From positions 1 to 39,611 of the forward strand of contig JAMOQH010000108.1 in NCBI GenBank assembly GCA_027064085.1: a stretch of 39,611 nt of DNA, written 5' to 3'. Numbering within the stretch: position 1 is the first letter of the stretch; each line of letters opens with the position of its first letter. The translations under genes and the position numbers were made by a program. This DNA comes from a bacterium (lineage in GTDB: Bacteria; UBP6; JAFGXH01). The notes under the pieces are model-generated. The model saw only the letters and a program-made list of their open reading frames with translations, had not been told where the DNA came from and did no database searches. Shown here in pieces: positions 1 to 39,611 of this stretch.

Positions 1-96
1 ATATTTTAAAAAAAAATTAATAAAACACTAATTTTTTTTAAAAATATTACGATAAGTGATTATAGGTTTTTATTTTAAACATTTTCAGGAGGAAAC

Positions 97-1098
97 ATGA
101 AAAAACTAGTTATTTTATTTTTATTAATCACGGTAAGTATTTTCGCCCAAGAAAAAAAGGAAGAAAAGTTAAACACTGATTTTAGATTTCACTCACAAAT
201 TTTCTTTAACTATGATTACACTAAAGATGCACAAGGTTTTAACGATGTAAACAACAGATTCTATGTTGGTTTTAAGAAAAACATTAATAAAGTATGGTCA
301 GCAAGATTTACTCTTGATGTAGGAAGAGATAAAGTAGTAGTAGAAGGGCCAGAAGAAACCCAATATAAAGGTAATGCTATTGGTTATAATGCATTTATGA
401 AATATGGGTACTTAAAAGCTCAATTTACTAAAGAATTATCTTTAACTATGGGTATATTCTTAAATCCAATCCATGGATTTTCTAATAAATTTTGGGGTCA
501 TAGATATATTACTTCTGCTTATGGTGGAAAATATTGGAATGCAGTACCTCAAGGTGTGATTTTAGATTATAAAATGGGTAAACTATTAAAGGCTTCATTA
601 CTCTTTACTAATGGAAGTACTTACCATGTTGTTGGAGACAATGATAAAAATAAAGACATAGCAATTGTATTGACATCAACTCCGGTAAAAGGTCTTGATA
701 TTGCTCTTCATGGAAAATATATTATTCCTATTGAAGATAATGCAGGAGCAACAATGCAAGGAACAGCATTCTTAGGTTATTCAATGAATTTATTTAAACT
801 TGGATATCAATTCCTATTTAAATCAGCAAAAGCAGACAAAGATGCCGATGCTGTTAAATCTATGGGACATGTAGTTTACGCAAGAATTATGCCTTTAAAA
901 GAATATGAGTTATTTGGCTCATTTTTAATGAATGATAAAAATACAGACGCAGATAAAGATAAAAACTTTAGTGCAATTGGTGGATTAGAATATAAACTAT
1001 CAAAAGGATTAAAATTTGCTCTATCCTATGAAACCAAATGGGTTGAAGACCAAGATAAAGAATATACTATCAGATTATCTTCTTATGTAAACTTTTAA
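97..1098 (+). CDS. Outer-membrane beta-barrel (porin-like) protein
   Basis: 333 residues. Residues 1-17 form a signal peptide (charged Lys-Lys start, hydrophobic core, small residues before the FAQ cut region). The rest alternates polar and aromatic residues in short strands, has no hydrophobic helix, and ends in ...SSYVNF with a terminal Phe, the usual signal for insertion by the BAM complex. It is therefore probably a porin-like barrel; substrate unknown. I do not recognise a named porin family. The start is well supported by AGGAGG about six bases before the ATG. It stands alone, convergent with the phosphatase gene just downstream. Confidence 0.7.
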   Translation: MKKLVILFLLITVSIFAQEKKEEKLNTDFRFHSQIFFNYDYTKDAQGFNDVNNRFYVGFKKNINKVWSARFTLDVGRDKVVVEGPEETQYKGNAIGYNAFMKYGYLKAQFTKELSLTMGIFLNPIHGFSNKFWGHRYITSAYGGKYWNAVPQGVILDYKMGKLLKASLLFTNGSTYHVVGDNDKNKDIAIVLTSTPVKGLDIALHGKYIIPIEDNAGATMQGTAFLGYSMNLFKLGYQFLFKSAKADKDADAVKSMGHVVYARIMPLKEYELFGSFLMNDKNTDADKDKNFSAIGGLEYKLSKGLKFALSYETKWVEDQDKEYTIRLSSYVNF

Positions 1099-1114
1099 TT
1101 ATATATTTCCTAAG

Positions 1115-1783
1115 TTAAATACTTAAACAAGAAGTGGAGATTACTTTAAAATAATTTCTAAAAAACAATTTAATATCACTACCCTCTTTCCAAATAAAAA
1201 TAGGTTCCATAAAATCAGGCCAGTTTTCTCCGGTTGTTTTATGCCTAAATATCTCTCCTGCAATTAATGAAATAAACATATCATGAGTAATAAACAAATT
1301 TATAGCATTTTGATTTTCAATTTTTTCAAGGACTATATTTATAAACTTATAAACACTTGCTTCAACATTATTCAAGCCTACTATTTTTTTTCTGTCATAA
1401 GCTAAATCTAACAAGGCTAACATTCCATTAGTCATATAAAAATCTGACATTTTCATAAAATCGTTAATAAATATTTCATCACCTGCAAGAATAGCTAAAG
1501 GTTCAATTTTAATATTGATATTTCCTACTCCTTTTAATATATTTTCTCCGGTATGAATACATCTTTCAACATAAGAACTATATATACTTGATATTTTACC
1601 TTTAAGATATTCAGAACCTAATTTAAATGCCGATTTCTCTCCATCTTTAGTTAACGGGACCTCTAAACCAACTTCTCCTCTTTTGATATCAAATCTTTCT
1701 GCATGCCTCATAATTACTGCAATAGGTGTATTTTTAGGAATCATATTTAAACCATTAATATAAGATTCAGGAATAGTTATCAT
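1115..1783 (-). CDS. Histidine phosphatase superfamily protein
   Basis: 222 residues, cytoplasmic. The phosphohistidine motif RHAE lies at residues 26-29 (His27 would be the nucleophile), and a second catalytic-type His is in THDMF at His167, as in phosphoglycerate-mutase-like phosphatases. The substrate cannot be told from sequence; such proteins include sugar-phosphate, nucleotide and protein phosphatases. The start has AAGGAG upstream that overlaps the stop codon of the RluA-type gene, so the two are translationally coupled. It is the last gene of a five-gene minus-strand operon. Confidence 0.75.
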   Translation of the reverse strand: MITIPESYINGLNMIPKNTPIAVIMRHAERFDIKRGEVGLEVPLTKDGEKSAFKLGSEYLKGKISSIYSSYVERCIHTGENILKGVGNINIKIEPLAILAGDEIFINDFMKMSDFYMTNGMLALLDLAYDRKKIVGLNNVEASVYKFINIVLEKIENQNAINLFITHDMFISLIAGEIFRHKTTGENWPDFMEPIFIWKEGSDIKLFFRNYFKVISTSCLSI

Positions 1784-1791
1784 TTTTCTCC

Positions 1792-2766
1792 TTACAATGC
1801 ATTTTTTAAAATAAAATTTGAAAATTCTTTTGGTAGTTTTGCTTTAAATGAAAAAAACTTATCTCTAACTTCATCGTAAAAAGAAAGTTTATAAGCATGT
1901 AATAAATGATGATTTATTTTTAATTTTTTTAACATATTTTCAGTTAAGCCCTTTTCAACAAATTCATCAAATATCATTTCATCAACACCATAAATTTTAT
2001 CTCCAACTATATAATTACCATAATGTGATAAATGAGATCTAATTTGATGTTGTCGTCCTGTTTTTAGTAATGCCTCAACTAATGCATAATTTTCATACTG
2101 TTTTATTAAAGTAAATTCAGTATGACTTATAACTCCATCATCTGCAACACCTTGCTTGATTCTAATTTTTGAAGTTTTATCAATACCCATGTTAAATTTA
2201 ACAGTAAAATACTTATCCTTAACAATACCATCAACTAGTGCAAGATATTTTTTTTCAATATTTCGGGAAGAAAGTTTTTTAGTTAAAAATGCTGCCATTT
2301 TTTTATTTTTTGCTAATAATATTAAACCAGAAGTTTCTTTATCTAATCTATGAACAAGTCTTAAATTACTATAATTATACTTGTCTTCTAATATTTGTAA
2401 CATTGTTCCAGATTGATAGGCAGAATTAGGATGAACGGGTATAGTTGGAGGTTTATTTACAACTAATAATTCTTCGTCTTCATATACTATTTCAATATTT
2501 ATTTTAGCAACATCAATAAAAGGTTCTTCTTTATAATAAATTCTTGTTAAAGTATCAGTAGAATATAATTTATTACCTTTTTTTATTAATTTCCCATTTC
2601 TAAAAAATTCTCCATTTTCAATATATGAATTCAGCTCATTCCTAGAATACCAAGGCATTTTTATTTTTAAGTATCTATCTAACCTATACCTATTATATAG
2701 AGGAAGTATTTCATAACTAACTTTATGCAAATATTTCTTTTTCCCATTTTTTGATAAACTTATCAT
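1792..2766 (-). CDS. RluA-family pseudouridine synthase
   Basis: 324 residues. It isomerises uridine to pseudouridine in rRNA (or tRNA). The family motif HRLDKETSG is at residues 139-147, with Asp142 the catalytic aspartate; the GRQHQIRSHL motif follows near residues 238-247. An S4-like RNA-binding segment probably fills residues 25-75 (ending in a GxLIKKGxKL-type turn). Which of RluC, RluD or another member it is cannot be settled from motifs alone. It lies between the HTH membrane protein and the histidine phosphatase genes with gaps of only 8-11 bases, so it is co-transcribed. No strong ribosome-binding site is visible; translation may be coupled. Confidence 0.88.
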   Translation of the reverse strand: MISLSKNGKKKYLHKVSYEILPLYNRYRLDRYLKIKMPWYSRNELNSYIENGEFFRNGKLIKKGNKLYSTDTLTRIYYKEEPFIDVAKINIEIVYEDEELLVVNKPPTIPVHPNSAYQSGTMLQILEDKYNYSNLRLVHRLDKETSGLILLAKNKKMAAFLTKKLSSRNIEKKYLALVDGIVKDKYFTVKFNMGIDKTSKIRIKQGVADDGVISHTEFTLIKQYENYALVEALLKTGRQHQIRSHLSHYGNYIVGDKIYGVDEMIFDEFVEKGLTENMLKKLKINHHLLHAYKLSFYDEVRDKFFSFKAKLPKEFSNFILKNAL

Positions 2767-2777
2767 AGAAAACTTAA

Positions 2778-3284
2778 TTACCTTGTTGTTTCAGAGTAAT
2801 TTGAATAAGTATTATCATAATCTTTAGAAAAGTTACCTTTACTCTCTGTTTTAGATTCATTACTAACTTCAACTTTGTTTACATCAGAAAGCTCTATTAT
2901 GCCAGAATCTCTTTTAATAGCATAAGTTATAAAAAAGTATGCTATTAATGAAAATAAAAGCACTGCTGTTATTAATACAATAGGATTATAAAATATAGTA
3001 GAAGCATTGAGCTCACTTCCTATTTTATTATTGTCTTTATTTTGAAACTCATAAAACTTATTAAAAATATCCTCGGGGGATTCTCCTAGTTCTGTTATAT
3101 ACGATTTAATATAAGACCTAACAAATATTTCAGATAAACCAATAGATTCAATGTTACCATTCTCAATATTCATTATATTAATTGTTGTAATCTTTAATAC
3201 TTCTGCAATTTCTTCTACAGAGCGACCACTTGCCTCTCTCCTAGATTTAAGGTATTTTCCTAATTTTTTACTTCCTTCTGACAT
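2778..3284 (-). CDS. RodZ-like helix-turn-helix membrane protein
   Basis: 168 residues. The N-terminal part (about residues 5-70) is a Cro/RodZ-type helix-turn-helix (LGKYLKSRREASGRSVEEIA...), followed by a low-complexity linker, one transmembrane helix at about 101-122, and a short periplasmic Ser/Asn/Thr-rich tail. This matches the architecture of the cell-shape protein RodZ, which links MreB to the wall machinery, but the periplasmic domain is much shorter than in E. coli RodZ. It starts two bases after the stop of the PilF-like gene. A RodZ/PilF/rRNA-modification neighbourhood is common in proteobacteria, for example around ispG. Function in shape is an inference. Confidence 0.7.
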   Translation of the reverse strand: MSEGSKKLGKYLKSRREASGRSVEEIAEVLKITTINIMNIENGNIESIGLSEIFVRSYIKSYITELGESPEDIFNKFYEFQNKDNNKIGSELNASTIFYNPIVLITAVLLFSLIAYFFITYAIKRDSGIIELSDVNKVEVSNESKTESKGNFSKDYDNTYSNYSETTR

Positions 3285-3285
3285 A

Positions 3286-4089
3286 TTATTCTTCCAATAA
3301 GTTTATATAGCGTTTACATTTATCAACTAATCTTGTATCAGAAATCATCTTAGCTTCTTTAACACAAGTTTCTAAATTTGTTCTTGATTTTTTATATTTT
3401 TTATACTGTAAATATAAAAAGCCTAAATTAAAATACTCATAAGCTTTATTTTTACAATATTTCACGGTATTAAGATAGTTTATTTCTGCATTATCAAAAT
3501 CTTTATTAGCTGTATATATTTCACCCAAAAGCTGATAAGGAACACATTGCCTAGAATTTTTAGACAATGAACGGCCTAATGTTTTAATTGCTTTTTTTTC
3601 TTCTCCCATTAAAACATAAGTTTTACCCAAATTTGTATATGCAATCCAAGGAGTTTTATACGTTAAATTATCAAGAGCTTTTTTAAATTCTTTAGCAGCC
3701 TTGTCAAAATCTTCTTTTTCGCTATATACAATGCCTAAGTGATTATGAGCCTCTGAATAATTAGAATCTATCTTTACCGCTCTTTTAAAACTCTCAATTG
3801 CTCTATCTTCCTTGCCATCATAAAGATAGGTTAGTCCTAATAAATTATGTAAATCCTTATTATTAGGATCTAATTTAATGGCTTTAAATAAATTCTCATA
3901 AGAAACTGGATAATTTTTATTTCTTATTGCATTTACAGCAAGATTCATATACGAAGTAACTCTCTTTTCTTTATTCTCCTTACTTTTTATTTCTTCTGGA
4001 GTTTTAGCTTTATCTATGAGTGTAGATTTATCCTTTACACAAGATATAAATAAAAAACTAGAAAGAAGTAAGAAAATTAATAATTTCAT
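3286..4089 (-). CDS. TPR lipoprotein, PilF/PilW-like
   Basis: 267 residues from the ATG at 4089. The signal peptide ends in a lipobox LFISC with lipidated Cys17, so it is anchored in a membrane. At least five tetratricopeptide repeats follow (for example LHNLLGLTYLYDGKEDRAIE and AHNHLGIVYSEKEDFDKAAK, with DPNNKD and DSNYSE turns). This is the plan of PilF/PilW, the outer-membrane pilotin that helps PilQ secretin assembly in type IV pili; pilT and pilC elsewhere in the window make that role plausible. An ATG 15 bases upstream is in frame, but GAGGAG lies just before the chosen ATG. It overlaps the upstream gene by 32 bases. Confidence 0.7.
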   Translation of the reverse strand: MKLLIFLLLSSFLFISCVKDKSTLIDKAKTPEEIKSKENKEKRVTSYMNLAVNAIRNKNYPVSYENLFKAIKLDPNNKDLHNLLGLTYLYDGKEDRAIESFKRAVKIDSNYSEAHNHLGIVYSEKEDFDKAAKEFKKALDNLTYKTPWIAYTNLGKTYVLMGEEKKAIKTLGRSLSKNSRQCVPYQLLGEIYTANKDFDNAEINYLNTVKYCKNKAYEYFNLGFLYLQYKKYKKSRTNLETCVKEAKMISDTRLVDKCKRYINLLEE

Positions 4090-4489
4090 CACTCTCCTCA
4101 TCACTATAGATAGTATTAGTTGTTTTTGATGCTAAAGTACCTGATAATTCTTTAAAAATATTAAAATCTTCTTTTACAGAAACTTCATCAACATCATCTA
4201 AATAAAAACCTAATTCTTCTAAAAAAACAATTCCTTCATGCCAAATATTACTTACATCATTTTCATTCATAATCAATTCATCTGATTCATATATGTCATT
4301 AATGTGTTTAAATGAAATTATAATAAAAACATAAGGAATATCATCTATTATTCCATAAACCAAAAAGCCAGTTCCCTCACCAGATTGACCAGTAGATGAT
4401 GCTAAATTATGTGCATTCATTGACATCATTGCTTTATTTACAAGTAAATTTGTATCCAAAGACTTTTTACTTTCACTTAGAATAAACAT
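4058..4489 (-). CDS. Hypothetical protein, first gene of pilF-like operon
   Basis: 143 residues; I do not recognise a family. It has no signal peptide or membrane helix and is acidic, especially the C-terminal half (DDVDEVSVKED, DEESDE), with a central hydrophobic strand pair (VYGIIDDIPYVFIIISF). A TTG 12 bases upstream is in frame, but the ATG at 4489 is preceded by TTGGAG at good distance, so I use it. Its 3' end overlaps the TPR lipoprotein by 32 bases, implying coupled translation. It is probably cytoplasmic and related in regulation to its pilus/cell-shape neighbours. Confidence 0.6.
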   Translation of the reverse strand: MFILSESKKSLDTNLLVNKAMMSMNAHNLASSTGQSGEGTGFLVYGIIDDIPYVFIIISFKHINDIYESDELIMNENDVSNIWHEGIVFLEELGFYLDDVDEVSVKEDFNIFKELSGTLASKTTNTIYSDEESDEIINFLTSF

Positions 4490-4610
4490 AAATAACTCCA
4501 AAAGTTAATTCAATTTATAATATATAAGATAAAATTTCAAGATTTTATTTTTATTATTAATTTTTTATGTGAAAACTACAATACATTAAATATATAAACT
4601 CATTTTTTTA

Positions 4611-4642
4611 AATAATAAAACCCCACAAATATGGGTGGAGTT
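4611..4642 (-). terminator. Probable rho-independent terminator after mce
   Basis: Reading the minus strand, arms at 4642-4635 and 4626-4619 (AACTCCAC / GTGGGGTT) pair with one mismatch around an eight-base loop, followed by TTTTATTATT. It lies 14 bases after the epimerase stop codon, where an operon end is expected. Confidence 0.55.
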
Positions 4643-4655
4643 ATACAAATAAAAA

Positions 4656-5054
4656 CTATTCCTCAGTTAACTCTACTAATACCCCTTTTGAAGATTTTGG
4701 ATGTAAAAATGCTATCTTTGTATGATGAGCACCATTTCTTGGAGCTTTATCTATTAATCTAACTCCTTGCTTTTCTAAATTTGACAAATCTAACTTTAAG
4801 TCACTACTTCCTAATGCTAGATGATGCATTCCTTCTCCTTTTTTAGCAATAAACTTTGCAATAGGGCTATTTTCACTTAATGGTTCTAATAATTCAATTC
4901 TACTCTCTCCAGCCTTAAAAAAAGCAACCCTAACCCCTTGTTCTTCAACAATTTCATAACCCTGAAACTCTAAACCTAAATCTTTTTCATAGAAATTTAA
5001 AACATCATCTATTGATTTAACTGCTATGCCAATATGATTGATTTTTCTATCCAT
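4656..5054 (-). CDS. mce: Methylmalonyl-CoA epimerase
   Basis: 132 residues, the normal length. A VOC/glyoxalase-fold metalloenzyme that interconverts (2S)- and (2R)-methylmalonyl-CoA in the route from propionyl-CoA to succinyl-CoA. The N-terminal INHIGIAV (His7), RIELLEP (Glu54), GMHHLAL (His77/78) and LVELTEE (Glu129) supply the metal-ligand and catalytic-base positions expected for this family. A strong AAGGAGG precedes the ATG. It is 14 bases downstream of the SWIM gene, so it may be the last gene of that operon, though the functions appear unrelated. No mutase gene is in the window. A generic VOC-family lyase is the less likely alternative. Confidence 0.88.
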   Translation of the reverse strand: MDRKINHIGIAVKSIDDVLNFYEKDLGLEFQGYEIVEEQGVRVAFFKAGESRIELLEPLSENSPIAKFIAKKGEGMHHLALGSSDLKLDLSNLEKQGVRLIDKAPRNGAHHTKIAFLHPKSSKGVLVELTEE

Positions 5055-5068
5055 TTTTCCTCCTTAAC

Positions 5069-6811
5069 TTATTTTTCCCAATCTATATTTGGATTAATAA
5101 TAATATTTCCTTTTTCATAATAAAATGAAATCACATTAATGAAAAATCTTTTATTATCAATAAATGGCTTCCCAAAAATTAATAATGGATTTTTATTCTT
5201 ATTGTTAAATTCCAAAATTATTCTATCAAAAACTTTTTTTCTATTATGTTGATATCTTTTAGGAACATCTCTATATCTAAACTTTAAAGAAACCAAATTA
5301 TCTTCTTCATCATAAATATCTATCACTACTGCTTGCGTTTCATAATCAAATATGGGTTCTTCATAACGAAATGGCTTTATCAATGAATAAAATGGAGTAT
5401 AATTAATATTTAATAAAGAATTATCCTTTCTAAATTGTAAATATTTGTTTTTTAAAATACTAAAATTACCATAACTTTCTAAATTTTCAAAATTATGATT
5501 TACTTTTATCTCTACACTTGAAACAAGAGAAGAAATAACTAATTCTCTGTTTATTTTAGTTCTTTTAATTATAACTTTTTTATTTAAAAAAGCATCGGTA
5601 GTAAAGCCTTCCCAAAGAGGCATAAAATGTAATTTATTTCTTGGATTAGAATAATTATCTTCTGATTTTAAGGAAATAAATAAAGACCTCGTAAAAACTT
5701 TGTTATCCTTAGATAAAAAATATGTTTTCAATATTGCATTTTCTCCAATTTCAATATATTCTTTTCCCACTCCATAAACAGTAATTTCTTTTACATCGAT
5801 ATATTCACTTCTATGTCTTGTTAAAGAATCTATCATGTTATAATCAGATGAATTTGCTCTATATAATCTTAACATCCTAAAAAACTTAATAATTTTATTC
5901 CTAAAACTATCTAAATCGAATTTAGGACTCTTATTTATAAATAAATTTAAATCTCTTTCTATTCCATTCATTAATTTCTCAAAGGCAGGAACTTCATAAT
6001 GAATTTTAAATGCTAATTTTTTTATTTTTTGAGTAATAGCAACAGTCATTCTTGTTAAACCAAGACTTATTATTTCAGAAAAAATATCTTCAACTTCTTT
6101 TAATAATTTTCCATCTATGGGCTTTAAGTCTTTTTTTACTAAATCACTTATTTGTTCTTTTTTTATAACATCATTTTCAATTAAATAATAAATCATTGAA
6201 GCAACATTGTGTTCACAATCTTTTTTTCCTTTACATGTAATATTATTACAATTGTTGTTTTCTAGAGGTCTTACTGAACGAAATGAAAAATTTACTTTTT
6301 CATCATTGAAGTCATTACTAAAAATAAAATCTAGCGAATTTATACTTAATTCTTTCTTTATATTAGAACCCAAAAAATATTTTATGCCTTTCATAAATTT
6401 AGCTTTTGTAAATCTCTTTTCTAATGATTTTAAATCAAAATCTAATAGTTCCTTATATTTATTTTTTATGTCAATTTCATTATTTTGTATTTCATATTGT
6501 TCATTAGCATTAGAGCTAATCCAAAGCCTTGCCCCTACCGTTTCTTTAATATAGAATATTGATATAATTCTGTGCCTACAAAATTTACTATCCGGGCATG
6601 TACATGTAATTTCCTCAACTTTAGTGTCTTTAATCATTACAGTATTTTCCTGAATTTGTAATTCTAATGGAGATTCATTAATTATTTTTATTTTATCTCT
6701 TAATTTTTCTAAATCTTTTTTAGACCTCTTTAGGTAACCTTTATTGCTTAATGATATTATGTAATCATCATCAAAGAGATTTAGAAACTCTAAAATATTA
6801 TTATCTATCAT
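5069..6811 (-). CDS. SWIM zinc-finger protein (YehQ-like)
   Basis: 580 residues from the ATG at 6811. A SWIM zinc finger CxCx5CxH is clear at Cys70, Cys72, Cys78, His80. A second, degenerate one (Cys193, Cys199, His201, missing the first Cys of the CxC pair) follows. The rest is mixed alpha/beta with no recognised domain. SWIM proteins of this kind are found beside VWA and MoxR ATPase genes (in E. coli, yehL-yehM-yehP-yehQ); the VWA partner is immediately upstream here. The cellular role of these sets is not established. An in-frame ATG at 6841 exists, but it lies inside a tandem repeat, and the ATG at 6811 has AGGGTGAG before it, so I choose the latter. Confidence 0.75.
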   Translation of the reverse strand: MIDNNILEFLNLFDDDYIISLSNKGYLKRSKKDLEKLRDKIKIINESPLELQIQENTVMIKDTKVEEITCTCPDSKFCRHRIISIFYIKETVGARLWISSNANEQYEIQNNEIDIKNKYKELLDFDLKSLEKRFTKAKFMKGIKYFLGSNIKKELSINSLDFIFSNDFNDEKVNFSFRSVRPLENNNCNNITCKGKKDCEHNVASMIYYLIENDVIKKEQISDLVKKDLKPIDGKLLKEVEDIFSEIISLGLTRMTVAITQKIKKLAFKIHYEVPAFEKLMNGIERDLNLFINKSPKFDLDSFRNKIIKFFRMLRLYRANSSDYNMIDSLTRHRSEYIDVKEITVYGVGKEYIEIGENAILKTYFLSKDNKVFTRSLFISLKSEDNYSNPRNKLHFMPLWEGFTTDAFLNKKVIIKRTKINRELVISSLVSSVEIKVNHNFENLESYGNFSILKNKYLQFRKDNSLLNINYTPFYSLIKPFRYEEPIFDYETQAVVIDIYDEEDNLVSLKFRYRDVPKRYQHNRKKVFDRIILEFNNKNKNPLLIFGKPFIDNKRFFINVISFYYEKGNIIINPNIDWEK

Positions 6812-6838
6812 ACTCACCCTATTAAATACAATACTTCG

Positions 6839-6950
6839 CATTCAGTTATCAAGAGACAACTCACTACATTCGGTTATCAAGAGACAACGCTGTGCATTCA
6901 CTTATCAAGAGACAACGCTGTGCATTCACTTATCAAGAGACAACGCGGTG
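6839..6950. repeat. Four 28-bp tandem direct repeats
   Basis: Units at 6839-6866, 6867-6894, 6895-6922 and 6923-6950 follow each other without spacers. All share the core TTATCAAGAGACAAC; units 3 and 4 differ by one base, units 1 and 2 are more diverged. They fill the gap between the VWA stop and the SWIM start, so they are transcribed as an untranslated spacer if the two genes are co-transcribed. Confidence 0.9.
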
Positions 6951-6960
6951 CGTTGTCTTT
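6936..6960 (-). other. Perfect hairpin at the end of the repeat array
   Basis: GACAACGC (6939-6946) and GCGTTGTC (6950-6957) are perfect inverted arms around a three-base loop, extended by one more A-T pair. The hairpin begins at the VWA stop codon. The GCGTTGTC arm could equally pair with the GACAACGC copies of repeat units 2 and 3. There is no T-run after it in either direction, so it is not a typical terminator; an mRNA-processing or stability element is possible. Confidence 0.7.
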
Positions 6961-8185
6961 ACATAATTATTCCTTTTATCCAATCTGCTAAGCTCTCTGG
7001 AGTTAATGAGGCAACATCAGCTCCCATTGAAGCTAATTTTTTTGCAGCTTGTTTATCGTAACCCCCTTTTGCATCTTCTGTTAAAGCTCCAATAGCAAAA
7101 AATTTTGCACCAGCCTCTAAAATATAAGCAACTTCAGTATAAAACTTTTTCATATCCCAATCATAAAAATCAGAAACCAATACTACTATTGTTTTGTGAG
7201 GATTATCTAAATATTTACCTGAAGTATAGCTTAAAGCTTTTGCAATATCAGTTCCACCTCCAAGCCTTATTTGAAACATTATTTCAACAACATCGTTTAT
7301 ATGGTCGCTTAAATCAACAACCTCAGTATCAAAAATTACTAATTTAGTATTCAAAACGGGTATTGAAGCAAAAATACTAGCCATAATAGAGCTATACAAA
7401 ACACTGTCCATCATAGATCCAGACTCATCAACAACTAAAATTAAATTCCACTTATTTTTTTTGTGAATATTTTCATAAAAGTATATATTTTCAAATGAAA
7501 TTTTCTGAGTTTTATAATCATAATTTTTTAAATTTTTATTAATTGTTTTATTAAAATCTAATTCTCCTGAAATTGAATAAACGGAAGATTTAGTTCTATT
7601 TATCAAAGTAGAAAATTTTTTACTAACCTTTTCTTCAAGTTTTAGTTTAATTTCATCAACAACTTGCTTTATTATTCTTTTAGCACTCATTAAAACATCA
7701 GGATTCATATGTTCTTTCATATTTAATATAGTTTCTAAAAGAGCTTTATTAGGTTCTAAGGACTCTAAAACTTTTTTATCAGTAAGCATTTCTTTTAGAT
7801 TATATTTATCTATTGCATCCTTCTCCATTATTTCAACAGTTTTTTTAGGAAAAGTTTTCCTTATTTTATTAAGCCAATTAAAAACAGAAGGAGAGCTTCC
7901 TTGCCGTCCAGCACCTTTTCCTTCTTTTCCTTCTCCTCCACCTACGCCTAATCCTGAAGCATTTCCATCATATAAACTACCGTATTCATATTCTCTTGAG
8001 TATAAAAACTCTAGAAGTCCATTCATTTCTGATAATGATTGCCCCCCAAAGTCACCTTCCATTCCTCCAAGATTAGTTTCAGAAGATTTCCCTAAAACTA
8101 ATTTCCAACAAGATTCAAGATATTTTTTCTCTTTTTCTATTATATCTATGTCTTTCATCTCAATCATATTTTTTATTTTCTCCAT
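6959..8185 (-). CDS. VWA-domain protein (YehP/CoxE-like)
   Basis: 408 residues. The C-terminal half is a von Willebrand A domain: the MIDAS motif DESGS starts at Asp253, followed by LGGGTDIAKAL and the LVSDFYDW Asp. The N-terminal half is helical, with a Gly-rich linker at about residues 75-100. Cytoplasmic VWA proteins of this type normally act with a MoxR AAA+ ATPase, as in metal-insertase systems; no such ATPase is present here. The SWIM gene is directly downstream, as in the E. coli yehP-yehQ pair. ATG at 8185 lacks a strong ribosome-binding site; an in-frame ATG at 8167 is an alternative start. Confidence 0.82.
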   Translation of the reverse strand: MEKIKNMIEMKDIDIIEKEKKYLESCWKLVLGKSSETNLGGMEGDFGGQSLSEMNGLLEFLYSREYEYGSLYDGNASGLGVGGGEGKEGKGAGRQGSSPSVFNWLNKIRKTFPKKTVEIMEKDAIDKYNLKEMLTDKKVLESLEPNKALLETILNMKEHMNPDVLMSAKRIIKQVVDEIKLKLEEKVSKKFSTLINRTKSSVYSISGELDFNKTINKNLKNYDYKTQKISFENIYFYENIHKKNKWNLILVVDESGSMMDSVLYSSIMASIFASIPVLNTKLVIFDTEVVDLSDHINDVVEIMFQIRLGGGTDIAKALSYTSGKYLDNPHKTIVVLVSDFYDWDMKKFYTEVAYILEAGAKFFAIGALTEDAKGGYDKQAAKKLASMGADVASLTPESLADWIKGIIM

Positions 8186-8222
8186 CTCAATAACTTTATT
8201 GGAAAAATAAGTTTATTTATTT

Positions 8223-8251
8223 AATATAATTTAATTGTTAACAAAAGTCGA
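8223..8251 (-). promoter_or_regulatory. Probable sigma70 promoter of the VWA-SWIM operon
   Basis: On the minus strand TCGACT (8251-8246), 17 bases, TATATT (8228-8223). The spacer contains the palindrome TTGTTAACAA. The leader to the VWA start would be about 30 bases. Confidence 0.5.
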
Positions 8252-8282
8252 TTTTTTTGTTAAAAAATCTTAAAAACCAAAA

Positions 8283-8347
8283 TTTAGATAATTTTTTAGC
8301 TAAATTTTCAAGTTTAGATAAATAATGGCATAGCCTTTTTAGCTAAA
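8283..8347. repeat. Four copies of TTTAG(A/C)TAA upstream of the VWA promoter
   Basis: TTTAGATAA at 8283-8291, TTTAGCTAAA at 8295-8304, TTTAGATAAA at 8313-8322 and TTTAGCTAAA at 8338-8347. Two are perfect 10-bp palindromes. They sit 30-100 bases upstream of the -35 box of the VWA promoter and could be regulator binding sites, but the motif is AT-rich and could arise by composition. Confidence 0.45.
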
Positions 8348-8391
8348 CGCTATAATATAGAGATATAAAATAGCTCTGTATTACAAATAAT

Positions 8392-9738
8392 CTAATTTTT
8401 ATCTATTAAAGTAACTGTTTCTATATGATGAGTTTTAGGAAACATATCTACAGGTGTAGTCTCTTTTGGAAAATAACCAAAATCTTTTAAATAATTTAAA
8501 TCTCTAGCGAGAGTTGCAGGATAACAAGAAATATATACTATCTTTTTAGGGGCTACTTTTATAACACTATCCCAAAATTCAATAGTTGCTCCCTTTCTTG
8601 GAGGGTCTAAAACTAAGACATCACATTTATTTCCTTCATCAACCCATTTAGGAAGATTTTTAGTTACATCACCGGCAATAAAGTCAATATTTTCTATTTT
8701 ATTTTTTTGTGCATTTTCAAAAGATTTATCTACAGAGTTTTTATTTATTTCAAACCCTATTACTTTTTTAGCTTTTTTAGCCAAAAATAAAGTTAAACTT
8801 CCCACCCCGGAATAAGTATCAATCACAATATCACTTTTATCTATATTTGCAATTTCTAAAGCTTTGTTGTATAAAACTTCTGTTTGAGCTGGATTAATTT
8901 GGAAAAATGTATCCGGCCCTATATTAAAACTAATATCTGAAATACTAGCAGTAATAGAATCCTTTCCATATAATAGTACATTTGTTTCACCAAGTATTTT
9001 ATTTCCACTAGAATTATTTACATTTAAAATTACTGAAACAATCTTTTTATTAAAGTTTTTAAGGGTTTCAACAAGTTTCTTAACTTCATTAACCCTTTTA
9101 GACTTAGAAACTAAAACAACCATAATTTCATTATTTCCATTTCTAATTACTATATGTTTTAATTTACCTTCTTTTTTAGTTTCATCATAAACAGAGATTT
9201 TATATTTATCTATCCATTCCCTTATTATTTTTAAAATACTATCATTTAAAGATGGTTGAACTATACAACTTTCAATAGGAATAATATCATGAGATCTAAC
9301 AGCATAAAAACCAGTTACAGCCCTACCCTTTACTTTACCAATTGGCACACTAACTTTTGAACGATAATGAAAAATCTCTTTAGCACCTATAGTATCATTT
9401 ACATTTACTTTTACTTTTCCAATTCTTCTTAAAGCAGCTTCAACAACTCCCTTTTTAAATTCAAGTTCTTTTTTATAACTGATATGATGTAATTGGCAAC
9501 CACCACAATTTTTATAATCACACTTAGGTTTAATTCTTTCTGGGGATTCTTTTTTTATCTCAGCAACAACAGCTATAGCCATATTTTTTTTAGCTAAAAC
9601 TTTTATAATTTTAATATCAATTACTTCACCCTTTATAGCTTTCTCAACAAAAATAGTTATACCATCTTTATGTGCAATTCCCTTTCCATCATGGGAAAAG
9701 TCATCAATTTGTAAACTAAAAACATCATTTTTTTTCAT
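8392..9738 (-). CDS. rlmD: 23S rRNA (uracil-5-)-methyltransferase, RumA/RlmD type
   Basis: 448 residues. SAM-dependent methyltransferase that makes 5-methyluridine in 23S rRNA. It has an N-terminal TRAM domain (about 1-60), an iron-sulfur cluster site with Cys73, Cys78, Cys81 and a fourth Cys in PIESC, the SAM site DTYSGVGSLTLFLAKK, the LDPPRKG motif, and the catalytic loop with Cys405. The loop reads SCYPATLARDL, where E. coli RumA has SCNPATLARD. The family also contains tRNA and RlmC enzymes, so the exact U target is not certain. The ATG at 9738 has AGAGGA before it; a TTG 24 bases further upstream is rejected. Confidence 0.87.
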   Translation of the reverse strand: MKKNDVFSLQIDDFSHDGKGIAHKDGITIFVEKAIKGEVIDIKIIKVLAKKNMAIAVVAEIKKESPERIKPKCDYKNCGGCQLHHISYKKELEFKKGVVEAALRRIGKVKVNVNDTIGAKEIFHYRSKVSVPIGKVKGRAVTGFYAVRSHDIIPIESCIVQPSLNDSILKIIREWIDKYKISVYDETKKEGKLKHIVIRNGNNEIMVVLVSKSKRVNEVKKLVETLKNFNKKIVSVILNVNNSSGNKILGETNVLLYGKDSITASISDISFNIGPDTFFQINPAQTEVLYNKALEIANIDKSDIVIDTYSGVGSLTLFLAKKAKKVIGFEINKNSVDKSFENAQKNKIENIDFIAGDVTKNLPKWVDEGNKCDVLVLDPPRKGATIEFWDSVIKVAPKKIVYISCYPATLARDLNYLKDFGYFPKETTPVDMFPKTHHIETVTLIDKN

Positions 9739-9760
9739 ATTTCCTCTCAATAAGCTACTC

Positions 9761-9789
9761 AATATACATTAGTTTTTTAAAGTTATCAA
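9761..9789 (-). promoter_or_regulatory. Probable rlmD promoter
   Basis: Minus strand TTGATA (9789-9784), 17 bases, TATATT (9766-9761). It lies about 25 bases before the rlmD ATG and is back to back with the SCP2 promoter. Confidence 0.6.
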
Positions 9790-9807
9790 TAGAAAATATA
9801 AAATAAC

Positions 9808-9836
9808 TTGACAATACTAAAAAAACTTGTTATCCA
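9808..9836 (+). promoter_or_regulatory. Probable promoter of the SCP2 gene
   Basis: TTGACA (9808-9813), exactly 17 bases, TATCCA (9831-9836). The -35 box is a perfect match. Transcription would begin near 9843, at the edge of the palindromic operator. Confidence 0.6.
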
Positions 9837-9842
9837 TATATT

Positions 9843-9864
9843 AATGAATGAGTATTCATTCATT
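9843..9864. promoter_or_regulatory. FadR-type (TetR family) operator
   Basis: A 22-bp palindrome with 9-bp arms, AATGAATGA and TCATTCATT, around GTAT. Its core (9845-9862) read on the minus strand is TGAATGAATACTCATTCA, a full match to the operator consensus TGAATGAMTANTCATTCA described for the Bacillus subtilis TetR-type FadR, which represses beta-oxidation genes and is released by long-chain acyl-CoA. Placed across the expected transcription start, it would act as a repressor site. No TetR gene is in the window. Confidence 0.7.
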
Positions 9865-9891
9865 TTATTTCTAATTATTAAGGGAGAAATT

Positions 9892-10212
9892 ATGACAGTT
9901 AAGGATTTTTTTGAAAGTAAATTAAGAGAACATTTAAACGATAACGAAGAATTAGTTGAAGATATTGATGCTACTTACCAATTTGATGTAACAGATAATG
10001 GAAGTTGGTTTATTGATTTAACTCAATTCCCTCCAGTAATTAAAGAAGAAGCAGGTGAAGCAGATTGTACCATAGGAATTTCAGAAGATGATTTAATGGC
10101 TATAGCAAATAAAGAATTAGATGGTATGACTGCTTTTATGCAAGGTAAATTAAAAATTGATGGAGATATGGGGCTATCTCTTAAATTACAGCCTATCTTA
10201 GATTTCGACTAA
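9892..10212 (+). CDS. SCP2 sterol-carrier-domain protein
   Basis: 106 residues, a single SCP2 domain with no signal peptide. Family features are the strand-rich start (YQFDVTDNGSWFIDL), the EAGEADCTIGISEDDLMAIANKELDGMTAFMQGKLKIDGDMG region with its typical G-K-L-K-I-x-G-D turn, and a C-terminal LKLQPIL helix. Such stand-alone proteins bind acyl chains, acyl-CoA or other lipids. The FadR-type operator at its promoter supports a role in fatty-acid metabolism. AGGGAG lies before the ATG at 9892; longer in-frame starts such as TTG at 9808 would include the promoter and operator, so they are rejected. Confidence 0.85.
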   Translation: MTVKDFFESKLREHLNDNEELVEDIDATYQFDVTDNGSWFIDLTQFPPVIKEEAGEADCTIGISEDDLMAIANKELDGMTAFMQGKLKIDGDMGLSLKLQPILDFD

Positions 10213-10382
10213 AACCATATTTCTGCTAAATATCAAGATAATTATTAAAGCCGTTAAAAATAATAATTTTAAATTTATCAACAAGAAAAAGATTTAATTG
10301 TTTAAATATGACAATATTTAGAAAGTATTAAGGTACAAAAGAGTGTTTACTTACTATTCACTATTGAAGCTCTGAAAAAATA

Positions 10383-13300
10383 TTACTCATCACAAGCATC
10401 ACCTATTCCATCTCCATCAGAATCTACTTGTTCATTATTTGGATGAAGAGGACAGTTATCTTCCTCATCAGGAATACCATCTCCATCATCATCTGGATCA
10501 CAAGCATCTCCATTACTATCCCCGTCAGTATCTAATTGATTGGGATTAAAAGTAAATTCACAATTATCACTATCATCAGAGACACCATCTCTATCTTCAT
10601 CAGCATCAACCTCTTGACAACTTGCCTCTGAAGTATTTTGCTCACAAATCATCCCCCCATCACAGTGTTCCATTATTCCAGAACCTCTATAATGACAATC
10701 TGTTTCAGGATTGTGTTCACAAAAATATACATTATTTTCATAACAAATGGTATTTGCGTTTTCACCGTTTACGGTACAGTCATTTGCACACACACAAGTT
10801 GCATTTCCTTCTCCATTAATTTCACAAGTCTTTCCTTGCTCACAATAATCACCTGTTTTATACAGAAAACAACCATTTACATTAGTGCAAACTCCAATGC
10901 TTCCATCAGGCATACAAATATTTGGATCCCCTTCGCTACACCCATTATTACAAGCAACACACTCTGCAATTCCATTATTTACTTCACATAATTGACCATT
11001 AGGACAATCAGTAGCCTTAACTGTATTACATGCTCCATAAAGTTCACACTTATCTAAAATACCTATATTATTTTGAGTACAAGAACTTGGAGTAAAATTA
11101 TCAGGATTACATGTATCTTCACAAGGCTCACAAGAAGGCCAACCATAATTCTCTATGCATGATTCATCACTAGCACATACATTCTCAAGCTCTAAATATG
11201 AATAATGACAATGAAATCTTTCATTATAACCATCATCACATCTAAGCAATAAAGTTCCATCTTCTGAACATGAATAGCTATTTTCTTCTCTATTACATTG
11301 ATTTATACATTCACAACTTGCGGTTTGATTTTCTGGATTTTGAGTACAAATAGTTCCCTCATTACAAGTTTCTTTAACTGTCCATAACCAGCAACCATTT
11401 ACATCAGTACAAGATTCAACTTTACCATCAGCTGTACATCTATCAGGTGTAACTCCAGGCTGGCACTCATTTGTATCACAAGCAACACATTGAGGAGTTT
11501 TAGAACCTTCATCACCTATCATTTTGCAATAAGTATTTTCTTCACAAGCAGTTACATTAGGTTTATTACATTCTCCATATAACGAACATGTATCATTTAT
11601 ACCAGATTTATCATCAGAACAAAATGCTGTAAAATTTTCAGGGTCACATTGGTCTTGACAAGACCTACACTCAGGCCAATTATTCTCCATACTTAATTCA
11701 CACCAGCCTTGCATATCATACTCAGTACAATCTTGCCCTGGACTAAAATAAACACATTGATTTTCCCAATCTTTTTGACATCGACCAGCAAAATTACCAT
11801 CATTAGAGCACATATAATTTTCTATCACGCCATTTTCTTCATAATCACAATCATTTTTACATTCACAACTTGCAATATTATTACTTTCAACACATTTTTG
11901 AGATTCAACACAGTTATTTTCAACTAATTTTGCACATCCATGAACTAATTCACATGTTAATAATTTATCTCCACTGCAATGGCTTTCTCCCATAGTACAT
12001 TCAGGAGTACAAGACACACACTCCGGCCCATTATTAGTTACTTGGCATTCACTTCCACTATCACAATCAGTTATCATTTTCTTTGCACACCCACCATATT
12101 GGCTACAGGAACTAAATACTCCAAACCCATCTTCTGTACATGATGCAGTAAAGTTATTACTATCGCATTCTGAAAAACATGATTCACATGTAGCATCATT
12201 ACCAGTTTCAACACACCATTGATTAGATGCACAAGTTAAGTCTTGTGAATATAAACACATATTTGCATTTCTTGCACAACCAATAGCTTTCGTTCCGTCA
12301 TCAGAACAAGCCACACCAACTTCAGTACATTCATTATTACAATCACAAGTTGCAACTATTCCACTTGCATTACAAGTTTCACCTTCTAAACAAGCAATTG
12401 TATTATTTTTATAACATCCATTAACTAAAGCACAAGAATTTGCACCATTCTCATCACAAGTTGCGACAAAAGTATCAGGGTCACATTCATTACAAGACTC
12501 ACAACTATCAGTATTTTCATTACAAGTTTCACCTAAAGCACAAGAAGTTTCTACAAAGTGCAAACATGGAATTTCTGTAGTTGTACTACAAATAGAGAGT
12601 GTAAATTCTCCAGTACATTTCATCTCTCCAGCTGTACATCGATCAACACAACCTTCAACACAGTTAATTTCTTCCGCATTAGCATCACAATGAGTATTTT
12701 CTTGACAATTGTAGGTTTCAGCACTTAAATGATAACACATATCGCTTTCTAAACGACATTCACTATAGCTTGTAAAATCAGAACTACAAGCCTTACCATT
12801 AGTTGGAATGCATTCATCTTGACAATTTAAAACAACACAAGTTCCACCAGCTTCAAGAGGTTTACATCTTTCACCATTAGCACATTCATCTATAATTTTT
12901 TTATAACAGCCATTAGCATCTTCTACACAAGCTGTTATTCTTGAAGAATCTGAATCACAAACAGGATAATCACCTCTTGGGTCACATTCATTTTGTTGAG
13001 AACAATCAACTACACATTCAGCATTTGCATTTAATCTATAACCTTCATCACAAGCACATTGAACTTTTCCATTAGCAATAGAACAAACATGCTTATTGTT
13101 TTCAATACAAGAAACACCATCAACACATAACTCATTTAGAACACAATCACCATTTTCATCAGGATAATATCCATCTTCACATACACAAACATAACCATCT
13201 TGGTTTTCAACACTTAAATTACAAGTTGTTTTATGGTCTGTATTATCTACACATGGGTTAACGGTACAAGCATCAGGAGTATCTACAACACAATCTCCAT

Positions 13301-13835
13301 CATTTTCAAGATCATGATGATATCCATTAACACATTCACTACAATTTGTACCTTCATAATTATCTTCACATGAACAAGAAATCAAGCCATTAATAACATT
13401 ACAAACAGTTTTATGTCCACTAGTACATGAATTTTCACTACAAACTTCATTTGCAACACATTCTCCATTAACTTCATGAAAATTAATAGCACAATAGTCA
13501 CAATTTAATCCTCTGTAACCATCATCACAAGCACATTTAATTTTACCATCTTCAACAGAACATTGTGATTTATGAATATCTGTGCAAGATGTTGCTTTGC
13601 AAACTTCAATTTTAATACATTCATTATTAGAATTACAAAAATCAACATCACCATTACAATCATCATTAGAATTACATTTACCAATAGGTAGTTCACATTT
13701 ACCATTGTTGGTGTTACATACTTCTACCACACTACATTCTTTTTCACATTCTTTAACATCTGGACTAGCAGGACTATCCCCACAAGATATCGTCAAAAAT
13801 GATAAAAATATCAAAAACAACAAAAACTTCCCCAT
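10383..13835 (-). CDS. Giant Cys-rich lipoprotein: EGF-like modules, nested repeats, TSP3 calcium repeats
   Basis: 1150 residues. The signal peptide ends in the lipobox LTISC (Cys18), followed by Gly-Asp. Residues about 30-280 hold EGF-like modules of the [14 protein letters not shown] / [12 protein letters not shown] type. The middle and C-terminal part repeats Cys-rich modules with themes such as CDPxNFTA, NGC, and C-x-C pairs in a longer nested pattern. The last 70 residues are thrombospondin type 3 repeats (DxDGDGIxDxxDNCP, [14 protein letters not shown]), which bind calcium. It is surface or periplasmic, probably heavily disulfide-bonded; similar proteins are frequent in myxobacteria-like bacteria and may serve adhesion. 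Ligand unknown. ATG has AGGAG upstream. Monocistronic. Confidence 0.85.
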
Positions 13836-13886
13836 AAAATCTCCTAAATAAATAAATAAAACTCTTTTTAAAAACTAAGCACTATT

Positions 13887-13915
13887 TATATAGCTCTTTT
13901 TCTTAAAAAAGTCAA
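13887..13915 (-). promoter_or_regulatory. Promoter of the Cys-rich lipoprotein gene
   Basis: Minus strand TTGACT (13915-13910), 17 bases, TATATA (13892-13887); the leader to the ATG is about 45 bases. Confidence 0.65.
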
Positions 13916-13941
13916 TCAGTTCACATTATATTTTCCTTTTC

Positions 13942-13970
13942 TTGATTTTTAAATTAATATCAACTATTAT
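13942..13970 (+). promoter_or_regulatory. Promoter of the pilT operon
   Basis: TTGATT (13942-13947), 17 bases, TATTAT (13965-13970), about 25 bases before the pilT ATG. Divergent from the Cys-rich lipoprotein promoter with non-overlapping elements. Confidence 0.6.
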
Positions 13971-13994
13971 GTATTGTAGGCTTTAGGAGTTAAA

Positions 13995-15287
13995 ATGGAT
14001 ATAAATGAAATTTTAAAAAATGCGATTAAGATGGGAGCATCTGATATACATTTAAAAGTTGGTAATAAACCAATTATGAGAATTAATGGATCATTAAAAC
14101 ACATGAATGAATTTCCTAGAATTTCACCTGATTTAATATTAAATATGGGTAATTCAATTATGTCTAAACAACAAAGAGAGCATTACAATAGAACTCACGA
14201 TTTAGATATGGCCTATGGCGTACCTAGCTTAGGAAGATTTAGGGTAAATATCTTTCAACAAAAAGGGGCAATGGGTATGGTTTTAAGAATTATACCATCA
14301 AAAATTAAAACTATAAGAGAATTGTTACTTCCTCCTATATTAGAAAAAATTTCAGAAGAACGAAGAGGATTAATTTTATTAACAGGAACAACGGGTAGTG
14401 GTAAATCAACAACTCTTGCGGCACTCATAGACCAAATAAACTCAACACGAGCCGACAATATTGTTACAATTGAAGACCCTATAGAGTTTTTAATAAGAGA
14501 TAAAAAATCCATAGTTAATCAACGAGAACTAGGTGTAGATACAATTTCATTTGCGAAAGCAATTAAATCAGCTCTTAGACAAGATCCTGATGTTATACTC
14601 GTTGGAGAAATGAGAGATTTTGAAACCATAGAAACAGCTCTTACAGCAGCAGAAACTGGCCACTTAGTTCTTTCAACATTACATACAATTGATGCAAGTG
14701 AAACAGTTAATAGAATTATATCAGTTTTTCCTCCACATCAACAAAAACAAGTTAGATTACAGTTAGCTTCTATTGTAAAAGCAGTTATTTCTCAAAGATT
14801 AGTTCCAACTAAAACTGGTGGTAGGGTTGCTGCGGTTGAAGTAATGGTATCAACCGGTAGAATTAAGGATATGATTGCTGACCCTCAAAGGACAAAAGAA
14901 ATTTCAGATGCAATTGCTGAAGGTCATAATAATTATGGAATGCAAACATTTGACCAATCACTTATGGCTCTTGTTTCTGATGGTACAATCTCGTATGAAG
15001 AAGCTATAAAAAACTCAAGTAATCCAGATGACTTTGCACTTAAATTTAGTGGAGTTGGCGGTAGTAGTGATAGCGGTTGGAAAGATTTTTCAAACAATAG
15101 AAAAGCTCAAACAAATCAAGTTACAGAAAATGTAAATAATTTTATTGATGATGATGTTGAATTAATTGATGACTTTGATGATTTATCTCCAATTGAGGAT
15201 GCTGAATTACTAGATGACATAAAACCTAAAAAACAAGAAAAAAAGAAGAATAAATTTAATTTTAGTAGCATGGATGACTTATTTTAA
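13995..15287 (+). CDS. pilT: Type IV pilus retraction ATPase PilT
   Basis: 430 residues. Hexameric ATPase that powers pilus retraction at the cytoplasmic face. It shows the PilT N-terminal DIHLKVGNKP segment, Walker A GTTGSGKST at 131-139, the Asp box (TIEDPIEF), Walker B (DPDVILVGEMRDFETIETALTAAETGH region) and the His box (STLHT). The length exceeds typical PilT (about 345-370) because of an Asp/Glu-rich tail from about residue 355 ending in a Lys-rich patch and SSMDDLF. PilU is the alternative paralogue; the AIRNLIRE-type retraction motif of classical PilT is not obvious. AGGAG precedes the ATG. First gene of pilT-TPR-dxr. Confidence 0.88.
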   Translation: MDINEILKNAIKMGASDIHLKVGNKPIMRINGSLKHMNEFPRISPDLILNMGNSIMSKQQREHYNRTHDLDMAYGVPSLGRFRVNIFQQKGAMGMVLRIIPSKIKTIRELLLPPILEKISEERRGLILLTGTTGSGKSTTLAALIDQINSTRADNIVTIEDPIEFLIRDKKSIVNQRELGVDTISFAKAIKSALRQDPDVILVGEMRDFETIETALTAAETGHLVLSTLHTIDASETVNRIISVFPPHQQKQVRLQLASIVKAVISQRLVPTKTGGRVAAVEVMVSTGRIKDMIADPQRTKEISDAIAEGHNNYGMQTFDQSLMALVSDGTISYEEAIKNSSNPDDFALKFSGVGGSSDSGWKDFSNNRKAQTNQVTENVNNFIDDDVELIDDFDDLSPIEDAELLDDIKPKKQEKKKNKFNFSSMDDLF

Positions 15288-15297
15288 TGAGAATTAA

Positions 15298-17595
15298 ATG
15301 ATAAAAGAGTTTACAAACTTTAACAACTTAAATATTAATGAAAAATCTGATTTTTCAATATTTTTCAAGAAAAATAAAGTTTATATTTCTAAAAAAAATA
15401 TTTCATTAAATAAATGGCTATATATTTCAAAAATTGAATGTGAAATACTTGATGTATCATTTCCCTATGATTTATCAAGAGGGACAGCTCAATTAAAAAA
15501 TAATAGAACCAAGTTATCTCTTTTAGAAGGATACTTAAAAGAAGAAACCATTAAAGAACTTTTTGAGAATCATCCACAAAAAGATAAATATCAAAATTTA
15601 GAACTTAGCTTCAATAAAGATAGTATTTCAATAAAAGGAATATATAATATTAATGCTAACTTAGATAATTTAAGTTCTAGTGATAATTATCACTTGCCAT
15701 TTTTATTTAAAATTGGTGTTTATATTAAAGAAGATAAATTATTTTTGGTATTACTAGAAGATTATATCTTAGGCACATTACCAAATTTAAGGTATAAATT
15801 CATTCAAGATTTTTTTGATATACCAAATATTAATAATAATAGCTTAAACATATACTCAATAAAAATTTTTCCAACTTTATTAAACGATTTATTTCCTACT
15901 TCAGGATACAAAATTCCAAACTATAAAAGCACTCTCTTTAAAACTTTAGATATAGAAAATGCCATAATAAAATTCTCCCTTGCAGATAGCTTAAATGAAG
16001 ACATCCCACCAATTCCAACCATTAAAGATACACTAGCTACACTAGAAATATATAAAGAAAATGAAGAGCTTTTTTATAAATTATTAAATGATAAAATAAC
16101 TCAAAATGATATATCTCAAATAACTGATATTAAAAACATATCAAAAGACAGAATAAAGCAAAAACTCTTTGTAGAATTTTTAGAAAACTCATTTGCCTCC
16201 ATTGAGACATTAAAAACGCTTAGCGAAAGAAAAATAAATGATGATATAATGCTTGACATAGCAATAAAACTAGCTACTTTTGACTCAAAATATAGATTTG
16301 AAGAAATTATTAATAAATTAATAGTAAAACTAAAAAAAGAAAATAAAAATAATATCCTTGAAATCATTTATATTTATTTGGGTTATTATTATAAAAACAA
16401 TGATAGTAATAAATCAATTTTATATTTTGAAAAACTTTGGAATTTAAATAGAAAATACCACTATATATGGAAAGACTTTTTTAATGAATTAATAAAATAT
16501 GAAAACTATTTTTTAGCAGTTGAAATTGGAGAATTTATTGCTCCTAAAACATCAAATGAAGAATATTTCTGGGAGCATATAGGAGATATTTTTGCTAATA
16601 ATATTAAGGATTATAACAAAGCATTAGAATACTATACAAGGGTGTTAAGAGCTAGCCCCGAATTAATATTTGTAAAACTAAAAATACTTGATTTATATAC
16701 TTTACAAGGAAAACATCTATTTACCATTGATAGATTAAATCAACTATTAGATGAAAATAGAGAAAATTTATTTTTAAAGGTAGAAATAGATAAAAGACTA
16801 GCAAAACTTTGGTATAAAGAGCAACATTTTGAAAGAGCAATATTTCATTTAGAACAAGCATTGAAAGAGCACAAAAACCCTGAGTTATACTATATGGCTT
16901 ATGAATCATCTAAAAAAATGCAAGATGACTTAAGAGCTTTTGAGTATTTAAAATTAGCTTTAAATTATTATGAAAATTATCAAACAGATAAAGATAAACT
17001 GTATTATAAAATTTCTTCTAGTATAGCTAAAATATATCTAGATAGAGGAGAACTACTTAAATCTTATGAATTATTAATAACTATCCCTAAAAACTATCTT
17101 TCTTTAAATATAATAAACATAATAAATAATTTACTGATTTTACTAAATAAAAAAGATGAACTATTTAAATATCAAGAACTCAAAGAGAAGTTAATAAATA
17201 AAAAGGAAAATAAAATAGATTTTTGGGAAAAAGTAATTGATTTATTTAAAAATAAATATTCAGACATAATAAATGAGGCAAAATCTACTCTTAATCTAGC
17301 TCTTATTAGCCCTGAAAATGACGATTTCTTTTATAATTTTGAAGAATTAAAACATATACTTAAAGATAAGGATATATTATATAAAATCATGGAATTATAC
17401 AATAAAAGAGCCAAACTAATTGATGATAAATTAGAAAAGGGAGATTTATATTATAAAATCTTTAAAATTGCTAACTCAATAAACAACAAAGACTTAGCAT
17501 ATAAAACTCTCAAAAAGGGATTAAAAATTTCTCCTACTCATAAGGGTTTAAAACTCATTTATAAAAAGTGGATAGATGGTAAAAAAAGATATTAA
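15298..17595 (+). CDS. Large TPR-repeat protein of unknown function
   Basis: 765 residues, no signal peptide or membrane helix, so probably cytoplasmic. The first third is mixed alpha/beta and not recognised; from about residue 330 to 600 it is built of tetratricopeptide-like helical repeats (for example FWEHIGDIFANNIKDYNKALEYYTRVLRASPEL and the ELYYMAYESSKKMQDDLRAFEYLKLALNYYENY stretch), and another TPR-like pair closes the protein. Strongly Lys/Asn/Ile-rich, as the genome is. It begins 10 bases after pilT and overlaps dxr by 20 bases, so it is co-expressed with pilT; a pilus-related scaffold is a guess only. Confidence 0.7.
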   Translation: MIKEFTNFNNLNINEKSDFSIFFKKNKVYISKKNISLNKWLYISKIECEILDVSFPYDLSRGTAQLKNNRTKLSLLEGYLKEETIKELFENHPQKDKYQNLELSFNKDSISIKGIYNINANLDNLSSSDNYHLPFLFKIGVYIKEDKLFLVLLEDYILGTLPNLRYKFIQDFFDIPNINNNSLNIYSIKIFPTLLNDLFPTSGYKIPNYKSTLFKTLDIENAIIKFSLADSLNEDIPPIPTIKDTLATLEIYKENEELFYKLLNDKITQNDISQITDIKNISKDRIKQKLFVEFLENSFASIETLKTLSERKINDDIMLDIAIKLATFDSKYRFEEIINKLIVKLKKENKNNILEIIYIYLGYYYKNNDSNKSILYFEKLWNLNRKYHYIWKDFFNELIKYENYFLAVEIGEFIAPKTSNEEYFWEHIGDIFANNIKDYNKALEYYTRVLRASPELIFVKLKILDLYTLQGKHLFTIDRLNQLLDENRENLFLKVEIDKRLAKLWYKEQHFERAIFHLEQALKEHKNPELYYMAYESSKKMQDDLRAFEYLKLALNYYENYQTDKDKLYYKISSSIAKIYLDRGELLKSYELLITIPKNYLSLNIINIINNLLILLNKKDELFKYQELKEKLINKKENKIDFWEKVIDLFKNKYSDIINEAKSTLNLALISPENDDFFYNFEELKHILKDKDILYKIMELYNKRAKLIDDKLEKGDLYYKIFKIANSINNKDLAYKTLKKGLKISPTHKGLKLIYKKWIDGKKRY

Positions 17596-18727
17596 TATAG
17601 TTATATTTGGTTCTACAGGAACTATAGGAATAAATAGCTTAAATGTAATTAGAAATAGTAAAACACATAAAATATTAGCTCTCTCCGCAGGTAAAAACAT
17701 TGAGTTATTAATAAAGCAAATCACTGAATTTAAACCTAAATATGTCTCAGTAAGCAATAAAATTGACAAAATTGAATTACAAAAAAAATTTAATGAAATT
17801 AAATTTTTTGATGGAGATGAAGGTTTAAAAACATTAGCGACTTTAAACAATGCTGATTTAATTATTTCTGCCATTGTAGGTTTTGCAGGTTTTATTCCTA
17901 CATATTATGCTATAAAAAATAATAAAAAAGTTGCATTAGCCAATAAAGAATCATTAGTTGCAGGTGGTTTTTTGTTTTCAAAAAAAGAAATTAAAAATAT
18001 GATACCTATAGATTCAGAACATTCCGCTATTGCTCAAATTTTACAAAACCGAGATAAAAAAACGATAAAAAGATTAATTATTACCGCTTCAGGTGGTCCT
18101 TTTTTAAATTATTCCAAAAAAGAAATGGAAAATATTACTAAAAAAGATGCATTAAATCACCCAAATTGGAGTATGGGAGATAAAATTACTATAGATTCTT
18201 CTACTATGGTTAATAAAACCCTTGAAATAATAGAGGCACATTACTTTTTTGATTTACCATACGAGCAAATTTCTGTTGTTATTCATCCTCAATCAATGAT
18301 ACACTCAATGGTTGAATTTACAGACAGCTCAATTATGGCACAATTAGCCTACCCAGACATGAAAATCCCAATTTCACAAGCAATTTATTATCCTGAAATA
18401 GAAAACTTTTCTTATGAATCTATGGATTTGACAAAATTAGTAAATATTTCATTCATTCCTCCAAATTTTGAAAAATTTCCTAGTTTAAATTTTGCAAAAC
18501 TAGTAATAGAAAATCCTAAGTTAGGAGTCGTTTTAAATAGAGCTAACGAAGTTGCAGTTGAAGCATTCTTAAATGATAAAATCAAGTGGAATGACATCTA
18601 TAAAACAATAAAAACAGCAATAGAAAACTATAATTTAGCAAATATTAACAGTATTGAAGATTTAAAAAAAGTTGATAATGAAGTTAAAATTTTTACACAA
18701 AACCTAATTGATTCATTTCAAAAATAA
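17576..18727 (+). CDS. dxr: 1-deoxy-D-xylulose 5-phosphate reductoisomerase
   Basis: 383 residues, usual length. NADPH-dependent conversion of DXP to 2-C-methyl-D-erythritol 4-phosphate, the first committed step of MEP isoprenoid synthesis. Motifs seen: nucleotide-binding GSTGTIG near the N terminus, ANKESLVAGG, the metal/substrate site PIDSEHSAI, TASGGPF, and the NWSMGDKITIDSSTMVNKTLE signature. It overlaps the preceding TPR gene by 20 bases and the convergent barrel gene by 10 bases at the stop. Its presence shows the organism makes isoprenoids by the MEP route. Confidence 0.96.
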   Translation: MVKKDINIVIFGSTGTIGINSLNVIRNSKTHKILALSAGKNIELLIKQITEFKPKYVSVSNKIDKIELQKKFNEIKFFDGDEGLKTLATLNNADLIISAIVGFAGFIPTYYAIKNNKKVALANKESLVAGGFLFSKKEIKNMIPIDSEHSAIAQILQNRDKKTIKRLIITASGGPFLNYSKKEMENITKKDALNHPNWSMGDKITIDSSTMVNKTLEIIEAHYFFDLPYEQISVVIHPQSMIHSMVEFTDSSIMAQLAYPDMKIPISQAIYYPEIENFSYESMDLTKLVNISFIPPNFEKFPSLNFAKLVIENPKLGVVLNRANEVAVEAFLNDKIKWNDIYKTIKTAIENYNLANINSIEDLKKVDNEVKIFTQNLIDSFQK

Positions 18728-19851
18728 CTACTCAATAAGAAACCAGCCCTTAACTGAAATTTATAATAATTATTATAAATAAAATCACTATATAACTTTA
18801 CAAAACTATCCTGAATCAACTTATGAGTATATTCTGTTCTTAAAGCCAAAGAATTAAGTTCTTTTTGATGAAAATAATTAAAAGTTAAACTAATATAATC
18901 AGAAGCAAAAGTTTTAAAATTTCCCGTTAGATATAAAAAAAGATGCTCTTTATGTAAATACTCCGAACTAATGTGGTAATTTTTAAATAGTTTTATACTT
19001 ATTTTTGCACCATAATAATCAAAATTTTCAGTAAATAATGATAAATCGAACAATTTATCATTATAATATATAGAAGACCTTCTGTATTTATCAATAACAA
19101 AAATATTAAAAATACTATCATTAAAAAAAAATGGCTTATATTCTTCGTATTCAATACCTACATTATATATTTCAAAGTTTAATAAAATTTGCTCAAAATC
19201 ATCTCTTGTAAGTAAATAATTTATACTATTCATAGAAGATATTTTCCAAATATTTATATCTAAATTAGCTCTAATTGATTGAAGAGCCATATAATCACTA
19301 TCTTTATATTCTATATATTTTAAACTTAAAATATTATTCTCATCATAAAAAGTGGATAATGTTAAGGAGCTAATATAATAATCTGTTATATGTCTATTCT
19401 TTTCATCGTAAAAATCAATTTGCCCCAAAAAGCTATCAGCATTAACTTCTTTTCCGTGTAATAGTGAAAAGGAAAAATTATCAAAATAAAATTTAGTTCT
19501 AAATCCATCTATAGAATAAAAATCATAGTCTTCAAAATTTAAAATCCTACCTACTGAAAATTCTAAAAAATTAAATTTCATATCAAATTGAAACTGCATT
19601 GCTTGTAAAGTTCGCCTTCTTAGAGCATAACTATCATTTTCAAGAGTATCAAAACCAACGGGCTCATATATATTAAAATAAGTTTTTAAAATAAGATACT
19701 CATAATTAATATCAAAGCTATCTTTTATATCTAAGGCAAAAACCTCTCTATAACTATTTTCAGAATAATTTGGTAACTGATAAAAATCACCAGCAACATC
19801 AAAATTATTAGAAAAACTTGAATTTAATAATATTAATAACCAAAATAACAT
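18718..19851 (-). CDS. Putative outer-membrane beta-barrel protein coupled to ParA
   Basis: 377 residues, family not recognised. It begins with a short signal-like hydrophobic stretch (MLFWLLILLNSSFS) and continues with many short alternating aromatic strands rich in Tyr/Phe/Asp/Asn, ending LRAGFLLSSYF with terminal Phe, which suits an outer-membrane barrel. The ATG lies one base after the ParA stop codon and has no visible ribosome-binding site, so translation is probably coupled. Its 3' end overlaps the end of dxr by 10 bases. Barrel assignment is inference from composition. Confidence 0.6.
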   Translation of the reverse strand: MLFWLLILLNSSFSNNFDVAGDFYQLPNYSENSYREVFALDIKDSFDINYEYLILKTYFNIYEPVGFDTLENDSYALRRRTLQAMQFQFDMKFNFLEFSVGRILNFEDYDFYSIDGFRTKFYFDNFSFSLLHGKEVNADSFLGQIDFYDEKNRHITDYYISSLTLSTFYDENNILSLKYIEYKDSDYMALQSIRANLDINIWKISSMNSINYLLTRDDFEQILLNFEIYNVGIEYEEYKPFFFNDSIFNIFVIDKYRRSSIYYNDKLFDLSLFTENFDYYGAKISIKLFKNYHISSEYLHKEHLFLYLTGNFKTFASDYISLTFNYFHQKELNSLALRTEYTHKLIQDSFVKLYSDFIYNNYYKFQLRAGFLLSSYF

Positions 19852-19852
19852 G

Positions 19853-20662
19853 TTAATCTATTAAATTTTCTGATAATTCTTCAAATAAATGGCTAACTTT
19901 ATGATTTTTATTGTAATGAAAGATACTTTTACCCTCTAATTGAGCTTTTTTAAATAAGCTAGACATAGGAATATATGGTTGTATTAAATAATCGCTAAAT
20001 CTATCTTTTAATTCAGTTAATATTGGCTCATTTGTTTTTCTTGATCTATAATCTACTTTATTTATTATAATACCTAAAATATCTATATCATTATTATAAT
20101 TATCTACAACTAATTCCATATTTTCAAGTAAATCATTAATACCATCTGTGGATAAATTTGATAACTCTGTAGGTATTACAACATATTTTGAAGCAACTAG
20201 TGCATTTAAGGTTAAAGTACCAAAATGAGGAGGAGTATCAATAATAATCAAATCAAAATGAGTTTTAGGAACATCTAATAATTTTTTCAAAACAAATTCT
20301 TTACCTATTTCAGAAGACAGTAGCTTTTCTGTTCTAGATAAGTCTTTATCTGCAGGAATATAATACAAATTATCAATTTTAGATAAATATACAGAATTCA
20401 TTAAATCTTTTTTAGGATTTAAAATATAATCAGAAAACTCAGATTCATTTTCTCCAAAATGATAGTATAAAGCTTCTTGAGTATGAGCTTGAGAATCTAA
20501 ATCAATAATCAATACCTTTTTTCCTTTTAACGCCTGAGAAACTGCAAAATTAGTAGAAAATGTTGTTTTACCTACTCCACCCTTTTGAGCAGAAATAGAA
20601 ATAATAGTGGCATTTTTATTACCATAGTTTTTCTTGATTTTTTTCTTACTAAAAAAAGCCAT
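19853..20662 (-). CDS. ParA/MinD-family ATPase (orphan)
   Basis: 269 residues. Deviant Walker A KGGVGKTT at residues 27-34 (with signature Lys27 and Lys32), the switch motif DLDSQAHTQ and IIDTPPHFG, all typical of ParA Walker-type ATPases that position DNA or protein cargo. Residues 1-18 are a basic extension (KKKIKKNYGNK). No ParB gene or parS-like site is beside it, so it is more likely a positioning ATPase for another cargo than the chromosome-segregation ParA. The downstream gene is a predicted barrel protein. GGAG precedes the ATG. Confidence 0.85.
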   Translation of the reverse strand: MAFFSKKKIKKNYGNKNATIISISAQKGGVGKTTFSTNFAVSQALKGKKVLIIDLDSQAHTQEALYYHFGENESEFSDYILNPKKDLMNSVYLSKIDNLYYIPADKDLSRTEKLLSSEIGKEFVLKKLLDVPKTHFDLIIIDTPPHFGTLTLNALVASKYVVIPTELSNLSTDGINDLLENMELVVDNYNNDIDILGIIINKVDYRSRKTNEPILTELKDRFSDYLIQPYIPMSSLFKKAQLEGKSIFHYNKNHKVSHLFEELSENLID

Positions 20663-20699
20663 ATTAACTCCAATTAAAACATAAAAATAAATCGTAAGT

Positions 20700-20728
20700 A
20701 TAATAACAGAATATCAAAATTAAGTAAA
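20700..20728 (-). promoter_or_regulatory. Possible promoter of the ParA operon
   Basis: Minus strand TTTACT (20728-20723), 17 bases, TATTAT (20705-20700), 38 bases before the ParA ATG. The -35 box matches only 4 of 6 positions. Confidence 0.4.
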
Positions 20729-20834
20729 GAATAAGCTGAATTTGTAAATTTTTGCAATAAAACTATTAAAAAATTGCCTCATTCGTTAAAATTTGCTAGT
20801 ATAATATATTATTTTTTTATGAAGGAGTTATTAA

Positions 20835-21263
20835 ATGGCAGGAGTTACTACAAATTTAACAGTAAATGTACCAATTGAAAAATTCTATGAAGTTATAGCA
20901 GATGTTGAATCTTATCCAGAATTTATACCAGAAATGAAAGCAATTAAAGTTATCTCTATGTCCGATACAGAGGGAGAAGTAAAATATGATTTAAAAATTA
21001 TGGGATTTGGTGTTTCTTATACTCTAAATCTTCAAAAAAATGCTCCAACTGAGTTATCTTGGACCTTTATTAAAGGCACTAAAATGAAAGATAATAAAGG
21101 GCATTGGAAATTAAAAAAAATTGATGACAACACAACAGAAGCAGAATATAAAGTTGAACTTAAACTAGGAGCATTAGTTCCTAAAAAATTCACAGACCAA
21201 TTAACAAAAGTTGGTTTACCTGCTCTAATGAAACAATTCAAAGAAAGGGCAGAAAATTTATAA
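20835..21263 (+). CDS. SRPBCC (COQ10/RatA-like) lipid-binding protein
   Basis: 142 residues, one START/SRPBCC domain. The start VNVPIEKFYEVIADVESYPEFIPEMKAIKV is the family signature, and the C-terminal long helix (LTKVGLPALMKQFKERAENL) closes the hydrophobic cavity. Family members include COQ10 (quinone carrier) and E. coli RatA; database names often read 'type II toxin RatA', but nothing here shows a toxin, and no antitoxin gene is beside it. A lipid- or quinone-binding role is likelier. AAGGAG precedes the ATG; a TATAAT at 20800-20805 lies upstream, without a good -35 box. Confidence 0.78.
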   Translation: MAGVTTNLTVNVPIEKFYEVIADVESYPEFIPEMKAIKVISMSDTEGEVKYDLKIMGFGVSYTLNLQKNAPTELSWTFIKGTKMKDNKGHWKLKKIDDNTTEAEYKVELKLGALVPKKFTDQLTKVGLPALMKQFKERAENL

Positions 21264-21339
21264 TTTTTTGCATAGTGGCAAATCTAGTGTTTGTTCAGTA
21301 AAGATTGTAAGTGTTCACCACAATAATTTATGAGTTTTT

Positions 21340-21774
21340 ATGAAGATAAAGTCAATAATGTTTGTTTGTTTAGGTAATATATGTAGATCTCCACTTGCAG
21401 AGGCTATTGCTAAAAATATTATCTCTGAACTAAATTTAGACATTAAAATAGCATCTGCTGGAACAGTAGGCTATCATCAAAATGAAATGGCTTGTGAGCA
21501 AAGTATAAAAACTGCTAAAAAACACGGTATCGACTTAACAAAACATAGAGCTCAAAAATTAACACAAAAACATATAAAAGAATATGATTTATTTATTGTT
21601 ATGGATAAAACCAACTATAGGGATTTAAAAAAGTATAAACTTAATATGAAAATTCTTGGAGATTTTGGTTTTGATGGAAAAGCTGTGCCCGATCCATACT
21701 TTACGGGTAATATTGAATTAGTTTTTGATATGATAGAAAGAGCTATTAAAAACATGCTTGCAGAGTTATTCTAA
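21340..21774 (+). CDS. Low-molecular-weight protein tyrosine phosphatase family
   Basis: 144 residues. The signature C(X)5R(S) loop is CLGNICRS with nucleophile Cys10 and Arg16, and the general acid Asp118 lies in VPDPY. The fold and length fit LMW-PTP enzymes, which act on phosphotyrosine proteins such as exopolysaccharide kinases, or on other small phosphoesters (an arsenate reductase role is less likely, as the extra Cys pair of ArsC is absent). It stands alone between the SRPBCC and crotonase genes; no tyrosine kinase is nearby. Confidence 0.88.
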   Translation: MKIKSIMFVCLGNICRSPLAEAIAKNIISELNLDIKIASAGTVGYHQNEMACEQSIKTAKKHGIDLTKHRAQKLTQKHIKEYDLFIVMDKTNYRDLKKYKLNMKILGDFGFDGKAVPDPYFTGNIELVFDMIERAIKNMLAELF

Positions 21775-21938
21775 AGCTTTTGATATTATTAAAACTTTAT
21801 AATATATTAAATTTATAAGTTTTATTTTAGTAAATTTAGTTAAATAAATGGAGTTAATTATAAAAAACAATAACTATCTAGCATTAAAAAGATCAGAATT
21901 AGCAAATGATTTTAAAAATAGATATAAAGAGGAGAAAG

Positions 21939-22616
21939 ATGGCAAATTTTGAGTTAGAACAAAAAAGTGATGTGTTTATTTTAACAATGACAAATAAAGA
22001 TAATACCTTTACTATTGATATTTTAAACGAACTCAATGCTTTAATTACTGAAGTAGAAAATTATCAAGGAAATACTGCTCTTTTAATTACAAGTAATTAT
22101 GAAAAAACATGGAGCACCGGAATAAACTTAGATTGGTATTTACCTTTGAGCACAGAAGATAAAGCTAAATTTAAATGGCTAATGGAAAAGGTTTTAGCAA
22201 GAATTGCATTGTTAAACATGCCTACAATTGCAGCTATAAATGGAAATGCCTATGCTGGAGGAGCAATAATGGCAAGTGGCATGGATTTTAGATTTATGAG
22301 AGCAGATAGAGGAAGATATTGTTTCCCGGAAATAACAGTGAAAATACCATTTACTAAAGTATTAATGGAAATAGTAAGAGTTATACCTGTTCCTGCTCTC
22401 GAAGAAATGCTTTTTACTGGTAGGCCTTTTGGTGGAGAAGAATGCTTAGAAAAAAATATAGTTCATAAAATTTTCTCTAAAGAAGAACTTTTCTATAAGT
22501 CTTTTGAAATTGCTAAAATAATGGCTCAAAAAGATAGAATAACATATACAACTACTAAACTATTTTATAAAAGAGAATTACACGAAGTCTATTTAGAACA
22601 TTTAAAAAATAAATAG
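21939..22616 (+). CDS. Enoyl-CoA hydratase/isomerase (crotonase) family protein
   Basis: 225 residues. Crotonase fold: the oxyanion-hole segments are STGINLDW (59-66) and NGNAYAGGAIMA (102-112, Gly107/Gly108), and FPEITVKIPF carries Glu131, in the position used by delta3-delta2 enoyl-CoA isomerases of the plant/peroxisome type. Hence an isomerase is more likely than a hydratase; true substrate unknown. It is shorter than most hydratases (about 260). The ATG at 21939 has AGAGGAG upstream; the in-frame ATG at 21906 has no such site and is rejected. Confidence 0.8.
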   Translation: MANFELEQKSDVFILTMTNKDNTFTIDILNELNALITEVENYQGNTALLITSNYEKTWSTGINLDWYLPLSTEDKAKFKWLMEKVLARIALLNMPTIAAINGNAYAGGAIMASGMDFRFMRADRGRYCFPEITVKIPFTKVLMEIVRVIPVPALEEMLFTGRPFGGEECLEKNIVHKIFSKEELFYKSFEIAKIMAQKDRITYTTTKLFYKRELHEVYLEHLKNK

Positions 22617-22627
22617 AAAACACCACC

Positions 22628-22660
22628 TTACTTGACAAGTAAAGTAACAATTGTTACAAC
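22628..22660 (+). promoter_or_regulatory. Promoter with two adjacent palindromes before the DUF3943 gene
   Basis: TTGACA at 22632-22637, 17 bases, TACAAC at 22655-22660. The -35 box lies in the palindrome TTACTTG-A-CAAGTAA (22628-22642), and the spacer contains the perfect 14-bp palindrome GTAACAATTGTTAC (22644-22657). A regulator bound at either site would block or steer RNA polymerase. Confidence 0.5.
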
Positions 22661-22679
22661 CTAGCTTTGAGGTTTTATA

Positions 22680-24095
22680 TTGATAAAAAATATTATATTA
22701 TTACTTATATTTTCAATAAATATCTTAGCACAAGATAATATCTTAAATTTTAAGGGAAAAGACTTTACACCTAATGCCCAAACAATAGAAAAAATCAACC
22801 CAACAAAACCAATATGGATACCAGCATTAGAAATAATTAGTTTTAACCTTTTCTTAAGTAGTTACAATAAATATATTGCCCAAAGTGATTTTGCACAAAT
22901 CAGCATAGATTCTATTAAATCTAATTTTAAATATGGCTGGGGCTGGGATGCAGATGATTTTAATACTAATATGTGGAAACATCCATTTCAAGGCTCAATT
23001 TATTTTAATATGGCAAGAAGTAATGGTTACAATTATTGGATTTCACTTTTAATGACTAGTTTTGGTAGTATTCAATGGGAATATTTTATGGAAATTGAAC
23101 ATCCTTCAATAAATGACCTTATAACAACAACTATACAAGGAGCTATTTTTGGAGAAGTATTCTATAGAATATCATCATTATTTCTAAATGAAACAACTAC
23201 TAAAAAAAGAGTTTGGAGAGAATTAGGTACTGCTGGCTTTAACCCAGGAAGAAGTTTAAATAGAGTTTTATACAATAGGTCATTTAGGACAATATCTAAA
23301 AATCTATATACAACTAAACCATATAAATTTAATATAGCCTTGGGAGTAAATGATCATTCAAGAAGTATACACTATGATAAATATAAAAGAAGATCATTTT
23401 TGGGTTTAAACTTCATTTATGGGGATTTATTTAAACAAAGAAAATATAAACCATTAGATGTATTTAATTTTGAATTTGAAATTCAATCTAAGCCAGAATT
23501 TTCACTCATTAAATTTAGAATTTTAGGTATTTTATTAGCTAAATCTTTTGACCTAAACTTAAAGAAAAAAAATGAAATTTATAACTCAAGACTAATAATA
23601 GGTCTATTTCATTATACTGATTATTTAAAAAATGATGTTTTCGATATTGGTTCCGTAAGCATTGGCCCCGGAATAATCTACTTATCTCCAACTTTTTGGT
23701 ATAAAAACAGAATTATCATAAATACAACTGTTGCCATCATGCCTATGTCTGGAGTAAATTCAAATTATGCCAAAGAATTTATTCCAGATAATTTTGATGA
23801 GGGCAGAGATTATAACTTATCTACCGGTATTAGTGCAAAAGAACAATTTATCTTCACCTCAAAGTATGTAATATTTAGAATTAGCCATAGTTTTTGGAGC
23901 TTTTGGACACTACAAGGAGCTAAAGGAAAAGAATTTATAAATATATTTGAGCCAGCACTTATTTTTACACTTGATAAACATATAAAAATTGGAAGCAAGG
24001 CATTATTTTATTATAGAGATGGTAAATATGGTGAATTTCCTAATCTATATGTCAATGATAGAGAACTAAGAATTTTTATTTCTCTTGATATCTAA
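22680..24095 (+). CDS. DUF3943 outer-membrane-associated protein
   Basis: 471 residues. A signal peptide ([18 protein letters not shown]) is followed by the DUF3943 signature: [54 protein letters not shown]. The C-terminal half is strand-rich and aromatic, suggesting a membrane barrel, ending in FISLDI. Function of DUF3943 is unknown. The start codon is TTG: GAGG lies eight bases before it and it places the signal peptide at the N terminus, while no ATG/GTG exists nearby. The 3' end overlaps rph by 20 bases. Confidence 0.75.
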
Positions 24096-24804
24096 GTAAA
24101 ACTTTTTTTTGATATTCACTAATTTCCTTACAACCTTTTTTAGCTAAATTTAATAACTCCATCAATTCCTCTACCGCAAAAGGTCTTTCTTCTCCTGTAC
24201 CTTGTATTTCTATAATTCGACCATCTTCGCTCATTACAACATTCATATCAACAAGAGCATTGCTATCTTCAATATATGGTAGATCTAATACAGCAGTGTC
24301 CTCTACTATACCAACAGATATTGCAGACACAAAATAATTAATTGGATTTTCTTTTAAATCACTATCCTTTTCTAGCCATTTTATTGCATCATAAAGTGCA
24401 ATAAAAGCACCATTTATGCTTGCTGTTCTTGTTCCGCCATCAGCCTGAATAACATCACAATCAACCCTAATTGTAACTTCACCTAGTTTTTTTAAATCAA
24501 TAACAGACCTTAAAGAACGCCCTATCAATCGTTGAATTTCTTGGCTCCTGCCATCAATTTTACCTCCTCTATCTCTTCGTTTTCTTGTTTGAGTAGAGGC
24601 AGGAAGCATATTATATTCAGCAGTAATCCATCCTTTACCAGTATCTTTTAAAAATGGTGGTACAGATTTTTCAACAAAAGCAGTGCAAATAACTTTTGTA
24701 TCCCCCATCTCTATTAAAACAGAACCTTGTGGATCTTTTAAATAATTTCTTTGAATTTTTAATTCTCTTAATTGGTCAAACTTTCTTTTATCTACTCTTT
24801 TCAT
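24076..24804 (-). CDS. rph: Ribonuclease PH
   Basis: 242 residues, full length. Phosphate-dependent 3'-5' exonuclease that trims tRNA 3' ends. Typical motifs: [27 protein letters not shown], the [31 protein letters not shown] segment with the conserved Arg residues that bind tRNA, and [27 protein letters not shown] precedes the ATG. Notably the two tRNA genes begin about 120 bases upstream on the other strand. Gene ends convergently inside the DUF3943 gene. Confidence 0.96.
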
Positions 24805-24886
24805 ACATCCTCACTATAAAATTACAGTATAATATATAATTTTTTACTAAAAATTTCAATTTTTATATATTTTTAACAGAAAATGA

Positions 24887-24915
24887 TTGACATAGATAGC
24901 ATATTATGATATTTA
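24887..24915 (+). promoter_or_regulatory. Probable promoter of the tRNA-His/tRNA-Leu unit
   Basis: A perfect TTGACA at 24887-24892 with TATTTA at 24910-24915, 17 bases apart, 13 bases before the tRNA-His. The -10 box is weak, and other nearby AT-rich hexamers could serve. Confidence 0.45.
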
Positions 24916-24927
24916 CAATCTCCACGT

Positions 24928-25004
24928 GGTGGTTGTAGCTCAGTTGGTAGAGTACAAGATTGTGGCTCTTGTTGTCGCGGGTTCGAAACCCGTCATCCAC
25001 CCCA
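24928..25004 (+). tRNA. tRNA-His (anticodon GTG)
   Basis: Complete cloverleaf, with the anticodon loop TTGTGGC (GTG), T-loop TTCGAAA, the His-specific G(-1) at 24928 facing C73 at 25001, and CCA encoded at 25002-25004. The acceptor stem has one U5-U68 mismatch. Confidence 0.93.
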
Positions 25005-25030
25005 AAGGGAATGCTAGTCATTCCCGCAAT

Positions 25031-25110
25031 GCGAGAATGGTGGAATTGGTAGACACGCTGGCCTTAGAAGCCAGTACGAGAGTGTGGGGGTTCGACTCCC
25101 CCTTCTCGCA
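25031..25110 (+). tRNA. tRNA-Leu (anticodon TAG)
   Basis: Class II tRNA with acceptor GCGAGAA/TTCTCGC, anticodon loop CTTAGAA (TAG), a short variable arm, T-arm GGGGG-TTCGACT-CCCCC, discriminator A at 25110. CCA is not encoded; a run of six T follows directly. Confidence 0.93.
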
Positions 25111-25196
25111 TTTTTTATTCCTACATAGTAGGGGCAAGTATCAAGAATTCAAAACACGACTTATTAAACTCACCAATAAAAAAAACAGTTAATAGA

Positions 25197-26510
25197 ATGG
25201 CTATTCCTATGCTATTTTCATTTTCATTTAATATTATTTATAACTTATCTGATACTTTTTTTGTTTCTAAATTAGGAGAAAAACCTTTAGCAGCAATGAG
25301 CTTTACATTTCCTATTGTTATGTCTGTTTTTAGTATATTAATGGGGATAAGCTCTGGGACATCCTCAATTATATCTCGTTCAACTGGTAAAAACATAAAA
25401 CAAGACCCTTCAATTACCAAAAGAATTTCTGGAGATATTTTAATATTTTCTTTAATCGTTGCAATATTTATGGCAATTATTGGTTTATTTTCTGAAAATT
25501 ATGTATTTTCTTTTATGGGTGCAAAAGGTGAAACATTGCAATTAATTCATGAGTATATGAAATTTTGGTATTTGTCTCTCCCCTTTTTTATATTGTTGTT
25601 TATTGGTAATACTATAATGAGGTCATTAGGTGATGCTAAAACTCCAGCTATTATTATGTTTACCTCAATAATTGGTAATATTATATTAGATCCTATTTTT
25701 ATATTTGGACTTGGCTTTATTCCTAAGCTGGGTATTGCCGGTGCTTCACTAGCAACATTAATATCGAGAATATTAACAAATTTCTTAGCTTTTTATATAC
25801 TTTTCAAGAAAAAAGAAGCAATTTCAGCTAACATTAAAAACTTAAAAGAAATGATAAACTCATGGAAAGAATTATTATATATATCAATTCCAGCAACTGC
25901 AAGCAATTTATTAAATCCTATTTCAGGATTTATTATAACAAAAATAATCGCATCACATAGTGAAATTGCCGTTGCAGCTTATGGGGTTGGCGGGCGAATT
26001 GATGGCTTAGCAATGATTCCTGCGGTAGCATTAAACTCAGCATTAGTACCAATTATTGGGCAAAATTTAGGAGCAAAACAATTTCAAAGAATTTTAGATG
26101 CGATAAAACATGCAATGAAATTATTAATTATTTGGGCTATTTTTGTCTCTATTTTAATAGTATTCTTTTCACATAATTTAGCTGAAATTTTTAATAAATC
26201 GAATGCAGGAATTGAAATAACTAGTTTATACTTAAAAATCATACCTATATCATATTTTTCAATATTTTATTTTGCAATTAACAATTATATATTTTATGCA
26301 ATCAAAAAACCATATAACTCATTGTTTTTAATTTTCACTAAAATGATTATTCTAACAATACCTATGGTTTATTTAGGGAGTTACTTAGATGGAGTTAGAG
26401 GAATCTTTATTGGTTTATCCATTTCAGCTCTTTTAGCTTCTGTTATATCTTTTTTTAAGTTCAATGAATCATGGAAAATTTGGAGAAAATATGCTAGAGA
26501 AAATAAATAA
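25197..26510 (+). CDS. MATE-family multidrug/organic cation exporter
   Basis: 437 residues from the first ATG; 12 membrane helices in two symmetric halves, with family motifs NLSDTFFVSKLGEKPLAAM near the N terminus and VGGRIDGLAMIPAVALNSALVPIIGQNLGA in the second half. It exports cationic compounds using Na+ or H+. The reading frame stays open upstream and codes a typical MATE N terminus (...LLNSPIKKTVNR before MAIPML), but no ATG, GTG or TTG occurs there; AGGGG at 25130-25134 points to an ATC codon at 25140. The ATG at 25197 has no ribosome-binding site. The real start is thus unclear. It overlaps the next gene. Confidence 0.85.
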   Translation: MAIPMLFSFSFNIIYNLSDTFFVSKLGEKPLAAMSFTFPIVMSVFSILMGISSGTSSIISRSTGKNIKQDPSITKRISGDILIFSLIVAIFMAIIGLFSENYVFSFMGAKGETLQLIHEYMKFWYLSLPFFILLFIGNTIMRSLGDAKTPAIIMFTSIIGNIILDPIFIFGLGFIPKLGIAGASLATLISRILTNFLAFYILFKKKEAISANIKNLKEMINSWKELLYISIPATASNLLNPISGFIITKIIASHSEIAVAAYGVGGRIDGLAMIPAVALNSALVPIIGQNLGAKQFQRILDAIKHAMKLLIIWAIFVSILIVFFSHNLAEIFNKSNAGIEITSLYLKIIPISYFSIFYFAINNYIFYAIKKPYNSLFLIFTKMIILTIPMVYLGSYLDGVRGIFIGLSISALLASVISFFKFNESWKIWRKYARENK

Positions 26511-26967
26511 AATAATTAATGAATCCTTTAATAATGAATTAGAAAAGAAAGAAGCAATTATCCTAATCGGCCCTATTTGTTCAGGAAAGACATTATACAG
26601 AAAAGAACATATCACAAAATCTCATGTAGTATTAGATGCAGGCGAAATATATTTACAACTTTATAGTTCTGCTGGAGGATTTGGAGAACATCTAACTGAA
26701 GAATTAAATTATATAGGAACAGAAATAATAAAAAAAATTATTGCTAATAGATACTCTTTTATACTTGAAATAATGCCTGACCAATACAAAAATCTGATTT
26801 TCATTATTAATCAACTAAAAAAACTAGGCTATAAAACAACAGGCATTAAATTTGATTGTACAGAAGAAGAAGCAAAAGAAAGAAACTCAAAAAGAGATAA
26901 AAATGATATTTCATCTTATTTTACAGAAAATTTCCACATTGCGTGGCTTTTAAATGAATTGAAATAA
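26491..26967 (+). CDS. Small P-loop kinase, zeta-toxin-like
   Basis: 158 residues. Walker A GPICSGKT at residues 27-34, then VLDAGEIY, ILEIMPDQ and a C-terminal DCTEEEAKERNSKRDK segment resembling the lid arginines of gluconate/zeta-type kinases. A zeta toxin (UDP-GlcNAc kinase) normally has an epsilon antitoxin next to it, which I do not see, so a metabolic small-molecule kinase is as likely. The start at 26491 has TTTGGAG upstream; an earlier in-frame ATG at 26464 lies deeper in the MATE gene. It overlaps MATE by 20 bases, suggesting co-translation. Confidence 0.6.
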   Translation: MLEKINKIINESFNNELEKKEAIILIGPICSGKTLYRKEHITKSHVVLDAGEIYLQLYSSAGGFGEHLTEELNYIGTEIIKKIIANRYSFILEIMPDQYKNLIFIINQLKKLGYKTTGIKFDCTEEEAKERNSKRDKNDISSYFTENFHIAWLLNELK

Positions 26968-27210
26968 TTATATTCTTCCTCGGCCTCTTCCGTTTCCATA
27001 ACCTCCTCCGTTTCCACGACCTCTTCCTCGACCACGACCACGACCAGTTCCCATACCACGGCCTCTTCCATATCCAAAATGATACCCTTCTCCGTCCATA
27101 GCCTTATCGTACCATTCTTCAGAAACAACATGGTCTTTGTTACATTTACCTAAGCCTCTTCCTGTTTTTGGTCCTTTTTCTTCAGGGCCTTTACCATTAA
27201 AATTTGCCAT
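26968..27210 (-). CDS. DUF5320-like Gly/Arg-rich small protein
   Basis: 80 residues. The start MANFNGKGPEEKGPKTGRGLGKC matches the DUF5320 opening (xFDGxGPxGxGPxTGRGxGxC). The C-terminal third is a run of Arg-Gly repeats (GRGRG), here unusually long. Small proteins like this occur beside DUF134 and dinitrogenase iron-molybdenum-cofactor-like genes in anaerobes; their role is unknown, perhaps metal-related. GGAGGT before the ATG at 27210 fixes the start; the longer reading frame to 27273 is rejected. It overlaps the DUF134 gene by 14 bases. It ends one base after the end of the convergent kinase gene. Confidence 0.7.
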   Translation of the reverse strand: MANFNGKGPEEKGPKTGRGLGKCNKDHVVSEEWYDKAMDGEGYHFGYGRGRGMGTGRGRGRGRGRGNGGGYGNGRGRGRI

Positions 27211-27541
27211 AATGACCTCCATTATTATGACCATAACCTTTTCTATGGCCATTTCTAAAATTAAAATTACCACCTTCTATACTCAAAGACTTTCCCTCTA
27301 TAAGCATAATTGAAATCTTTTTTCTTGCAGATTCAACAAGCCTTGAAAATGTAGGACGAGAAATTTCCATAAGTTCAGCAGCATCTTCTTGCTTCATATT
27401 TTCATAATCAGCAAGCCTTATTGCTTCATATTCCTCTGTTAATAAAACAATCTGTTCTAATTCACTTGCTCTCACACCAGCAGGCTTAAATAAATCATAT
27501 TTGGGTTGTTTCAACACTGCCCTCTTTTTTCTAGGTCTCAT
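27197..27541 (-). CDS. DUF134 DNA-binding protein
   Basis: 114 residues. The DUF134 signature is clear: PKYDLFKPAGVRASELEQIVLLTEEYEAIRLADYENMKQEDAAELMEISRPTFSRLVESARKKI, which is a sigma-region-4-like helix-turn-helix, followed by LIEGKSLSIEGG. The last 25 residues are a His/Gly/Asn-rich tail that could bind metal. DUF134 proteins are thought to be transcriptional regulators and lie beside small metal-related proteins, here the DUF5320-like gene. It may regulate its own promoter through the palindrome at 27567-27580. Confidence 0.88.
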   Translation of the reverse strand: MRPRKKRAVLKQPKYDLFKPAGVRASELEQIVLLTEEYEAIRLADYENMKQEDAAELMEISRPTFSRLVESARKKISIMLIEGKSLSIEGGNFNFRNGHRKGYGHNNGGHYGKF

Positions 27542-27559
27542 AACACCTCCATCAATCTA

Positions 27560-27588
27560 AATATAATGAACATATGTTCAAAAGTCAA
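27560..27588 (-). promoter_or_regulatory. DUF134 promoter with a palindromic operator in the spacer
   Basis: Minus strand TTGACT (27588-27583), 17 bases, TATATT (27565-27560). The spacer holds the perfect 14-bp palindrome TGAACATATGTTCA (27580-27567). Its TGAACA/TGTTCA halves recall ArsR/SmtB-type operators; the regulator is unknown and could be DUF134 itself. Confidence 0.65.
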
Positions 27589-27592
27589 GAGC

Positions 27593-27617
27593 TTTTATCT
27601 TTTTTATCTTTTTTATC
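27593..27617. repeat. Three 9-bp repeats of TTTTTTATC
   Basis: Three near-identical units ending at 27599, 27608 and 27617, the first lacking two T. On the DUF134 (minus) strand these are A-tracts directly upstream of the -35 box, where they could act as an UP-element or bend DNA. Confidence 0.55.
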
Positions 27618-27679
27618 TTTAATTTTTTATAATTGGATAATTCTTAGCAAAAATAAAGCTATTAATACAGAAAAAGCTC

Positions 27680-27708
27680 TTGATAATCAGTTTAAAAAGG
27701 TATATAAG
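27680..27708 (+). promoter_or_regulatory. Promoter of map, with a leader hairpin
   Basis: TTGATA (27680-27685), 17 bases, TATAAG (27703-27708). The leader contains the small inverted repeat AAGTAG (27716-27721) / CTACTT (27727-27732), just before the ribosome-binding site AGGAG. Confidence 0.5.
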
Positions 27709-27752
27709 TTTAAATAAGTAGAAAAGCTACTTGTTTTAATTAGGAGAAACTT

Positions 27753-28514
27753 ATGAGAGAACCAGCATATTATATAAAAACACCTGCTCAAATTGAAGGT
27801 ATCAAAAAAGCAGGTATTATTATCTATGAAATGTTTGAAGAATTAGAAACATGGCTTAAACCTGGATTGAGAACAATTGAAATAGAAAAATTTTGTAGAA
27901 AATTTATAGAAGAGAGAGGAGCAATACCAGCATTTGCAAAGGTGCCAGGATATAAACATGCAACCTGTATATCAATAAATGAAGAAGTTGTTCATGGTAT
28001 TCCTTCACACAAAAAGAAAATTAAGGAAGGAGATATCGTATCAATAGATGCAGGAACAATTCTAAATGGCTATTATGGTGATACTTGCAGAACATTTGCC
28101 ATTGGAAAAGTATCCAGAAAAGCAAGAAAACTGATGAATGTTACCAAAGAAGCTCTTGAGAGGGGAATACAGCAAGCGGTAATAGGAAACAGGCTAGGTG
28201 ATATTGGCCATGCTATTCAATCATATGCAGAAAAAAATGGATTTTCTGTAGTTAGAGATTTTGTAGGGCATGGGGTCGGATTAAAACTACATGAACCACC
28301 TCAAGTTATGCATTATGGTAGGCCCAATACAGGTATAAAGATTGTAGAAGGAATGGTTATTGCCATTGAACCAATGATTAATGAAGGAACTTGGAGAGTT
28401 AAAATATTAAAAGATGGTTGGACTGCAATTACAACAGATCACAAGCTATCTGCTCAATATGAACACTCTGTAGCAATCACCAAAGAGGGACCAGTTGTTA
28501 CAACACGCCCTTAA
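27753..28514 (+). CDS. map: Methionine aminopeptidase, type I
   Basis: 253 residues. Removes the initiator methionine from nascent proteins. All five metal ligands are at the expected places: Asp99, Asp110, His173, Glu206, Glu237 (E. coli numbers plus two), and the conserved His81 in VVHGIP. No N-terminal zinc-finger extension, so type Ia. AGGAG precedes the ATG. It is not next to secY or infA as in many genomes but stands alone; the stop overlaps the end of ftsW by four bases. Confidence 0.97.
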   Translation: MREPAYYIKTPAQIEGIKKAGIIIYEMFEELETWLKPGLRTIEIEKFCRKFIEERGAIPAFAKVPGYKHATCISINEEVVHGIPSHKKKIKEGDIVSIDAGTILNGYYGDTCRTFAIGKVSRKARKLMNVTKEALERGIQQAVIGNRLGDIGHAIQSYAEKNGFSVVRDFVGHGVGLKLHEPPQVMHYGRPNTGIKIVEGMVIAIEPMINEGTWRVKILKDGWTAITTDHKLSAQYEHSVAITKEGPVVTTRP

Positions 28515-29644
28515 ACTTGTTTATAGTTTGTAAAAGGTCTTTCTCCTTTTTTAAGACTATTTTTTGAAATATTTAATAAAATACCTATCATTATCATACT
28601 TGCAAGCATACTTGAACCACCAAAGCTCATAAAAGGAAGTGTTAACCCCTTAGTAGGAAAAGCCCCTACAACAACTCCAAGGTTTAAAATTATTTGTATT
28701 GATAATAAAATTGAAATACCAAGTGCAATATATGTTCCAAATAAACTCTTAGCTTTTAAAGCAATTCTAATTCCAATTATAATCAACAAAATATACAATA
28801 TTATCAAAAAAACAATACCAATAAATCCTAATTCTTCTCCAATAATAGATGCAATAAAATCAGTGTGAGCTTCAGGTAAATAATACCTTTTTTGTAAACT
28901 ATTACCTAAGCCAACCCCAGTTAATCTCCCTGAAGAGAATGCAAGAACAGACTGATATAACTGATAACCACTTGTTGTTCGGTATAGTTTTGGGTCCAAA
29001 AATGCATTAATTCTAGCCATTCTGTATGGAGCTAATATCATTAATAAATATCCAAATCCAATTGCAGAAGAAAATAATATTGCAATATGACTCCACTTTA
29101 TTCCTGCAATAATCATCATAGCCATTAAAAGGGCCATTATTACAGCAGACGTACCAAAATCAGGTTGTAAAAAAATGGGAATCAATACAATTATTATAAC
29201 TAATAAATGAGGTAATACTCCAAAACTAAATTGCTTAATCAGACTGATATCCTTTTTAGATAAAGAATGAGCCAGATAAAAAATTATTACAATTTTGGCA
29301 AATTCCGATGGCTGAACTCTAAAAAAGCCCAAATTAATCCATCTGCTTGCACCTTTTGCACTAGCTCCAGCAAATACGACAAAAATTAATATTAAAAATG
29401 TAATTAATAAAAAATAATATGTAAATTTTTCGTATTTTTCATAATCTATTTTAGAAACAGCCCAAACCATAATCCATGAAAAGGAAATATAAATAAATTG
29501 TTTCTTCAATACATAAGATGCTAAAAAGTCATTTAAAGAAGAAGCACTATCAACCATTAATAAGCTAAAAAGAGTTAATACCAATACTATTAAAATCAAA
29601 AAATAACTATCTCTTGTAAACTCTCCTAAATTTTTACTGCTCAA
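28511..29644 (-). CDS. ftsW: FtsW/SEDS peptidoglycan glycosyltransferase
   Basis: 377 residues, about ten membrane helices. SEDS-family lipid II polymerase for septal wall synthesis. Motifs: KGASRWINLGFFRVQPSEFAK, the large-loop HTDFIASIIGEELGFIGI, and PFMSFGGSS near the end. Location directly after murD (dcw-cluster order) favours FtsW over RodA. A TTG at 29644 has GGAG six bases upstream and is chosen; a TTG 12 bases upstream lacks a site at good distance. It overlaps murD by 11 bases. Confidence 0.9.
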   Translation of the reverse strand: MSSKNLGEFTRDSYFLILIVLVLTLFSLLMVDSASSLNDFLASYVLKKQFIYISFSWIMVWAVSKIDYEKYEKFTYYFLLITFLILIFVVFAGASAKGASRWINLGFFRVQPSEFAKIVIIFYLAHSLSKKDISLIKQFSFGVLPHLLVIIIVLIPIFLQPDFGTSAVIMALLMAMMIIAGIKWSHIAILFSSAIGFGYLLMILAPYRMARINAFLDPKLYRTTSGYQLYQSVLAFSSGRLTGVGLGNSLQKRYYLPEAHTDFIASIIGEELGFIGIVFLIILYILLIIIGIRIALKAKSLFGTYIALGISILLSIQIILNLGVVVGAFPTKGLTLPFMSFGGSSMLASMIMIGILLNISKNSLKKGERPFTNYKQV

Positions 29645-30905
29645 AAAATTCTCCAACTAACAAATCAAAATGTTCTCCCCTTTTTACATAATTATCATAC
29701 AAGTCAAAACTACTCGAAGAAGGAGAAAATAATATCTTTTCATTTTTAATATTTATACTTTTCAAATAAATAAATACTTCTCTTAAATCATTAAATTTCT
29801 CTATATTAAAATCATTTTTTAAAATCTCAAATAGTTTATTTTTTAATCCTCCAAAAACAATAATTTTTTTTATTTTCACCTTTTTAAACTCATTAATAAA
29901 ACTTGTGTAATCAAGCCCTTTATCATCTCCTCCTAAAATAAGTATTGAATTTTGATAATTCTTTATAGCAAAAACAGTTGAGTCAATATTGGTTGATTTA
30001 CTGTCATTTATAAATAAATTATCCACGACTCTCTTTTCTGTTAGGCGATATTTAACCCACTCAATACGATTAATCGTATTAATAATATCTTCTTCTATCA
30101 TTCCAAGATTTAGCATTATATCAATAACTGGTATAAAGTTTACGAAAAACATTAATTTATCTTTATTTATTTTATTTTTATTTATTTTTATGGGCGAGTT
30201 AACATCAAAAATACTTATATTCAACTCCTTTTTTAAATACTTATTAAAATCTGCATGTACATAAGAAACTTTATTGGTAAAATCAATAAGTTTTAGTTTT
30301 GAATTTGCATATTCTTTAAAATCTTTATGCCATTTTAAATGATCTGGTGTTAAATTTAATAAAATAGAATAATCTGTTTTAAAAGTTTTAGTATAAAATA
30401 ACTGATATGAAGATAATTCTAAAACAACAGTATCATAATTTTTTTCTAAGCAATAAACTATTGGAACTCCAACATTACCTCCTAAAAATACTTTTCTATT
30501 AAAATTTTCCAGAAGTTTAGCAAATAATTTTACAGTAGAAGTTTTTCCATTTGTCCCTGTTACTGAAAATATTTGTTTATCTTGTATAAAAGGATAAAAA
30601 TAATCGAGCTCGGTATAAAAGTTACTATAGTTATTACGAGAAACGATATAATCTTTATCAAGTTTAAAACTTGGACTTAAAATAACAGCATCAAAAATAT
30701 CAAAAACAAATGAATATTTAGGATTTACAATTAAATTTATATTATTTTTAAATTTATGATTTAGTACATAATTTACAATACTTTTATTATACTTATCATC
30801 AAAAATATAAACTTGATTATTATATTTTAAAAACCAATCAGCCATAGCCTGTCCAGTAAGGCCTGCACCTAAAATAGCAATTTTTTTATTATTAATTATT
30901 TCCAA
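29634..30905 (-). CDS. murD: UDP-N-acetylmuramoyl-L-alanine:D-glutamate ligase
   Basis: About 423 residues, near the usual length. Adds D-glutamate to UDP-MurNAc-L-Ala in peptidoglycan synthesis. The N-terminal Rossmann segment is KKIAILGAGLTGQAMADWF, the ATP loop is SVTGTNGKTSTVKLF, and LNLTPDHLKWH and ILGGDDKGLDYT are Mur-ligase motifs. There is no ATG at the N terminus; TTG at 30905 (with GTGG at distance) or TTG at 30911 must be used. With ftsW it forms a two-gene remnant of the dcw cluster; murC, murG and ftsZ are not here. Confidence 0.93.
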   Translation of the reverse strand: MEIINNKKIAILGAGLTGQAMADWFLKYNNQVYIFDDKYNKSIVNYVLNHKFKNNINLIVNPKYSFVFDIFDAVILSPSFKLDKDYIVSRNNYSNFYTELDYFYPFIQDKQIFSVTGTNGKTSTVKLFAKLLENFNRKVFLGGNVGVPIVYCLEKNYDTVVLELSSYQLFYTKTFKTDYSILLNLTPDHLKWHKDFKEYANSKLKLIDFTNKVSYVHADFNKYLKKELNISIFDVNSPIKINKNKINKDKLMFFVNFIPVIDIMLNLGMIEEDIINTINRIEWVKYRLTEKRVVDNLFINDSKSTNIDSTVFAIKNYQNSILILGGDDKGLDYTSFINEFKKVKIKKIIVFGGLKNKLFEILKNDFNIEKFNDLREVFIYLKSINIKNEKILFSPSSSSFDLYDNYVKRGEHFDLLVGEFFEQ

Positions 30906-31036
30906 AATCAAACCACAAAAGCCTATAAAGTAAATAACATAATTAGCTATTTAAAATCCAATTTTCATTTTTTTTTAAATAAGGTAAAAAAACATCATAA
31001 AAACTTGCAAGAATTATAATAAAATCAACATATTAC

Positions 31037-31066
31037 TTGACTTTTTCATAATGAAAAATTTAAAAT
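31037..31066 (+). promoter_or_regulatory. Promoter of the hybrid histidine kinase gene
   Basis: TTGACT (31037-31042), 18 bases, TAAAAT (31061-31066). Transcription would start near 31073, after the in-frame ATG at 31051, which supports the start at 31096. Confidence 0.55.
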
Positions 31067-31095
31067 CGCTTGTTATCATATTGATTAGAGGAAAA

Positions 31096-33369
31096 ATGCT
31101 AAATAATAACCTAAAATTTGATAAAGATATCTCCTTTTTTGTGAATTCAATAAAAATGATGAACTTTTCTTTATTTTTAACAGATATTGATGGAAATATA
31201 ATATACTGCAATAATTCCTTTACAAAACTAACAGAGTATTCTGAAGAAGAGTTATTAAATAAAAACCCCAAAATATTTAAATCTAATTATCATGATAAAA
31301 ATTTTTATAAAATACTATGGGATACTATTCTTTCAGGAAATACTTGGCGTGGAGAAATTCTAGACAAAACCAAAACAGCTAAACTTATTTGGAATAATGT
31401 TGCAATATTTCCATTAAAAAACAAAAACAATGAAACAAAATACTTTGCATCAATAAGAGAAAATATTAATATTCAAAAAGACTTCTCTAATTTTATAAAA
31501 ATAGATAATAATACATTTAACAATAGTCCTATAATATTGTTTAATTGTTCTCCAGATAATTTCAATACAAACTATATATCACAAAATGTTGAATTAATCT
31601 TAGGATATAAACAAAAAGATTTCATAAGTAAAAAAATTAATATATTCTCTATCATTCATAAAGATGACATTAAAAAAGTGAATGAAGCATTTCAATATAA
31701 TATAAATGAATTAGAAGTAAACTTTTTTAATATTGATTTTAGAGTTATCAGTAATAAAGGAAATATAGTATACCTATCAGGAAAAATTAACCTAATAAAA
31801 AATAGTCAAAATAAACTCATAAGCTATCATGGATATGTTTTAGATACTACTAAACAAAAAAAACTTGAAAGAAGGCTTTGTTTAAGTGAAAATAAATTTG
31901 AAATGGCAATGGATAGTGTTGGTTATGGGTTATGGGATTGGAATACTAAAACGGGCAATGTTTTTTATTCAAAAGAGTGGAAAACAATGTTGGGCTTTGA
32001 TAAAAGTGAAGTTTTAAATAATGTTGATGTATGGAAAAACTTAATTCACCCTCTTGATAAAGATAGAATTTTAACATTAACTAATAAACTATTAAATAAG
32101 GAAATTCCTATTTACGAAGAAGAGTATAGGCTGAAAACCAAAAAAGGTAATTATAAATGGATTTTATCAAAAGGAAAGGTTTTAGAGTGGAGTGAAAATA
32201 CTGCCGTAAGAGTAATTGGAACTCATATTGACTTAACAGAAAGAAAACTTAAAGAAGAATATAAGTATAAAACTAGAAATTTAGAATCACTAGGAAGGCT
32301 TGCAGGTAATATTGCACATAATTTTAATAATTTACTAATGAATATACAAGGTAACATTGAATTACTAAAAACAGATAAAGAAAATAATGATAATTATATA
32401 AAAGATATTCAATTTACAATAAATAGAGCAAAAAAATTATCTAAAAAAATGCTAGTTTTTGCAAAGGGTGGAGATCCAATAAAAACTAGGGTTAAAAACA
32501 TTGATAAAATAATTAAAAAAAGAATTGATTCTCTACTATTTATATATAAAGATAAATATAAATTTATTTCAAAAATAGAAGAAAACTTATTAGCAACAGA
32601 TTTAGATATTAATTTATTTACAGAAGCCATTGATAATATCATATTAAACTCAATTGATGCAATGCCAAATGGCGGTTCAATAACATTAAAAATACAAAAT
32701 ACATTCAAAATAGAAAAACAAATCTCTGAAAACAATAAAGAATATTTACAAATATCAATTACAGATACAGGTATTGGTATAAAAGCAAGTATAATAAATA
32801 AAATATTTGAACCATTTTTCTCAACACAGCCTCATAAAAAAGAAGGTGTCGGCTTAACTGCAGTGAATGCAATAATTACAAAACACAATGGACATATCAT
32901 TGTAAATTCACAAGAAAATAAAGGAACTGAGATAAAAATTTATCTAAAAGCATATCAAAATAACATAAAACCTGAACTTAACCTAGAAAATACTTTTAAA
33001 GCTCAAAAAATATTAATTATGGATGATGAAGAAATAATATTAAATGTATTAGAAAGATTTTTAAAAAAATCTGGTTATAATGTAGAAACGGCTCCAAATG
33101 GAGAGGAAACAATTAAAAAATATATAAAAGCTCAAGAAGCTAATCATCCATTTGATGTAATTGTAATGGATTTAATTATTGCAAATGGTATGAATGGAAA
33201 AGAAACAATACAAAAATTATTAGAAATAGATAAAAATCTAACCGCCATTGCGTCAAGTGGGTATTCAAATAGTAAAATAATGTCAAATTACAAAGATTAT
33301 GGTTTTAAAGCGATTTTGCCTAAACCATATAAATTAAATGATTTAAAAGAACTAATAAACAATCTATAA
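31096..33369 (+). CDS. Hybrid PAS sensor histidine kinase with C-terminal receiver
   Basis: 757 residues, soluble, no membrane helix. About three PAS/PAC domains fill residues 15-385 (SLFLTDIDGNIIYCNNSFTKLTEYSEEEL; the third with GLWDWNTKTGNVFYSKEWKTMLGF). The H-box AGNIAHNFNNLL has His408. The ATPase domain shows the N-box NSIDAMPNGG, G1 DTGIGI, the FEPFFST F-box and GVGLTAVNAII. A receiver domain follows, with phospho-acceptor Asp692. No output regulator lies next to it, so it is an orphan. AGAGGA precedes the ATG at 31096. The input signal is unknown; no haem or flavin motif is evident. Confidence 0.92.
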   Translation: MLNNNLKFDKDISFFVNSIKMMNFSLFLTDIDGNIIYCNNSFTKLTEYSEEELLNKNPKIFKSNYHDKNFYKILWDTILSGNTWRGEILDKTKTAKLIWNNVAIFPLKNKNNETKYFASIRENINIQKDFSNFIKIDNNTFNNSPIILFNCSPDNFNTNYISQNVELILGYKQKDFISKKINIFSIIHKDDIKKVNEAFQYNINELEVNFFNIDFRVISNKGNIVYLSGKINLIKNSQNKLISYHGYVLDTTKQKKLERRLCLSENKFEMAMDSVGYGLWDWNTKTGNVFYSKEWKTMLGFDKSEVLNNVDVWKNLIHPLDKDRILTLTNKLLNKEIPIYEEEYRLKTKKGNYKWILSKGKVLEWSENTAVRVIGTHIDLTERKLKEEYKYKTRNLESLGRLAGNIAHNFNNLLMNIQGNIELLKTDKENNDNYIKDIQFTINRAKKLSKKMLVFAKGGDPIKTRVKNIDKIIKKRIDSLLFIYKDKYKFISKIEENLLATDLDINLFTEAIDNIILNSIDAMPNGGSITLKIQNTFKIEKQISENNKEYLQISITDTGIGIKASIINKIFEPFFSTQPHKKEGVGLTAVNAIITKHNGHIIVNSQENKGTEIKIYLKAYQNNIKPELNLENTFKAQKILIMDDEEIILNVLERFLKKSGYNVETAPNGEETIKKYIKAQEANHPFDVIVMDLIIANGMNGKETIQKLLEIDKNLTAIASSGYSNSKIMSNYKDYGFKAILPKPYKLNDLKELINNL

Positions 33370-33990
33370 TTAATTTTTCAAAAACCACTTAACAAGATAT
33401 GGCCTTAATTTCATTTTAATTTCATCAATATAGTCAATGTTTATTTTAAAATCTTCATCGTTTATAAAAGCAATTAATTCATTAAGATATTCATAAAAAT
33501 CAATTTCAATATCTACAGATAACTTTTTCATTGCAATAAAATATGGAAAAATTTTTTCTCCATTAAAATTAAAATAACTATCATAAATAGGATATAATAT
33601 TTTGGGGGCTATTCTAGTTTTCTTTTTTAAATAAAACAACAAATAAGAACCTAAATAACCTACCCAGGTGGATATAAACTTTTGAATTTTTAATTCGTCA
33701 TCTTCTAGTTCATTTATAAAATTTCCTTTATAAAAATCTGATAATAGTAAATCTAAAACAATAATAGATTCATCATCAAATTCAAGATTATAATTTGAAT
33801 AATTATTTATAAATGCTTTAAAATCTTTTCTATAATCTAAAATTAAATTATTTAATTTTTCTAAATTTTCCTTACTATAAATATTTTCTTTATCAAATAA
33901 TAAAGAGCTATCCTCATCAAATTCATAAGGTTTATAAATAACTTCTTTTATATTATCAAAAAGAAAATGTATATTACTACTATCTTGCAA
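33370..33990 (-). CDS. Hypothetical protein after lipB
   Basis: 206 residues, family not recognised. It has no signal peptide; it is acidic, mostly helical, with one conserved-looking aromatic segment (WVGYLGSYLLFYLKKKTR). It overlaps the lipB end by 11 bases and is the last gene of the pilC-coaX-HARE-lipB run; its stop abuts the end of the convergent histidine kinase gene. Its start must be TTG: I take the one at 33990, six bases after AGAGG, over the TTG at 33996, which would touch the ribosome-binding site. Confidence 0.55.
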   Translation of the reverse strand: MQDSSNIHFLFDNIKEVIYKPYEFDEDSSLLFDKENIYSKENLEKLNNLILDYRKDFKAFINNYSNYNLEFDDESIIVLDLLLSDFYKGNFINELEDDELKIQKFISTWVGYLGSYLLFYLKKKTRIAPKILYPIYDSYFNFNGEKIFPYFIAMKKLSVDIEIDFYEYLNELIAFINDEDFKINIDYIDEIKMKLRPYLVKWFLKN

Positions 33991-34627
33991 TTTCAACCTC
34001 TAAATTATCAGATATTTTTTTAATTAAAATATCTAAAACTTCATTAATATCAATGTTTCTATTTATTTCATTTTTAATACTTGTAACTCCCTTATTCCTT
34101 AAACCACATGGAACAAACAACGAGAATCTATCTAAATTAGTAGAAATATTTAATGCAATCCCATGTTTTGTTACATTATGAGTAACTTGCATGCCAACAG
34201 CAGCAATTTTATTATCATTAACAAAGACTCCTCTAAATCCTTCTGATTTGGAGGCAATAACATCATAATAAATTAATGTATCAATAATTGAATCCTCTAT
34301 TTTACTAACAAAATCTTTAATACCTAATTTTAAATCTAATAAATTTATAATAAAGTATATTACTAACTGCCCTCTTCCGTGATAAGTAGCTAAGCCTCCT
34401 CTATCTGTTTTTATTAAATCAATATTTTTACTTTTATAAAATTTTTCATCATACTTCAATGTATCTAAAAAACCTCTTTTTCCAGTAGTAATTACATCAT
34501 TATGAGATAATGCAAGAATATACTGTTCACTATTATCTGCAAGAACCTTATTTTGTAAAATTTTCTGTAGTACAAGAGCATCATTATAGGAAATAGTATC
34601 TATTTTTATTAATTTATAGGTATTCAT
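33980..34627 (-). CDS. lipB: Lipoyl(octanoyl) transferase
   Basis: 215 residues. Transfers octanoate from acyl carrier protein to lipoyl domains of 2-oxoacid dehydrogenases and GcvH. Family motifs: DRGGLATYHGRGQLVIYF (RGGxxTxHGxGQ), KIAAVGMQVTHNVTKHGIALNIS with the conserved Lys, and the catalytic Cys174 in FVPCGL. The partner lipA is not in the window. It begins six bases after the HARE-HTH gene and overlaps the next one. Confidence 0.94.
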   Translation of the reverse strand: MNTYKLIKIDTISYNDALVLQKILQNKVLADNSEQYILALSHNDVITTGKRGFLDTLKYDEKFYKSKNIDLIKTDRGGLATYHGRGQLVIYFIINLLDLKLGIKDFVSKIEDSIIDTLIYYDVIASKSEGFRGVFVNDNKIAAVGMQVTHNVTKHGIALNISTNLDRFSLFVPCGLRNKGVTSIKNEINRNIDINEVLDILIKKISDNLEVEIAR

Positions 34628-34632
34628 ATCTT

Positions 34633-35769
34633 TTATAAAGAAAGAAAGAAATCATGGTCTATTTTATCAATTAAATTCTCTTTAATAATACCAAGTTCAA
34701 ATTTCTTCATTGTATCAAAAATAAAAAACTTATCCATTAAAACAATATTTGTGCCATTAAGTTTTGTTTCTTCAATTGCTGAATTATCAAATTTTGAAGA
34801 TGTTAAAATAATTAAATTTCCATAACCGAATCTAGATAAAACACCCCTTGCTTCAATAATATTCTGTTTAGTTATCTCGTTTTTCCCTTTTCTTAAGAGT
34901 AGAATAAAATTTAATTCTGAAAGCCCTAACTTTTTGGTTAAAAAATAATATCCGGGAAGCTCTTTTATTGGCTTCATATTATATAAACCCAAACTATTAA
35001 GAAGTATTTTTGATAGCTTTTGAAATTTTTCAAGATTTAATCTATTAAACCAATTTATAATTTCCTTTTTAATTAATTTATCCCTAATTTTTAACTCTTC
35101 TTCTATTTTTAAGGCATTCTTCAATAATTCATTTGATTCAAGTAAAGAAATAGGAATAATTCCATCGTTAGTAACTAGAAATTCTGGTTTCTTTAAAGAT
35201 TTATTAAATTTATTTATTAATAAAATAATCTCATTAGAAGAAAGTTTGTTAATATCAAATAAATTATCATTTTCAATAATTTTAATAATTTCTACTAAAG
35301 TATAATATTTAAATTTATTTTTTTTCAGCATATACTCAAGAATTTTTTTAGCTATTTGAGTTTTATCCCTAAGTTTAAAATCTACTTTTACTACAGTAGA
35401 ATTAGAAAAATATTGTTTACTATATATCTGCTTAGAATATTCTGAAATATTCTTAATTTCCTCTAAATTAGTTTTATCTTTCTTTTTTTTCTCTTTTAAA
35501 AGTTCTATTCTTTTTTTAGGCTTCTTATCTTTGGATTTTAAATTTTTACTATGATATTCTTTTAAAATAAAAAAGCCTGGCCTTATTACTGAAATCACAG
35601 AATTTTTATTTTTAACTTCCAACTTTAATGACTCTAGCATTCTTTTTTCAGGACTAGCACCTAAAAAATCAAGTAACTCCCCAGTTAACGCAATTGAAGT
35701 TATTTTTTTGTAATGCAGAGGCTTTTTATTTTCAGTTAAAACCTTAATTGCCGCATCTTTAAAATTCAT
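34633..35769 (-). CDS. HARE-HTH protein with degenerate Mrr-like C-terminal domain
   Basis: 378 residues. Residues 1-72 form a HARE-HTH domain (FKDAAIKVLTENKKPLHYKKITSIAL...GFFIL), a DNA-binding winged helix found in restriction enzymes, RNA polymerase delta subunit and ASXL proteins. A basic Lys-rich linker (80-110) follows. The last 120 residues resemble the Mrr restriction-endonuclease fold (LEKFQKLSKILLNSLGLYN; VLSRFGYGNLIILTSSKFDNSAIEE; IVLMDKFFI), but the Asp and QxK catalytic positions look lost (LLLRKGK), so it is probably not a nuclease. AAGGA precedes the ATG. It overlaps coaX by 11 bases. Role: perhaps DNA binding/transcription. Confidence 0.6.
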   Translation of the reverse strand: MNFKDAAIKVLTENKKPLHYKKITSIALTGELLDFLGASPEKRMLESLKLEVKNKNSVISVIRPGFFILKEYHSKNLKSKDKKPKKRIELLKEKKKKDKTNLEEIKNISEYSKQIYSKQYFSNSTVVKVDFKLRDKTQIAKKILEYMLKKNKFKYYTLVEIIKIIENDNLFDINKLSSNEIILLINKFNKSLKKPEFLVTNDGIIPISLLESNELLKNALKIEEELKIRDKLIKKEIINWFNRLNLEKFQKLSKILLNSLGLYNMKPIKELPGYYFLTKKLGLSELNFILLLRKGKNEITKQNIIEARGVLSRFGYGNLIILTSSKFDNSAIEETKLNGTNIVLMDKFFIFDTMKKFELGIIKENLIDKIDHDFFLSL

Positions 35770-36538
35770 TTTTATTCCTTTTATTAAAAATTATATTTAA
35801 ACCATTTAAAGTTAAATCTTTTTCAACAATTTCAATTGTCTCAGATAGCTCATCTATAATAGAAGCCAATCCGCCAGTTGCTAAAACTTTAAATTTCTCT
35901 TTTTTATATTCATTTTTTATTTTGTTTACTATTCCATCAACTAAAGCCGCATATCCATAAGTTAAACCTGATTGTATAGAGTGTATTGTTGTTGTTCCAA
36001 CAATAGAAGGAGGCCGTTCTATTTCAACTTTTGGTAACTTCGATGTATTTAAAAATAATGCTTCTTTAGCTATTTTTATACCTGGAGTAATCACTCCACC
36101 AATATACTCTCCTTTTGATGAAATAACATCAAAAGTTGTTGCTGTTCCAAAATCAATTATAATTAATGCTTGTTTATACTTTTCAAATCCTGAAACTGAA
36201 TTTATTATCCTATCAATTCCAACATGCTCAGGAGGATTATAAAGATTTTTTATTCCAAATTTATCACCTGAACTAAGAACATTAGGCAAAATCTTAAAAT
36301 ATTTTCTAAAGGTATTTTTAAGGTGAAACAACAAGGGCGGAACAACCGAAGCAATAAGAATATTATTTATATCATTTTTACTTATTTCGTTTTCTCTTAA
36401 AATAGATAAAATTATTACAGCATACTCATCAGAGGAGCGGTTTATAAAAGTAGATATCCTAAATTGTAATAACAAAGAGTTTTTATCAAAAACACCAAAA
36501 ACAATATTGGTATTTCCAACATCACATACTAAAATCAT
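35759..36538 (-). CDS. coaX: Type III pantothenate kinase
   Basis: 259 residues, usual length. Phosphorylates pantothenate in the first step of coenzyme A synthesis, needing a monovalent cation. Motifs: the phosphate-1 loop CDVGNTNIVFG with Asp6, the PEHVGIDR segment, and IDFGTATTFDVIS, with YIGGVITPGI. Type III kinases are not feedback-inhibited by CoA. It sits 18 bases behind pilC and overlaps the HARE-HTH gene by 11 bases; a biotin ligase (birA), a frequent neighbour, is absent. Confidence 0.95.
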   Translation of the reverse strand: MILVCDVGNTNIVFGVFDKNSLLLQFRISTFINRSSDEYAVIILSILRENEISKNDINNILIASVVPPLLFHLKNTFRKYFKILPNVLSSGDKFGIKNLYNPPEHVGIDRIINSVSGFEKYKQALIIIDFGTATTFDVISSKGEYIGGVITPGIKIAKEALFLNTSKLPKVEIERPPSIVGTTTIHSIQSGLTYGYAALVDGIVNKIKNEYKKEKFKVLATGGLASIIDELSETIEIVEKDLTLNGLNIIFNKRNKNEF

Positions 36539-36556
36539 TCTTTTTTTCTCTATTAA

Positions 36557-37771
36557 CTACCCTGCTGCATTTCCCATTTGGAATATAGGCAAGTACATAA
36601 CAACAATCATACCACCAACAACCCCGCCAAGAACAACCATCATTATTGGCTCTATCATTGAAGTTAGCCCATCTACTGCTGCATCAACTTCTTCATCATA
36701 AAAATCTGCTATTTTGGTAAGCATAACATCAAGTGCACCAGCATTTTCACCAACTCCAATCATTTGGACAACAAGTGGTGGAAAAACCCCCGTTTCATTT
36801 AATGGTTGAGTTAACGAACGCCCCTCTGATACAGCCTTTTTAACTTTTAAAAGTGCCATCTCAATAACAAAGTTACCAGAAGACCTTGCTACTACTTCTA
36901 AGGCCTCAAGCAAATTTACTCCTGCACCTAAAAGAGTTGACATAGTTCTAGAAAATCTAGCAACAGCAACTTTTTTAAGAAGTGGCCCAAAAACAGGAAC
37001 TTTTATCATAAAAGAATCCCATATTTGAGAACCTTTTTTAGAGTTTTTCCATGTTTTAAAAACAAAAATAAAACCTGCAAAAGAACCAAATAAAAGCAAA
37101 GTATTAGCAACAATCCAATCAGATAAAGTAACTAAGAATTGAGTGGGAGCAGGAAGCTGACTATTCATGTTTGAAAAGATTGTTTTGAAAGTAGGAATAA
37201 TATAAATCATCATACCCGCAATAATAGCTAAGGCAACAAAAGAAACAATCATAGGATATTTTAAAGCAGCCTTAACTTTATGCTTTAAAGCCTCTGCTTT
37301 TTCAATATATTCAGAAAGCCTTGTCATTACATTGGCCATAATACCAGCAACCTCACCAGCTGCAACTAAATTTACATATAAGTTATCAAACACTTTAGGA
37401 TGTTTTTTTAAAGCATCAGGAAATGATTTACCTTGTTCCACATCTTCTCTTACTTCTTTAAGTACTTTTTTAAATGTAGGATTTTCAACCTGAGCACTCA
37501 ACATTTCTAAACCCTGTATTAGCGGCAGACCAGCATCTAGCATTGTTGCCATTTGCCTAGTAAAAACCATTAAGTCTTTATTTTGAATTTTAGGTGGAAA
37601 TAAGACAATTTCCATTGGTTTAGCTTTAATCTTTGTAGGAGTAACCCCTTGTGAGATTAAAAGTTTTTCAATATCATCTTTAGAATACCCTTCTACTTCA
37701 CCTGATTTAGCACCTTTGGCTGTTTGACCTTCCCATAGAAATATCTTTGTTTTCTTTTTTTTAGCAGGCAT
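36557..37771 (-). CDS. pilC: Type IV pilus inner-membrane platform protein PilC
   Basis: 404 residues, standard GspF/PilC length. Two GspF-type domains, each with a RQMATMLDAGLPLIQGLEML / SRTMSTLLGAGVNLLEALEV opening, three membrane helices (about 170-195, 220-240, 375-398), and the ending GMIVVMYLPIFQMGNAAG. It anchors the assembly ATPases PilB/PilT. The N-terminal FLWEGQTAKGAKSGEVEG matches PilC rather than GspF. It is separated from pilT by 21 kb and starts an operon with coaX; pilB and pilin genes are not here. AGGGG precedes the ATG. Confidence 0.93.
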   Translation of the reverse strand: MPAKKKKTKIFLWEGQTAKGAKSGEVEGYSKDDIEKLLISQGVTPTKIKAKPMEIVLFPPKIQNKDLMVFTRQMATMLDAGLPLIQGLEMLSAQVENPTFKKVLKEVREDVEQGKSFPDALKKHPKVFDNLYVNLVAAGEVAGIMANVMTRLSEYIEKAEALKHKVKAALKYPMIVSFVALAIIAGMMIYIIPTFKTIFSNMNSQLPAPTQFLVTLSDWIVANTLLLFGSFAGFIFVFKTWKNSKKGSQIWDSFMIKVPVFGPLLKKVAVARFSRTMSTLLGAGVNLLEALEVVARSSGNFVIEMALLKVKKAVSEGRSLTQPLNETGVFPPLVVQMIGVGENAGALDVMLTKIADFYDEEVDAAVDGLTSMIEPIMMVVLGGVVGGMIVVMYLPIFQMGNAAG

Positions 37772-37800
37772 AGTTCCCCTTTACTATTAAAGATGTTTAG

Positions 37801-37829
37801 ATAATATACAAATTGAACTAAAATGTCAA
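37801..37829 (-). promoter_or_regulatory. pilC promoter
   Basis: Minus strand TTGACA (37829-37824, perfect), 17 bases, TATTAT (37806-37801), with TG four bases before the -10 box. One of the strongest-looking promoters in the window. Confidence 0.7.
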
Positions 37830-37863
37830 TTTTTAATTGCTTTATTGCTCCATATAGAATTAA

Positions 37864-39387
37864 TTACAGTTTCACATATTTTAAATTTTCAATAATATCA
37901 CTTGCATTCATAAAGTCTTGATTTGTTTTTTGAGAAGCGATATCACCACTTAAAGCATGTAGATAAACAGCTACAATTGCACTCTCAAACGCAGTTAAAC
38001 CTCTAGCTAGGTATGTTCCTATCATCCCTGATAAAACATCTCCACTTCCTGCAGTAGCCATTCCTGGATTTCCAATATCGTTTATATAAATTTCTCCCAA
38101 AGAAGAAACAATAATTGTATTTTTCCCCTTTAAAACCAAGGTTATTCCATGCTCTATAGCATATTTTACTGCAATTTCTATTTTATTCTCTTCAATTTCT
38201 TTAACACTGTGCCTTGTAAGCCTTGAAAACTCTGCAATATGAGGCGTAAGTACAATTTCTTTATTTTTTAAACCATAAAATATGTTTTTTCCTGATTCGG
38301 ATATCAAGTTTAAACCATCTGCATCAATAATCATAGGAATATTTTCCATTCTGACTAAAAAAGTCAATAAATTAAAAACAGTTTCATTTTTTACTATTCC
38401 AGGGCCAAATACGATAGCTGTTTTCTTTTTTAAAAACTCTTTAAAAATAGTAAAATGTTCTGTATTTATTCCTAATTCATCTAATAAGCCAATAACCATT
38501 AACTCATCTAGAGAGGCATTAACTATACTTTCTTGACCAATAGTAGTAATAGCAGTAGCGATGCCTACTCCAGCTCTAAATGCAGCTTTTGCACTCATTA
38601 TTATCGCACCAGATTTTCCATGACTTCCACCAATTAACAATAAGTTTCCATTTTGATACTTATGGCTTTTACTGTCTCTTTTAGGAATCAAGCTTTTTAC
38701 TAACTTTAAGGAAATCAGCTTTACTGGTTCTATGTCAAATAAATCAAAAGCTTGTTTAGGAAATGAAACATCAAATAGAGATAATTCACCACAATACTCA
38801 GAGGCAAATAAATGTCCTAATTTTAAATTTCCATAAGTTGCCGTATAACTAGATTTAACGCTCACTCCCATAATATTACCAGTAGTTGCATTTACTCCAC
38901 TTGTAATATCTATAGAAAGAATAGGAAGTTTAGCATTATTCATTTCTTTGATTATAGTTTCAAATTTCCCTTTAATTTCACGGCTAAGTCCAATTCCAAA
39001 TACTGCATCTATTAAAAAGGTGTATTTTTCTTTTATATTTTTATTATTTTCCTTAAATTTCAAAAAACTACAATTTAAGTGTTTTAATATATTAAGATTT
39101 TTTAATGCATCTCCTTTATACTTAGTCATTGGAGCCATAAGCAACACATCAACATCATAATTAGCATTCAACAAATGCCTTGCCACAACAAATCCATCTC
39201 CTGCATTATTACCTACTCCAGCAATTACTAAAATCCGGTCATTTTTTTTCAATATATCATCTTTCAGCCACTGAGCTGTTTTAGCCCCTGCATTCTCCAT
39301 TAAAACAATTCCGTCAATTTTAAATTTTTTAATTGATATTTCATCTAATTTTTTAGCTTCAAGAGCATTTAAAACATAGTTATTCAT
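37864..39387 (-). CDS. nnr: Bifunctional NAD(P)H-hydrate epimerase / ADP-dependent dehydratase
   Basis: 507 residues. Repairs hydrated NADH and NADPH. The N-terminal domain (about 1-215) is the YjeF_N epimerase (VIAGVGNNAGDGFVVARHL, IDAVFGIGLSREI, SIDITSGVNATTG). The C-terminal domain (about 225-507) is the ribokinase-like dehydratase (LLIGGSHGKSGA, IDADGLNLIS, VLTPHIAEFSRL, and NPGMATAGSGDVLSGMIG). Full length, both active sites present. GAGGT precedes the ATG. Monocistronic, 93 bases upstream of the pilC gene start with its own promoter. Confidence 0.95.
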   Translation of the reverse strand: MNNYVLNALEAKKLDEISIKKFKIDGIVLMENAGAKTAQWLKDDILKKNDRILVIAGVGNNAGDGFVVARHLLNANYDVDVLLMAPMTKYKGDALKNLNILKHLNCSFLKFKENNKNIKEKYTFLIDAVFGIGLSREIKGKFETIIKEMNNAKLPILSIDITSGVNATTGNIMGVSVKSSYTATYGNLKLGHLFASEYCGELSLFDVSFPKQAFDLFDIEPVKLISLKLVKSLIPKRDSKSHKYQNGNLLLIGGSHGKSGAIIMSAKAAFRAGVGIATAITTIGQESIVNASLDELMVIGLLDELGINTEHFTIFKEFLKKKTAIVFGPGIVKNETVFNLLTFLVRMENIPMIIDADGLNLISESGKNIFYGLKNKEIVLTPHIAEFSRLTRHSVKEIEENKIEIAVKYAIEHGITLVLKGKNTIIVSSLGEIYINDIGNPGMATAGSGDVLSGMIGTYLARGLTAFESAIVAVYLHALSGDIASQKTNQDFMNASDIIENLKYVKL

Positions 39388-39415
39388 ATATATACCTCAA
39401 GAAAACACTTAGCTT

Positions 39416-39444
39416 ATTATAAATTATTTTAAAGAGAATAACAA
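39416..39444 (-). promoter_or_regulatory. Promoter of the NAD(P)HX repair gene
   Basis: Minus strand TTGTTA (39444-39439), 17 bases, TATAAT (39421-39416, perfect). Confidence 0.6.
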
Positions 39445-39493
39445 CATATTTTGTTTTTAAATTAAGAATTACAATTAAATAAAATTTCTCAAC

Positions 39494-39522
39494 TTGCACA
39501 TTTAAATAAAAGAAGTTATACT
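39494..39522 (+). promoter_or_regulatory. Promoter of the gene running off the window end
   Basis: TTGCAC (39494-39499), 17 bases, TATACT (39517-39522), then AGGAGG at about 39530-39535. Confidence 0.6.
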
Positions 39523-39539
39523 ATTATTAGGAGGTTTAA

Positions 39540-39611
39540 ATGGTAAAAAATAAGGATAAAAATAAAATAGAAAACCGTTATGATAAAATCTTAAAAGAGC
39601 TTTTAGATAAT
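39540..39611 (+). CDS. 5' end of an unidentified gene (partial)
   Basis: 24 codons are visible from an ATG with AGGAGG seven bases upstream and a good promoter before it. The peptide is highly charged (Lys, Asn, Asp), ending NRYDKILKELLDN, which looks like a helical N terminus. Too little is present to assign a family. Confidence 0.6.
   Translation, partial: MVKNKDKNKIENRYDKILKELLDN

Follow-up and report, generated by a model that had tools for sequence, protein, structure and literature searches.

The window analysed here, a 39,611-nucleotide stretch of a bacterial genome, encodes a putative outer-membrane lipoprotein of 1150 residues, 153 of them cysteines, in which fourteen tandem eight-cysteine modules follow a nested three-module order. 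The best frame for this order is a complete triple, C-A-B, repeated three times from module M5 to M13 (12341-10791), with M1-M4 before it and M14 after it. The gene is laid out as follows.

10383..13835, minus strand: whole gene, putative outer-membrane Cys-rich lipoprotein
13782..13835, minus strand: candidate signal peptide and lipobox, Cys18 followed by GDS, read by eye
13005..13754, minus strand: EGF-like Cys-rich part, residues 28-277, from Pfam matches below cut-off and PDB chain matches
12342..13004, minus strand: M1-M4, with eight Cys per module and not part of the triple repeat; the variant of the earlier note corresponds to M4
11862..12341, minus strand: super-unit 1, M5 (class C), M6 (class A, NFTA), M7 (class B)
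11310..11861, minus strand: super-unit 2, M8 (C), M9 (A), M10 (B)
10791..11309, minus strand: super-unit 3, M11 (C), M12 (A), M13 (B)
10614..10790, minus strand: module M14, not demonstrably class C
10386..10613, minus strand: TSP3 calcium-binding-type repeats up to the C-terminus, from Pfam PF02412 and thrombospondin/COMP matches

The modules M1-M14 (13004-10614, residues 278-1074) are 50-67 residues long, all 14 contain exactly eight cysteines, and their consensus is CxNECx8CxxDGx6Cx5Cx7CxxGxxCxxNxxxAxC. The earlier note had placed the repeat at 10620-12500, a range in which it is indeed present but which falls short of the true array, and had called the protein giant, although its 1150 residues are unremarkable here, matched open frames of the same genome reaching 2369 residues. 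A promoter scan returned 27 against 23.8 ± 4.5 in shuffles, no better than the shuffles.

A three-module period in the array

Module pairs at lag 3 had a mean score of 87, compared to 58.7 with the order shuffled (p = 0.0003), and this was the sole significant lag among the 11 tested, which bears out the proposed recurrence of the same order of Cys-rich modules between copies. A period-3 statistic was significant both across all 14 modules (p = 0.0006) and across M4-M14 (p = 0.0008); periods 2, 4, and 5 gave p > 0.6 across all 14. At the DNA level, the ungapped repeat family D3 starts at 11077, 11614, 12133, and 12451, and the first two of its spacings (537, 519, and 318) agree with the super-period of ~520-540 bases first read from the sequence. 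The CDPxNFTA-like stretch was likewise found where it had been reported, in M6 (NFTA codon at 12155), M9 (11636), and M12 (module start at 11123). An "earlier variant near 12475" does exist, as M4, but is out of phase because the 318 bp separating it from the next copy downstream correspond to two modules; M4 is roughly as similar to class A as to class B.

This period is not mere cysteine spacing, since the observed statistic of 19.6 far exceeds the values obtained with cysteines held fixed and the remaining residues shuffled inside each module (2.8 ± 2.3, maximum 9.3 of 400 shuffles). The alternative named at the outset, a similarity in cysteine spacing only, thus does not reproduce the period, and the original observation stands. 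In frame C-A-B, unit alignments reached z 8.3-11.2 over Cys-fixed shuffles and, together with the lag-3 order, support a duplicated three-module super-unit between the EGF-like and TSP3 parts. Class A (M6, M9, M12) is the firmest, with pair z of 7.0-7.9, followed by class C (M5, M8, M11) at 4.7-5.6, and class B is uneven (M10-M13 7.0, M7-M10 4.9, M7-M13 1.0). C-A-B was chosen over A-B-C because the latter needs M14 as its final class C member, and M14 reaches z of only 0.6-2.1 with M5, M8, and M11.

Two phylogenetic trees, both including outside modules and both built from few columns and with long branches, give a graded picture of these classes. In a 71-module tree, class A (support 94/80) and class C (94/90) were recovered and a class B clade was absent; in a 33-module tree, class A was supported at 95/98 and class C was seen only as M8+M11 (95/91). 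For the latter tree, the p-AU values of a three-member C clade (0.52), a B clade (0.29), and M14 with C (0.46) neither establish nor reject any of these groupings. The VNGC module of the earlier note, our class B, recurs in order as described but forms no supported clade in either tree.

Module fold and resemblance to known domains

The AlphaFold2 model of one module, based on 28 aligned rows, was confidently predicted (pLDDT 95, pTM 0.70) and consists of beta strands (13-14, 20-28, 31-38 and 44-48, 51-55) with no helix. Because a three-module model reached only pLDDT 77 from 4 rows, the fourth of which (M3-M5) opens with a module of another class, rod geometry was not predicted. Foldseek returned nothing at E ≤ 0.001 with the single module, and nothing at E ≤ 0.001 with the triple model, whose matches were propellers and other unrelated folds. 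Among 497 modules, those lacking C5 also lacked C1 in 4/11 cases by script (p = 0.0034) and 6/11 by eye, which suggests a C1-C5 disulphide bond. A joint loss of C7 and C8 was discarded as a disulphide signal, as it mostly reflected partial profile matches with further cysteines just downstream.

No Pfam or NCBIfam model searched matches the module above its cut-off. For Myxo_Cys_RPT (TIGR04201), the whole protein was unmatched at E 1, and only 2 of the 28 aligned modules matched, below cut-off (best E 0.12). A Kazal domain is recognized by its helix, and a follistatin/Kazal likeness (FSTL1, E 0.53) was rejected since the pLDDT 95 all-beta model has none. Chicken CREMP (PDB 9pgb) also carries tandem short Cys modules, and the module profile matches its C-x5-C-x8-C part, but only ~20 of 56 positions match; with the E-value weakening from 2.6e-7 to 2.9e-4 under the wider profile, this was set aside as a short motif match.

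A structural realignment of 115 chains yielded six at Z ≥ 2, with Avr4 (3.9), Blo t 12 (3.6), and Fsx1 (residues 453-508; 3.5) listed, values below 8 being ones that may reflect merely a common arrangement. The Avr4 and Blo t 12 entries are chitin-binding by their titles and presumably belong to CBM14; Fsx1 is archaeal. The authors of the Fsx1 paper note a likeness between domain IV of this protein and Der p 23, which binds chitin (PMC9259645). All three listed entries being CBM14-like, the modules could themselves be CBM14 (peritrophin-A)-like and the array a multivalent lectin for GlcNAc polymers (peptidoglycan, chitin), in which the triple would form a three-specificity register. We consider this model-based reading unlikely. 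It is favoured by the strands of the module model, which resemble the "three N-terminal and two C-terminal" arrangement given for CBM14 in PMC10619976, and by the occurrence of modules in a peptidoglycan hydrolase. The modules and CBM14 also share a tandem, Cys-rich, ~55-residue format. However, Z stays under 4 and the Foldseek E-value over 3, and Pfam CBM_14 (PF01607) matches none of the window modules even at E 10, its only match in the same genome being on contig C147. The window modules also have eight cysteines, and their spacing is unlike that of peritrophin-A, with C6-x5-C7 instead of x12 and different N-terminal intervals (PMC10619976). Finally, the tryptophan frequent in relatives ("GCxxW") is mostly missing from the window modules. 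As Z is weak and a CBM_14 match is absent from the modules, a stalk remains the best reading, and glycan binding is a lead.

Distribution of the module family

A profile of the 14 window modules matched 7/61 genomes, including its own, at E 0.001, as well as two further places in its own genome. Adding 14 relatives gave a wider profile of 28 rows, which all 14 window modules match, although they were used to build it. This profile matched 16/28 genomes of the same phylum (the low-GC group; own genome included) at E 0.01, 6/49 named Myxococcota-type and other genomes, and 52/195 genomes of the Myxococcus xanthus phylum at E 0.001. Across the fetched loci, 513 module matches were distributed over 104 frames, with longest runs of 15, 14 (the window), and 13, although these run lengths are no fair sample because the loci were picked for strong matches. 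No literature on the module was found in a limited word search of open-licence papers, which does not imply that there is none.

Nested order recurs across the module family with differing unit sizes, orders of 1, 2, or 4 being seen in arrays other than that of the window. Among the 16 other arrays of at least eight modules, 7 had a lag-1 excess (p < 0.05, uncorrected for 85 tests). A strong period of 2 was found in a 10-module Myxococcota-type array (locus L253, 1842-6047; p < 0.001 at lag 2 and p = 0.007 at lag 4), and a period-4 signal was seen in a 9-module array (L269, p = 0.007) and a weak lag 3 in another (L263, p = 0.03), all likewise uncorrected for 85 tests. In the window array, the lag-3 signal is stronger, and overall module similarity lower, than in any other of the 17.

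Exported proteins of the Myxococcota type (e.g., the 1207-residue frame in L215 from a Myxococcales MAG, and proteins in L219-L222) share with the window protein the order and spacing of cysteines and the tandem arrays, which reach up to 15 modules in the fetched loci. They differ in often having a tryptophan after C5, and in arrays that are mostly lag-1 and singly period-2 or period-4, whereas the window array is period-3 and more diverged. The related proteins of L219-L222 have, by eye, a von Willebrand-like N-terminal part; they carry six or seven modules that score well, in apparently conserved order. Among same-phylum loci, L036, L038, L042, and L043 show long GDTGDTGNTG tracts beside a single module.

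Closest to home, a 589-residue paralogue in the same genome (L057) has the candidate lipobox, EGF-like part, and modules in common with the window protein (E 2e-13). The module further occurs in exported-type proteins, namely lipoproteins, LTD/MAM proteins, and PQQ-propeller proteins, and four copies lie in a two-enzyme wall hydrolase with Amidase_2, Big_7, and Peptidase_M23 domains (L076, 1-3228). A similar array of four modules is found at locus L100. Extending glycan binding to the whole family, a widespread uncatalogued CBM14-like-fold module might form multivalent arrays that bind glycans, both in envelope lipoproteins and in wall hydrolases, with the triple as a class-specific recognition unit; we hold this broader proposal, based on the module model, to be slightly more doubtful still. 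If true, the triple rather than the single module would do the recognising, and three class specificities would be repeated in register.

Architecture, locus, and proposed stalk

Outside the module array, the candidate lipobox, LTIS-C18, in which Thr at -3 speaks against the assignment, was read by eye from the lipobox pattern, and lipoprotein paralogues carry an equivalent N-terminal layout (FISCGG, FIACGDS). The following Cys-rich part had seven Pfam matches, mostly EGF-type, none of which passes (best 20.1 bits, cut-off 27), and matched the PDB chains RIPR, MIC6, and netrin-G2 at E 7e-6 to 0.04, so it is named EGF-like only. By contrast, the TSP3 part passes Pfam PF02412 (37.8 bits, cut-off 25), the only family found in a Pfam search of the whole protein, and matches COMP at 3.8e-34, as well as thrombospondins. 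An EGF-like part precedes TSP3 in both the window protein and thrombospondin/COMP, but the former ends with TSP3, the thrombospondin C-terminal domain not being found by Pfam, and the eight-Cys modules in between are not of thrombospondin type.

The lipoprotein gene adjoins a divergently transcribed pilT-like ATPase gene (13995-15287). Orthologues of the latter in two sister genomes (93% and 82% complete) are 75% and 74% identical, and in both, other genes stand beside it and the Cys-rich lipoprotein gene is absent there. The ATPase has several further T2SSE-type matches in its own genome, and its matches in Myxococcota and other phyla are at most 66% identical. Elsewhere in the window (5069-8185), a SWIM zinc-finger protein adjoins a VWA_CoxE protein.

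The closest functional analogy is with TraA of Myxococcus xanthus, whose Cys-rich tandem repeats are proposed to act as a rigid cell-surface stalk (PMC3325183). The window protein likewise has Cys-rich tandem repeats, but unlike TraA lacks PA14 (Pfam) and TIGR04201 or MYXO-CTERM (NCBIfam), ends in TSP3, and has a candidate N-terminal lipobox. By this analogy, it is most likely a disulphide-stiffened outer-membrane stalk. Lipidation at Cys18 would hold the protein in the (outer) membrane, and from this anchor the chain would lead through the EGF-like repeats and the fourteen all-beta eight-Cys modules to the TSP3 repeats. Because each module would be a self-contained unit closed by disulphides, if oxidised, we propose that the array forms a stiff, protease-resistant rod, its length set by module number, which would be exposed at the surface and whose calcium-binding TSP3 cap could touch a partner. 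The adhesin-like character that the earlier note gave the rod is a reasonable guess, and adhesion may be one of its roles.

Origin and age of the triple repeat

The array may have grown by unequal duplication, with at least two events involving the three-module block C-A-B long ago, after which the three module classes would have remained distinct. Overall, we think it probable, with some room for doubt, that the gene encodes a stalk-like envelope protein held by a lipid anchor, the array of which grew by old three-module block duplication. The period could instead have arisen secondarily, from selection that keeps neighbouring modules unlike, without block duplication, and lag-1 modules are indeed less alike than random (49.2 vs. 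58.6, p = 0.96). Yet such selection alone would not give a lag-3 mean z of 4.5 or class A z values of 7.0-7.9 over Cys-fixed shuffles, and we judge it improbable.

Block duplication being the preferred origin, its age can be read from the three unit pairs in frame C-A-B. These have 67/160, 57/160, and 67/166 identical residues (36-42%), corresponding respectively to 32%, 24%, and 31% identity outside cysteines and to 55%, 51%, and 59% DNA identity, with longest exact DNA matches of 12, 10, and 13 bases. Identical four-fold sites amount to 8/18, 5/15, and 12/17, small numbers near the chance level of 0.44 expected from third-position composition. The window modules are also the most diverged of the 17 arrays of at least eight modules, with a mean pair score of 58, against 78 for the next array. 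The "recent growth" suggested by the earlier note, i.e., a recent rod expansion with unit number varying among strains, draws on a three-module period that does exist, but the copies are not homogenised, and this unit divergence in protein, DNA, and four-fold sites led us to reject it as highly improbable. Since units 2 and 3 are the closest pair, the second of the duplications may have come somewhat later than the first, with no duplication likely to be recent.

Taken on its own, this would add a further example to the modular, Cys-rich proteins of stalk type that have expanded through block duplication. The added value lies in the module, which is compact, confidently predicted, common to many genomes of two phyla, and uncatalogued where searched, and for which a curated family would annotate many now-nameless proteins.
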